Source: Nitrospirota bacterium (GTDB lineage: Bacteria > Nitrospirota > Nitrospiria > Nitrospirales > Nitrospiraceae). Taken from it: 45,858 nt of DNA. A program made the position numbers and the translations under genes. The notes beneath the pieces are model-generated. The model had not been told where the DNA came from and did not search any database. It saw only the letters and a list, made by a program, of their open reading frames with translations. How positions within the stretch are numbered: the stretch's first letter is position 1; every line of letters starts with the position of its first letter. Of this stretch, positions 1-45,858 are shown in pieces. The stretch is taken from contig JAUXQT010000095.1 in NCBI GenBank assembly GCA_030682135.1, positions 1-45,858 of the forward strand, in the 5' to 3' direction.

Positions 1-784
1 AGGGCGAGAACACCCCCGAATCGCCGACTTTCAATTGCCCTGCCGTAATGCGTCCGGCGATGATGCGGCGGGCGTCGAACTTGTACACGTCCTGAACCGG
101 CAGGCGAAGCGGTTGCTCGGAGCGCCCAGGCTCCTTCCTAAACGCACTAAGCGCATCCAGCACGGTCGGACCGCTATACCAGGGCATCTGCTCGCTCCGG
201 TTGGCGATGTTATCGCCGAGCTTGGCGCTGACAGGAATGATTTGTTGCGGAACCGCCTTGAACTGCCCGAGGAACTCGCGATATTCCTTTTCGATCGCGT
301 CGAACACATCCTGCTTGTAGCCGACCAGATCCATCTTGTTCACGACCACGGCAAACTGGCGGACGCCCAGGAGCGACAAGAGATAGCCATGCTTCTTGGA
401 CTGCTCCTTCACGCCCTCCAAGGCATCGATCAACAACAACGCCCCTTCAGCCCGGGCCGCCCCGGAAATCATGTTCTTGAGAAATTCCTTATGCCCCGGC
501 GCATCGATGATGATGTATTGCCGGCCCTTCCAGCCGAAAAAGGTCCGAGCCGTATCGATCGTGATGCCCTGCTCCTGCTCTTCCAGAAAGGCATCGAACA
601 GGAACGCGTACTCGAATTCCTTCCCCTGTTGCTGACAGATGGCTTGAACTTTTTCGAGCTTGCCGTCCGGCAACGATCCCGTATCGGCATAGAGCCGCCC
701 CAGCAAGGTAGACTTGCCATGGTCCACATGCCCGACGATAACGATATTTAAATTGTCAGATGGTTTCGAAATCATTTCCGTCAT
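1..784 (-). CDS. cysN: Sulfate adenylyltransferase subunit 1 (CysN), GTPase; 3' part outside window
   Basis: CysN is the regulatory GTPase of ATP sulfurylase. It couples GTP hydrolysis by its own subunit to APS formation by CysD in the cytoplasm. The 261 visible residues hold the full EF-Tu-like GTP-binding domain: GHVDHGKST at residues 18-26, then DAPGH, NKMD and SAK motifs. They end in the start of the beta-barrel domain, and the reading frame runs off the left edge, so a fused CysC kinase cannot be excluded. The start is ATG at 784; a second ATG lies three codons in. It is last in the Rrf2-sir-cysH-trpD2-cysD-cysN order, and a long inverted repeat separates it from cysD. Confidence 0.95.
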
Positions 785-794
785 TTTCACACTC

Positions 795-919
795 CAGAAT
801 GTTCAAACAGGCAGCCCAGCAAGGCCGCAGGGGAGGAGAAACCGCAGGCGTACCCTCTGCGGTACGTTGAGGATTTCTCCGACCCGAGAACGCCGCTGGA
901 TGCCTGTTTCAACATTCTG
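795..919. repeat. Imperfect inverted-repeat element (~125 bp) between cysD and cysN
   Basis: The outer arms 795-813 (CAGAATGTTCAAACAGGCA) and 901-919 are inverted copies with one mismatch. Moving inwards there are paired blocks around CCAGC, GGAGAAA and CGTACC, with the tip at about 849-866. The whole gap therefore folds into one long hairpin in DNA or mRNA. It resembles a family of intergenic repeats I recall from Nitrospira genomes; that is memory, not a search. It could be a REP/MITE-type element or an mRNA-stabilising structure. Confidence 0.75.
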
Positions 920-922
920 CCC

Positions 923-1744
923 CTACATGTAGCCGTCTTTGCGGAGCAACTCCATCCCGCGCCCTTCATCCTGCGCGCGGCCCGATCGCTCCGCGACTGT
1001 GGTATGCCGCAATTCGTCAATAATCTCATCCACGGTCTTCGCCGTCGATTTGATCGGCGTGGTACAGGGGGCACAGCCGAGACTGCGATAACGAGTCCCG
1101 TCCCCCTTGTCGAGATAGAGATCGATGAAGGGAATGTTCTCGTATTTGATGTATTCCCAAATGTTGATTTCCGTCCAATCCAGCAACGGATGGATCCGGA
1201 TATGGGTCCCCGGAGGAAAGGTCGTCTTAAATTGATCCCAGAGTTCCGGTGGCTGATCGCGGAAATCCCAATCGCCATGTTTGTCGCGCGGTGAGAAATA
1301 GCGCTCCTTGGCTCTGGTCCCTTCCTCGTCTGCCCGCACACCGAGAATGATGCCCGTATAGCCCTTTTGTTCGATCAATTGCTTGAGCCCATTGGTTTTC
1401 AAGGCGGTACAGCAATTGACGCGGCCCAGCGTATGGTTCATCCCGGCCGCGAGCGCTTCCTTGTTTTGCCCCACGACCAATTTCAGGCCCCACTCGCGGG
1501 CCACTCGATCCCGATATTCGATCATGGCCGGGATTTTGAAACTCGTGTCGACGTGGAGAAGCGGAAGCGGGACATGGCCAAAAAAGGCTTTTCTGGCCAG
1601 CCACAATAGAACAGTCGAGTCCTTCCCCATCGACCACAACATGGCCAGGTTGTCGAAATGTTTGTAGGCTTCACGGAGAATGTAGACGCTCTGGTCTTCT
1701 AATTGACGAAGATGTCGCACGGACTCGATCCTCTCCTGTGTCAA
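923..1744 (-). CDS. cysD: Sulfate adenylyltransferase subunit 2 (CysD)
   Basis: CysD is the catalytic subunit of the CysDN ATP sulfurylase (ATP + sulfate to APS + PPi). The 273-residue product has the family hallmarks: [16 protein letters not shown] near the N-terminus, the PP-loop SMGKDST at residues 38-44, [21 protein letters not shown] and the C-terminal [10 protein letters not shown] region. The start is not an ATG. A TTG at 1744 overlaps the trpD2 stop (TTGA), and a GTG at 1720 sits 9 nt after a better AGGAGAGG ribosome-binding site. Both give a sensible N-terminus. The overlap suggests translational coupling to the TrpD2-like gene. Confidence 0.96.
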
Positions 1745-2796
1745 TGGGTTCGTCCGGGGACGCCTGTGCCCACCGGCTCCTGTGTCAGCTCTTCTAACTT
1801 TCGTGCCGCAGCTCCTTCTTCAAGCGCTCGACGCGCCAGCGGAATGCAGGCCGCCCACGTCGCCCCTTTGCCTGCGGCGTACAGGATCAAGGCCGCATTC
1901 ATCACGACCCAGTTGTGCGACCCGCCCTGTACCTGATTATGGAGAATCCGCCGAAGCAGATCGGCTTCCTTGTCTCGCTGGTCCGACGGAAAACCGGCCA
2001 TGTCGCGCGGCGTGCCCAGCGGCAATCCGGCATCTTTTGACGCGAACGAGAGAGGGGTAATCCGCTCATCCCGCAATTCCAACACCCTGGTGAGTGCGCT
2101 GATCGACAGCTCCGGGTCGCCTTCCACGCCGCTGACCACCAGCGCCCGCGGGCAGGCCAACATCCGCAACACTTCAGCGGTCTTTTCAAAGTGAGGGGGA
2201 TGAGACAGACCGACGACCTGTGACGCGGCGCGAGCCGGATTTAAGAGTCTCGCAATCGGATGAAAGACGTTCCGCGCGCCCAACTCCTGTCGCATCTCCA
2301 AAAAGCGATAGACCGGGGGATGGTACAAGGCAATGTCGAGATAGGCGAACCCATGTTTCTTCACCGCCTCTGCCGCGACTTTCGGCTCCATGTCGATTGG
2401 CAAGCCCAGGGCCTTGAGCACCCCGGCATTCCCCGCGCGACCGGGAATTCCGTCATACCCATGCATCAACACCGACGCTCCTGCCGATGCTGCCACGATG
2501 GCGGCAGCCGCAAGGGCATGAAAGGTCTCCTGCTTCCCTGCGTAACTCGGCAAATCCACGACACCGAGCTCTCGGGGGATCGGCACAGGCGCGACATACG
2601 AACGTGCGGTCGCGGTCATCGAGGCCAGTTCGGTAACGGACTCCATCTTTATTCTCATGGCAATGAGAAAGGCCCCGATCTGTGCCGGTGTGGCCTCTCC
2701 TTCAATGAGAGCCTTCATCGCCCGCTTCGCTTCGTCCCAGGTCAGATCCTTGGCAGCTCGTGGCCCCTTGGCAATTTTTGCAATAAATTCCTGCAT
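1741..2796 (-). CDS. TrpD2-like protein (anthranilate phosphoribosyltransferase-like, glycosyltransferase family 3)
   Basis: The product of about 351 residues matches the TrpD fold. It has an N-terminal helical domain ([33 protein letters not shown]) and the [29 protein letters not shown] region that corresponds to HP..RELG.RT.FN.LGPL.NP in TrpD. The PRPP-binding GTGGD loop is replaced by a YAGKQETFH stretch and the HGNR loop by HGYDGIPG, so real anthranilate phosphoribosyltransferase activity is unlikely. The ATG at 2796 follows the cysH stop by 5 bp; the open frame extends upstream into cysH, but that is not needed. Its place inside the cys operon hints at a sulfur or cofactor role, which remains unknown. 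Confidence 0.82.
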
Positions 2797-2801
2797 CAAT
2801 A

Positions 2802-3512
2802 TTACGGGGCCTTGTGTAACCCGCACTCCGTCTTGGTAAAATTTTTCCAGCGGCCCGCGCGGGGGTCTTCGCCTGGCATCACTGGGCTCGTACAATGGGT
2901 GCAGCCGATACTGGGGTAGTCGCGGTCGTGCAATTCATTGTAGGGAACCTCGTAGACACGAATGTAGGTCCAGACATCCTCCCACGTCCACTTCGCGAGG
3001 GGATTCACTTTGGCCAGCTGAAACTTCTGGTCCCACTCGATCAGCTTGGCATGGGCTCTCGTGGGAGACTGGTCCCGCCTGATGCCGGTAATCCAGGCGT
3101 CGAATCCCTTCAACACACGGGTGAGCGGCTCCACTTTGCGCAATTCGCAACATTGATCGGGATGGCGCGTCCATAGAGTCTCGCCATGCTGAGCCGCCTG
3201 CTGCTCCGGCGTCAGCAGCGACTTCACTTGAATGACCTGTTGCGGCTGTAGCCCGTACTGCGCGATCACACGCTCGCGCGTCGCGTAGGTCTCAGGAAAC
3301 AGGAACTCCGTATCGAGATAGAAGAGCGGCAGGGATGGATCGATGCGATGGACCATGTCCAAGAGCACGACATCCTCCGCTCCGAAACTGCAAGCCAGCA
3401 CGATCTTTGGCGCAAACCGCTCAATCACCGCGGTCAACAGCTCCTGTGGCTGCTTCGCCTCGAACGTGTCACCCCAGGCGTTCAATTCTTCCGATGAGAG
3501 TTTCATTTCCAT
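2802..3512 (-). CDS. cysH: Assimilatory APS/PAPS reductase (CysH), iron-sulfur type
   Basis: The enzyme reduces adenylyl sulfate (or PAPS) to sulfite with thioredoxin. The 236 residues contain the PP-loop region CSFGAEDVVLLD (41-52), GIRRDQSPTR (143-152), the catalytic-tail motif ECGLH (Cys230), and two cysteine pairs, Cys121-Cys122 and Cys204-x2-Cys207. The CC...CxxC set is the [4Fe-4S] ligand signature of APS reductases and is absent from E. coli-type PAPS reductases, so APS is the likelier substrate. That fits the absence of a visible cysC. The start at 3512 (MEMK) or two codons later is equally plausible. It lies between the sulfite reductase and trpD2 genes. Confidence 0.95.
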   Translation of the reverse strand: MEMKLSSEELNAWGDTFEAKQPQELLTAVIERFAPKIVLACSFGAEDVVLLDMVHRIDPSLPLFYLDTEFLFPETYATRERVIAQYGLQPQQVIQVKSLLTPEQQAAQHGETLWTRHPDQCCELRKVEPLTRVLKGFDAWITGIRRDQSPTRAHAKLIEWDQKFQLAKVNPLAKWTWEDVWTYIRVYEVPYNELHDRDYPSIGCTHCTSPVMPGEDPRAGRWKNFTKTECGLHKAP

Positions 3513-3534
3513 CTCTTCTTCACTCTATCATCCA

Positions 3535-3631
3535 CAGGAGGGGCACCAGAGTCGGTCGACTGCGCCCGTCGAGCGAGCACCGTTTCATCGTGCGCGCTCC
3601 GGGAGCAAAGACCGACCTGGTGCCCCTCCTG
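3535..3631. repeat. 97-bp hairpin-forming inverted repeat between the sulfite reductase gene and cysH
   Basis: The arm CAGGAGGGGCACCA (3535-3548) is exactly inverted at 3618-3631. The pairing continues through GTCGGTC (3551-3557) with GACCGAC (3610-3616). A second inner stem forms from GAGCGAGCAC and GTGCGCGCTC. No T-tract follows, so it is not a standard intrinsic terminator. It could act as an mRNA-processing or stabilising element, or be a REP-type repeat. Its sequence differs from the 795-919 element. Confidence 0.75.
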
Positions 3632-3633
3632 AC

Positions 3634-6132
3634 TCACTCTACTTTTTCGACCAGAATCCGAAAATGAGCCGCCTCGGCTTCGAGCGGTTCCTGCAACAAC
3701 AGCTTATGCCCGTCGTTCTTCAAGCTGAGCGGCACGTTCTTGATGGGTTCGCCCGCATCCAGCCAAACTTCCAACTGCTCGCCCGCATCCATCATCTCAA
3801 GTTTCAACTTCGTCTTCACATAGTTGAGAGGGCAGGCCACCCCCCGCAGATCGTACACCGGTGCACCGGACGCAGCAGGCGCGGTGACAGAAGACAACGC
3901 TGGCTTCACCTCCGGCGTCGGGTTGGCCGTCACCACTGTGGCCTGGCCCACCGCAGCCAACTTGAGATCTTTACCCATCTGCTCCGTGGCGGAACGGCAG
4001 GCATCGACGAAACCCTTCGCAAACACCATCTTCTCGCGGGCCGATTCGCCGGTCGTCTCCTTGGGCCCTAAATCGCCAACACTCTTTCTCAAGTCCCGAT
4101 ACATCGCCGGAACGATGCCCTTCTGTGCAATGCGGCTATCGAACTCGAAGAAAGTTTCCGCATCGGTCGAGGGCTCCAGTCCTTCCGTCACGAGCAACGC
4201 CTTCGCAGCGGACAACACGGCCCGATAGGACTTGTTCACCGACACGGAATACTGATGGTTATCGACAAGCAGCTTCGCCTGATAAAGCTCTTGATCCGCT
4301 TCAAGAATGCCGTTCTCGATCATTTCAAGCGCGCCACCGGCGCATTCGCCTGGTCCGAGATCTTCCAGCACGAACTCCGCCTCACCTTCCCAGTCGTAGT
4401 AAAACGTGGGGTCCTCTTGAAAGGATGGAACGATGGTATAGGGAATCAGCTCGTCTTTGAGTTTGATCTTCCCGACGCGATCGATGAAGGCCGGCAACCC
4501 TTCACCGGAAAGGCGATCTCGCCGATAGACACGAATCAAATGGGTGATCGCCGCCGACACGCTCTTCGCCGGCAACTTCACCACCATCTGCCCGATCTTC
4601 GCGGTCCCGTCGACCTTCCCGCCCAAGTGCAATTCATAGAACGGCGCGACATGATCGGCAATCCGCTTCCCGACACCATGCAAACCAATCGTGGCAATAT
4701 GGTGTTGGGCGCAGGAGTTGTGGCAGCCGCTAATCTTGACCGTGACGTCATGTAAATCTTCGGGAACCCGCCCGGCAGGGAACACCTCGGCCAAGGCCCT
4801 CGCGAGCCCCTTGGAAGACGTGATCCCCAGACCGCATGTATCGGTACCGGGGCAGGCGATAATATCTTCAACCAATTCGGCGCCGGGATCGGCCAAGCCC
4901 TGTGAGGCCAAATCGGCATAGAGGTCTGCGATACGCGACTCCGGTATCCAGCGAATAATCATGTTCTGATTGATCGTCGTCCGAATGTTGCCATTGGAAT
5001 AGCGATCGGCAAGATCGGCGATGAGCAGCATCTGCTCTGTCGTGAGATCGCCCATGAAGAGCTTGGTCACGGCGGCGACATAACCTTCTTGCTTCTGTCG
5101 CACCACATTGGTCCGGCGCCACATCTCGAACGGTGTCTCCGCTGGCGCGCCATTGGCATGGCCATTGGTCTGCCCCGCCGCCTGCTTCGGCCGACTCGAC
5201 GTCGGCATGATGAGGGGAACGGGTTCATCCGGATACGACAGCAATTTGATGGGCTCATGGATCGGACGGGCATGCCCCATCGACACATAGGCCTCTTCCC
5301 AACGACGTTTGAACTCCTCGAAGCCCAGCTTTTCGATCACGAACTTCATCCGGGCCTTCGTCCGATTCTTTCGATTGCCCAAGGTATCGAACACTCGAAT
5401 CACCGCTTCGACACTCGGTATGAGTTCATCCATCGGGGTGAACTCCCGGAGGACCTGGGCCAGGCGAGGAGCCGAACCGAGTCCGCCGCCTGCCACCATG
5501 CGAAAGCCGATGACTCCATCGGCACGTTTCGCTGCGAGCAGACCGACATCGTGAATCGGTGTAAGGGCGCAATCCTGTTTGCAACCGGAGAACGCGATCT
5601 TGAACTTTCGGGGAAGGCTCTGGTTGAGCGGGTTCCGCAACAGGTGCTGCGCCACGGTTTTCGCATAGGGCGTCACGTCGAACACTTCTCCCTGACAGAC
5701 CCCGGCAAGGTGGCAGGCCGTCACGTTACGAACGGTATTGGCGCAGGCCTCTCTCGTCGTTAACCCGACCTCCGCCAGCCCGCGCATGATGGTCGGCACA
5801 TCTTTGAGTTCGACGAAATGCAACTGAATATCCTGACGCGTCGTGACATGCCCGACCCCGGTGGCATATCGCTCGGTCAATTCTGCAACACGGCGAAGCT
5901 GATTGGCCGTCATGCCTCCGAACGGAATCTTGATACGAACCATCTGGACACCGGCTTGCCGCTGTCCGTAAATGCCGTATTGGAGACGAAACGGCCTGAA
6001 CAGATCGCTCGACACATCACCGGAAACCAGGCGCATCGCCTCGGCTTCAAAGGTCTCGATCTCCTCGGCAATGGCGGGAGAAATGGGCTCTGTCTTGATC
6101 GGAACAGTACTCAGTGGTGTATGACTCATCAT
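3634..6132 (-). CDS. Sulfite/nitrite reductase hemoprotein with two complete siroheme-[4Fe-4S] motif sets and C-terminal TusA domain
   Basis: Predicted assimilatory sulfite reductase (sulfite to sulfide), 832 residues. Each pseudo-symmetric half carries a full C-x5-C...C-x3-C cluster motif: Cys140/146/184/188 in the first half and Cys427/433/470/474 in the second, joined by an Asn/Gly/Ala-rich linker at about 320-333. In classical CysI and NirA only the C-terminal half keeps the ligands. Residues ~585-720 form an extra helical region, possibly HEPN-like. Residues ~757-832 are a TusA/SirA domain (YDLRGVACPLNYVKTKLKL, Cys767). The start is ATG at 6132 or 6129; the second is better spaced from GAGG. 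A role in nitrite reduction cannot be ruled out from sequence, but the cys context favours sulfite. Confidence 0.9.
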   Translation of the reverse strand: MMSHTPLSTVPIKTEPISPAIAEEIETFEAEAMRLVSGDVSSDLFRPFRLQYGIYGQRQAGVQMVRIKIPFGGMTANQLRRVAELTERYATGVGHVTTRQDIQLHFVELKDVPTIMRGLAEVGLTTREACANTVRNVTACHLAGVCQGEVFDVTPYAKTVAQHLLRNPLNQSLPRKFKIAFSGCKQDCALTPIHDVGLLAAKRADGVIGFRMVAGGGLGSAPRLAQVLREFTPMDELIPSVEAVIRVFDTLGNRKNRTKARMKFVIEKLGFEEFKRRWEEAYVSMGHARPIHEPIKLLSYPDEPVPLIMPTSSRPKQAAGQTNGHANGAPAETPFEMWRRTNVVRQKQEGYVAAVTKLFMGDLTTEQMLLIADLADRYSNGNIRTTINQNMIIRWIPESRIADLYADLASQGLADPGAELVEDIIACPGTDTCGLGITSSKGLARALAEVFPAGRVPEDLHDVTVKISGCHNSCAQHHIATIGLHGVGKRIADHVAPFYELHLGGKVDGTAKIGQMVVKLPAKSVSAAITHLIRVYRRDRLSGEGLPAFIDRVGKIKLKDELIPYTIVPSFQEDPTFYYDWEGEAEFVLEDLGPGECAGGALEMIENGILEADQELYQAKLLVDNHQYSVSVNKSYRAVLSAAKALLVTEGLEPSTDAETFFEFDSRIAQKGIVPAMYRDLRKSVGDLGPKETTGESAREKMVFAKGFVDACRSATEQMGKDLKLAAVGQATVVTANPTPEVKPALSSVTAPAASGAPVYDLRGVACPLNYVKTKLKLEMMDAGEQLEVWLDAGEPIKNVPLSLKNDGHKLLLQEPLEAEAAHFRILVEKVE

Positions 6133-6136
6133 GACC

Positions 6137-6586
6137 TCAAATATGATACATCAACGACCGCTCCTGCTCGAGCTCTCGCTGCTGCCCGGCTAATTCTTCC
6201 ACGCTGATCGCTTCGAGCACATGGCGCTCCGCTTGATGAACCTGCTCCCACATCTTTCCAAGCAGCAACTCCGGCTTGCTCAGCCGTTTCACCTGTGCAC
6301 GCCCAGCGCCGCCGCTCGGGGTTGAAAGCGGACCATCGAGCGCCTCAAGGATCTCGACGACCGATACTTCAGACGGTTTCCTCGACAATACATAGCCCCC
6401 TTGAGCGCCTCGAAGGCTCGACACAAGACCGGCCTTCTTCATCCCATGGAGGACCTGTTCGAGAAAGCGAGCAGGGATGGCTTGCCGGCGTGCAATCGAT
6501 TTGGCCTGAACAGGCGCCGTCCCAAGATGCATCGCTAAGTCGACAGCCGCCATGATCCCGTACGTTGCCCTCAAAGACACTTTCAT
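6137..6586 (-). CDS. Rrf2-family transcriptional regulator of the sulfur operon
   Basis: The 149-residue protein is a typical Rrf2 winged helix: MKVSLRATYGIMAAVDLA at the N-terminus, the recognition region PARFLEQVLHGMKKAGLVSSLRG, and GGYVLSRKPSEVSVVEILEALDG. It lacks the three-cysteine Fe-S motif of IscR and NsrR, so it resembles CymR/CysR-type regulators that sense sulfur status through partners or ligands. It is first in the operon, 4 bp before the sulfite reductase start. GGAAT/ATTCC repeats sit just upstream of its own start, so it probably autoregulates and controls the whole cluster. The effector is unknown. Confidence 0.9.
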   Translation of the reverse strand: MKVSLRATYGIMAAVDLAMHLGTAPVQAKSIARRQAIPARFLEQVLHGMKKAGLVSSLRGAQGGYVLSRKPSEVSVVEILEALDGPLSTPSGGAGRAQVKRLSKPELLLGKMWEQVHQAERHVLEAISVEELAGQQRELEQERSLMYHI

Positions 6587-6594
6587 ACACGAGT

Positions 6595-6620
6595 ATTCCG
6601 GTAGGAATTAAAGCATTCCG
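6595..6620 (-). promoter_or_regulatory. Putative Rrf2 operator (repeated GGAAT/ATTCC half-sites)
   Basis: Read on the minus strand, ACCGGAAT occurs twice, 20 nt apart. The dyads ATTCCGGTAGGAAT (6595-6608) and GGAATTAAAGCATTCC (6604-6619) overlap. GGAAT(T) is also the core of known CymR-type Rrf2 sites. The boxes lie between the -10 element and the start codon, where bound repressor would block transcription. Confidence 0.55.
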
Positions 6621-6626
6621 GTCGTT

Positions 6627-6656
6627 TTAATACTACCCGAACGGTTCTCCTGTCAA
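6627..6656 (-). promoter_or_regulatory. Sigma-70-type promoter of the sulfur operon
   Basis: On the minus strand a perfect TTGACA (6656-6651) is followed after 18 bp by TATTAA (6632-6627). The expected transcription start, around 6620, falls on the repeated GGAAT boxes and about 35 nt ahead of the Rrf2 gene. Confidence 0.55.
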
Positions 6657-6864
6657 GTCACCCCTCCATGATTTTTCTCGCCACATGATCCTGAGAATTT
6701 GACTGTGGGACCAGGAGGCAGGCCCTTCATCCGGCAACGTGAGCCTCGCCGATTTCCTTCCACGCGAGCCAACAAGAACAGCACGTTCTCTATTTTCCTC
6801 GTTGACATCAAATGGGCTCTGGGCAATAATCCGCACCACTTTTCGCCCTTCTCCTGGAACCTGC

Positions 6865-7455
6865 ATGTCGCCTACATCTTCCGTCTTCAGTATTTTGCTC
6901 CTCTGCGGCGACCCAGACGTCCAGAGTCAGGTCAGCCACATCTTCAAAGATGCCTCTGTGACGATGGCAAAAGACGCGGCCGTTTTGCCGAAAGAGGCAG
7001 CGCGACGCACCTTTGATGTCGTCATCGTCGAGTCGAAACCAGGATCGTCCGATGGAACCGCTGCCATCCCCACCAATGTGAATCTCACGCAGACCCTGCT
7101 CATCACCGGTTCTCGAACCGTGCTCAAACGAGCCTCCAAATCCATGCAGGCGATCGCGCGGCAGAATAGTACGGGAGCGAACGGAAAAGACGCCCTGTCG
7201 CTTGAGGACTATCTCGAATGGAAGATGGGAGATTTCGTGAAGGGGATGCGAAACGGTTCGGGACGCAACCTGCATCCCATGTTGATCACGGCCATCGAAC
7301 GGCCCCTGATCACCAGAGCGCTTCAGGAAACCAACGGCAACCAGATCCAGGCAGCAGAGCTATTAGGCTTGAACCGGAACACCCTTAGAAAAAAGATCCA
7401 CGACCTGCATATTCCCGTAAAACGGAATCGGACTGCGCAGACGCGAGAAACCTAA
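6865..7455 (+). CDS. Fis-type HTH protein with degenerate receiver-like N-terminus
   Basis: The 196-residue protein ends in the Fis/NtrC DNA-binding domain: residues ~138-183, with ERPLITRALQETNGNQIQAA followed by the HTH helix LLGLNRNTLRKKIHDL. The N-terminal ~80 residues (ILLLCGDPDVQSQVSHIF, FDVVIVES) look like a response-regulator receiver but lack a clear phosphoacceptor Asp pair, and there is no AAA+ domain. ATG at 6865 is preferred over a GTG at 6739, because the upstream extension is non-conserved-looking and its AGGAGG lies too far away. The protein may be a nucleoid or transcription factor. HU follows on the same strand about 100 bp downstream. Confidence 0.75.
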   Translation: MSPTSSVFSILLLCGDPDVQSQVSHIFKDASVTMAKDAAVLPKEAARRTFDVVIVESKPGSSDGTAAIPTNVNLTQTLLITGSRTVLKRASKSMQAIARQNSTGANGKDALSLEDYLEWKMGDFVKGMRNGSGRNLHPMLITAIERPLITRALQETNGNQIQAAELLGLNRNTLRKKIHDLHIPVKRNRTAQTRET

Positions 7456-7553
7456 CCGGTCCAGTGCCGCCAATGGCACAGACTCACGGATGCGCAGAAA
7501 AGACGTCGATGGCAAGGAGTCGCGTAGTTCAACCCAACAACAGGAGGGGCACG

Positions 7554-7826
7554 ATGACGAAAGAAGAGCTGATCGCAAAAATGGCGGCATCCGCCGGTAT
7601 CACCAAGGTTGCCGCAGGCACTGCGTTACAGGCCTTTACCGGCGCAGTGACCACATCCCTGAAAAAGGGACAACGCGTATCGCTGGTGAATTTCGGGACC
7701 TTTACGGTCGCCAAACGGAAAGCCCGGCTTGGACGTAATCCCCGAACCGGTGAAGCGCTACGAATTCCCGCCGCCAAAGTCCCGAAGTTCTCGGCAGGGA
7801 AAATCCTCAAGTCAGCCGTCCGGTAA
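7554..7826 (+). CDS. HU/IHF-family DNA-binding protein
   Basis: The small basic nucleoid protein of 90 residues bends and packages DNA as a dimer. It has the full family pattern: MTKEELIAKMAASAGITKVAA at the N-terminus, VNFGTFTVAKRKARLGRNPRTGE with the DNA-clamping beta arm, and a Pro-Lys rich end (PAAKVPKFSAGKILKSAV). The ATG at 7554 follows CAGGAGGGGCACG, an excellent ribosome-binding site; upstream in-frame codons are not needed. It follows a Fis-type gene and is closed by a hairpin at 7866-7909. HU versus IHF-alpha/beta cannot be settled by eye. Confidence 0.94.
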   Translation: MTKEELIAKMAASAGITKVAAGTALQAFTGAVTTSLKKGQRVSLVNFGTFTVAKRKARLGRNPRTGEALRIPAAKVPKFSAGKILKSAVR

Positions 7827-7865
7827 TCTCTCACGATTATCCGATCCTGCTGGCGGGAAACGAGA

Positions 7866-7909
7866 GAGAGGGGAGCCATTTCTATCAAGAAGTGCGCTCC
7901 CTCCTCTTT
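7866..7909 (+). terminator. Intrinsic terminator after the HU gene
   Basis: GAGAGGGGAGC (7866-7876) pairs with GCTCCCTCCTC (7896-7906), with an internal mismatch, and is followed by a short T-run. It lies 40 bp after the HU stop and just before the tRNA-Val promoter. Confidence 0.6.
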
Positions 7910-7918
7910 ATGCGTTTC

Positions 7919-7948
7919 TTGACAGGTTGGGCAGGGCTATATTAGCAT
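7919..7948 (+). promoter_or_regulatory. Promoter of tRNA-Val
   Basis: TTGACA (7919-7924), an 18-bp spacer and TAGCAT (7943-7948) place the transcription start a few bases ahead of the tRNA. The same -10 hexamer and spacer length occur at the initiator tRNA in this window. Confidence 0.6.
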
Positions 7949-7964
7949 GCGCCTTCGGATCGAC

Positions 7965-8039
7965 AGGCGCGTAGCTCAGGGGGAGAGCGCTACCTTGACA
8001 CGGTAGAGGTCGACGGTTCAAGACCGTCCGCGCCTACCA
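7965..8039 (+). tRNA. tRNA-Val(GAC)
   Basis: The 75-nt cloverleaf has a perfect 7-bp acceptor stem (AGGCGCG with CGCGCCT) and a D arm from TAGCTC. The anticodon stem CTACC/GGTAG encloses TTGACAC (anticodon GAC), and the T arm is GACGG-TTCAAGA-CCGTC. Discriminator A and CCA are encoded. Confidence 0.96.
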
Positions 8040-8049
8040 CCCAGCTGAG

Positions 8050-8091
8050 GGCATCCGCTTGCTTCTCGTAGGCGGGGTGCCTTTGTTGTTT
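8050..8091 (+). terminator. Terminator after tRNA-Val
   Basis: GGCATCCGC (8050-8058) pairs with GCGGGGTGCC (8072-8081) and is followed by TTTGTTGTTT. It sits 11 bp after the tRNA CCA and ahead of thrS. Confidence 0.65.
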
Positions 8092-8120
8092 CTAGTGCTT
8101 GATTGAAGTTCGTGCATGTC

Positions 8121-10052
8121 ATGAAGATTACGCTCACAGACGGCAGTAGTCGGGATATTCCGGCAGGACAAACCGTTGGGTCTGCCCTGTCGGCGCTCGG
8201 CCTGAAGCTTGGCCCGAACATCCTCGCTGCGAAGGTGAACGGTCAAACCGTCGATCTCTCATATGCACTGACTGAAGATGCTGAAGTGGCCCCCTTGCAA
8301 TTCGACAGCGTGGAGGGCCGCGAGGTCTACCGCCATAGCAGCACCCACATCATGGCGCAGGCCGTCAAAGAAATATTTCCCACCGCACAACTGACGGTCG
8401 GCCCGGCGCTTGAGGATGGGTTCTTCTACGACTTTGCCTATGAACGCCCCTTTACCCCGGAAGATCTTGAGAAAATTGAAGTGCGCGCGAAAGAGATCAT
8501 CAAGCGCGCCCTTCCCGTGAAACGGACGGAACTCTCAAAACAAGAGGCCGTGAAATTCTTTCAGTCCCGTGGCGAGAACTATAAAGTTGAACTGATTCAG
8601 GGATTCCCGGATCACGAACCGATCTCTGCCTATAGTCAGGGTGATTTTACCGACCTCTGCCGCGGCCCCCATCTGCCGACGACAGGTCATGTCGGCGCAT
8701 TCAAGCTGCTGAACACGGCCGGAGCCTACTGGCGCGGTGACGAGCGCAATCCCATGCTGCAGCGGATCTACGGAACCTCCTTCCCGTCCCAGACGGAGCT
8801 CGACGCGCATCTTGCCAGGCTCGAAGAGATCAAACGGCGAGACCACCGCAAAGTCGGCAAGGAGCTCGACTTGATCTCGATCCAGGATGAAATTGGCCCT
8901 GGCCTGATCCTCTGGCACCCGAAGGGCGCAACGATACGGCTGTTGATCGAAAACTTTTGGCGCGACCAGCATATTCAGAACGGGTACGAACTGGTCTATT
9001 CCCCTCATGTTGCCCGGCTCGATCTCTGGAAAACCAGCGGCCACGTCGATTACTACCGCGACAATATGTTCGCACCCATGATGCTTGAGAATAGCGAGTA
9101 CCAGCTCAAGCCGATGAATTGCCCGTTCCATATCATGATCTATAAATCGCATCTGCGCAGCTACCGGGACCTCCCCATCCGTTATGGCGAATTAGGGACC
9201 GTCTACCGGTATGAGCGGACCGGCGTTCTCCACGGCTTACTGCGAGTCCGTGGCTTCACACAGGACGATGCCCATCTGTTCTGTCGGCCCGATCAGATTG
9301 AAAGTGAAGTCAGTCAGGTTCTGGACTTCACGTTCTTTATTCTCGGCACCTTCGGGTTCACCGACTTTGAAGTGTACCTCTCGACGAAACCGGAAAAGTC
9401 CGTCGGTTCGGAAGAACGATGGGCCCAGGCCACCAGCGCGCTCGAAGCCGCGTTGAAGGGACGAAACATCGCCTACCAGATCGATCCTGGCGAAGGTGTC
9501 TTCTACGGGCCAAAGATTGATATCAAAATCAAGGATGCGCTGGGCCGCTCCTGGCAATGTTCGACGATTCAAGTCGACTTCAATAATCCCGAGCGGTTCG
9601 AATTGGGTTATATCGGAGAAGACGGCAAAGTTCACCAACCCATCATGATCCATCGGGCCCTGATGGGATCGATCGAACGGTTCTTCGGCATTCTGATCGA
9701 GCATTTCGGCGGTGCCTTCCCAACCTGGCTCGCCCCGGTTCAGGCAACCGTCATGTCCATCACGGACAGCCAACGGCCCTATGTTGCCGAGGTCGTAGCC
9801 CAGCTCAAGGCTGCCGGGTTCCGCGCTGAAGCAGACCTTCGGAATGAAAAAATCGGGCTCAAAATTCGAGAAGCAGAAAAAGCGAAGGTTCCATTTATGT
9901 TTGTGGTCGGCGACCGGGAAGTGCAGAGTGGGACTCTGGCTATACGGGGCCGGAGCGGTGCCAACCTTGGCAGCATGACCGTCGCGGGAGCGCTCGACCT
10001 GCTCCGTGCAGACCTTAAGCCGGCAGGGCAGCAACATTCACTGACACAATAA
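8121..10052 (+). CDS. thrS: Threonyl-tRNA synthetase
   Basis: ThrS charges tRNA-Thr and edits mischarged Ser-tRNA. With ATG 8121 the protein is 643 residues (E. coli 642). The zinc ligands then fall at Cys334, His385 and His511, the same numbers as in E. coli, which supports this start over the upstream TTG/GTG codons. Order: TGS domain (1-~62), N2 editing domain with HSSTH at 72-76, class II catalytic core (MNCPFH, TQDDAHLF, IHRALMGSIERFF), and the C-terminal anticodon-binding domain. It heads thrS-infC-rpmI-rplT. I saw no T-box leader between the tRNA-Val terminator and the start. Confidence 0.98.
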   Translation: MKITLTDGSSRDIPAGQTVGSALSALGLKLGPNILAAKVNGQTVDLSYALTEDAEVAPLQFDSVEGREVYRHSSTHIMAQAVKEIFPTAQLTVGPALEDGFFYDFAYERPFTPEDLEKIEVRAKEIIKRALPVKRTELSKQEAVKFFQSRGENYKVELIQGFPDHEPISAYSQGDFTDLCRGPHLPTTGHVGAFKLLNTAGAYWRGDERNPMLQRIYGTSFPSQTELDAHLARLEEIKRRDHRKVGKELDLISIQDEIGPGLILWHPKGATIRLLIENFWRDQHIQNGYELVYSPHVARLDLWKTSGHVDYYRDNMFAPMMLENSEYQLKPMNCPFHIMIYKSHLRSYRDLPIRYGELGTVYRYERTGVLHGLLRVRGFTQDDAHLFCRPDQIESEVSQVLDFTFFILGTFGFTDFEVYLSTKPEKSVGSEERWAQATSALEAALKGRNIAYQIDPGEGVFYGPKIDIKIKDALGRSWQCSTIQVDFNNPERFELGYIGEDGKVHQPIMIHRALMGSIERFFGILIEHFGGAFPTWLAPVQATVMSITDSQRPYVAEVVAQLKAAGFRAEADLRNEKIGLKIREAEKAKVPFMFVVGDREVQSGTLAIRGRSGANLGSMTVAGALDLLRADLKPAGQQHSLTQ

Positions 10053-10062
10053 GAGGTGTCTT

Positions 10063-10569
10063 ATCGTCCCCAAACTACGAGTTAACCGAGAAATCAGAGT
10101 GCGCGAAGTCCGGGTGATTGGGCCAGAGAGCGAACAGCTTGGCATTCTCCTGACAGCGGATGCCTTCAAGCAAGCACAAGATCAGGGGTATGACCTCGTC
10201 GAGATCGCCCCGACATCCGTGCCTCCCGTGTGCCGCATTATGGACTACGGGAAATATAAGTTTGAGCTGAGCAAGAAAGATCACCAGAACCGGCGTCACC
10301 AAAAGTCGACGCAGGTCAAGGAAATCAAGCTGCGCCCTCGAACGGATAAACACGACCTGGAGATCAAGGTTCGACAGATCAAGGGATTTCTGGCCGACGG
10401 CAACAAGACGAAAGTCGTCTTGACCTACCGCGGGCGTGAAATGGCGAACCAGGAAATGGGCCGAACGCTCATGAATACGGTGATCGCCGAAGTGGGAGAG
10501 AAGGGCACCATCGAGTACGCCCCCCGGATGGAAGGGCGGAGCTTGATCATGATCGTAGCGCCCAAGTAA
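10063..10569 (+). CDS. infC: Translation initiation factor IF-3, probable AUC start codon
   Basis: IF-3 binds the 30S subunit and proofreads start codons. From codon 10063 the product is 168 residues with the usual beginning RVNREIRVREVRVIGPE and the C-domain signatures PPVCRIMDYGK, VKEIKLRPRTD and YRGREMA. A GTG exists at 10099, but starting there would delete the conserved RVNREIR segment. The codon 4 nt after AAGAGGTG is ATC, the only good position. E. coli infC starts with AUU, a codon IF-3 itself rejects, giving autoregulation; AUC should work the same way. The gap to thrS is 10 bp. Confidence 0.93.
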   Translation: MVPKLRVNREIRVREVRVIGPESEQLGILLTADAFKQAQDQGYDLVEIAPTSVPPVCRIMDYGKYKFELSKKDHQNRRHQKSTQVKEIKLRPRTDKHDLEIKVRQIKGFLADGNKTKVVLTYRGREMANQEMGRTLMNTVIAEVGEKGTIEYAPRMEGRSLIMIVAPK

Positions 10570-10610
10570 GACGGTCGGCCCGAACGCTATTAACAAAAGG
10601 AAGCACGGAC

Positions 10611-10814
10611 ATGAAGAATAGGAAGATGAAATCCCATAGTGGAGCCAAAAAGCGGTTTAGCCGCACCGGCTCTGGAAAATTGGTCAGGCGGAAAGCGGGA
10701 AAACGCCATATCCTCACCAGCAAGACGCAGGATCGGAAGCGCCGGTTGAGCGGCACGGTTCTCGTGGATAAGACCAAAACTCAGGCGCTGGATCGCTTAT
10801 TGCCCTACAGCTAA
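10611..10814 (+). CDS. rpmI: 50S ribosomal protein L35
   Basis: The very basic 67-residue protein is a component of the large ribosomal subunit. It shows the family pattern: MKNRKMKSHSGAKKRFSRTG followed by RRKAGKRHILTSKTQDRKRRL. It lies in the conserved infC-rpmI-rplT order. An AAAGGAAG sequence precedes the ATG at 10611. Confidence 0.97.
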   Translation: MKNRKMKSHSGAKKRFSRTGSGKLVRRKAGKRHILTSKTQDRKRRLSGTVLVDKTKTQALDRLLPYS

Positions 10815-10857
10815 ATGAGAAGACACGACTCGCGTTAACCAAAAGGAGTAATGACCC

Positions 10858-11226
10858 ATGCCTCGCGCAAAAGGTGGCCCCAAAACAAGACATCGTCGGA
10901 AGAAAAGGCTGAAACTGGCTAAAGGACAGTACGGCGGGAAGAGCCGTCTGTTCCGCACCGCAACAGAATCAGTCGATAAGGGTCAGGCGTACGCCTATAC
11001 CGGACGGAAAAATCGGAAACGGGACTTTCGTGTATTGTGGATTGCGCGCATTAACGCGGCAGTTCGGGCACATGGACTCACCTATGGCCGGTTTATCAAT
11101 GCCCTGAAGAAAGCGAATATCCTCTTGGACCGCAAGGTCCTCTCGGATATGGCGATCAAGGATGCCACGGGATTCGAGCAGTTGGTCGGTCTTGCCAAGC
11201 AACACCTTGCTCCGGCTGCTGCCTAA
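10858..11226 (+). CDS. rplT: 50S ribosomal protein L20
   Basis: L20 is an early 23S rRNA-binding assembly protein. In several bacteria it represses its own operon mRNA. The 122 residues match the family: a basic N-terminal extension ([20 protein letters not shown]), then [24 protein letters not shown] and [26 protein letters not shown]. The start follows AAAGGAG. In many bacteria pheST would come next on the same strand; here the neighbouring pheT and pheS are on the opposite strand and of another type. Confidence 0.98.
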
Positions 11227-11280
11227 GCGCAGCCGCCTCGCAAGAACACTCTTCGAACCATTGATCGGGACAGGATGCGA

Positions 11281-11318
11281 GCCTTGAGGAATGCGCCAGC
11301 CGGCGTATACCTCAGGGC
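11281..11318. terminator. Hairpin between convergent rplT and pheT
   Basis: GCCTTGAGG (11281-11289) pairs with CCTCAGGGC (11310-11318), with an inner CGCC/GGCG stem. It overlaps the pheT stop codon and has no clear T-tract on either strand. A bidirectional termination role is plausible but weakly supported. Confidence 0.35.
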
Positions 11319-13030
11319 CGTTCGGCTAGTTGTGTCAGATCGATTTCAAATGCGACGGCCGGGACGCTGATTTGCCATCGTTCGAGCACTTCCGGGTGCA
11401 ACTCCCCGATCACACCAACCCGTTTCCCTTCGGACAGGATACTACCTGCACGTCCGGCAAGAAATGACGGATGCTGAACCGGCTCTAAGCTGTATGCTTG
11501 TCCCACATAGTAAAACAATGTGTCCAGACAGGAGTGGATCTCGGAGAAATGCGCATCGGCATGAGCGATCATCCCGCCGAGCACCATGACCGTGCGTGAC
11601 CCGAGAGCCTGCGCAGGGTCGGGCCTGGCCACTTCGCCGGCTTCGAATATCCTATGGGGGTAAAAGGCCCGGTTCGATGCCGCTTCTACGCGAAGCAGCG
11701 ACGGAAGCATCCATTGCCGAAGCGCAGAGAAGTTCAAGGACATCACATTGTCCACTTCGACCAACTGCCCCCACTCCGTCCCTTCCAATCGCATCCCATC
11801 ACGCAAATCTTGGGGTGAACCGAGAATGTTGGAAATAATTTCCTGAAAGCCCATACCGACCATAAGCGCTCGCGCCCTGTCGGAGAATTCCTCGATCCGT
11901 GAAAGCCCCCCGACCGTAAACTGCGAAGGCATCACCGGCAAAAAGTCCGCGTATCCTCGGCTGATCGCCACATCTTCGACGACATCCATCGCATGCATCA
12001 GATCCTGCCGATACAGCGGAAGTGTCACCGTCACCTGTTCAGCCGCCGTCGTCACCTCATAGCCATAGGCCACTAAGGCCTTGGCCACTTCATGAACACC
12101 TAAGGCTTGCCCAAGGGCCCGCTCAATCGTCTGGACAGGAAGCGTGCGCGACCTTCCCAGATCTTGGGGAGTCATGACGGTCTCGCCGAGATCGGTCTTA
12201 TAGGGATAGCGCACTTCGATCGGCTCAATCACTGCGCCACGATCTGCCAAATTCGCTGCAAAAATATTGAGCGTCAGGACAACCATCGAAAGGTCAGTGC
12301 CGGTCACTTCGACGAAGAGGGCATCGTCTCCCACCCGCACTTCCCCCACTTCACGGCTGTTGATGATCGGCGGAAAGGAGAGGGCTTGACCCTTCGCATC
12401 GCGCAAAAATGGCAACCGATCCTGTCCCGACAGAATCCCACCGAACTCCAAGCCCTTGGGATGGACGAGCAACATCTCTCCCAACGTCATGGCCGTATCC
12501 ATACCCAGCGGCGTAAAGGCTGCTTCGTCGGGCTTCACCAAATCATAGGTGACAGGAAACTCGATCGCCGCAAGCCGATAGAGCCCGATCGACACGGTCC
12601 GGCGTTTACGGCCGAACATTTCTGCCAGCTTTTCTTGTGTCTGGATCAGCTGCGCAAGACCATCTTTCGTGACGCGATAACCGGTCGCCGTGCAGGCCGC
12701 CACAAATGGGCGAACCTTCTCCAGGCCGGGAGTCACGTTCAGTCGCTTCAGTGATTGCGACTTGGGTGCAAGAAAGTCGTACTTTGGAAGAGAACCCTGC
12801 CGCTTCACCCTAATCTGCCGCGCAATCCCTTCGCAGCACCAGAGATCGGGACGGTTGCTATCTTGCAACTCAATGCGCAATTCGCCGGTATCCGGATTCT
12901 GCCCCTTTAACTCCCCCTTCACGAGCATCAACGAGTCTTCGATTTGTTCCAGAGTCATCGGTTGGCGAGCCTCTCCCGGCCCTGCCAGCAATCCCTCAAG
13001 ATCCTGTTTAAAAATCGTAATCGTGGGCAT
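11312..13030 (-). CDS. pheT: Phenylalanyl-tRNA synthetase beta subunit, archaeal/eukaryotic type
   Basis: The beta subunit of the heterotetrameric synthetase takes part in tRNA-Phe binding and editing. With ATG 13030 the product is 572 residues, close to archaeal PheT (~550) and far below the ~800 of bacterial PheT. It begins MPTITIFKQDLEGLLAG, without the bacterial EMAP-like tRNA-binding domain. B5-type sequence appears around PVQTIERALGQALGVHEVAKALVAYGYEV, and the catalytic-like C-terminal domain reads MGMGFQEIISNILGSPQDLRD. The open frame extends upstream into pheS and is ignored. It starts 7 bp after the pheS stop. Type assignment rests on length and motif spacing. Confidence 0.9.
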   Translation of the reverse strand: MPTITIFKQDLEGLLAGPGEARQPMTLEQIEDSLMLVKGELKGQNPDTGELRIELQDSNRPDLWCCEGIARQIRVKRQGSLPKYDFLAPKSQSLKRLNVTPGLEKVRPFVAACTATGYRVTKDGLAQLIQTQEKLAEMFGRKRRTVSIGLYRLAAIEFPVTYDLVKPDEAAFTPLGMDTAMTLGEMLLVHPKGLEFGGILSGQDRLPFLRDAKGQALSFPPIINSREVGEVRVGDDALFVEVTGTDLSMVVLTLNIFAANLADRGAVIEPIEVRYPYKTDLGETVMTPQDLGRSRTLPVQTIERALGQALGVHEVAKALVAYGYEVTTAAEQVTVTLPLYRQDLMHAMDVVEDVAISRGYADFLPVMPSQFTVGGLSRIEEFSDRARALMVGMGFQEIISNILGSPQDLRDGMRLEGTEWGQLVEVDNVMSLNFSALRQWMLPSLLRVEAASNRAFYPHRIFEAGEVARPDPAQALGSRTVMVLGGMIAHADAHFSEIHSCLDTLFYYVGQAYSLEPVQHPSFLAGRAGSILSEGKRVGVIGELHPEVLERWQISVPAVAFEIDLTQLAERP

Positions 13031-13037
13031 GTGAAAC

Positions 13038-14600
13038 CTAGAGGGCCCCCTTGGTGGAGCGGATGAGATCAAGATTGTCCGTAAACAACTCGCGGATGTC
13101 GTGAATCCCGAGCGCCACCATCGCCATACGGTCGAGCCCAAGCCCCCAGGCGATCACCGGAACGGTCACACCCAGCGGAAGAGTGACTTCCGACCGGAAC
13201 AGCCCGGCTCCGCCAAGCTCCATCCAGCCAAGCTTCGGATGGCGCACATGCATCTCGACCGATGGTTCGGTGAACGGAAAATAGGCCGGAAGAAACTTAA
13301 CTTCCTTCGCCTGAGCCACTTCACGGGCAAAGAGATTCAGCAGACCGAGCAACGTACGGAAGTTGATGTCTTCGCCAAGGACGATCCCTTCCACCTGGAA
13401 AAAATCGGTCGCATGTGTCGCATCGACTTGGTCGTAGCGAAAACAACGGGCGATGGAAAAATATTTCCCCGGCACCGCCGGTTGTGCTGCCAGCGTATGA
13501 GCCGAAACGGCTGTCCCCTGGCTCCGCAAGACCAGCCGGCGCGCACGCGCCACATCGAAGGGATAGTTCCAGCCGCTCGAACCGGTTGCACCGCCATCCT
13601 GATGCGCTTGCGCGACCCGAGACAAAAACGGCTCTGCAATCGACGTAGCCTGTTTCGGCTCTTTGACGAAGTAGACGTCATGGATGTCCCGTGCCGGATG
13701 GAACTGCGGCATAAAGAGGGCGTCCATGTTCCAGAATTCGGTCTCCACCAACGGGCCCCGCATTTCTTGGAACCCCATACTCACGAGTTTGGTCTTCACG
13801 GTATCGAGAAACTCGCGATAGGGATGTTTCTTGCCCGGCGCAATCCGTGGCGCACGAAGACTGATCGTGTATTTACGGAAGCGCTTCGTTCGCCAGCTCC
13901 CGTCTTTTAACAGCTCGGGAGTCAGCTGGGAGACCTCTTCCAAGACCCCTTGCTTGGAGAGCTGCTGTGCAGCCTCCATACCGGCGGTAGAAAGCTTCAG
14001 CGATCTGGCGACCCGATCATCGATGCGGAATGGCTCTTTCGCATTTCCTCGTTTGACGGCATGGTCTTGAATGACTTGCCGTTGGGCGTCCGAAAATGAC
14101 TGCATCTCCCGAGGCGTTTCATGAACCTGTTGTAGTAATCCCCGTATGGCCTCTGCCGTTGGGCTCGGCCGGCCGGTCGACTCGATACAGCCGCCTTGAA
14201 TGATCAGGAGCGCGCCTTCTTTCTTGAGCCGGCCAATCGCACCGCTCACTTCAGCCGGTTCCAGCCCCTCCCGCGATTGGATATCCTGAATGGTCAGACG
14301 TTTGCCCGTTATCGCCGCCTCGCGAGCAGCAGCGAGCACCCGTTCAATCGGCGAATGCTTTTCAACGTACGACTCGCCGACTTTGGTGAGCGAGACCATC
14401 GGCGTCACGATCTCGGTATCGACTGCCAGCAACGACTTGGCAAGCAACCATTCGACCGCCATGCTCAACTGCGAGGGCTCCAATCCGGATGACTGCGCCA
14501 ACTGTTCCGTTTGGAGCACCGCAGAGGGATTCGAGGCAAAAGTCGAGAGGACTTTAACTTCGAGAGGATGAAGACTGTCGATGAGAGAAGAAATGTCCAC
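13038..14600 (-). CDS. pheS: Phenylalanyl-tRNA synthetase alpha subunit, archaeal/eukaryotic type
   Basis: The catalytic subunit is 520 residues. Bacterial PheS is ~330-350 with a coiled-coil N-terminus. Here residues 1-~230 instead form winged-helix-like repeats (LHPLEVKVLSTFASNPSAVLQ, LTIQDIQSREGLEPAEVSGA). The class II core carries MGFQEMRGPLVETEFWNMDALF, QFHPARDIHDVYF and the archaeal-type insert ARRLVLRSQGTAVSAHTLA, and motif 3 is GLGLDRMAMVALGIHDIREL. It is co-transcribed after rpe and before pheT. A bacterial origin seems unlikely from this layout, so transfer or ancient replacement is inferred. Confidence 0.93.
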   Translation of the reverse strand: MDISSLIDSLHPLEVKVLSTFASNPSAVLQTEQLAQSSGLEPSQLSMAVEWLLAKSLLAVDTEIVTPMVSLTKVGESYVEKHSPIERVLAAAREAAITGKRLTIQDIQSREGLEPAEVSGAIGRLKKEGALLIIQGGCIESTGRPSPTAEAIRGLLQQVHETPREMQSFSDAQRQVIQDHAVKRGNAKEPFRIDDRVARSLKLSTAGMEAAQQLSKQGVLEEVSQLTPELLKDGSWRTKRFRKYTISLRAPRIAPGKKHPYREFLDTVKTKLVSMGFQEMRGPLVETEFWNMDALFMPQFHPARDIHDVYFVKEPKQATSIAEPFLSRVAQAHQDGGATGSSGWNYPFDVARARRLVLRSQGTAVSAHTLAAQPAVPGKYFSIARCFRYDQVDATHATDFFQVEGIVLGEDINFRTLLGLLNLFAREVAQAKEVKFLPAYFPFTEPSVEMHVRHPKLGWMELGGAGLFRSEVTLPLGVTVPVIAWGLGLDRMAMVALGIHDIRELFTDNLDLIRSTKGAL

Positions 14601-14609
14601 CCGCGAGGC

Positions 14610-15311
14610 CTATCGGTGAGCAGCGACGCGCTGAGGCGTCGCGGAAGAAGGTTGGCCGGCTGCGCGCAGCGCAGCGATCGTCGCGGCGTAATCCCGACTG
14701 GAGAAAATGGCCGACCCAGCGACCAACACGTCGGCTCCCGCAGCAAGCACCTGGTTCGCATTGTCGATCTTGACGCCACCGTCCACTTCGAGCAACGCAC
14801 GGCTCCCGGCCCGATCGAGCATGGCGCGAGCCGCGGCAATCTTCTTCAAGCAGGAGGTAATAAACTTTTGACCGCCAAAACCTGGATTGACCGACATGAT
14901 CAGGACCAAATCGACCTCGGAGAGAATTTCCTCAATTGTACTGAGTGAGGTGGCCGGATTGAGCGTCACCCCTGCCTTGACACCTCGCTCCTTGATCGCT
15001 TGAACCGTGCGATGGAGGTGCGGACAAGCCTCTACGTGAACCGTGAGGTAATCCGCTCCCGCCTCGGCAAACTCCGTGATGAAAGCGTCGGCATTGGTGA
15101 TCATGAGGTGGACATCGAGCGGCAGCTTGGTCACTTTCCTCAACGCCGCCACAATTGGCGGACCGATGGTCAAATTCGGAACGAAATGTCCATCCATGAC
15201 ATCGATATGGAGGAAGTCGGCCCCAGCCCGTTCAACAGCTGCCACTTCATCGGCCAGCCTGGCAAAGTCGGAGGCTAAAATCGAGGGGGCGATATAAATG
15301 GAGCGTGCCAT
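14610..15311 (-). CDS. rpe: Ribulose-phosphate 3-epimerase
   Basis: Rpe interconverts ribulose-5-phosphate and xylulose-5-phosphate in the pentose phosphate and Calvin pathways. The 233-residue TIM barrel has all signatures: IAPSILASDFARLADEV, the metal-binding HIDVMDGHFVPNLTIGP, HLMI, VNPGFGGQKF and EVDGGVK, with a C-terminal phosphate site near AGSAIF. The ATG at 15311 overlaps the rsmB stop (TGATG), pointing to translational coupling; a GTG one codon earlier is possible. The C-terminal ~12 residues after the barrel are non-conserved. Confidence 0.97.
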   Translation of the reverse strand: MARSIYIAPSILASDFARLADEVAAVERAGADFLHIDVMDGHFVPNLTIGPPIVAALRKVTKLPLDVHLMITNADAFITEFAEAGADYLTVHVEACPHLHRTVQAIKERGVKAGVTLNPATSLSTIEEILSEVDLVLIMSVNPGFGGQKFITSCLKKIAAARAMLDRAGSRALLEVDGGVKIDNANQVLAAGADVLVAGSAIFSSRDYAATIAALRAAGQPSSATPQRVAAHR

Positions 15312-16729
15312 CACAAAACCTTCCTCAGTCGTGCGGCATAAAATCCGTCCATCGAGAACCGGTTCCCCACGGTCGAGAATGCGCCGGGCTCGGTGACAAA
15401 TTCCTGTGCCGCAGGCGGGAGCCAGGACACGACGGACTCACGCTGGAACTCCGCATGGGCACGGCAGAATCGCTGGATCACGTCTTCGTTTTCTTCCGGT
15501 TCCGTCGAGCACGTACTATAGACCAGCACCCCTCCATGCCGCAAGCATGGGGCGACCGCTTCGAGGATCTGAGACTGGAGCGCCTGATGTCGAGGGAGCA
15601 ATTGTTCGTCCTTCCGCCACTTCGCTTCGGGGTGGCGCCGCAACACCCCGAGCCCGCTGCAGGGCGCATCCACTAAAATCCGATCAACCAGCGGCTGGCC
15701 CCCTGCTGATTTCTTCACGGAGGGAACCCATTCACGGGGCTCTCGGACATCGCCGGCGATCGGCACGACGTTCTGAACTCCGAGCCGGCGACAATTGGTT
15801 TTCACTAAATCCAACCGAGCCCCGCTCCGATCAACGGCGTAGATGGTCCCCTTGTTCTGCATCAGCTCAGCCAGATGGGTCGATTTTCCTCCCGGCGCCG
15901 CGCAGGCATCGAGCACGATCTCGCCAGGCTGAGGATCCAGGAGGAGCGGCACCAACTGGGCTGCTTCATCTTCGACATAAAAGGCGCCCTCTTGGAAGCC
16001 GGGAAGCGAGGGCACAGGGCCTCCGTCTTCGAGCACGATACCGAACGGGCTTACAGTGGTCGGCTTGGCCGTAATGCCAGCCTGGACAAATTTTTCGAGG
16101 AGCGTGTCTCTGGTCGTGACCAGTTGGTTCACCCGTAGCGTCATCGGAGGCGCAACGCTCACCCCTTCGCAAGCAGCTTCCGCAGCGGCAGGCCCCAGCC
16201 GCTCTACCCAGCGCCGGCTAAGCCAGGTCGGAATCGAATACTTCACAGCGAGGGCCTGAGCCGGATCCTGGTCCATGCTGGGCCAGGGCTCTGGAGGATG
16301 ACGCAAGAGCGAGCGCAGCACCGCATTGACGAGACCGCTCCAGTCCCTGCCGACTGTGCCGGCAAAAGCTCTGGTAAGGTTGACTGATTCGTTGACGGCA
16401 GCAGACTGCGGAATACGATCGAGAAACAATAGTTGATAGGCCCCGAGACGAAGCACCATCTGCACGGCGACGGGCAGGCGAAGCAGCGGCTTATCCAAAA
16501 CCGGTTCAAGCCGCCAATCGATGGTCGCAAGCCGCCGCAAGACTCCATAGGTGAGCTCTACTGTAAGAGCCCGATCCCTACCATCGAAGGAGCAGCGAGC
16601 GAGGGCTCGGTCCAACAACACATCGACTCCCTCCTCGCTCTTCTCGGACTCCACCAGCAACGAGAGGGCGATTGCACGGGCTGACGGTGCGGTCTGGGCA
16701 GTAAAGATGGATCGAGGACCAGATGCCAT
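15311..16729 (-). CDS. rsmB: 16S rRNA m5C967 methyltransferase (RsmB)
   Basis: The SAM-dependent enzyme methylates C967 of 16S rRNA. The 472 residues comprise an N-terminal NusB-like RNA-binding domain (ARAIALSLLVESEKSEEGVDVLLDRAL) and a Rossmann methyltransferase domain. The latter has VLDACAAPGGKSTHLAEL, the motif IV cysteine in VDAPCSGLGVLRRHPE and the motif VI catalytic cysteine in VYSTCSTEPEENE. It lies between fmt and rpe, a common grouping with fmt in bacteria. The start ATG at 16729 is the first in frame. Confidence 0.95.
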   Translation of the reverse strand: MASGPRSIFTAQTAPSARAIALSLLVESEKSEEGVDVLLDRALARCSFDGRDRALTVELTYGVLRRLATIDWRLEPVLDKPLLRLPVAVQMVLRLGAYQLLFLDRIPQSAAVNESVNLTRAFAGTVGRDWSGLVNAVLRSLLRHPPEPWPSMDQDPAQALAVKYSIPTWLSRRWVERLGPAAAEAACEGVSVAPPMTLRVNQLVTTRDTLLEKFVQAGITAKPTTVSPFGIVLEDGGPVPSLPGFQEGAFYVEDEAAQLVPLLLDPQPGEIVLDACAAPGGKSTHLAELMQNKGTIYAVDRSGARLDLVKTNCRRLGVQNVVPIAGDVREPREWVPSVKKSAGGQPLVDRILVDAPCSGLGVLRRHPEAKWRKDEQLLPRHQALQSQILEAVAPCLRHGGVLVYSTCSTEPEENEDVIQRFCRAHAEFQRESVVSWLPPAAQEFVTEPGAFSTVGNRFSMDGFYAARLRKVL

Positions 16730-16775
16730 AGGTGACTCAGGGGATACTCAGATTATTGAATGAATAACCAGGAAA

Positions 16776-17723
16776 CTAGAAAGGAACCGGTCCCCCTAAC
16801 TGCAATCCAACGGCAATCGGGTGGCCTGCCAAATATTGAGAGACAACCATGCGGCGACTGTTGGCCGGCTGCAACTCCAGCAGGGCAAGTACTCCCTCCC
16901 CCGTGGCGACATGAATCGCCTCGTTGGTGACAGCCACCACTGCCCCTGGAAGCTTCGTAATTGGGCCAGGGAGGGCTTGGGCTCGCCAGATCGTCCAACG
17001 GTCGCCCCCCGGCACAGCTGTATAGGCTCCAGGCCAGGGAGCAAGGCCACGAATCCGGTTGGCCAGAGCCACGGCTGACATGGTCCAATCGATGATCCCA
17101 TCTTCCTTTTTCAGCAAGGGAGCCATGGTCGCCTGTGAAGAATCTTGCGGCCGCGGCAAGAGGGTGCCTGACTTGAGTCGGGCAATCGTTTCGACCAGCA
17201 ATCTGCCTCCGAGTTCAGCCAAACGTGGAGAGAGAGTGCCTGCCGTATCCTCAGGGGTAATAGGGATGGCTTCTTGAAGCAACATCGCGCCGGTATCCAT
17301 CCCCTCATCCATCAGCATGGTCGTAATGCCTGTTTCCGTCTCACCGTTGATGATGGCCCATTGGATCGGACCGGCGCCGCGATATTTTGGAAGGAGAGAA
17401 CCATGCACATTGATGCAGCCGCGCGGAGGAAGCGAGAGGATAGCCGGAGGTAAAATGCGCCCAAACGCCGTAACCGCAATGAAGTCCGGCTTCCAGCCAG
17501 CCAGAGTCTGGAGAAATTCAGGATCCTTCATCTTAAGTGGTTGCAGCAGAGGAATGTGCGCTCGCTGAGCCAGAAGTTTTACCGGTGACGGCGTGAGGAT
17601 TTGCCCGCGCCCTTTCGGGCGATCCGGTTGTGTAACCACCCCAACAACAGAATCGTCCGACTGCAACAAGGCCTCAAGAGAAGCAACCGCAAAGTCTGGT
17701 GTGCCCATAAATACAAGACGCAT
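16776..17723 (-). CDS. fmt: Methionyl-tRNA formyltransferase
   Basis: Fmt formylates Met-tRNA-fMet with 10-formyl-THF. The 315 residues show the Rossmann N-terminus (MRLVFMGTPDFAVASLEAL) and the catalytic region INVHGSLLPKYRGAGPIQWA, with Asn105 and His107 and then Asp143 (E. coli Asn106, His108, Asp144). A C-terminal OB-like tRNA-binding domain follows. No def gene is next to it here. The start faces an initiator tRNA gene about 90 bp away on the other strand, so enzyme and substrate genes are divergent neighbours. Confidence 0.97.
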   Translation of the reverse strand: MRLVFMGTPDFAVASLEALLQSDDSVVGVVTQPDRPKGRGQILTPSPVKLLAQRAHIPLLQPLKMKDPEFLQTLAGWKPDFIAVTAFGRILPPAILSLPPRGCINVHGSLLPKYRGAGPIQWAIINGETETGITTMLMDEGMDTGAMLLQEAIPITPEDTAGTLSPRLAELGGRLLVETIARLKSGTLLPRPQDSSQATMAPLLKKEDGIIDWTMSAVALANRIRGLAPWPGAYTAVPGGDRWTIWRAQALPGPITKLPGAVVAVTNEAIHVATGEGVLALLELQPANSRRMVVSQYLAGHPIAVGLQLGGPVPF

Positions 17724-17779
17724 GTTATCGCTTTAGCATTGCAGGTGAGCGAAAGCAACTTGGTTGCGAAGTGCGTGGC

Positions 17780-17809
17780 TTGACTTGCCGTTCAACGCTT
17801 TGTTAGCAT
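17780..17809 (+). promoter_or_regulatory. Promoter of initiator tRNA
   Basis: TTGACT (17780-17785), an 18-bp spacer and TAGCAT (17804-17809) end 5 bp before the mature 5' end. The layout matches the tRNA-Val promoter. Confidence 0.55.
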
Positions 17810-17814
17810 CCTCC

Positions 17815-17891
<77 letters not shown>

Positions 17892-18055
17892 ACCAGTTCT
17901 TTCTACTTCGTTACAACGCCTCATGACCTGAATCCAAGCCGGGCTTTCGCTCGCCATTCGGCTGCCAAGACCTTGTACGAAATTGTGGTATGCATTGGAC
18001 GAATCCTCTTCCGATGCTATATTGCGTCCTGCAGGCACAAGACGTGAGGAGTTCC

Positions 18056-18253
18056 ATGCACTTCGTCCGCATCGGCAAAAAAGCCCTCAATCTCGATAGC
18101 GTCAGCTACTGCGAAGCACAGATTTGGCAAGATGAGATGTCGCTCAAGGTCTACTTCGCCGGATCCGCAAACAATACTCCGCTAGTCTTCGCCGAAGAAG
18201 ATGCCAAAGAATTGTGGAAGTACTTGGATTACGTCGCTGAAAAACCTGTCTAA
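18056..18253 (+). CDS. Small hypothetical protein (65 aa)
   Basis: The product begins MHFVRIGKKALNLDSVSYCEA and ends ELWKYLDYVAEKPV. It is acidic to neutral, with alternating beta-like strands and one helix and no signal peptide. The ATG at 18056 is preceded by GTGAGGAG at good spacing; the longer frame upstream is not needed. I do not recognise the family. The N-terminal half loosely recalls small beta-rich regulatory domains, but this is not enough to name it. It lies between tRNA-fMet and the convergent lytic transglycosylase gene. Confidence 0.75.
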   Translation: MHFVRIGKKALNLDSVSYCEAQIWQDEMSLKVYFAGSANNTPLVFAEEDAKELWKYLDYVAEKPV

Positions 18254-18330
18254 CGCCTCTTCCCCCGTCAACATTCTGATTGCACCTTTCGTTGTGCTCA
18301 TGAATCTCTCCAGACGCTTGAACTCGAACT

Positions 18331-19032
18331 CTAGTACCGTTGGCCTGCGCGCAGAGACGGATCGGTCATCACGACCGGCATAACCCAACCGTCTTTCTTA
18401 TAGCCACGATAGTAGACGAGCACCCTTTTCACATAATCCTGTGTTTCCTTATAGGGCGGGATCTGTCCATATCGATCCACCTTGCGTTCCCCCGCGTTAT
18501 AGGCAGCCACGGCTAACCGGAGATTTCCGTGGAACCGATCCAGAAGGTAACGCAAATGTTTGGCTCTACCGGTAATATTGTCGTTCGTATCGTACAGGTT
18601 TCGCACGCCATGACGGATAGCGGTTTCCGGAATCAATTGCATCAGGCCTACCGCTCCTGCCCTTGAAACCACTGTCGGATTAAAAGAAGACTCAGCCTTC
18701 ATGACCGCAAGAAGCAAAGCCGGTTGAATCTGGTACTGCTGTGCCGCTCGACTAACCGCTTGTTCAAGCTCCAGGTCCGCCAGCCCATGGTGATAGCGGG
18801 CCTTGTGGCGAACGGCTGTAACAGAATCATCTGTCTCTCGATTCCCGAGGTCCAACACATTCGCGGGACCGGCGTATCCAAATACCGGCTCGTCGGCGAG
18901 AACAGAAGGCGCTGATGACACCATTAATATCATCACTATGCAGGCAAGAAACCTGGCAGAACCTAAGGGGATGAAGGTTATAATCCCGGAGCTGTTTCCA
19001 GATGATTCGTTGTACGCCTCAACTCTGTTCAT
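18331..19032 (-). CDS. Lytic transglycosylase (SLT domain), exported
   Basis: The enzyme cleaves peptidoglycan glycan strands in the periplasm. The 233 residues contain an N-terminal hydrophobic export segment (about 26-46) and a lysozyme-like SLT domain. Catalytic Glu114 is in KAESSFNP, followed by GLMQLIPETA (129-138) and AYNAGE (177-182). The start at 19032 follows GGGAGGAGG. This small soluble SLT form resembles MltC/EtgA-like or slt70-type stand-alone domains; the exact subfamily is not resolved. The fold and catalytic Glu are clear. Confidence 0.92.
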   Translation of the reverse strand: MNRVEAYNESSGNSSGIITFIPLGSARFLACIVMILMVSSAPSVLADEPVFGYAGPANVLDLGNRETDDSVTAVRHKARYHHGLADLELEQAVSRAAQQYQIQPALLLAVMKAESSFNPTVVSRAGAVGLMQLIPETAIRHGVRNLYDTNDNITGRAKHLRYLLDRFHGNLRLAVAAYNAGERKVDRYGQIPPYKETQDYVKRVLVYYRGYKKDGWVMPVVMTDPSLRAGQRY

Positions 19033-19404
19033 CTTGCCTCCTCCCTATGCCGAAACCTCTGCTGCCCATGGCTCGGCCTTCATGTTACTCGGAAGCTCAC
19101 TCGACCAGCTGTCGCTGTAAGCGCAGGTTCTATGCCGTCTTGCGGGGAGGGATAAATTATTACCTCTTGCATAATTTCAATAACTTGCAGCGACCAGTCG
19201 CTCCCTACTTTCTCGGGGAGATTAGGAGTGCGACCTAGCTTTTATTGGCTCCCCTTGCCGCACTTTGCGGCTCGGTGAAAATGCTGCGGGAGAGCCCCCT
19301 CTCCTATTTATGACCCCACAAATGAGGGGGTCTCTCGCCTCCCCAAGAAAGACTGTGCTACGCTCTGCTCTCCGGGTTATCTCACTGCGAAGGAATCGAT
19401 TGTC
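19033..19404. other. Divergent intergenic region, transglycosylase / PilZ gene
   Basis: This 372-bp gap has no convincing gene. On the minus strand, AT-rich sequence around 19150-19180 with TTGAAA could be the transglycosylase promoter. A small dyad GCGACCAGTCGC lies near 19190. A strong hairpin is at 19290-19336: GAGAGCCCCCTC pairs with GAGGGGGTCTCTC. It sits about 70 bp ahead of the PilZ start, where it could shape the 5' UTR. I found no recognisable c-di-GMP riboswitch core. Confidence 0.45.
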
Positions 19405-19761
19405 ATGACGAAGCTTCGGTACTGTGAACGAGTCGACACGCGCTTCCCCGTTATATTTGCCGGTGAGGCCTACGTGGGGGAGGGGACCGTGCTCAACGTA
19501 TCGGTCCCAGGCTGCGCCATTCACAGTCGAGAGCGAGTACAGCCAGGCTCCTATCTTGAGATGAGAATACTCGTTCCTGACGCCCCGTCTCCGCTCCGAG
19601 TCGGGTTAGCCAAAGTGCGCTGGTGCGAGGGCCGACAGTTCGGTGTCGAATTTATCCAAATGCCCGGTGAAGACCAAGTCCGCTTAGGACAGCTCGTCAA
19701 AAAAGAAGTCCCGCTCGTATTGCCACCGCGGTCAAATGCATGGCAAGAAGCGCACTCCTAG
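19405..19761 (+). CDS. PilZ-domain protein (predicted c-di-GMP receptor)
   Basis: The 118-residue single-domain protein has both c-di-GMP-binding motifs of PilZ: RxxxR (Arg9-VDT-Arg13) and NxSxxG (Asn31-V-Ser33-VP-Gly36). These are followed by the beta-barrel core (LAKVRWCEGRQFGVEFIQM). It has no export signal or membrane segment. It probably binds c-di-GMP and changes partner activity; the partner is not evident. A diguanylate cyclase is encoded about 1.3 kb downstream on the same strand. Confidence 0.88.
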   Translation: MTKLRYCERVDTRFPVIFAGEAYVGEGTVLNVSVPGCAIHSRERVQPGSYLEMRILVPDAPSPLRVGLAKVRWCEGRQFGVEFIQMPGEDQVRLGQLVKKEVPLVLPPRSNAWQEAHS

Positions 19762-19794
19762 TCGTCTCAACAGCCTCGTAAAGGATGACGGCAC

Positions 19795-20115
19795 ATGATG
19801 CGAAGCATTCTACTCACCGCAATGCTGCTCCTAACCGGTTGCGCAGAACCCTACACTGTGTTCCATAACCAGACAGGTAGCCCAATCATCCTCGGTCGCC
19901 GAGCTTATTCCTACGAAGGCTGCCTCTCCACAATGCGAGAGGAAGCAGACCGAATGGGGGTTTCGCTAAGCACCATTCAGGTAAAAGGATCCTGGGAAGG
20001 TCGGTCCCTCCTCTGGCCCTTCGAGGCAGGGTATGCGTGCGAAGGGGCCATCGGCCCCGAACGCCTCCCACGCGGACCCTATCCGAACGTTCCACCCCTC
20101 TCACCTCAAGGATAG
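19795..20115 (+). CDS. Predicted small lipoprotein (106 aa)
   Basis: A short signal peptide ends in the lipobox LLTGC (Cys16), so the mature part is probably anchored to a membrane from Cys16. The remaining ~90 residues contain three further cysteines and a proline-rich tail (RGPYPNVPPLSP). I do not recognise the family. ATG 19795 or 19798 both fit. It follows the PilZ gene by 33 bp and may share its transcript. Confidence 0.72.
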   Translation: MMRSILLTAMLLLTGCAEPYTVFHNQTGSPIILGRRAYSYEGCLSTMREEADRMGVSLSTIQVKGSWEGRSLLWPFEAGYACEGAIGPERLPRGPYPNVPPLSPQG

Positions 20116-20455
20116 TAACGCCCGCTTCCCACTCTTTTTGGGTTCACCCACATTTCTAAAAACCCAACAGAAATTTCTTCTTATCAATCCCCCAAGAGAG
20201 CTGTTGACAATACCACTGCTGGAGCAGTATCACTCGGCTAACACTACTGGATGTAGCCCATGTGTCCATTCTTGTACTCTCTCTTCGCTTCCAGCCAAAA
20301 GCCCAAACCTACGAAAGGAGGTGGCTCACGTTGAGCTCGCCGCGCTACTCACTTTTCAGGACCCGATAGCTGTAACGTTCATCGGTAAATTCGCAGAAGT
20401 GTTTGATTCGCCGGCCGCACGCTATGTGCAATAATTTTATGTAGAAGGAGTTGCC
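20116..20455. other. Intergenic region with candidate promoter and dyad
   Basis: This 340-bp gap holds TTGACA (20204-20209), an 18-bp spacer and TATCAC (20228-20233). Inside the spacer is the perfect dyad ACTGCTGGAGCAGT. Further on, AAAGGAGGTGG (20314-20324) nearly matches the full anti-Shine-Dalgarno sequence but is not followed by a credible ATG/GTG gene. A real coding ribosome-binding site (GAAGGAG) precedes the next gene at 20456. Confidence 0.4.
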
Positions 20456-20833
20456 ATGGAAGACCTGGTCATCGAAGAAGAAGGCGCCTCATCCGCACTG
20501 AAAATTACGCTTGGGGATTTTCTCGTGTTCAGCAATTGGATGAATCAAACAGAAAAATCCCTCGATCGTGCTGAAGCCTTGCCAACCATTCCCGACTTAG
20601 ACTCTGGCAAGGTCAAAGGCTGGGTCCAGCTCGTGCAGCGACTTGAGGAACGTTTTCGCCGGAGCGAAGAAAAGAAGCTGGCGCTTGAAGCCAACGTGAT
20701 CGCACAAGAAGCCCAGTTGGGACAGCTCCTGTCGCACTTGCACGCCAATATCGCCTCGCTCTATGACAACCTCGGACAGTCGCAAAAAGCTGAGGAGGTT
20801 CGGCGCCGAGCTGAAGCGCTTCATGTAGCGTAG
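20456..20833 (+). CDS. Hypothetical coiled-coil protein (125 aa)
   Basis: The acidic protein has a non-helical start (MEDLVIEEEGASSALKITLGDF) and then a long amphipathic helix (RLEERFRRSEEKKLALEANV onward to the end) that looks like a coiled coil. There is no signal peptide or membrane segment. GTAGAAGGAG precedes the ATG by a normal distance. I do not recognise the family. The last helix pair (YDNLGQSQKAEEVRRRAEAL) faintly resembles a TPR-like helix. It is followed by a hairpin at 20863-20914. Confidence 0.7.
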   Translation: MEDLVIEEEGASSALKITLGDFLVFSNWMNQTEKSLDRAEALPTIPDLDSGKVKGWVQLVQRLEERFRRSEEKKLALEANVIAQEAQLGQLLSHLHANIASLYDNLGQSQKAEEVRRRAEALHVA

Positions 20834-20862
20834 AACTAGAACGCTGCATCCCGAATCGTCTG

Positions 20863-20914
20863 ACGCAACTCCTCATGACCGCTTCCTATGGAGCGACCAT
20901 GGGAAGAGTTGCGT
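20863..20914 (+). repeat. Inverted repeat downstream of the coiled-coil gene
   Basis: ACGCAACTC (20863-20871) and GAGTTGCGT (20906-20914) are exact inverted copies. The inner CATG and CGCT/AGCG blocks also pair. Two more GTTGCG copies follow within 25 bp. There is no T-tract, so terminator function is uncertain. Confidence 0.45.
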
Positions 20915-21011
20915 TGGGTTGCGTCTAGTTGCGAGGGATAGTTATGTCCTAAACCCGGAAGAAAACCTCACAGGTTTTCCGCATTTGCTTTGTCCGCCCT
21001 CTCCTCTTGGC

Positions 21012-21017
21012 TATAAT
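21012..21017 (+). promoter_or_regulatory. Candidate -10 box of the diguanylate cyclase gene
   Basis: A perfect TATAAT sits about 92 bp before the ATG. The best -35 match 17 bp upstream is weak (TTTGTC), so an activator may be needed. Confidence 0.35.
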
Positions 21018-21108
21018 CACACTGCCGAATCTGCCATGTTCCTCAGAGGCACCTGACAAGGAACGAGACGCCGAACGAGATGGATTCACTCGGCAGCGGG
21101 GGAGTTGG

Positions 21109-22032
21109 ATGATCAAAGTGCTCCTCGTCGAAGACAATGATGTCGACGCGCAACTCACGCAAGATCTCCTGTCTGAATGGAGCATCGAGGAATTCAAGAT
21201 CACTCGCGTGAAAACGCTGGGAGAGGGGCTTGCGCTACTCGGTCGTGACCGGTTCGACGCCGTGCTCTTGGACCTGTCTCTCCCGGATGCCTTCGGTCTC
21301 CCGACCGTCAGACAAGTCCACGCCACAAGTCCAACGATTCCGGTCGTCGTCCTAAGCGGTGTCAGCGACCAAAGCTTGGCGCTTCAAGCCGTTCAACAGG
21401 GGGCACAAGATTACCTCGTCAAAGGGCAAGGCCATCCCGAGCTGTTAGCTCGCTCCGTACGTTATGCGATTGAACGGAAACGCGCAGAAGAACGCCTGAC
21501 CTACCTCGCGCAATACGATCACTTAACTGGGCTGGTGAATCGAAGCCTCTTTCGCGATCGGCTGATTCAAGCCATGGCTCGTAGCAAGCGACTCCAACAA
21601 CCGATTGGACTCATGCTCCTCGATCTCGATCGGTTCAAGGCCGTGAACGACACCTTCGGGCACGACATGGGTGACGACCTGCTCAAGGCCGTATCGGAGC
21701 GTCTCAAGACCTGTGTGCGTGAAGTCGATACCGTGGCCAGGATGGGCGGGGACGAATTCACCATTATTCTGGAAGGCGTTTCCTCTGATCAGAATATCCT
21801 GCTGGTGGCGAAACGCATCACGGAGTCGATCGCTACGCCGTTCGAACTACAGGGCCATCACATTTCCATCGGAGTCAGCATTGGCGTGACGATTTATCCG
21901 CACGACGATCATCCCGTCGACGAATTACTAAAACATGCCGACACGGCAATGTATCGAGCAAAACAACAAGGCGGTAACAGCTTTCACCTGCACGAAGCCG
22001 CTGAGACGCACGCTCCGAACCTCCCCGCATAA
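21109..22032 (+). CDS. Response-regulator diguanylate cyclase (REC-GGDEF)
   Basis: The 307-residue protein is predicted to make c-di-GMP from GTP under control of phosphorylation. The receiver domain (1-~120) has the acidic pocket VEDND, phosphoacceptor Asp55 in VLLDLSLPD and Lys105 in LVKGQ. The GGDEF domain (~135-300) has an intact active site, Gly213-Gly-Asp-Glu-Phe217, and an inhibitory RxxD site (Arg204-Asp207) five residues before it. The ATG at 21109 starts MIKVLLVEDN; the open frame upstream is non-conserved. No cognate kinase is adjacent. It could feed the PilZ protein encoded just upstream. Confidence 0.94.
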   Translation: MIKVLLVEDNDVDAQLTQDLLSEWSIEEFKITRVKTLGEGLALLGRDRFDAVLLDLSLPDAFGLPTVRQVHATSPTIPVVVLSGVSDQSLALQAVQQGAQDYLVKGQGHPELLARSVRYAIERKRAEERLTYLAQYDHLTGLVNRSLFRDRLIQAMARSKRLQQPIGLMLLDLDRFKAVNDTFGHDMGDDLLKAVSERLKTCVREVDTVARMGGDEFTIILEGVSSDQNILLVAKRITESIATPFELQGHHISIGVSIGVTIYPHDDHPVDELLKHADTAMYRAKQQGGNSFHLHEAAETHAPNLPA

Positions 22033-22157
22033 CATAGCCGCACGCTGCTGATCTCAAGAGCGCCGAAGGCCAGTACAGGCTCCTATCCTCCTCGACTTTC
22101 TCGTCTTCATTCCGCGCGACCAGCCTCAATGGCAGGTGTCCTCAATGCCCTACCCCG

Positions 22158-22952
22158 TCACCGTCCGATGTCACCCAGCGGCTGGTCTGTCACGATCAAG
22201 GTTCCTCGCGGATTGGGGGCAAGCATGTTTGAGGTGTCGAGCGCCTCCCGGCCAGGAGTTGGATGAGAGTCGGGAGTCATCACCATCCCCCAATGCTGAT
22301 TCTCACTGCAGGTATTGTCGACGAGAAGCGCTTCCGCGTGATGGAAGAGGAGAATCCCGCTTAGCATGTTTTCACGGCACTGGTTCCTGACGAGCTCCGG
22401 ATGGCTTCCTGAATCCCGAACCGCAATACCGAAATGGTGGTTACCCCTGCAGACATTGTCGGCAATCCTCGGCTGTGCTCCGGCAAACACAAATATCCCG
22501 GATTCCCGGTTGCCACACACTTCGTTCCCGACAAATGTCAGTCGTGATTGCGGCCCATAAATCACCACGCCGGAGAGAATACCCTCCGTGGCACGGCACT
22601 GGGTCACCGTACAAGAGGAGTCGAGCAAGTTCATCGCAGAATTTTGGTCACTTCCGACGTATCGAAACGTGATGCCGGAAATGCGCCCACTGGGGACCTG
22701 CTGGAGATAGAGCGGCCCACCGCGACGGGAAAAAATCTGCACGTCGTCTCGGCCGGCTCCAACTAAATGTATCGGTCGCCCCGTGACAAAGACTTTATCC
22801 TCATAGATCCCTGGACGAACAAACACCTGGTCCTGCTCACCAGCATCGAGAAGCGCCGCACTCGGTCGCGGATAAGCGTCGACGTCATTCGCGTCGACGA
22901 TCAAAGTCTTTCCACCGAGTGGATTCACCGGAGGCTCAGCTTTCATGTCCAC
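22158..22952 (-). CDS. Right-handed parallel beta-helix repeat protein
   Basis: The 264-residue protein has about eight beta-helix coils with recurring N-x-C-x2-N...SGI patterns, such as GNEVCGNRESGIFVF, DNVCRGNHHFGIAV and RNQCRENMLSGILL. This is the Pfam beta_helix/NosD-like pattern. The N-terminal region (QVFVRPGIYEDKVFVTGRPI) is the usual capping segment. It has no signal peptide, so a cytoplasmic or unconventionally located protein is likely. Such folds bind or cleave polysaccharides, but no catalytic residues are recognised. It is convergent with the diguanylate cyclase gene. Confidence 0.82.
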   Translation of the reverse strand: MDMKAEPPVNPLGGKTLIVDANDVDAYPRPSAALLDAGEQDQVFVRPGIYEDKVFVTGRPIHLVGAGRDDVQIFSRRGGPLYLQQVPSGRISGITFRYVGSDQNSAMNLLDSSCTVTQCRATEGILSGVVIYGPQSRLTFVGNEVCGNRESGIFVFAGAQPRIADNVCRGNHHFGIAVRDSGSHPELVRNQCRENMLSGILLFHHAEALLVDNTCSENQHWGMVMTPDSHPTPGREALDTSNMLAPNPRGTLIVTDQPLGDIGR

Positions 22953-23301
22953 ATCTCTTCACCCTCACAGGATTGGTTCTCTACTCTCGTCCACTGGCTC
23001 AAAATCAGGAGCGGCATTATTTCGAGCACATCCACTCAAGTCAAGTTCAGCTCAAACCGTTGATGACCGCCACGTCAACTCAATCGCGGTCTCAATTTTG
23101 TCAAGCCAGGAATCACACACACATCGTACAAATCTGTCATCCGGGCAGGACTGGCACTCGGCAACTTCTGCCATGGAGCGATGCCAACCTACTGGATTCA
23201 CATCTGTTTTAGCCATGCCGGATCGCTCGTATGGTGGCATGGCGATTGCGGTATTAGGAGGATATGGGTACTGAGACCAGGCTGAGCAGTATGGAGGCAT
23301 T
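22953..23301. other. Divergent intergenic region, beta-helix / TPR gene
   Basis: This 349-bp gap has no gene of normal size. Near its right end TAGGAGGAT precedes an ATG at 23264 that would encode only 13 residues (MGTETRLSSMEAL), with its stop (23303-23305) overlapping the start of the TPR gene. That could be a coupled leader peptide or chance. I see no strong promoter match. Confidence 0.4.
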
Positions 23302-23817
23302 ATGATGACAATACTGAAAATTGTGCTCCCAGGAATTATGGCGTTGCTGCTCTCGTTCAATCCCGCTGTTGCTGCACCGTCCCACATGCAAGACTCATCT
23401 CGGCACCTCTATGATCGAGTGATGGAAGAGTTTAAACATCGTGATTACGAAGCCGCACTGGCGGGATTTCGATTCTTTCTCGAACTGCACGGGCAATCCT
23501 CTTTGGCCGCCAACGCGCAGTATTGGGTGGGAGAATGCCAATACCGGCTCGGACGCTATAAGGAAGCCCTGAAGTCATTCTACAACGTCGTGTCCGACTA
23601 TCCGATGAGCCAAAAACTTGCAGCATCTACGCTCAAACTTGGCCAGACCTACGCCAAGATCAAGGATCATGAGAAGGCCCGCATGATGTACGAGCGAGTC
23701 ATCGATCAATATCCCGAGAGCGCAGAAGCCGAACTGGCGAGAAAAGCCATTGACGTCGCTGCGATGCGAGATGTGGAACCAACAACACAGTTGGTTGGCA
23801 CCGGCCCTGGCGAATAG
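23302..23817 (+). CDS. Exported TPR protein, CpoB/YbgF-like
   Basis: The 171-residue protein has a signal peptide (hydrophobic core ~5-22, cleavage near AVAAP) and then three TPR units: HLYDRVMEEFKHRDYEAALA, ANAQYWVGECQYRLGRYKEAL and LAASTLKLGQTYAKIKDHEKA. The spacing is that of the C-terminal domain of CpoB/YbgF of the Tol-Pal system. The N-terminal coiled coil of full-length CpoB and the tol/pal genes are missing nearby, so the role may be different. ATG 23302 or 23305 follows GGAGG. Confidence 0.82.
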   Translation: MMTILKIVLPGIMALLLSFNPAVAAPSHMQDSSRHLYDRVMEEFKHRDYEAALAGFRFFLELHGQSSLAANAQYWVGECQYRLGRYKEALKSFYNVVSDYPMSQKLAASTLKLGQTYAKIKDHEKARMMYERVIDQYPESAEAELARKAIDVAAMRDVEPTTQLVGTGPGE

Positions 23818-23833
23818 AGTTGCGTCCTAGCGG

Positions 23834-24349
23834 TCACTCGACTTCGCCGACGCCAAGCAGCTGAGCCAGCTGAGGCACGGTATAGGACGTATTGGGCTTC
23901 AAGGTAGTCAAGGTAATGCCCGCTGCCTGCAGAACAGCCTGGATCTCGCGAGTTCGAGTGACCTCCTGTGGCTGAGGGGGGAACCCTTCCTCGAGCAACA
24001 CAACCTGCTCGGCCGCCTTCGTGCCTGGGTGAACCAACACAAAGTCGAGTTGCTTCAGCGCGATCTGTCTCAACACCTGAGACCGAACCTTTCCCTCCGC
24101 CTCGACGCTGACAACAGACCAGAGTGGAACCCTCGCAAAAACAAGATAATGGTCTTCCACAGCCAAACGTATGAGATTGTAGAGCATGAGGTCGGTATCG
24201 GTCAGCAAGGGCTGAGGCCGCAGCGTCACGCCGGGAGGAATCACCATACTCTCTTTCCTGGCCGGCTCACTGCTTGATGAAATCATCAGGCGCCAAATCA
24301 AAAACACCAGAGACGCGATGGCAAATCCGATAACAATATTCTCCATCAT
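23834..24349 (-). CDS. Membrane-anchored DUF2726-like protein
   Basis: Beginning at ATG 24349 the product is about 171 residues. One N-terminal membrane helix (IVIGFAIASLVFLIWRLMI) precedes a domain that resembles DUF2726 (LLTDTDLMLYNLIRLAVEDHYLVFARVPL, ALKQLDFVLVHPGT), a nuclease-like fold with unknown function. The usual C-terminal zinc-ribbon part is not present. The start lies 5 bp from the anmK stop, so the two genes are likely co-transcribed. A longer frame upstream into anmK is disregarded. Confidence 0.72.
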   Translation of the reverse strand: MMENIVIGFAIASLVFLIWRLMISSSSEPARKESMVIPPGVTLRPQPLLTDTDLMLYNLIRLAVEDHYLVFARVPLWSVVSVEAEGKVRSQVLRQIALKQLDFVLVHPGTKAAEQVVLLEEGFPPQPQEVTRTREIQAVLQAAGITLTTLKPNTSYTVPQLAQLLGVGEVE

Positions 24350-24353
24350 GTCA

Positions 24354-25532
24354 CTATCGCGCCGGAAAGGATTCACGCCAGCGTGGTCCGTTCGGCACAA
24401 TCGTGCCAAGAATCACGGGATGCGTGGCTCCCGTCACTGACGGAAGATTGCCCCATTGGCCGGTCATGGTTTGGTACGCCAACAATGCGAAGGCCACTGC
24501 TTCAAACGACTTACTATCCCACCCCAGGGCTTCGAACGTGGTGACCGGCACCGGAGCGAACACCGTCGCGAGATGCGTCATGATCGCCCGATTGCGGACG
24601 CCGCCGCCGCCCACCACCACCTCATCGATCTCCCCGTTGATCCAGCGCCGCGACGTCCCCACCGCTTTGGCCGTCCACATACTGCAGGTCGCCAACAAAT
24701 CCTCGATCGAAAGCCTCCGTTGCTGTTGAATCGCGACCAGCTCCTCGATGAGATCGGGGCCAAACGCTTCCCGTCCGGTCGATTTCGGTGGTCGTTTGGA
24801 CAGAAACGGGTGAGCGAGCAACTTGCCCAGCAATCGTGAATCGACCTGCCCCTTCATCGCTAACTTTCCATCGCGGTCCATCAACAGCCGCCCGTCGGTC
24901 ACGCGCACCATCAGACTGTCCAGCACCATATTAGCCGGCCCCGTATCGAAGGCCTGCACTCCGCTCAGACGCCCCCCCTTCGGCACATAGGTCACGTTGC
25001 TGATGCCCCCGAGATTCACGATCAATCGTGCGCGGCGCGCATGTTTCAACAGCAAGGCATGCGCGGCTGGCGTGAGTGGAGCCCCTTGGCCTCCTGCAGC
25101 AATATCCCGCGGCCGAAAATTCGCAACCGTGGTAATACCCGTTCGCTCGGCAATCACGGCAGGCTCGGCAATTTGGAGGGTTGAACGGATCGAGCCGACA
25201 CCCGGCGCATGAACGCCGTGCGGAAGGTGGTGCACGGTTTGCCCATGCGAACCGATCAACGTCACATCGCTTGGCTGAAGTTTTGCCTGCCGAATCACAT
25301 GCAGCGCGGCATTGGCGAACCATTCACCGAGCAGCGCATTGAGATGGCAAATATCTGCGACCGTCCCGGAAACAGAGGCGGAGAGGATACGCTGCTGTAA
25401 CGAACGTGGATAGGCCAGCGTATGCGCGGCCAGGGTTCTCGCCTTCACGGCACGACCCCGCCCGGTAATGTCCACAAGTGCGGCATCGACACCGTCACCG
25501 GATGTCCCAGACATCAGTCCAACTACATGCAT
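24354..25532 (-). CDS. anmK: Anhydro-N-acetylmuramic acid kinase
   Basis: AnmK converts anhydroMurNAc to MurNAc-6-phosphate in peptidoglycan recycling. The 392-residue protein has the ASKHA-type kinase motifs: GLMSGTSGDGVDAALVDI at the N-terminus, SHGQTVHH, VNLGGISN, FDTGPANMVLD and a C-terminal VVGGGGVRN. ATG 25532 gives a length slightly above E. coli AnmK (369); GAGGACG sits upstream. A lytic transglycosylase elsewhere in the window could supply anhydromuropeptides. Confidence 0.96.
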   Translation of the reverse strand: MHVVGLMSGTSGDGVDAALVDITGRGRAVKARTLAAHTLAYPRSLQQRILSASVSGTVADICHLNALLGEWFANAALHVIRQAKLQPSDVTLIGSHGQTVHHLPHGVHAPGVGSIRSTLQIAEPAVIAERTGITTVANFRPRDIAAGGQGAPLTPAAHALLLKHARRARLIVNLGGISNVTYVPKGGRLSGVQAFDTGPANMVLDSLMVRVTDGRLLMDRDGKLAMKGQVDSRLLGKLLAHPFLSKRPPKSTGREAFGPDLIEELVAIQQQRRLSIEDLLATCSMWTAKAVGTSRRWINGEIDEVVVGGGGVRNRAIMTHLATVFAPVPVTTFEALGWDSKSFEAVAFALLAYQTMTGQWGNLPSVTGATHPVILGTIVPNGPRWRESFPAR

Positions 25533-25627
25533 GTACGACGTCCTCCAATGGCTATCGAGCAAGCGCTGCAAAAGGCCTACGCTAATGGAACTGTTCGGTG
25601 GGGTCAAGCAGACACACGATTCTCAGG

Positions 25628-25766
25628 CTAGCAGGCTAAGAAATAACCACGTTGACACAGCAAAACCCCAAGGCCTACACCCCGGAATAAGAAGAGACCT
25701 GTCTGCGCGAAGCCGCTTCGGCGAAGGAGGGAAGGACGCTGGCGTATTTTTTCAGCATCCTGCTAG
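25628..25766. repeat. MITE-like element with CTAGCAGG/CCTGCTAG ends
   Basis: CTAGCAGG (25628-25635) and CCTGCTAG (25759-25766) are exact terminal inverted repeats. Inside the right end lies TATTTTTTCAGCAT, and a partial complement is next to the left end. The CAGCATCCTG end resembles CAACATTCTG in the 795-919 element, so they may be one family. No coding capacity is seen. It ends 9 bp before the helicase-like start codon. Confidence 0.6.
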
Positions 25767-25775
25767 ACAGGCGCA

Positions 25776-27281
25776 ATGACCAACCGTATGATGGCCAACG
25801 CTGCACAAAAACAATTTCTCAAGGATCGCATGACTGCGCGGGACCTCATCGAGACATGGGCACTCCGGCTTGAAGCCGAGCAGAAACGGGTGGGCACCTC
25901 AGCGCTTGACCAGCCCATTGCTCAGGTAGCAGGCCGGCTACTGCATACCATCGGCACCCTACACCTCTACGAGCTGACGCTCCCGCATGGCTCGTCCATT
26001 GAGCATGACACGCCCCTCTCCATTATCCCTCCGGACGACATGGAGCCAACAGAAGGCATCGTACTTGGCGGGCAAGGTAACGTGATCCTTGTGCAGACCT
26101 TCGATGCGATTGGACAGTCCTGCGCCAACGCGACCGTGGTTCCCGATCGTGCCGGGCTTCTCGCTACGTCGGCCAAGCGATTGCGCGACATGCTTGCGCA
26201 GCCAGACGCCTTTCGGCTCGGTCCAGCAGACCGATTGGCTCCCCTCCTCGAGACGACGACGGAAGCAGGAGAACTGTCCGGAGCAGGACCTGGCTCCTCG
26301 ATTCTCATGACCATTTGGTCAAACGAACTTTCAGTACGCCGACAGCGATTGGCGGCCCTCGTCATCGAACTGATTCGTGCGAATAAACGCATCCTGCTGG
26401 TCTCTCCCGATCACCAGGCGGCGGATGCACTCGTCGGAACCATCGCGCGGGCCATGAAAGCCGTCGGGCTCACGTATAAAACTTGGGTCAGTCGCTATGA
26501 AATGACCTTGGCCCACCAGGCCGAGGGTATCGGGATTCAGGAACTGGGGTTCGAAGCCCAGATGCACCAGTTCTATGCCAAATCTCGCGCCGACAAGGCC
26601 GCGCTCCGTCGCAAATACGAGCGGTTTCGCGAGTTGACCCCTGTGTTGGCCTACAAGGGGCAGAAACAAAAGGATCTCGATGAAGTGCGCCTTCTGGAAT
26701 GGCGCTTGCTCACGCAGCGCACTGACATACAGAACAAGATCAAAGACGTGACTGCCACGCTGGCTGAATACGAGAACCTCCCGCTCTTTCGACGGCTCAG
26801 CCTGCAGGCCGTCGGGAAAAACGTCGAATCGCTGCATCAATATCTCGAACTGTACGAGAGCCAATGCGCCGAATTGAAGGGGGAGCTCGATGTCGCCAAG
26901 GTGCGCATCGACGAACTCGTGCCGGAGGCCGCTGTGCCGAAAGACATGCGGCCGGAGTTTGACGAACTCAAAGAAGACATCGTCCACCTGGGCGGGACGA
27001 AAAAGATCCGAGAATTGCTTGCGGCAGAAGAAGACACGAACCGCCAGGCCTTCATCCAAAATCGTCGGCTCGTGGTCACCACCGCATCTCGAGTGCTGAG
27101 CGATCCCCTGTTCAACCGCGTCCGGTTCGATGTCTTGATCGCCGATGAGGCGCCCTGGATCGCAGCGGCCCCCTTGCTCGGCGCAGCCGGACTCGTCCGG
27201 GAGCGGATCGTGATCAGCGGAGACACCAGGGACATCGCAAAGGCCGACCTCTGGGCCTCACGAGCGGCGCAAGCCAAGTAA
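25776..27281 (+). CDS. Degenerate superfamily 1 helicase-like protein with coiled coil
   Basis: The 501 residues resemble the UPF1/IGHMBP2 (AAA_11/12) helicases in order: a segment like motif Ia (RILLVSPDHQAADALV, 205-220), a long coiled coil (~265-420) and motif II/III-like sequence (VLIADEAPW with DEAP at 457-460, VISGDTRDI). The expected Walker A (GxxxxGKT) is absent; only GAGPGSSILMTIW occupies its position. Motifs IV-VI are missing because the protein ends 20 residues after motif III. It may be a structural or regulatory ATPase relic, or may have lost catalysis. The ATG follows a repeat element closely and has only a weak ribosome-binding site. Confidence 0.65.
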   Translation: MTNRMMANAAQKQFLKDRMTARDLIETWALRLEAEQKRVGTSALDQPIAQVAGRLLHTIGTLHLYELTLPHGSSIEHDTPLSIIPPDDMEPTEGIVLGGQGNVILVQTFDAIGQSCANATVVPDRAGLLATSAKRLRDMLAQPDAFRLGPADRLAPLLETTTEAGELSGAGPGSSILMTIWSNELSVRRQRLAALVIELIRANKRILLVSPDHQAADALVGTIARAMKAVGLTYKTWVSRYEMTLAHQAEGIGIQELGFEAQMHQFYAKSRADKAALRRKYERFRELTPVLAYKGQKQKDLDEVRLLEWRLLTQRTDIQNKIKDVTATLAEYENLPLFRRLSLQAVGKNVESLHQYLELYESQCAELKGELDVAKVRIDELVPEAAVPKDMRPEFDELKEDIVHLGGTKKIRELLAAEEDTNRQAFIQNRRLVVTTASRVLSDPLFNRVRFDVLIADEAPWIAAAPLLGAAGLVRERIVISGDTRDIAKADLWASRAAQAK

Positions 27282-27295
27282 TTCAAGCCCCTTGC

Positions 27296-27325
27296 TTGAC
27301 GGGGACCTCAATAATTCAGGATAAT
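27296..27325 (+). promoter_or_regulatory. Promoter of tRNA-Leu
   Basis: TTGACG, an 18-bp spacer and GATAAT (27320-27325) precede the tRNA by 18 bp. Confidence 0.5.
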
Positions 27326-27343
27326 CCCCCTCCACCTCGATGT

Positions 27344-27430
27344 GCCGAAGTGGCGAAACTGGCAGACGCACTAGATTCAGGGTCTAGCGCCCGCAAGGGT
27401 GTGCGGGTTCAAATCCCGCCTTCGGCACCA
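27344..27430 (+). tRNA. tRNA-Leu(CAG), integration target
   Basis: The 87-nt class II tRNA has acceptor GCCGAAG/CTTCGGC and an anticodon stem CTAGA/TCTAG enclosing TTCAGGG (anticodon CAG). The long variable arm is GCCCGCAAGGGTGTG, the T arm is GCGGG-TTCAAAT-CCCGC, and A plus CCA are encoded. Its 3' end is repeated at 40052-40073. Confidence 0.95.
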
Positions 27431-27433
27431 ACT
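27412..27433 (+). repeat. attL (22-bp direct repeat)
   Basis: The 22-bp block covers the T-arm 3' strand, acceptor and CCA of tRNA-Leu plus ACT. An identical copy lies at 40052-40073. Integration preserved a complete tRNA gene. Confidence 0.85.
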
Positions 27434-27486
27434 CTTCTCTTCTCCTGAAGTTTCAATCACTTCTCTCTCACGCGGTGCTCCACCGC

Positions 27487-27843
27487 TCACGGATGGCTAA
27501 CCGCCCATTGAAAGTGGCTATAGAGATTACTGGCCGTGGTGCAATGGTACCGCGCATATTTCCAGGGGTCTTCTTCGCGGAGCTCGATCAGAACGTAGTT
27601 GAGCTCCCCCTTCGCTCCGTCGATGATTGGGCCGGGATCCATGGTGGCAGGCAGGTTCTGAGGCAGGAACTCCACCGTAAAAACATGATCGTGCGGCGCC
27701 GACACGAACGCGACAAGGTACGACGTCTTCGGATCCTCGATATCTGACACATAGCGGATCTTCAGGTGGGGCTGGCTTTGGTCGACCTGGCCCTCGTGCC
27801 AGCGCCAGAGAGGGTCTATATTGGCCTCAGAGCGTTCGATCAT
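27487..27843 (-). CDS. Hypothetical protein (118 aa), element-borne
   Basis: The acidic soluble protein begins MIERSEANIDPLWRWHEGQ and has mixed beta/helix character with three His and several Trp residues. It has no signal peptide or known motif. Its start is 2 bp after the stop of the lipoprotein gene, so the two are one transcription unit at the integrase end of the element. These genes are probably cargo rather than phage structure. I do not recognise the family. Confidence 0.65.
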   Translation of the reverse strand: MIERSEANIDPLWRWHEGQVDQSQPHLKIRYVSDIEDPKTSYLVAFVSAPHDHVFTVEFLPQNLPATMDPGPIIDGAKGELNYVLIELREEDPWKYARYHCTTASNLYSHFQWAVSHP

Positions 27844-27844
27844 T

Positions 27845-28528
27845 TCACTTCAGATAGAGTTCTGCGACATGATTGGCAAAGACCGCGACGTCCAGGTACA
27901 CCTCGGAGAGCGCCCGGATCTTGCGGCGCGCGTCGGCTTCCTGCTCTGAGGTGATGTGGAGCAAGCTCAGTAGTGCACTCAGGTCTTCGCCACTCCCCTT
28001 GCTGAGGTCGGTCATGATAGTTGTATAGCGCCGAACAATGAAGGCTCTGGCTTTGTCACCCTGGCCCGTCAGCGTCGAGTCTTCAACCCCGCTGCCTCCA
28101 TCGGGCGTTAGTGTGACGAAGTACTGACTGAGCGAATACTCATTGATGGCCCCGGACATGCTGTCCGTCGTCGTTCCAATCAGCCCGCCGAACGCGATAT
28201 TGCCCCAAAACCATGCGTCTAACGTCGTTGCCATCTTCATCGTGACGGGCTTATAGCCCTGCTTCGAAAAGGTCACGGTTTGATGTTCGACTTTATCCAG
28301 TTGCAGCGTGAGCGGGGTCTTGCCGAGGATTCTGACCTCGTCTTTCCACATGTAATCGGTCGATGAATCGCGAACCCGTTGCGTCACCGTCACCACGACA
28401 TCGTCAGGACTGGACTGAAAGCTCACTTCCTGCGTCGTGCCACTCATCATCGTGGCGCAGCCCCCCAACATTGCTGTCCAGACAAAAAGCATGAGACTGG
28501 CGAGCAGGGTCACACCTGTTTTCATCAT
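27845..28528 (-). CDS. Lipoprotein with PEGA-like domain, element-borne
   Basis: The product of about 227 residues has a lipoprotein signal with lipobox LGGC, so it is probably membrane-anchored. A PEGA-like beta domain follows (GKTPLTLQLDKVEHQTVTFS, then KQGYKPVTMKM). A glycine-rich hydrophobic stretch WFWGNIAFGGLIG suggests an embedded or amphipathic segment. The C-terminal ~70 residues are helical. GGGAGG precedes ATG 28528/28525. Similar lipoproteins occur widely in bacterial chromosomes and elements with unknown function. It is unusual cargo for a phage-like element. Confidence 0.78.
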   Translation of the reverse strand: MMKTGVTLLASLMLFVWTAMLGGCATMMSGTTQEVSFQSSPDDVVVTVTQRVRDSSTDYMWKDEVRILGKTPLTLQLDKVEHQTVTFSKQGYKPVTMKMATTLDAWFWGNIAFGGLIGTTTDSMSGAINEYSLSQYFVTLTPDGGSGVEDSTLTGQGDKARAFIVRRYTTIMTDLSKGSGEDLSALLSLLHITSEQEADARRKIRALSEVYLDVAVFANHVAELYLK

Positions 28529-28566
28529 GTCCTCCCTTAATGACCTTTGTTTGACGTTGTAGCTCT

Positions 28567-29721
28567 TCACCCATGCAACAGCCGGCCGAGTTTGACGGCC
28601 GCTTCCTGCTGCATGCTCGGCAAGGCGTGCGCGTAGACGTTGAGCGTGATCTCGATCCGCTTATGGCCGAGCCGTTCGGACACCACTTTGACGGGGACAC
28701 CGGCTTGAAGCAAGAGCGTGGCGCACGTATGGCGGAGTCCATGGAAGGTGATCCGTCTGACCTTGGCGGATTCGACCAGCCGAGCGAATTCCCGCTCCCC
28801 CAGATTGTTCATCGTGAGCGGTCGCCCGAAATCACGGGCGAAGATCAATCCATGGTCCTGGTAGGACGTCCCGAGTAACAGCCGCTGAGCGGATTGCTGG
28901 GCCTTGTGCCGGCGGAGCAGCTCGATCGTCCGCTCGTCCAGGTCGATCATGCGGGACTTCCCATTTTTCGGTGGTCCGAAGAGCGGGAGCTGGCCCACCG
29001 TCCCCACTTTCACGAGTTGCCGGACAAGTGACAGGGTGCGCTTGTCGACATCGAGATCCGGCCACTTCAACCCGCAGAGCTCCGCCTTCCGAGCCCCAGC
29101 ATCGATCGCCAGGGAGTAGAACGCCGCCTGCTGGATGGTGCCAGCCTTGGCCGTATCGAGAAAGCGCTTGGCCTCTTCGGCCTCCCAACAGTTCTGTGTG
29201 AGGGTGTCGTGGCCCTCCCGTTGACGGGGTTTGCCGATGACCAACGAGGCCGCGTTACGCGGGATGAGGTCCTGCATGACGGCCGACTTCAAGGCGTGGT
29301 GGAGAATGGCCTGATGCTGCTGCAACGTCGCCGGTGCGAGCGTGGAACTCTGATAGTAGGCTTGGATATGGCTCGCCCGGAGATCTGACAGCCGGTAGTG
29401 CCCCAAGGCTGGCGTGAGGCGTTGCGTGATCACGCTGAGGTAGGTTTCATAGGTCCGGATTCGCTTGTGTGGCTTGATCGCCGAATTCAACCACTCGACC
29501 AGCCACTCGGCGAGGGTCATCTTCGAGGGGCTGATGACCTGGCCACGGTTCAAGTTGTGCAGCATCGTGGCGAGCTCAGCCTGTGCCTCTTTCTTGGTAC
29601 CCCGGATGGTCTTCCACTTCTGCACGCGTTTCGTGCGACCGGTGAGCGGATCCACGATCCGGCCGACGTCTAGGACGATCGTCCAACTGCCCGGGTACCG
29701 CTGAAAGAGATGCCCCCGCAT
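28567..29721 (-). CDS. int: Tyrosine-type site-specific integrase
   Basis: The 384-residue recombinase integrates the element into tRNA-Leu. Domains: an N-terminal arm-binding region (LFQRYPGSWTIVLDVGR), a SAM-like core-binding domain (LAEWLVEWLNSAIKPHKR onward, ~68-165), and a catalytic domain with Arg211 (DAGARKAELCGL), Lys252/255, His327-x2-Arg330, His353 (LGHKRIEIT) and nucleophile Tyr363 (NVYAH). All catalytic residues are intact, so it may still be active. It is encoded about 1.1 kb from attL. Confidence 0.96.
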   Translation of the reverse strand: MRGHLFQRYPGSWTIVLDVGRIVDPLTGRTKRVQKWKTIRGTKKEAQAELATMLHNLNRGQVISPSKMTLAEWLVEWLNSAIKPHKRIRTYETYLSVITQRLTPALGHYRLSDLRASHIQAYYQSSTLAPATLQQHQAILHHALKSAVMQDLIPRNAASLVIGKPRQREGHDTLTQNCWEAEEAKRFLDTAKAGTIQQAAFYSLAIDAGARKAELCGLKWPDLDVDKRTLSLVRQLVKVGTVGQLPLFGPPKNGKSRMIDLDERTIELLRRHKAQQSAQRLLLGTSYQDHGLIFARDFGRPLTMNNLGEREFARLVESAKVRRITFHGLRHTCATLLLQAGVPVKVVSERLGHKRIEITLNVYAHALPSMQQEAAVKLGRLLHG

Positions 29722-29730
29722 GACGCCTCC

Positions 29731-30177
29731 CTATGCTGCCGTGACTTCACTGGGTTCAGCGCGGCGCCGCGCAAACTCGTACTGATGGCCTTGGGCAATC
29801 AGCTGCTCCATATGGCGAATGACGGCTGCCAAGAGCAGGCCCTGATCGATCACTCGCTTGATCACCCTATCGCGGGAGTGATCCCACCCTTCCTCATCCG
29901 TCAGCGTGTCGCGCAGCCGACGAAGTGCGCCGCACGAGTGATCGAGATCGTTCAGCACATCGCTCATTTCTTGAATCGGTACATCAAGGGCAAGCATGTC
30001 CATGGAAGACTCCTTTGGTTGGTTCTGGGTGAGATAGACGGATCTATCGAGCACAGCCGCATTGCAGTCGTTTAGACAGGTCCGAGGGACCCGGTCGGCA
30101 GCCGGCTCGCCAGCAAGCCACGCTTGTCCGCATTCGGTGCACTGGCGCATCCGTGGCTCAGAGTGAGGGTTGACCAT
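29731..30177 (-). CDS. Element protein with N-terminal zinc-binding motif; possible internal start
   Basis: The 148-residue frame begins MVNPHSEPRMRQCTECGQAW, with a CxxC pair followed by CLNDC, which could bind zinc. From about residue 59 a helical domain follows (MDMLALDVPIQEMSDVLNDL). Two starts have good ribosome-binding sites: AAGGAGG before 30177 and AAAGGAG before an internal ATG at 30003, which would give 90 residues. Both products could be made. Function unknown. It overlaps the upstream gene by 20 bp. Confidence 0.65.
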   Translation of the reverse strand: MVNPHSEPRMRQCTECGQAWLAGEPAADRVPRTCLNDCNAAVLDRSVYLTQNQPKESSMDMLALDVPIQEMSDVLNDLDHSCGALRRLRDTLTDEEGWDHSRDRVIKRVIDQGLLLAAVIRHMEQLIAQGHQYEFARRRAEPSEVTAA

Positions 30178-30493
30178 CGGGGCCTCCTTGAATCAAGCGC
30201 AGGGCTGGCCGGGCCGTGGGACCATGGGCCGCGGCACCATTACCGATGTCAAATTCATCGAACGCCGTAATCCCCATTCGCTTGAGGAGGCACAGGTCGG
30301 GCCGCATCAAGCCCATCGCCATCCTGAGCATGCATTTCGTCTGGCGCGTCAACGGTGTCCGATGCTCGCGTTCGCTGGAGGCATTCAGTGCGGCATACAG
30401 GGCTTGATCCTCCGGTGAATCGCTAAAGTGCAGCCTGATTGTGTGGGCCTTGGGGAGAGGCGCTGCTGTGTCAGTGCTCAGGTAGGTCTTCAT
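30158..30493 (-). CDS. Hypothetical protein (111 aa), element-borne
   Basis: The protein begins MKTYLSTDTAAPLPKAHTIR and contains a helical central region (SPEDQALYAALNASSEREHR, then KCMLRMAMGLMRPDLCLLKR). There is no recognised motif, signal peptide or membrane helix. A modest ribosome-binding site (AGGACGG) precedes it. It is in the small-gene run between the integrase and the ribbon-helix-helix repressor and could be regulatory. Confidence 0.6.
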   Translation of the reverse strand: MKTYLSTDTAAPLPKAHTIRLHFSDSPEDQALYAALNASSEREHRTPLTRQTKCMLRMAMGLMRPDLCLLKRMGITAFDEFDIGNGAAAHGPTARPALRLIQGGPDGQPSL

Positions 30494-30496
30494 CGC

Positions 30497-30706
30497 TCAC
30501 CGTCCTTTCTGCGCGTCAGGCAGGCGCGTGTAGGTGATCTGTGCGAGATAGCTGTTGGGATGATGCTGCCGGTAATCCCGAAGATCGGTGAGGGCCTTTC
30601 GTTTACAGCCGTATTGCATCGGTGACAGTGGCTCACAGGGATCTTTCCCCTGAGGATCGTGGCAGACCTGATACAAGGTGAGTGCGGGCTGTCGCGTCGC
30701 TGGCAT
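30497..30706 (-). CDS. Hypothetical Cys-containing protein (69 aa), element-borne
   Basis: The short basic protein (MPATRQPALTLYQVCHDPQG, then KDPCEPLSPMQYGCKRKAL) has three cysteines spaced widely, which could form a metal or disulphide site. AGGAGGGCC precedes the ATG at 30706. The coding frame runs tightly between two similarly oriented genes (3 bp gap on each side), which supports it as real. Function unknown. Confidence 0.6.
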   Translation of the reverse strand: MPATRQPALTLYQVCHDPQGKDPCEPLSPMQYGCKRKALTDLRDYRQHHPNSYLAQITYTRLPDAQKGR

Positions 30707-30708
30707 CG

Positions 30709-31011
30709 TCAGGCCCTCCTTGTCTTCGGGATCTTCGGGAGCTTTGGGACTCTCGCGCTCTCAAAGATATTTTGTGCCGAGCGTCCGATCAGAGTGAGCT
30801 TGTGCTCAATCATCATGAGCGCCCCGACAGCCACAGAGGATTCACCCGCTTCGGTCAATGTTTCAATGGCCACGTCGACGACCGTTTTGACGTCCCGCAA
30901 CTCAGCGGTCAGATCGTCGGACTCCATCACAATGGTCCTGAACCAGCTCTCGCTCGCAGCCGGCGCGCGCGCGTCATCGATGGACTCCTTGATTGGGACT
31001 GCCTTGGACAT
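30709..31011 (-). CDS. Hypothetical protein (100 aa), element-borne
   Basis: It begins MSKAVPIKESIDDARAPAAS, has a helical middle (DDLTAELRDVKTVVDVAIET) and a basic proline-rich end (VPKLPKIPKTRR). No signal or known motif. AAAGGAGCC gives a strong ribosome-binding site before ATG 31011. It lies directly downstream of the ribbon-helix-helix repressor gene. Confidence 0.62.
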   Translation of the reverse strand: MSKAVPIKESIDDARAPAASESWFRTIVMESDDLTAELRDVKTVVDVAIETLTEAGESSVAVGALMMIEHKLTLIGRSAQNIFESARVPKLPKIPKTRRA

Positions 31012-31050
31012 GGAAGGCTCCTTTCGTATGGGTCAATCGACCAGGTTGAA

Positions 31051-31200
31051 CTACGCGGCCTTGTTCCGCCGCTCCTGCTTGAAATGCTGTTCGAGTAGAT
31101 GCCGAATCAGCCCGCTAGCCGACGTGCCGCTCTTGCGCTGTGCGTCCAGCTTGGCTTTCAACGTGATGGGTACTGAGATATTCATCCGAATGGTTTTCAT
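31051..31200 (-). CDS. Ribbon-helix-helix repressor (49 aa)
   Basis: The tiny protein begins MKTIRMNISVPITLKAKLDA and continues QRKSGTSASGLIRHLLEQHF. The alternating beta strand (TIRMNISVP) followed by two helices with the G-T-S-A-S turn is the Arc/CopG/MetJ ribbon-helix-helix pattern. GGAGGATGAGCA precedes the ATG at 31200. A palindromic operator lies 25-50 bp upstream, and a second ribbon-helix-helix gene is divergent, so autoregulation and control of the element is likely. It is below the usual size cutoff. Confidence 0.82.
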   Translation of the reverse strand: MKTIRMNISVPITLKAKLDAQRKSGTSASGLIRHLLEQHFKQERRNKAA

Positions 31201-31223
31201 TGCTCATCCTCCAATGCTACAGA

Positions 31224-31250
31224 TGATACATAACTGTATCAATTGATACA
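31224..31250. promoter_or_regulatory. Operator: three TGATACA half-sites between divergent repressor genes
   Basis: TGATACA (31224-31230) precedes a perfect 16-bp palindrome TGTATCAATTGATACA (31235-31250). Half-site spacing of 9-11 bp suits cooperative binding of ribbon-helix-helix dimers. It covers a candidate minus-strand promoter (TTGACG at 31262-31257, TACAGT 18 bp on). Confidence 0.7.
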
Positions 31251-31306
31251 CCAGTGCGTCAAGTGGTGTTTGCCTGGATGGTCTGTCCTTGCTACACTCC
31301 CGCCCC

Positions 31307-31492
31307 ATGCCTCGAAAATCACCTGCCAAAGACGTTGGGACGCTCAATATTCGTGACGTGCCGAAAGACTTGCTCTATCGCGTAAAACTGGCAGCCGCGG
31401 TGGAGCGGCGCACCGTCAAAGGCTTTCTCTTGGCCCTCGCTGAGGAGCGCATTCAAGACTTGGAGAAAAAGGGGCTACTGCCCAAGTCATAA
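31307..31492 (+). CDS. Ribbon-helix-helix-like protein (61 aa)
   Basis: The basic protein (MPRKSPAKDVGTLNIRDVPK) has the beta strand TLNIRDVP followed by two helices (LLYRVKLAAAVERRTVKGFL and ALAEERIQDLEKK). This is the FitA/Arc-like DNA-binding fold. It is the only plus-strand gene of the element and diverges from the 49-aa ribbon-helix-helix gene across the shared operator. No toxin gene follows, so a plain repressor is more likely than an antitoxin. It lacks an obvious ribosome-binding site; the transcript may be leaderless or start close to ATG 31307. Confidence 0.72.
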   Translation: MPRKSPAKDVGTLNIRDVPKDLLYRVKLAAAVERRTVKGFLLALAEERIQDLEKKGLLPKS

Positions 31493-31595
31493 GGCAAGAC
31501 GTTTGCAGTTCGTATAGCGGGGGAGGCCGCGGCCCTTCTCTTATCCTGTCAATTCGCGCGTTTCTAACCATGGGGCCCGAATAGGATATTCGTCT

Positions 31596-32243
31596 TCACG
31601 CCGTCCACGTCTTCAGGATCCTCGCCCCCGGACAGCCGGGATAGTCGCCCGGCGTAAGTGCCACCTCAACGAGTTCGCCCCCGCCAATCGGCTCGTCAGG
31701 CTTGCGGAACAGGACAGGGCACGTATGCGTAAAGATCTGTTGCTGAAGGCCCTGCCACGCCTTGTCGGCCAGTGGCGAGTCAAAGAGTTCCGCCTCGCTA
31801 AGAATCCACTGTCCTTCCGTAAAATCAGGCGGCTCCATGCCAACCCTCTCGAAAGCCTCCTTCTCCGCCCCTGAACCCAAGAGAAAGCTATAGACGCTCC
31901 CGACAATAAAGCCGGTATGCGAGAGCGTGAGCGGGACTCTTGTCGGATAGGGCAGCAAGACGCGAGAGGGCTGGAGGCGTGGGTTGCCATGGAGTCGCGT
32001 CACGGATTCGTCCATGAGGACAAACCGGAATCTGCGCCCACTTGTTGAGCGGCGAGGACGAGCCATTTCCTCGTATTCCTCAAAGTAGGTCGGTAAACCA
32101 AGCTCATGCTGCCAGTCGCGCCCCTCCACGATGCCCTGTTCTTGGATGATTGCAACAGTCACGTTCGGCAGTCCGTCGAGCGTGACCCGGCCGTCTGGCT
32201 GGTGTATGTACTGAATACGGCTGAGGTGCGCAGGGTGTGTCAT
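31596..32243 (-). CDS. Hypothetical protein (215 aa) downstream of tail genes
   Basis: The protein begins MTHPAHLSRIQYIHQPDGRV and has beta-rich segments with many Pro and Gly residues, including DYPGCPGARILKTWTA at the end. No signal, membrane helix or named motif was seen. It overlaps the tail-tip gene by the sequence ATGA, so translation is coupled and it probably belongs to the tail module. It may be a tail-tip accessory. Confidence 0.6.
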   Translation of the reverse strand: MTHPAHLSRIQYIHQPDGRVTLDGLPNVTVAIIQEQGIVEGRDWQHELGLPTYFEEYEEMARPRRSTSGRRFRFVLMDESVTRLHGNPRLQPSRVLLPYPTRVPLTLSHTGFIVGSVYSFLLGSGAEKEAFERVGMEPPDFTEGQWILSEAELFDSPLADKAWQGLQQQIFTHTCPVLFRKPDEPIGGGELVEVALTPGDYPGCPGARILKTWTA

Positions 32244-32755
32244 GCGGCCTCCTGCAGAGCTCGTTGTGGCATCGGCTGAGAAAGGGGCCGACGAGGGAGC
32301 GGCACAGGAATCAAGCCATTAATGGCTAATGTCCCGACGATGGAGACGGCGGCCCCTGCGATGGCCCCAGTCATGGCCACGCTCATCCCTAGAGCTCCTA
32401 TCGCCCAATACTGCTGCGTCACAACCGACGCGACGACCACCGCCAGCATCGCCACAATTCGCAGGGCGTCCTTCCCTTGTCCGCCGCCGCCCCCTCCGCC
32501 CATCGGGACGGCGCGGATAACGACGGATTGCCCGGCGCATGGCACGGCATATTCCCACTGAGCCTGCTCGATGTATTTGCCGTCAATGAAGACGCGGGCG
32601 TTGAGATTGTCCGGTATCCAGCCTAATACGCGAAGATGATCGGCGACGGTGCCGCCTTCCGGCACATACCGATCGATCCGATCCTTCTCCGTCGATAAGA
32701 TGTGGGGGCAAGCAATCATTCGGAAACTCTGGTTAACGGGGTTCACGGGCTCCAT
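32240..32755 (-). CDS. Tail-tip protein J-like N-terminal fragment (TipJ-type)
   Basis: The 171-residue protein has a ubiquitin-like domain (GTVADHLRVLGWIPDNLNAR, VFIDGKYIEQAQWEYAVPCA) followed by VVIRAVPMGGGGGGG, a basic KDALR and hydrophobic helices. This order is seen at the beginning of TipJ-type phage tail-tip proteins, which usually run beyond 1000 residues. Here only the N-terminal module remains, so it is split or truncated. ATG 32755 follows AAAGGAGGGCC; a longer upstream frame is not needed. Family assignment is from pattern, not search. Confidence 0.6.
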   Translation of the reverse strand: MEPVNPVNQSFRMIACPHILSTEKDRIDRYVPEGGTVADHLRVLGWIPDNLNARVFIDGKYIEQAQWEYAVPCAGQSVVIRAVPMGGGGGGGQGKDALRIVAMLAVVVASVVTQQYWAIGALGMSVAMTGAIAGAAVSIVGTLAINGLIPVPLPRRPLSQPMPQRALQEAA

Positions 32756-33135
32756 CACAGGCCCTCCTTTGTATTGAACTGGGCGTTGAACTGGCGGCGT
32801 AGTTCCTCGAATAGGCAATCGTTCGCTGCCTGCTCCACAGCCTCCAGCTGCTGCCTCATCCTTGCCATGTGTACGCCTAGCTTGTCGCATCGCTGAACGA
32901 GTGAAGCCTGGGCTCTCTGCAGCCGATCGACGTCGTTGGGGTCAGGAGTCTCGCCTCGGAGCTTCGCTTGTTCAAATTCAGCCTCCTGCCTATTCAGGAT
33001 TCGGCCCTCCGCGTCGATGTCTTCGATTACCTGAGCCAACAGGCTCATCACCGCCTTCATATCGTCCTGCATCATCGCCCTCTGGCGTTCAAACTCGTCG
33101 AGAGGGGGTTTGCCTGGGGTGTGCTCGTCGGACAT
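32755..33135 (-). CDS. Hypothetical helical protein (126 aa) of the tail module
   Basis: A nearly all-helical, charged protein: MSDEHTPGKPPLDEFERQRA, then a long coiled-coil-like stretch (LNRQEAEFEQAKLRGETPDP, RLQRAQASLVQRCDKLGVHM, ARMRQQLEAVEQAANDCLFE). AGAAGG precedes ATG 33135. Its stop overlaps the start of the tail-tip gene (TGATG). Function unknown; size and place would suit a small tail assembly protein. Confidence 0.62.
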   Translation of the reverse strand: MSDEHTPGKPPLDEFERQRAMMQDDMKAVMSLLAQVIEDIDAEGRILNRQEAEFEQAKLRGETPDPNDVDRLQRAQASLVQRCDKLGVHMARMRQQLEAVEQAANDCLFEELRRQFNAQFNTKEGL

Positions 33136-33202
33136 AGTGACTACCTTCTTTCGTGTGTCTTCAAATGGTTACGTGGTGCTGGTGTCGAACCCTGTCTTCG
33201 CC

Positions 33203-33664
33203 TCATGGCACCTTGGTCAAGACACTCATCTTCAGCTTCACTTCTTCGATCGAGAGGGCGACCATGCCATGTGGTGCCTGTACGCTGAACCCGCCCTTCG
33301 TCTTGCCGGTCTTCTTCTTCGGATTGATCGGATAGCCGCCGTGTTCCAGCACGATGATGTAGGGGAGGTTGTTGGTGATCCACACCGGCTCCGTGAGCTT
33401 GCGGCCGGCCGCGAGTGCCCGAGACGCTTTTGCGCTGATGTCCGCCTCAGTGATCGCCGGCTGGTTGTCCGGTGCTACGGTGAAGACGGGCTCGCCGATC
33501 GAGATATTCCACGACGCCCGCGCCCGTCCGGTATCCACTGGGGTTTTTTGCACGATCCTGGTGAACAGATCGAAGGCGACCTTCTTCACCACCGTGTCGA
33601 AATCGATCCCCACTTGCTTGGCGAATTTGTCGAGATCTCCCTCGAACTCAAAGATTGTTCCCAT
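33203..33664 (-). CDS. HK97 gp10-like tail completion protein
   Basis: The 153-residue protein carries the family pattern VAFDLFTRIVQKTPVDTGRA followed by RASWN. It also has ITNNLPYIIVLEHGGYP near the middle and a C-terminal VALSIEEVKLKM. HK97 gp10 family members act at the head-tail joint or tail completion. In most phages the gene precedes the tail tube and tape measure; here it follows the tape measure, 4 bp after it. No other neck gene is seen. Confidence 0.82.
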   Translation of the reverse strand: MGTIFEFEGDLDKFAKQVGIDFDTVVKKVAFDLFTRIVQKTPVDTGRARASWNISIGEPVFTVAPDNQPAITEADISAKASRALAAGRKLTEPVWITNNLPYIIVLEHGGYPINPKKKTGKTKGGFSVQAPHGMVALSIEEVKLKMSVLTKVP

Positions 33665-33668
33665 GTCG

Positions 33669-36158
33669 TTAGCGTCCCACCGGTTGAGGCCTCGAGCCGA
33701 AGCGCTGCATGTCTTTATCGAACGACCCGTCGGCGAACCCGGCCTTGACCTCTTGACGAATCATGATCCGGATCTGTTGCTTACCGTCGGCGCCGGTCGA
33801 GCGCTGCGCCTCCACCTTCGCGCCCTGGACCTGGTTGATCACCTGAATGTCGATTGGGACGGACACCTGGGTACCCTGTCCCGTTGAGCCAGCTGAGGCC
33901 ATGGCTCCCGCAAACTTCATCGTGACAGGGATCGTGCGACCGTCCGGTAATGGCACGAATGCCTCCGACTGCGCCCCTTCCCCGAAGATCGCCATTTGCG
34001 GCCGTGTCGTGACCCCTCCGCTGGCGTAGCGCTCCATGGGCATGATGCCGCCGAAGCGTTGAGGCACCACGTTGACCGTATCAGTGGGGATGAGCCCTGG
34101 AGACTCCCCGCCGCCGCCCCCGCTTCCAAAGAACCCTGATAGCGCCGAGGCCCCAGGCTTAATGATCCCGACGGTCATCATTTGCGCCATCATCTGCGAG
34201 ACGATCTGTTTGGTGAAGTCGAGCACCCCCTGCAATACATCCTTGAACCCTTTGAACTTGCCTTCCATGCCGTCGAAGAAAAACTTCTGAAACCCCTGTT
34301 CCATCCCCTGCGCGGCTCGCCGGGCCATATCGGACGCCATGTCGAACCCCGTTTCAGATTTCTTCACATAGCCTTGCATGCCTCTCGCCCACCCGTCGAA
34401 GAAGCTGCCGTTTGCCCGTTCGGCGGCAAGGATGTCTTTGGCGTTGAACGATTCAACGGTGCCTTCGACGTAATTTCTGTTCAGCGTGGGGTCACCACGG
34501 ACTGCAATGTCACGCGCGCCTTCAATGTCACCAGACTTCCGGAGAAAGAGAATCCTATCCGCTTCATCATGAGTCAGTCGCAGCTTGAAGGCCAATTGAT
34601 CACGCAACAGCACGCGTTCCTTCACGGCCATTTCTTGGTCACTCGCATACCGCGCGACCCCCATATCGACCTCGCCCTGGTAGTAGGTCTGGAGCCCGTC
34701 CAGATCCTGCTGCCGCAGCGACTCTTTGATCTCGTAGTCAGACTTGAATTGAGCCACGAGGCGCTGACCGAGCCGCTCTTGTACGGCACCTCGGGCGATG
34801 GCATTCTCCTCGGTGCTTTGCGTTGAAGAAATTCCAAACGCCTGAGTGTTGCTCTTGATGGCTTGATTGATGTCGAACACCTTGCTCTTGTAGCGCTCTT
34901 CTTCCTCGATCCGTTCCTCTGTCGATTTGAAGCCGATCTCGACGCGCTGCGCGTGAAACTGGTCTTCCAACTCCTTTTCACGACTCAGCATCTGACCGGT
35001 AGCCGCCAGTTCTCGCAGCCGGAGCGTGCCCTTCATACTGACGAGATCTTCCTGGGTGACGAGTTGCCGTTGCGCATCGAACTCGAACAGCCGGCCGGCT
35101 GCAGCGAGTCCCGTCTTGGTCTGGTCGAGATCCGCCTGCATTCCCTTCTCACGTCGCTCCCGTTGAGCGTCCAGCTGTTTGCCTCGGAAGTCGGGCGCTA
35201 AGGTAGTCCCTAAACTCGGATCGAAACGCGGATCTTTGTCGATGACTGCCTTGTCGATCCCGGGAGGGGGAGGCAGAATGCGGAGGTTCCGGCTTTCCCC
35301 TTCTCGACGGATCACCCCGATCTGTGGAGGATCGAGTTTGTTGGGCATCATGAAGTTGGCAGCGGCTCTCCCGCCGGCCACGAGGTCTTCGATGATTTTC
35401 TGCAGAATGTCGCTCGTCGCCGTGAGTTTGGGTATCAGGGCCGTCCCAATGTCGGTACCGAGCCCGCTGAGCGTTTCTTTCAAGCGAGTCGTGCTTTTGT
35501 TCCATGCGTCCGTTTGGGCCACAACCTTGCTGTCGAGCGTGATGCCGAGCCGTTCAGCTTCCTTCGTCTGCGAGAGCAAGGCATCTTTTCCGGCGCGTGC
35601 CATGTCCTGCATCTGATCGCCAAGGAGCTTGCTGATAACCGTGCTCTTGGCCCCGTCGTCGTTGAACATCTGCAAGCGGTCGACAACGTCCAGGAACACG
35701 TCACCCGTGCCCCTGAGATGGCCGCCTGTATCGGTCACCGACACTCCCAGCGCCTTGAAGAGCCGGGCGCCGTCGCCGGTCCCGCTGACCATCTCGATCA
35801 TGTTCTTGTTGAGGGTCGAGAGCCCACCGCTCAAACCCTGCACCGAGGTGTCATTCAATCTCGCCGCATAGGCGAATGCCGAGGCCTCGCGCGTGGCGAG
35901 GCTGGAGTGCTGAGACAGGTTCTTGATCTCGCTGACGTACTTCGCGGCAGAATTGGCGGTATCGAACAGCGCCTTCCCCACGACACCAAGGCCTCCCACG
36001 ATGCCGCCCGCGAGAATGGCCCGGGCACTGAAGGTTTCCAGGAAATCGGTATTGAGACCATGGGCACTTCCTCGGATATCATCGATCGCCTTCTTCACGA
36101 CCGCGGCCCCGCGTTCCGCATCACGCGGTTCGATTTTGACGCCTAGAACAGTTTCCAT
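33669..36158 (-). CDS. Phage tail tape measure protein
   Basis: The 829-residue protein sets tail length in a siphovirus-like particle. It starts with a helical N-terminus (VKIEPRDAERGAAVVKKAID) and a hydrophobic segment (AILAGGIVGGLGVVGKALFD). A large coiled-coil middle follows, then a lambda-like C-terminus (GMEGKFKGFKDVLQGVLDFT, KQIVSQMMAQMMTVGIIKPG, then a GGGGGE stretch). A tail module without tube or head genes lies beside it. The frame is intact across 2.5 kb, so selection for the protein has lasted until recently. Confidence 0.88.
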   Translation of the reverse strand: METVLGVKIEPRDAERGAAVVKKAIDDIRGSAHGLNTDFLETFSARAILAGGIVGGLGVVGKALFDTANSAAKYVSEIKNLSQHSSLATREASAFAYAARLNDTSVQGLSGGLSTLNKNMIEMVSGTGDGARLFKALGVSVTDTGGHLRGTGDVFLDVVDRLQMFNDDGAKSTVISKLLGDQMQDMARAGKDALLSQTKEAERLGITLDSKVVAQTDAWNKSTTRLKETLSGLGTDIGTALIPKLTATSDILQKIIEDLVAGGRAAANFMMPNKLDPPQIGVIRREGESRNLRILPPPPGIDKAVIDKDPRFDPSLGTTLAPDFRGKQLDAQRERREKGMQADLDQTKTGLAAAGRLFEFDAQRQLVTQEDLVSMKGTLRLRELAATGQMLSREKELEDQFHAQRVEIGFKSTEERIEEEERYKSKVFDINQAIKSNTQAFGISSTQSTEENAIARGAVQERLGQRLVAQFKSDYEIKESLRQQDLDGLQTYYQGEVDMGVARYASDQEMAVKERVLLRDQLAFKLRLTHDEADRILFLRKSGDIEGARDIAVRGDPTLNRNYVEGTVESFNAKDILAAERANGSFFDGWARGMQGYVKKSETGFDMASDMARRAAQGMEQGFQKFFFDGMEGKFKGFKDVLQGVLDFTKQIVSQMMAQMMTVGIIKPGASALSGFFGSGGGGGESPGLIPTDTVNVVPQRFGGIMPMERYASGGVTTRPQMAIFGEGAQSEAFVPLPDGRTIPVTMKFAGAMASAGSTGQGTQVSVPIDIQVINQVQGAKVEAQRSTGADGKQQIRIMIRQEVKAGFADGSFDKDMQRFGSRPQPVGR

Positions 36159-36245
36159 GGGTTATGCCCTCTTTTGATTTGATTTCGGTGAGCGCGACTC
36201 ATAAGTCCTTGTTGTTGGGGCCTGCCTGGCCTGGGTTCGAACAGA

Positions 36246-36521
36246 TCATTCGGCCACCGCTGATTTGAGATAGAAGCCGATAATGTTGTGAGGCATGAGA
36301 GACCGTCCAGTCATGAAACCCTCCCATTGCTCATCTGGGTCGTCTCCGTCGCCCATGAAGCAGGAGACTACCGCGCCGGCAGGGACTTGCATCCAAGCCT
36401 CAGCGAACGCCCGTTCGTAGGCCGCTTGTGTATCGCAGCGGCCCAGCTCAATCGTCACCTCGCGGCACTGTGACGCGTCAGCGAGCTGATCGATCCGGCG
36501 TTCTAGACATTTGTGTTTCAT
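36246..36521 (-). CDS. Hypothetical protein (91 aa), element-borne
   Basis: The protein begins MKHKCLERRIDQLADASQCR and continues with SCFMGDGDDPDEQWEGFMTG and a helical end. No known motif. ATG 36521 overlaps the upstream stop (ATGA), so translation is coupled; ATG 36527 is an alternative. It stands just before the tape measure gene. Confidence 0.62.
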   Translation of the reverse strand: MKHKCLERRIDQLADASQCREVTIELGRCDTQAAYERAFAEAWMQVPAGAVVSCFMGDGDDPDEQWEGFMTGRSLMPHNIIGFYLKSAVAE

Positions 36522-36775
36522 GGCCATTGTTTATTTGCCCCTATCCGGCCTTCCCGGATCCAGTCATCTAGTTGGACAGGAGCGTGAGCGCGGATCCATG
36601 CTTCTATTTTCTTAGGTCGATTCAACAACAAGTAACCCGCTCGCCCTATCCGCCCTATGGGCGGATCCTCGAAGCGCACGGCTCCTGACTCCAGATCCTC
36701 GATGAAGAGCACGCCCCCGCCAACGGGTGGGGGACTCAACCGGTTAAGCCGTGCCAGTAGGCTTCTGCGCCTCAT
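36518..36775 (-). CDS. Hypothetical protein (85 aa), element-borne
   Basis: The basic protein (MRRRSLLARLNRLSPPPVGG, VLFIEDLESGAVRFEDPPIG) ends in helical sequence (KKIEAWIRAHAPVQLDDWIR). The first 20 residues are Arg/Leu rich and resemble DNA- or membrane-associated peptides. GGGAGGGTCAC precedes the ATG at 36775, and the gene overlaps the preceding one by 32 bp. Function unknown. Confidence 0.6.
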   Translation of the reverse strand: MRRRSLLARLNRLSPPPVGGGVLFIEDLESGAVRFEDPPIGRIGRAGYLLLNRPKKIEAWIRAHAPVQLDDWIREGRIGANKQWP

Positions 36776-37058
36776 GTGACCCTCCCGCTCGAATCGTCAT
36801 AGGACCCGTTGGCTTCAGTCGTCCCCCTTCACGATCGGCCTCCAGCTGGGCCATGCGTTCTTCAAGCTCGTGATCAACGATGGCATTGATCAAGGTGTTG
36901 CACAGCTGACCCATGCAGTTCGCTTTCTTCACGCTGATCCGGCCGCGATCGACTCGCTGAATCAGCCGCACGAGAAACCGTTTCACGTCGCCGATCGTCG
37001 CGGCTTCTGACAACTCGACCCCCCGGGGGGTGCTGGCCCTGCGTTGTGTTTTCGCCAC
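36744..37058 (-). CDS. Hypothetical protein (104 aa), element-borne, GTG start
   Basis: The product has a basic N-terminus (VAKTQRRASTPRGVELSEAA) and an alpha-helical body (IGDVKRFLVRLIQRVDRGRI, then KKANCMGQLCNTLINAIVDH). A GTG start at 37058 is supported by GGAAGGAG at good spacing. The open frame reaches 37139, but that extension is not needed. It resembles small phage proteins of the terminase small-subunit or regulator size class, but no motif proves it. Confidence 0.62.
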   Translation of the reverse strand: MAKTQRRASTPRGVELSEAATIGDVKRFLVRLIQRVDRGRISVKKANCMGQLCNTLINAIVDHELEERMAQLEADREGGRLKPTGPMTIRAGGSHEAQKPTGTA

Positions 37059-37170
37059 GTTACAAACTCCTTCCTTGTCTGCAGCCGTCTGCACTGGGGC
37101 GGAGAAGCCCCCCGGACCTCTCCGCCGCGCCTGAGCCACGGCTATGTGACGTTCCTCGTCTCATCGTGGG

Positions 37171-37344
37171 TCAGGCCTTCTCGCTTCCGCCAAAGAGGGA
37201 CGGAAAGTCATGCTCGATTTGCGCCAGTGAATCCGGTGCCTCCTGGCCATCCGGCCTAAATGTCTTGCCGAATACCTTGATGAATGCTCGATCGACAAGT
37301 TCTTCCTGCTCCTTGTCACTCAAAATGCGCGGTTCGTCGCTCAT
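37171..37344 (-). CDS. Hypothetical protein (57 aa), element-borne
   Basis: The acidic peptide (MSDEPRILSDKEQEELVDRA, FIKVFGKTFRPDGQEAPDSL) starts at 37344, overlapping the stop of the preceding gene (ATGA). The longer open frame upstream is only a shadow of that gene. No motif. The C-terminal half carries an AQIEHDFPSLFGG segment. Confidence 0.58.
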   Translation of the reverse strand: MSDEPRILSDKEQEELVDRAFIKVFGKTFRPDGQEAPDSLAQIEHDFPSLFGGSEKA

Positions 37345-38054
37345 CGTCCGCCCACCAAGTGATGCCCGTCTTTGATCACGCCATGCGTGGGGAATTTGTT
37401 CACATCCTGGCCGTAGCTGCCCAGCCATCCTTGCAGCATGGTGGCGATCGCTCGAAGTTCTTGCCGCAGCACATCGAGGGATTGGAGCCGCAGCGATTCC
37501 TTCGGCTTGGTCTGCTCGATATGCTCCCGATCCACTCGCTCGACAATCTCCAGGAGAATCAGTGGCCGGCCGGGAGCCCGCTTGAACGCCCGGATGATTT
37601 CCGTCTCGCCTTGCGGAATCGCCATGGTGTAGACCTTCATACATTCCGGCTCGGACAGGCTTCGTAGCCAGGTCCGAAGTTCTTGTTCACGGAGCGCGAG
37701 CTCGATCTCGGTGAAGCCTTTCGGTGCATCAGGCAGCGCGAAGAGCACCGCGTGCAGTCTGGTGTAGGCGGCCTCCGCCTCGTCAGCCTTGGAGAATAAC
37801 CAGGTAAAGTCCTTGAGCGTGGCCTTCGCGAGCTCATTTATCTTTTCCCCTATCCCTTGTTCTGAAAGTGCGGCATTCGTCCTGATGGCGTCGACCGCCT
37901 TCTCCATGCCGTCCAGGATCTCGATTGCTTTGCGCAACGTGGTTTCGTACCCCTCGCGGATGCCGTCGTCTTCGACCTTGGCGATAAACGTCTGCCATTG
38001 ACGCAACATCGCTTTTCGACTACTGACAGGATTCACAATCGCGTTCGTTATCAC
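37341..38054 (-). CDS. Hypothetical helical protein (237 aa), element-borne, GTG start
   Basis: The mostly alpha-helical protein begins VITNAIVNPVSSRKAMLRQW and includes long amphipathic helices (FTEIELALREQELRTWLRSL, ESLRLQSLDVLRQELRAIAT). The start is GTG at 38054, after AAGGAGGTTCCC. It overlaps the replication-type gene by 35 bp. I do not recognise the family. Its place after the replication gene suggests an early function. Confidence 0.62.
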   Translation of the reverse strand: MITNAIVNPVSSRKAMLRQWQTFIAKVEDDGIREGYETTLRKAIEILDGMEKAVDAIRTNAALSEQGIGEKINELAKATLKDFTWLFSKADEAEAAYTRLHAVLFALPDAPKGFTEIELALREQELRTWLRSLSEPECMKVYTMAIPQGETEIIRAFKRAPGRPLILLEIVERVDREHIEQTKPKESLRLQSLDVLRQELRAIATMLQGWLGSYGQDVNKFPTHGVIKDGHHLVGGR

Positions 38055-38931
38055 GGGAACCTCCTTGTTGAGTTGAGGGCACGTTGTCTTTTTTAGGGTG
38101 TCCGATTTGTCCGGGTGTCAGTGACGGTTCTTCTGACAAGAGCCCAATTTTCCTATCGAGTCGAAGGCGAAGAGGCAGATGTGTTGCACAGGCAGCACGC
38201 GGCTTAGAGCCCTGATTCGGAGCGATTGGCTCTCCACATGGCCGCATGGTGTTACCGTAGGGGACGCTCCAGCAACACGTCGACGCTGATGTGCCGTTCA
38301 TAATCGAGCGTGCCGGTAGGTTGTCTTCCCAGCGACGTTCCAAGAGCCACTTCGCAGGGGATGGGATGAAGCGGCCTCCGTCTCTAGTCCACTGGTCGGA
38401 AATCTTTGACTGCTCGATGGCGGTGTGGATCTTCGAAACGAGGTCGTGAGTGGGATTCAGCTTGCACCAGCACTTCTCAGCCTCACTCATCCCTTGCTTC
38501 CGAGGGTAGGCATTCCGGAACGCCTCAAAACCGTTCGCACTCAGAGAGTGGCGGTTCTTTGATGATTCTACTGACGGATTGGGTGACATGGGCGTCACCC
38601 CCTGTTGGTCGCAAATGTCACCCCCCACTGTCGCGGATGTCACCATGACATCTTGTCCTAGTGACAATTTGTCACCGAGTACAATCCTGTAGAGATTGAC
38701 GGCATGCGGCCCCTTGTTTTTAAGGACGACCAGCTCACCAAGGCCCTGTAGCCGATCGATAGCACGCTTCACCTGGCGTGGGGAGAGACGCGCTTTCCTG
38801 GCTAAGGTTGGAATTGCCGGAAAGGCGAGCCCCTTGTCGTTACTAAAATCTGCAATTGCCAATGCCACTAAGAGATCTCCCGATTTCGCCTTGCTGTGCT
38901 GCCATACGGCAGACATCACCTGAATCGCCAT
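38020..38931 (-). CDS. Phage replication-type winged-helix protein (O/DnaD-like)
   Basis: The 303-residue protein begins with the phage replication initiator winged helix (VWQHSKAKSGDLLVALAIAD, then LARKARLSPRQVKRAIDRLQ and LGELVVLKNKG). A second domain (FEAFRNAYPRKQGMSEAEKC, WCKLNP...) ends in the FIPSPAKWLLERRWED segment common in phage replisome-organiser proteins. The C-terminal ~80 residues hold a cluster of cysteines (ASTCCWSVPYGNTMRPCGEP), possibly a zinc site. It follows the Xis-like gene and presumably starts element replication. Confidence 0.75.
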   Translation of the reverse strand: MAIQVMSAVWQHSKAKSGDLLVALAIADFSNDKGLAFPAIPTLARKARLSPRQVKRAIDRLQGLGELVVLKNKGPHAVNLYRIVLGDKLSLGQDVMVTSATVGGDICDQQGVTPMSPNPSVESSKNRHSLSANGFEAFRNAYPRKQGMSEAEKCWCKLNPTHDLVSKIHTAIEQSKISDQWTRDGGRFIPSPAKWLLERRWEDNLPARSIMNGTSASTCCWSVPYGNTMRPCGEPIAPNQGSKPRAACATHLPLRLRLDRKIGLLSEEPSLTPGQIGHPKKDNVPSTQQGGSRDNERDCESCQ

Positions 38932-38934
38932 GGA

Positions 38935-39165
38935 TCAGGCGCCCGTCAATTCCTTAACTGGCGGGGCGAGAGCAGTCTTGGGAATTCTGACCAGTCTCCC
39001 AAACCGTCTACAGGGCATCTTTCCTTGATTGCAGAGATCGTAGATCGTGGTGAGGCCGCTTCTTAGGTACAGAGCTGCTAGCTTTGGCTCGACCCAATCT
39101 GGCAGTTCGGTGTAGGTAGGGGATTGACCATCACGGTCATTCCGTGGAACAGAGGAATTGTTCAT
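38935..39165 (-). CDS. AlpA/Xis-like helix-turn-helix protein
   Basis: The 76-residue protein has the MerR-type HTH_17 pattern of excisionases and AlpA regulators: VEPKLAALYLRSGLTTIYDL then CNQGKMPCRRFGRLVRIPKT. Such proteins direct excision or activate an integrase. AAGGAGGCTCT precedes the ATG at 39165, and a perfect inverted repeat lies just upstream. It is first in the run of replication and tail genes. Confidence 0.82.
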   Translation of the reverse strand: MNNSSVPRNDRDGQSPTYTELPDWVEPKLAALYLRSGLTTIYDLCNQGKMPCRRFGRLVRIPKTALAPPVKELTGA

Positions 39166-39179
39166 AGAGCCTCCTTGTT

Positions 39180-39204
39180 ACGCGAGAGATAATGTGTCTC
39201 GCGT
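39180..39204. promoter_or_regulatory. Inverted repeat upstream of the Xis-like gene
   Basis: ACGCGAGA (39180-39187) and TCTCGCGT (39197-39204) are exact inverted copies around a 9-nt loop. It sits right ahead of the ribosome-binding site, so it could be an operator or a 5' UTR hairpin. Confidence 0.5.
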
Positions 39205-39266
39205 GGAAGGATATGATTCGCTGAGTACTAGGGGCAGGGGGTGGAAGAATTAAAAGAGAATTCTTC

Positions 39267-39917
39267 CTATAGTGTTTTGGGGGAGGGTGTCTTTACCGCC
39301 TGCAGGGCCGTGCTAATCCACTGGGAGATGAGCGCAGGTCTCAATCGACCATAACGCGCTTCAACTTGATCGAGTAGTTCTTTGGGAAGGATGTCCTGGG
39401 GGGAATCGCTCAACACGCCAGGAGGAAGGGCTCCATGTTTGTCCTGATAGGACTTTACCCATACATGTACCGATGAAAACTCCGTTATCAATCTAGACCA
39501 AATAAGGACTTGGCACGCATCTGCGAAATCTTTGCTTTTTGTGCTTCTAGTCAGAAGATAACTCCCGATCCCGATGGGCAGAGCATCGATGGGGAGAGTG
39601 TGGATCATCCATTCACGAAGGTGTTGGTGGACCGTATCCCTAGAAGGTTTTTTAGCGCGACTTGATAGATCTTCAGTAACCAATTGAATCCAGCGCCCGA
39701 GGGTGAGCGTGGCTGTCCTGGGATGCGCAGATCTGACGCGTTCGCCTGCTGCCCAGACCAGGTTTTTCATGGATGGCTGGCCCGGCCGGCGGACCTTGCT
39801 GGGATTTCTTTGCTGCCAGAGTTCGCGCGCGCGCTTCAGCGCGGCCTTCAGAAAATATTCTTCGTCACATTCTGACGGATTTGGAAGCAGTAGTTCAGTG
39901 GTGGTGAGCTTTGGCAT
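39267..39917 (-). CDS. Hypothetical protein (216 aa) at the attR end of the element
   Basis: The basic protein begins MPKLTTTELLLPNPSECDEE and includes ALKRARELWQQRNPSKVRRP and a region of helices (LTLGRWIQLVTEDLSSRAKK, TVHQHLREWMIHTLPIDALP). No motif is recognised. It lacks a strong ribosome-binding site. On the minus strand, GGTTAG-type repeats lie just before the ATG (39918-39947). It could be a regulator or replication accessory, but nothing proves that. Confidence 0.6.
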   Translation of the reverse strand: MPKLTTTELLLPNPSECDEEYFLKAALKRARELWQQRNPSKVRRPGQPSMKNLVWAAGERVRSAHPRTATLTLGRWIQLVTEDLSSRAKKPSRDTVHQHLREWMIHTLPIDALPIGIGSYLLTRSTKSKDFADACQVLIWSRLITEFSSVHVWVKSYQDKHGALPPGVLSDSPQDILPKELLDQVEARYGRLRPALISQWISTALQAVKTPSPKTL

Positions 39918-39947
39918 TGCGCTAACTCAACGCTAACCCAACTAACC
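39918..39947 (-). repeat. Direct GTTAG repeats near attR
   Basis: On the minus strand, GTTAG occurs three times at 9-11 bp spacing. Arm-type integrase sites or operators have this look. It also lies directly upstream of the hypothetical 216-aa gene. Confidence 0.35.
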
Positions 39948-40051
39948 GAAAACGGCAATAGCGCGCGAAGTCTGCGTGCCGTATGTTGTGAATGAAACCG
40001 AGAAGGGCCAGTTATACGAAACTCTCGTGATGTAGGGATAAGGTGCCGGTG

Positions 40052-40073
40052 AATCCCGCCTTCGGCACCAACT
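40052..40073 (+). repeat. attR (22-bp direct repeat)
   Basis: An identical 22-bp copy of the tRNA-Leu 3' end (...CTTCGGCACCAACT). The sequence before it is not a tRNA, so it marks the right boundary of the element. Confidence 0.85.
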
Positions 40074-40105
40074 ACTCCCATTTCAGACTTCTCGTCATAA
40101 GAACA

Positions 40106-40122
40106 ACTCAGCCAGGCTGAGT
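40106..40122 (-). terminator. Possible terminator downstream of the carH-like gene
   Basis: ACTCAGCC and GGCTGAGT are exact inverted copies around one base. On the minus strand the stem is followed by TGTTCTTA, a weak T-rich stretch. It lies 68 bp after the carH-like stop. Confidence 0.4.
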
Positions 40123-40189
40123 GCTTGTCGCCATCCGCATTCTTTCGCTGGATGAACAATCTGTATTTGACCGCTGCCCAAGCGCTTGA

Positions 40190-41110
40190 TTAGGAGCGAG
40201 CGGCGGCCCTGTGGGTTGAAAGAAGCATCATCAGGCGGCTGTGCAGCGCGGTGAGATCATCGAGCAGTTCGATCTTGGTATCGCGAAGACGGTCTCCCAT
40301 GGCCCTGGCACCCTGGCCACCCACGGCAACAGACCAGCGGGTGGCAAGTTGCTCAAGTTCCTGGAGTTGTTGCAATGCAGCAGCCTCCGGCTTTACCTCA
40401 GTTAGCGAGAGCAATACGAGATCGGGCGTGATCTTCTCGCAAAATGTCAGGAGGTCTGAAAAGGGGAGGTTAGGGCCGAGGTAGTAGACGTGGCACCCTT
40501 TGGTTGCGGCGATGTAGGCCACGGCCTGGGCGCCAATCTCATGTGTTTCGCCCTCCGGACAGGCGATGAGGATCCGTGGACCGAATTCATTCACCGGAAG
40601 TTGATTCATGACCGAAAACAACTTCTGTTGAATGATCTTCGTCACATAATGTTCGACGGCAATACTCAATCGACCTTCGTGCCACAACTCGCCGATTCGT
40701 CGTTGTAGCGGGAGCAGAATCCGCTGGACGGCTTCTTCAAACGGAATGACGGCCACTGCGCCGTTCAGTCTCCGCTCGAATCCTGCCTTATCCAGCGGGT
40801 CAAGCGATCCCATCAAATCATCGAGCAGGCGATCATGAGGTTTCTGATCCTCCGGAGAAACAGGAGTCGCGATACGCATGCGTGCGACCAGCGAATCATG
40901 TCCCTCCGCCGCGAGTGAACCGATCGTTGCGCCTTGTTCCATCTGATTCTTTACAAAGCGAAGGAGCGCCACCTCTTCATCGCTATATTCGCGATAGCGA
41001 TTGGAGCTTCGTGAAGGTTTGACAAGCCCATATCGCCTCTCCCAGACGCGAATGACATCCTTCGAGAGGCCGGTGAGCTTTGCAACTCTATGAATTCTAT
41101 GAGTATTCAT
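40190..41110 (-). CDS. CarH/LitR-type B12-binding MerR regulator (predicted photoreceptor)
   Basis: The 306-residue protein is a MerR HTH (RVAKLTGLSKDVIRVWERRY, 1-~75) fused to a helical and a cobalamin-binding domain. CarH hallmarks are present: Trp143-x9-Glu153-His154, with His144 right after the Trp (T. thermophilus CarH His132, the light-state upper ligand), and Glu188-x-His190-x2-Gly193 (lower ligand, TtCarH His177). In the dark, adenosylcobalamin-bound CarH forms a tetramer on DNA; light breaks the Co-C bond and releases it. It probably represses itself and the divergent genes through the ATTGGACA repeats. Light sensing is inferred from residues, not shown. Confidence 0.88.
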   Translation of the reverse strand: MNTHRIHRVAKLTGLSKDVIRVWERRYGLVKPSRSSNRYREYSDEEVALLRFVKNQMEQGATIGSLAAEGHDSLVARMRIATPVSPEDQKPHDRLLDDLMGSLDPLDKAGFERRLNGAVAVIPFEEAVQRILLPLQRRIGELWHEGRLSIAVEHYVTKIIQQKLFSVMNQLPVNEFGPRILIACPEGETHEIGAQAVAYIAATKGCHVYYLGPNLPFSDLLTFCEKITPDLVLLSLTEVKPEAAALQQLQELEQLATRWSVAVGGQGARAMGDRLRDTKIELLDDLTALHSRLMMLLSTHRAAARS

Positions 41111-41134
41111 TATTACAGCTTCATTATATTAGAA

Positions 41135-41228
41135 TGTCCAATGTTTGTCAAATATTTTCCAATATAACACTTGACACATTGGACAACATGGTTTATACAT
41201 TAGACATACTTGCTTCGAACATTGGACA
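41135..41228. promoter_or_regulatory. Operator array between carH-like and zinc-ribbon genes
   Basis: On the plus strand CATTGGACA, CATTAGACA and CATTGGACA start at 41177, 41198 and 41220, spaced 21 and 22 bp (two helical turns). An inverted copy (TGTCCAATG) is at 41135-41143. TTGACA accompanies the first plus-strand box and the inverted copy. CarH/LitR proteins bind direct repeats with tetramers, so this is a likely binding region for the divergent regulator. Confidence 0.65.
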
Positions 41229-41248
41229 TCAATCCTGTGGAGGTGATC

Positions 41249-41548
41249 ATGGCAAGAGCGATGGCGGAGAAAACCAGAGTTGAACAGCCCGAAAATTACA
41301 GCATCTCTTCGGTCATCCAACATCACTCGACATGCAGCAGATGCGGCGGGCTCATGGTGAGCGACTTCTGCATGGATTTGCTGAACAGCACCGGTGAGTT
41401 GGAGTTTGCTGCCAAACGTTGTGTGCAATGTGGCGAGGTCGTCGATCCGGTCATCCTGCGGAATCGAGGAACCAGGCATGAGCTGATCCTGGCGCCTCTG
41501 GAACATGTGCGAAGTAAGTCCTCTACGTCTCAAGGAGTGGTCCGGTAG
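41249..41548 (+). CDS. Small zinc-ribbon protein (99 aa)
   Basis: The protein has a C-x2-C-G-G...C-x2-C-G-E pattern (STCSRCGGLMVSDFCMDLLN, then KRCVQCGEVVDPVILRNR), typical of a zinc ribbon. A close paralogue lies at 45288-45611 with the same VDPVILRNR ending. GTGGAGGTGATC is a strong ribosome-binding site for ATG 41249. It is the first gene rightward of the operator array, so CarH-type control is likely. Function unknown: possibly an RNA- or protein-binding adaptor. Confidence 0.75.
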   Translation: MARAMAEKTRVEQPENYSISSVIQHHSTCSRCGGLMVSDFCMDLLNSTGELEFAAKRCVQCGEVVDPVILRNRGTRHELILAPLEHVRSKSSTSQGVVR

Positions 41549-41573
41549 TAGTTTTCAACCAAGGAGGTTTCCC

Positions 41574-42539
41574 ATGCGGAGTCAAACGGTTCTTCAGGTC
41601 GGAATGGGGGTGGCATTGATGGCAGGGGCCATATCCGTCGCCGGTGCGGCGGACATGCCAAGTAGCGACAAGGACATGGTGCTCATCCCAAAGGGTGAGT
41701 TTACCATGGGGAGCAGCCACCATTCAGATGAGGCAAGGCACCAGGTCGTACTCGATGCCTATCTGATCGACAAGTTCGAAGCGTCGAACGCCCGGTACAA
41801 AGAGTTTATGAAATCCACCGGTCACCCGGCTCCGGCCTATTGGGACGATCCGCGGCTCAGCAAAGCCAATCAGCCGGTGGTCGGTGTGAGCTGGACTGAC
41901 GCCAGCGCCTTCTGCAAGTGGGACGCGAAGCGGCTTCCGACGGAAGCAGAATGGGAGCGGGCGGCCAAGGGTCCGCAAGGCGACAACCATTATCCCTGGG
42001 GCCATACACTCGATCCGAAGAAGGCCAACTATGGCCAGAATGTCGGCCATACCACCCCGGTGGATTCCTACCCGGAAGGAGTGAGCGGGTTCGGGGTCTA
42101 TAACATGGCGGGGAACGTCTTCGAATGGGTGGAGGACTGGTATGACCAGAAGTTCTATAAGGAGAGCCCTGCCCTGAATCCACATGGCGCCGAGAAGGGC
42201 TACAACTTCGCCAATCAAGGCCCGGTCCGCGTGCTGCGCGGCGGTTCCTGGCTGGCGCCTGAAAGCTCCCTCCATACGAGCCATCGGTTCTGGAATCAAC
42301 CGGACAATAACTCTTATGGGGTCGGGCTCGGGTTCCGTTGCGCGAAGTCGGCACAGACGGTGTCCGACGAAGCCATGCAAGCAGGCCGTGACGCCTTCAT
42401 TCAGGCATTAGTCGCGATGGGTGCCGAGAAGAACGCCGATGCGATGACCTCCATTGAGAAGGCCTTGGCTTCGGAGCCGGGCAACAAGGAATACCTGACG
42501 ACTCGCGACCTGATCAAGAAGAGCATGAAGAAGAAATAG
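41574..42539 (+). CDS. Exported SUMF1-fold protein A, with C-terminal TPR-like tail
   Basis: A signal peptide (MRSQTVLQVGMGVALMAGAI, cleavage near AGAA-D) precedes a complete SUMF1/formylglycine-generating-enzyme fold: MVLIPKGEFTMGS, KRLPTEAEWERAAKG, YPWG, YNMAGNVFEWVEDWY, VLRGGSW, GLGFRCAKS. The two catalytic cysteines of true FGE, which precede the final GFRC, are absent: that stretch reads HRFWNQPDNNSYGVG. It therefore should not make formylglycine. A helical tail (DAMTSIEKALASEPGNKEYL) resembles one TPR. AAGGAGG precedes the ATG at 41574. NirV and other SUMF1 proteins without FGE activity exist; the role here is unknown. Confidence 0.88.
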   Translation: MRSQTVLQVGMGVALMAGAISVAGAADMPSSDKDMVLIPKGEFTMGSSHHSDEARHQVVLDAYLIDKFEASNARYKEFMKSTGHPAPAYWDDPRLSKANQPVVGVSWTDASAFCKWDAKRLPTEAEWERAAKGPQGDNHYPWGHTLDPKKANYGQNVGHTTPVDSYPEGVSGFGVYNMAGNVFEWVEDWYDQKFYKESPALNPHGAEKGYNFANQGPVRVLRGGSWLAPESSLHTSHRFWNQPDNNSYGVGLGFRCAKSAQTVSDEAMQAGRDAFIQALVAMGAEKNADAMTSIEKALASEPGNKEYLTTRDLIKKSMKKK

Positions 42540-42553
42540 TAGCAGGACTGATG

Positions 42554-42582
42554 GGAGGGGGACGGCAATGCCGTCCCCCTCC
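42554..42582 (+). repeat. Strong stem-loop between SUMF1 genes A and B
   Basis: GGAGGGGGACGGC (42554-42566) and GCCGTCCCCCTCC (42570-42582) form a perfect 13-bp stem with a 3-nt loop. No T-tract follows. It may stabilise or attenuate the transcript. Confidence 0.7.
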
Positions 42583-42612
42583 GAGGGCACTCGTCGTGAC
42601 AGGAGGTCTGAC

Positions 42613-43671
42613 ATGAATGGATCTAGAACATTAATGGCGACGGTCTTGATGACGGGCGTAACGGTGCTGGCCGGAACAAGCTATGCCGGAGAATCCTTCC
42701 TCCCCAAGGATATGGTCTATATCGGACAAGGGCCATCGGTGATGGGGATCGACAAGGAGGCGCCTGTGGACTCAGGCAACAAGCCCACAGCCTATGACAG
42801 GAGGATGAAGGGTCCCTGGTCCGCTGAGGCGTTGAACGACGAAGGTCCGTCGCACATGGTGTTCTTGGATTCATACCTCATGGATACCTACGAAGTCTCG
42901 AACAAGGACTATGGCGAATTCGTCAAGACGAAAGGCCATCCGGCTCCGGCCTACTGGGACGATCCTCGCTTGAATAAGCCGGGGCAGCCAGTGGTCGGGG
43001 TAAATTGGGACGATGCGAAATCGTTCTGTGAATATCGCGGCAAGCGGCTTCCAACGGAAGCGGAATGGGAAAAGGCAGCTCGTGGCCCCAAGGCCAACCT
43101 CTATCCCTGGGGCAATGACTTCGATCCGGCAAAAGTCAACTATGGCAAAAATCACGACGCGACCATGCCGGTGGATTCCTATCCGGAGGGAGCCAGCTAC
43201 TATGGCGCCTATAACATGGCCGGCAATGTGTTCGAGTGGGTCTCCGACTGGTATGACCCCCGCTACTACGGAAAGCTTGAGACCATGGTGAATCCGAACG
43301 GTCCAGCCAAGCCCGTCTGGATTGGCGGTACGGGCACCTACGTGGACCGACTCACGGTCGGTGAAAAACGCGTCATTCGTGGCGGCTCGTGGATCGCGCC
43401 AGAAGGTACCGTCAGAGCGACCCACCGGTTCTGGAATCACCCACTCAATAACAGCTATGGCGTTGGCCTAGGCTTCCGCTGTGCCAAGAGCGCTCCGCCG
43501 GAAATCGAACAGCAAATCAGGGACAGCTACATCGCGGCCTTAGTGGACATGGGACGAGAACGGTTTGCGGAGGCACAGGAGGCAGTGGGTCGGGGTTTGG
43601 CCATCGATCCCAAGAATATCGAATTGCTGGAACTTCACTCGCTTATTGAACAGTCGATGAAGCGGTCGTGA
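42613..43671 (+). CDS. Exported SUMF1-fold protein B, with C-terminal TPR-like tail
   Basis: The 352-residue paralogue of protein A has a signal peptide (MATVLMTGVTVLAGTSYAG) and a full SUMF1 domain: MVYIGQGPSVMGI, KRLPTEAEWEKAARG, YPWGNDF, YNMAGNVFEWVSDWY, VIRGGSW, GLGFRCAKS. The FGE active-site cysteines are missing here too (HRFWNHPLNNSYGVG). An inserted segment near 47-75 carries lysine- and proline-rich sequence. The C-terminal tail (ERFAEAQEAVGRGLAIDPKN) is a TPR-like unit, as in A. GACAGGAGG precedes ATG 42613. Co-transcription with A is likely. Confidence 0.88.
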   Translation: MNGSRTLMATVLMTGVTVLAGTSYAGESFLPKDMVYIGQGPSVMGIDKEAPVDSGNKPTAYDRRMKGPWSAEALNDEGPSHMVFLDSYLMDTYEVSNKDYGEFVKTKGHPAPAYWDDPRLNKPGQPVVGVNWDDAKSFCEYRGKRLPTEAEWEKAARGPKANLYPWGNDFDPAKVNYGKNHDATMPVDSYPEGASYYGAYNMAGNVFEWVSDWYDPRYYGKLETMVNPNGPAKPVWIGGTGTYVDRLTVGEKRVIRGGSWIAPEGTVRATHRFWNHPLNNSYGVGLGFRCAKSAPPEIEQQIRDSYIAALVDMGRERFAEAQEAVGRGLAIDPKNIELLELHSLIEQSMKRS

Positions 43672-43724
43672 GGAAATGTTGAAACGGTTTTTGCTCATGG
43701 TTTGATCGTGACGGAGGGGCAGTT

Positions 43725-44093
43725 ATGACACACGACAAGATTTTTCTTTCAGGTATTGTCCTCATCGCGCTACTCGGGGCCTCACCCCTACAGGCAGGTC
43801 CCATCGATCCTGCCCGGCATCCTCACCCGGAGAGTGCGAAGGCAGTACATGAGGCCGAGCATGATGTAGACCATGCGTGGGAGGTCTATCACCGCGCCGC
43901 GTTAGGTGGAACGGTCGCGTCCCCTGCCCTGCAGGCGGACATCGAAGAACACCTGCACGTAGCCAGGACCCTCATTACCCAGGCGCAAGAGGCAGCCGAG
44001 CGGGGAGACAAGCGTCAGGTGAAGCGTCTCGTCAGCCAAGTGAAAGTCCATACCACCAAGGCCATCGAGGGGAGCAAGGAGCAGAAGAAATGA
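43725..44093 (+). CDS. Exported His-rich helical protein (SmbP-like?)
   Basis: A signal peptide (MTHDKIFLSGIVLIALLGAS, cleavage near LQAG) is followed by helical sequence with clustered His and Glu/Asp: ARHPHPESAKAVHEAEHDVD, HAWEVYHRAALGG, EEHLHVARTLITQAQ. Histidine spacing resembles small metal-binding proteins such as SmbP of Nitrosomonas, though length and pattern differ. The stop overlaps the ATG of SUMF1 protein C. GGAGGGGCAG precedes the start. Metal (copper, nickel or iron) binding is plausible but only inferred. Confidence 0.72.
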   Translation: MTHDKIFLSGIVLIALLGASPLQAGPIDPARHPHPESAKAVHEAEHDVDHAWEVYHRAALGGTVASPALQADIEEHLHVARTLITQAQEAAERGDKRQVKRLVSQVKVHTTKAIEGSKEQKK

Positions 44094-44929
44094 CACAAGG
44101 TCTGAGGAGGAGAGAAACCGGCTGGAGAAGTATTGTGGCAATGATGGCCCTAACCTGTGCCGTTGTACCTGCCGTAGCAGCTGCGCCGACAGCCAAGGAG
44201 CTCGACCAGGTCCCTATGGTGACGATTCCGGCTGGCGCATTTCTAATGGGGAATCCGGAAGGCAAAGGCCGGGCAGATGAATGGCCGCAGCGATCGGTGT
44301 ACCTCGACGAGTTTGCGATCGATCAGGTCGAAGTGACCAATGAACGGTATCTGGCGTTCGTGGCTACCACAGGCCATCGAAGCCCTCCGAACCCCTATGG
44401 CACTGGCCCGCTCTCATCCGTGAAGGGTATCGAACAACTTCCGGTCGTGCAGGCCACCTGGTACGACGCCAAGGCCTATTGTAGTTGGGCCAAGAAACGG
44501 CTCCCGACTGAAGCGGAATGGGAGAAGGCCGCTCGCGGCACCGATGGCCGGCTGTTTCCCTGGGGCAACGAGTCAACCACATCGAAGCGGGCGAACTTCG
44601 ATCGTGAGTGGGAGGAAGAGAAAACATTACATCCGGTCGGGTCCTTGCCCGGCGGCGATTCACCCTACGGCGTGAAGGACATGTCCGGCAATGCACGCGA
44701 GTGGGTGCAGGATTGGTATGACCCCGAATATTACCAGCATGCACCGGATCGAAATCCGCAGGGTCCTGACAAAAAGGGTGTCGTGCGATCGATTCGCGGC
44801 GGATCCTGGCATAGCCCGATGTCGGACATTACGACGACGGCCCGCGGGCGAGGCGGATTCGCGCTGCAGACCCATGGGACAGGCTTTCGCTGTGTCCGGG
44901 GTCTAGAAGGCCAGGTCCAGCAGAAGTAA
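44090..44929 (+). CDS. Exported SUMF1-fold protein C
   Basis: The 279-residue protein has an N-terminal export segment (WRSIVAMMALTCAVVPAVAA) and a SUMF1 domain: VPMVTIPAGAFLMGNPEG, EVTNERYLAFVATTGH, KRLPTEAEWEKAARG, FPWGNE, GVKDMSGNAREWVQDWYDPE, SIRGGSWHS, GTGFRCVRG. It lacks the C-terminal TPR-like tail of A and B and the FGE catalytic cysteines. ATG 44090 overlaps the stop of the His-rich gene (ATGA), so the pair is translationally coupled and the products may work together in the periplasm. Confidence 0.87.
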   Translation: MTQGLRRRETGWRSIVAMMALTCAVVPAVAAAPTAKELDQVPMVTIPAGAFLMGNPEGKGRADEWPQRSVYLDEFAIDQVEVTNERYLAFVATTGHRSPPNPYGTGPLSSVKGIEQLPVVQATWYDAKAYCSWAKKRLPTEAEWEKAARGTDGRLFPWGNESTTSKRANFDREWEEEKTLHPVGSLPGGDSPYGVKDMSGNAREWVQDWYDPEYYQHAPDRNPQGPDKKGVVRSIRGGSWHSPMSDITTTARGRGGFALQTHGTGFRCVRGLEGQVQQK

Positions 44930-45036
44930 GCAGTCGAAGTGGTGACGCGATGAAACATGCTGCGCACAACGGAAACACGGAGGCCGGTTTCTCGTTCCCA
45001 TCAGGGTGGCGCCGCGACTCCGCACGGCGTCTCCCG

Positions 45037-45081
45037 CTGAGGCAGACAGCTCCCTCCATCGGGAGGGACCTGTCTCCTCAG
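45037..45081 (+). repeat. Stem-loop downstream of SUMF1 gene C
   Basis: CTGAGGCAGACAGCTCCCTCC (two blocks) at 45037-45057 pairs with GGGAGGGACCTGTCTCCTCAG at 45061-45081 across a 3-nt loop, with three small mismatches. There is no T-tract. The rest of the 44930-45119 gap shows no convincing gene. Confidence 0.65.
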
Positions 45082-45119
45082 TATACACAAGAGGCTTGTT
45101 GCAGAATGAGGAGGATCGC

Positions 45120-45245
45120 ATGGACCAGATGATCCTGTGTGCAATCGCACTGGTGGCGTTACGTTATTGGGCAAGTGCCGCATCATGGAGAACGGCTGTC
45201 GCGGTGCGGCGGCAGACCGGATCGGGTAGGCCTCGAATCAAGTAA
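45120..45245 (+). CDS. Small membrane-type peptide (41 aa)
   Basis: The product MDQMILCAIALVALRYWASA plus a short basic tail (VRRQTGSGRPRIK) is one membrane helix followed by Arg/Lys residues. GAGGAGGATCGC gives a strong ribosome-binding site for ATG 45120. The longer frame from 45006 is not needed. Function unknown. Confidence 0.55.
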   Translation: MDQMILCAIALVALRYWASAASWRTAVAVRRQTGSGRPRIK

Positions 45246-45287
45246 GGAGCAGGCTGTTGACTCTTCTGATCGCCAGCGAGGGTTCCC

Positions 45288-45611
45288 GTGGCATCGAATG
45301 GGAGACCGAACAATCCTCTGCCCTTCCCCCAGCCATCCGGCAACCGCATCTGTATGCGCTGCGGGGGTTTGCTGGTCACAGAATATTATCTGGACCTTCA
45401 GGACGATACCGGTCAAATCGGCATCACGGGATTGCGTTGCACCAGTTGTGGGGAGGTCGTCGATCCGGTCATTCTTCGGAACCGACTAAACCAGACGCCG
45501 GATCTCTTGCACGGTACGAAGCAGAGAAAATATGCGCAACGGGTCGATCGTGGAGAGTCCGGTGAGCCACATCGGAGCGGCCCTAAGAACGACAGGCAGC
45601 TAGGCGACTAA
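45288..45611 (+). CDS. Small zinc-ribbon protein (107 aa), paralogue of the 41249 gene
   Basis: The protein has ICMRCGGLLVTEYYLDLQDD then LRCTSCGEVVDPVILRNR, with the same CxxCGG...CxxCGEVVDPVILRNR layout as the 99-aa protein at 41249. The start is GTG at 45288 (VASNGRPNNP). The C-terminal tail is basic (KQRKYAQRVDRGESGEPHRS). It closes the SUMF1 cluster on the right, as its paralogue opens it on the left. Function unknown. Confidence 0.72.
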   Translation: MASNGRPNNPLPFPQPSGNRICMRCGGLLVTEYYLDLQDDTGQIGITGLRCTSCGEVVDPVILRNRLNQTPDLLHGTKQRKYAQRVDRGESGEPHRSGPKNDRQLGD

Positions 45612-45642
45612 CGAATGGTGGTACCGCGTAAGGAGATGAGCC

Positions 45643-45858
45643 ATGCACATTGTTGTCACAGGCGGAACGGGCTTCATCGGTCGTCCCTTATGCGCCTCCC
45701 TCGTTCAGGAGGGGCACCGGGTCACGCTCCTCACGAGAAGGAAGGAAGAGGCGCAACGGTTGTTCGGCTCCGCTGTGGCGGCCATCGAGTGGAATGGCAC
45801 AGAGACGGGGGCCTGGGAGCAATCTCTCGAAGGGGCCGATGCTGTCATTAATCTCGCC
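45643..45858 (+). CDS. TIGR01777-family NAD(P)-dependent epimerase (N-terminal part)
   Basis: The 72 visible residues start with the Rossmann nucleotide-binding motif MHIVVTGGTGFIGRPLCASL and continue with VTLLTRRKEEAQRLFG and WEQSLEGADAVINLA, as in YfcH-type epimerase/SDR proteins (usually about 300 residues). AAGGAGATGAGCC precedes ATG 45643. The gene runs off the right edge. From memory, YfcH-type genes often lie near photolyase or light-regulated genes in bacteria, which would suit the carH neighbourhood; this was not checked. Confidence 0.88.
   Translation, partial: MHIVVTGGTGFIGRPLCASLVQEGHRVTLLTRRKEEAQRLFGSAVAAIEWNGTETGAWEQSLEGADAVINLA

Follow-up and report, generated by a model that had tools for sequence, protein, structure and literature searches.

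Genomic context and overall architecture of the fused sulfite reductase

The window, that is the whole stretch of 45,858 nucleotides analyzed here, carries on its minus strand a gene (3634..6132) encoding a protein of 832 residues in which a sulfite reductase is fused to a HEPN domain and a TusA domain. The gene has an ATG start and a stop codon at 3634-3636, and its extent is supported by the open reading frame, the Pfam matches and full-length Nitrospirota relatives. Pfam analysis revealed two NIR_SIR_ferr and two NIR_SIR domains, in addition to a HEPN and a TusA domain. The N-half of the reductase (residues 55-280, 5293..5970), composed of one NIR_SIR_ferr and one NIR_SIR module, contains the cysteine set C140-x5-C146 and C184-x3-C188 (5569..5715, located by alignment of relatives), termed the N-set hereafter. 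The C-half (residues 338-560, 4453..5121), assigned by Pfam and by matches to CysI, NirA and DsrB, contains the set C427-x5-C433 and C470-x3-C474 (4711..4854), which corresponds by alignment to the canonical siroheme-[4Fe-4S] ligands. A GPGECAGG motif with Cys597 (4333..4356), invariant in the Nitrospirota representatives, sits between the reductase and the helical HEPN domain (residues 603-720, 3973..4326), and a TusA domain with Cys767 in its CPxN motif (residues 758-832, 3637..3861) forms the C-terminus; the latter two domains were both assigned by Pfam and by fold match. All these features are on the minus strand, and the residue numbers that an earlier note had given for the nine cysteines of the two sets and the CPxN motif are exact in the translation.

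Two fused NIR_SIR_ferr and NIR_SIR modules in a single chain are a trait of the assimilatory sulfite reductases (aSirs) NirA and CysI, and the reductase fold matches that of M. tuberculosis NirA (1zj8) with a VIA-align Z of 16.8. The full-length AlphaFold2 model has a pLDDT of 59 and a pTM of 0.44, a low confidence that results from the shallow alignment behind it.

The neighboring genes of the cluster are also encoded on the minus strand. The first gene (6137..6586) encodes an Rrf2-family regulator, whose nearest specific model is CymR, below the cut-off, and adjoins the reductase gene in Nitrospirales. On the other side of the reductase gene lie cysH (2802..3512), the conserved next gene, encoding an APS/PAPS reductase with a CC...CxxC cluster motif (PRK02090, 275 bits); a TrpD2-like gene of the glycosyltransferase-3 family (1741..2895, Pfam), found in the cys operon of most Nitrospirales loci; cysD (923..1744), encoding a sulfate adenylyltransferase subunit (PRK05253, 363 bits); and cysN (1..751), encoding the GTPase subunit of sulfate adenylyltransferase (Pfam GTP_EFTU), which adjoins cysD in relatives and is cut here by the contig end. 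The 5' end of the glycosyltransferase-3 family gene overlaps cysH, and its true start is probably later. A plus-strand ORF (6739-7455) with a Fis-like C-terminal helix-turn-helix is divergent from rrf2.

Across Nitrospirales the gene order is rrf2 - SIR - cysH - (glycosyltransferase-3 family gene) - cysD - cysN, and several deeper families have the order rrf2 - (tauE) - aprA - aprB - SIR - sat. The aprA-aprB-SIR-sat arrangement, accompanied by rrf2 and/or tauE, is found at loci L149, L150, L151, L153-L156, L159 and L164, where AprA was identified by NCBIfam PRK06854 (775-786 bits, above cut-off) and Sat also above cut-off, and AprB matched TIGR02060 below cut-off. These loci look like sulfate assimilation via AprAB in place of CysH. 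Each of the two gene orders covers the steps from sulfate activation through APS reduction to the reduction of sulfite. The only NIR_SIR proteins of the source genome are the fused reductase and NirA, and neither dsrA nor other dsr genes were found in that genome. None of 100 Nitrospirota genomes contains both DsrA, present in 40, and a member of the fused reductase family, present in 33 (Fisher p 4e-10, a value overstated because closely related genomes among the 100 are not independent).

Conservation of the reductase in Nitrospirota

The source genome belongs to Nitrospira. A scan of contigs gave only Nitrospira-type loci among the 80 matches listed, in which the identity reaches 98% for the nearest Nitrospira MAGs and is 80% for N. 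moscoviensis. A match to the reductase is present in 41 of the 41 nearest genomes, mostly at full length, and a relative is present in 129 of 295 Nitrospirota genomes sampled across the phylum, a count in which at least one genome (G105) matches solely via a ~33% NirB-like paralogue.

The alignment comprises 153 family members, and the representative set 34 (17 clusters below 70% identity). The four cysteines of the C-half are conserved in all 151 relatives aligned at these positions and in all representatives. In the N-half, C140 and C184 are found in 34/34 representatives and C146 and C188 in 32/34; C130 is also invariant among them. Invariance is limited to 82 of the 516 columns of the reductase core, which include C140 and C184, thus the conservation of the N-set is not due to chance.

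One relative (L102, the same sequence as L015 in a second collection) has an in-frame TAG after ~283 residues and is either a pseudogene or an assembly error. A frame of 1234 residues in L161 was considered as a larger fusion and not accepted, as its extra length comes from extension of the frame upstream, where Pfam gave no match. The locus L168:2914-6168 encodes a NirB/NasB-like protein of 1085 residues, in which a flavin reductase module and a BFD [2Fe-2S] domain are fused to a duplicated NIR_SIR pair; its basic residues are altered, with PNRIN for PRKFK.

Conservation and loss of the N-terminal cysteine set

It has been reported that aSirs fused two copies but kept only one siroheme-[4Fe-4S] (PMC10229431). 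By contrast, 151 of the 153 aligned Nitrospirota relatives have all four N-set cysteines, the exceptions L149 and L150 belonging to one family and both reading C-S-C-H. As the N-set is kept where the aSirs lost theirs, we regard the enzyme as an aSir variant rather than a typical member of the group. Compared to NirA and CysI (1zj8 and E. coli CysI 1aop), it shares the single chain with two pseudo-symmetric halves, the CX5C-CX3C of the C-half, the four basic residues of the N-half and the fold, but retains the N-half cysteine set and adds C597, HEPN and TusA.

The earlier note had put it that the classical enzymes lost the N-terminal set; this proved true of all other single-chain enzymes in the comparison, and PMC10229431 says the same. 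A complete N-set is absent from the CysI proteins of E. coli and Allomeiothermus, Methylocystis NirA, the enzymes of Deinococcus and Streptomyces and one cyanobacterial enzyme, as well as from the sulfite reductases of Sinorhizobium, Pseudomonas, Acinetobacter, Paraburkholderia, Aureibacter and Persicobacter. Remnants are seen in the NirA of the source genome (C-S-C-C), a second Nitrospirota NirA (C-N-C-C) and Thermus (C-S-C-H), whereas the CX5C-CX3C of the C-half is common to all single-chain sulfite/nitrite reductases compared. The full N-set pattern is present in Nitrospirota DsrA and in the single-half AsrC. Both AsrC and Fsr are one-half modules with complete CX5C-CX3C and basic residues that provide a model of the pre-duplication state, but they are not duplicated in one chain.

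Sequences outside Nitrospirota were sampled through plasmid records only, and the nearest among them are the "nitrite/sulfite reductases" of Thermus oshimai, alphaproteobacteria, Pseudomonas and Acinetobacter, at 34-43% identity. Their genes adjoin cysH or DUF934, and Thermus has the cysH neighborhood in addition to the C597 tail; however, the N-set is missing or half lost in these enzymes, which have neither HEPN nor TusA. The Bacteroidota SIR-HEPN proteins of Aureibacter and Persicobacter have the reductase core, the GECAG cysteine and the HEPN region in common with the Nitrospirota enzyme, but lack the N-set and TusA.

In a tree built with the four N-set columns masked, the Nitrospirota family, Thermus, the Bacteroidota SIR-HEPN and the proteobacterial enzymes form one clade with a support of 99. 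The loss in L149/L150 is nested inside the Nitrospirota family and is the sole loss within it. The inner nodes, which bear on the exact order of losses, are weak (45-82). On this sequence evidence, retention of the N-set with repeated loss would fit better than a new gain. A coupling of the N-set with TusA was rejected: L149/L150 have lost two N-set cysteines yet keep TusA, thus the two are not strictly coupled.

In the literature searched, which left most subscription journals outside its scope, no publication reported a fused sulfite reductase in which both cysteine sets are present, or the joining of a sulfite reductase to TusA, and a single-chain reductase with both cysteine sets and TusA appears to be newly described. 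It is of relevance to researchers on siroheme enzymes and on Nitrospira. In the current view, fused aSirs have lost one of two cluster sites (PMC10229431). A Nitrospirota lineage with all second-site cysteines provides a living intermediate for testing second-site loss in siroheme enzymes.

A single set of siroheme and sulfite ligands

The ligand residues of the N-half were mapped onto E. coli CysI by alignment. The sulfite-binding residues R66, R135, K176 and K178 are present in 153/153 relatives and in each of the 34 representatives, all of which also have R99 (the aSir Arg in TTRQ) and Q103. An Arg at the position equivalent to 99, together with CX5C-CX3C in the C-half, has been named as an assimilatory trait, and DsrA carries Thr where aSirs carry Arg (PMC10229431). 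Control mapping on Nitrospirota DsrA, made by eye from the sequences, reproduced this difference (R, T, R, K, K), and the same mapping on Nitrospirota DsrB gave R, TTR, S, R, R.

By pseudo-symmetry, a second site would need R, R, Q, R, K and K at C-half positions 355, 388, 392, 422, 462 and 464, respectively, which face the N-set. In the ligand alignment these positions are mostly non-basic and vary across lineages, with Q/V/F/T/H at 355, Q/G/N at 388, I/L/V at 392, E/V/S/I at 422, G/D at 462 and R/S/T at 464, whereas T386, the counterpart of T97, is invariant in the representatives. Two complete siroheme-[4Fe-4S] motif sets had been described for this protein in the earlier note; the cysteine sets are indeed complete in both halves, but there is a single set of siroheme and sulfite ligands. 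The note had also named missing basic sulfite-binding residues in one half as evidence against the two-site enzyme that it suggested, and these residues are missing from the C-half. Reduction of sulfite by each half would be in line with the completeness of both cysteine sets; nevertheless, no lineage has the residues that a second site would need to bind sulfite, so that this reading is unsupported and we regard it as extremely improbable. Alternatively, the protein might be a monomeric counterpart of DsrAB, in which the N-set holds a structural, non-catalytic siroheme or sirohydrochlorin as in DsrA and catalysis takes place at the C-half cluster (roles of the two Dsr sites according to PMC10229431). 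The CX5C...CX3C pattern of the N-set is the same as at the structural site of DsrA, the N-half aligns with the folds of DsrA and Fsr, and the invariant T386 points in the same direction. However, DsrB, which cradles the porphyrin of DsrA, keeps R, TTR, R and R at the facing positions, whereas the Nitrospirota C-half has lost R66', R99', Q103', R135' and K176' and resembles the C-halves of ordinary aSirs without a second porphyrin, which makes this arrangement unlikely. Since DsrB keeps most basic residues facing a structural porphyrin and the C-half of the Nitrospirota reductase does not, the N-site would most likely contain a [4Fe-4S] cluster but no siroheme.

Similar to DsrAB with DsrC, the Nitrospirota enzyme has two cluster sets per functional unit, one of them catalytic, and may pass the product sulfur to a cysteine carrier. 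They differ in that DsrAB consists of two subunits with inserted ferredoxin domains, a CXnCCX3C motif in DsrB and more porphyrin ligands in DsrB, and in that the carrier DsrC is unrelated to TusA. The present enzyme is a single chain with CX5C-CX3C in both halves, it scores far below the cut-offs of NCBIfam dsrA and dsrB, and a ferredoxin domain was not found by Pfam in its 832 residues. Altogether, the sulfite reductase-HEPN-TusA protein most likely has one working site and represents a known type of enzyme in a conserved variant form, not a two-site machine.

The HEPN domain, Cys597 and the TusA domain

The helical region noted earlier after the reductase, for which a domain search of residues 585-720 had been advised, proved to be a HEPN domain spanning residues 603-720. 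Pfam matched HEPN at 610-656 with an E-value of 7.5e-5, above the gathering cut-off, and the region 603-720 resembles 2hsb (VIA-align Z 15.6, rmsd 2.6 over 117 residues) and 1o3u (Z 14.0); by sequence profile it matched 9xbd/9xbc with an E-value of 0.007. The nuclease motif R-x4-6-H was not found in residues 603-720, which contain a single His, thus the domain is not a HEPN nuclease. A role as a HEPN RNase or toxin was rejected, given the missing motif and no antitoxin partner seen.

Cys597, a feature new relative to the earlier note, lies in a GxGECAG motif that is present in 34/34 Nitrospirota representatives, and also in Aureibacter, Persicobacter and Thermus, where the cysteine is the third residue from the C-terminus. 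This tail cysteine recalls the C-terminal cysteine of DsrC; we note a resemblance only and claim no homology.

The C-terminal domain, previously taken for a TusA-type CPxN carrier, is confirmed as such by a Pfam TusA match at 760-830 (E-value 2e-15, 56.7 bits against a cut-off of 28.6) and by fold matches to TusA (3lvj) and TsuB. TusA and TsuB (YeeD) have the same CPxN-type cysteine motif and fold, whereas in Nitrospirota the domain is fused to a sulfite reductase. C767 is invariant, being found in 148/148 aligned relatives and in 31/31 representatives with a fused TusA. The segment ahead of TusA is of low confidence in the model, and the linker is probably flexible. In three lineages (L165-L167) the reductase-HEPN protein has no TusA domain and a separate tusA gene directly adjoins it on the same strand. 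A relative of 895 residues (L151:3553-6240) has two tandem C-terminal TusA domains.

Proposed function and sulfur transfer

The best explanation of the sequence features is that the Nitrospira reductase would be a ferredoxin-type relative of NirA and CysI that functions as an assimilatory sulfite reductase. We propose that sulfite produced by CysDN and CysH may undergo six-electron assimilatory reduction, with a putative ferredoxin-type electron donor, at a single siroheme-[4Fe-4S] in the C-half, to which the C-half would supply the cluster ligands and the N-half the sulfite-binding Arg and Lys residues. The N-set is presumably an ancestral remnant under selection, most likely holding a non-catalytic [4Fe-4S], probably without siroheme, that might play a structural role or serve as an electron relay. 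C597 and/or C767, joined via HEPN and the flexible linker, would most likely bind the reduced sulfur in persulfide form, so that it could be delivered to acceptors instead of leaving solely as free sulfide. We moderately favor the reading as a reductase of the assimilatory type that has a single siroheme site, an ancestral non-catalytic [4Fe-4S] N-site and a built-in sulfur relay.

The earlier note had suggested that sulfide passes to an attached sulfur-relay domain. The invariant C767 and Cys597, the neighboring tusA in three lineages and the double TusA of L151 speak for this suggestion, though transfer of sulfur to TusA is something we infer. Capture of sulfur as a persulfide is the weakest step of the proposed mechanism: a persulfide is more oxidized than sulfide, so the relay needs either a partly reduced sulfur intermediate or oxidation of sulfide. 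Moreover, CysK/M is able to use free sulfide, thus the relay is not required, and TusA might instead act with a different partner or supply sulfur to the enzyme.

The protein might also be an ordinary aSir that releases sulfide, with TusA and HEPN as passenger or interaction domains, for instance for oligomerization or as a co-produced sulfur carrier for tRNA or Moco, and with the N-set cysteines as a structural relic. The source genome encodes siroheme synthase, CysK/M and two other TusA genes, of which the latter two findings are compatible with this possibility, as is the occurrence of HEPN without TusA in the Bacteroidota relatives and of neither domain in the proteobacterial ones. However, C597, C767 and the N-set are kept in relatives down to ~42% identity, and the lineages with a split-off TusA keep tusA next to the reductase gene, from which we consider an ordinary aSir possible but doubtful. 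It is quite unlikely that a single chain does the work of DsrA, DsrB and DsrC, combining a structural porphyrin-[4Fe-4S] site, older than the loss of this site in aSirs, with capture of a sulfur intermediate from the catalytic siroheme by Cys597 and its transfer to TusA Cys767, such that no assimilated sulfur is released as free sulfide. Oxidative Dsr systems of the Allochromatium type receive sulfur from TusA, and by analogy the TusA domain might bring persulfide sulfur to the siroheme for sulfite to be made. Yet the operon encodes sulfate activation and APS reduction, the active site has assimilatory traits and the source genome has no dsr genes; an oxidative function, very unlikely in our estimation, was rejected on operon content.

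The fused TusA with the invariant Cys597 provides a testable case, for the Nitrospira nitrifiers and the whole phylum, of sulfur channeling during assimilatory sulfate reduction. In the source genome (C93, locus L204), a cluster named by eye comprises CysM, MoeB, threonine synthase, a MoaD/ThiS-like carrier ending in AGGSSCQA, a NIL domain and ThiF. It likely represents a protein-thiocarboxylate route to cysteine or homocysteine, and this CysM/ThiF/MoaD-like cluster could be an acceptor of sulfur from a persulfide carrier.
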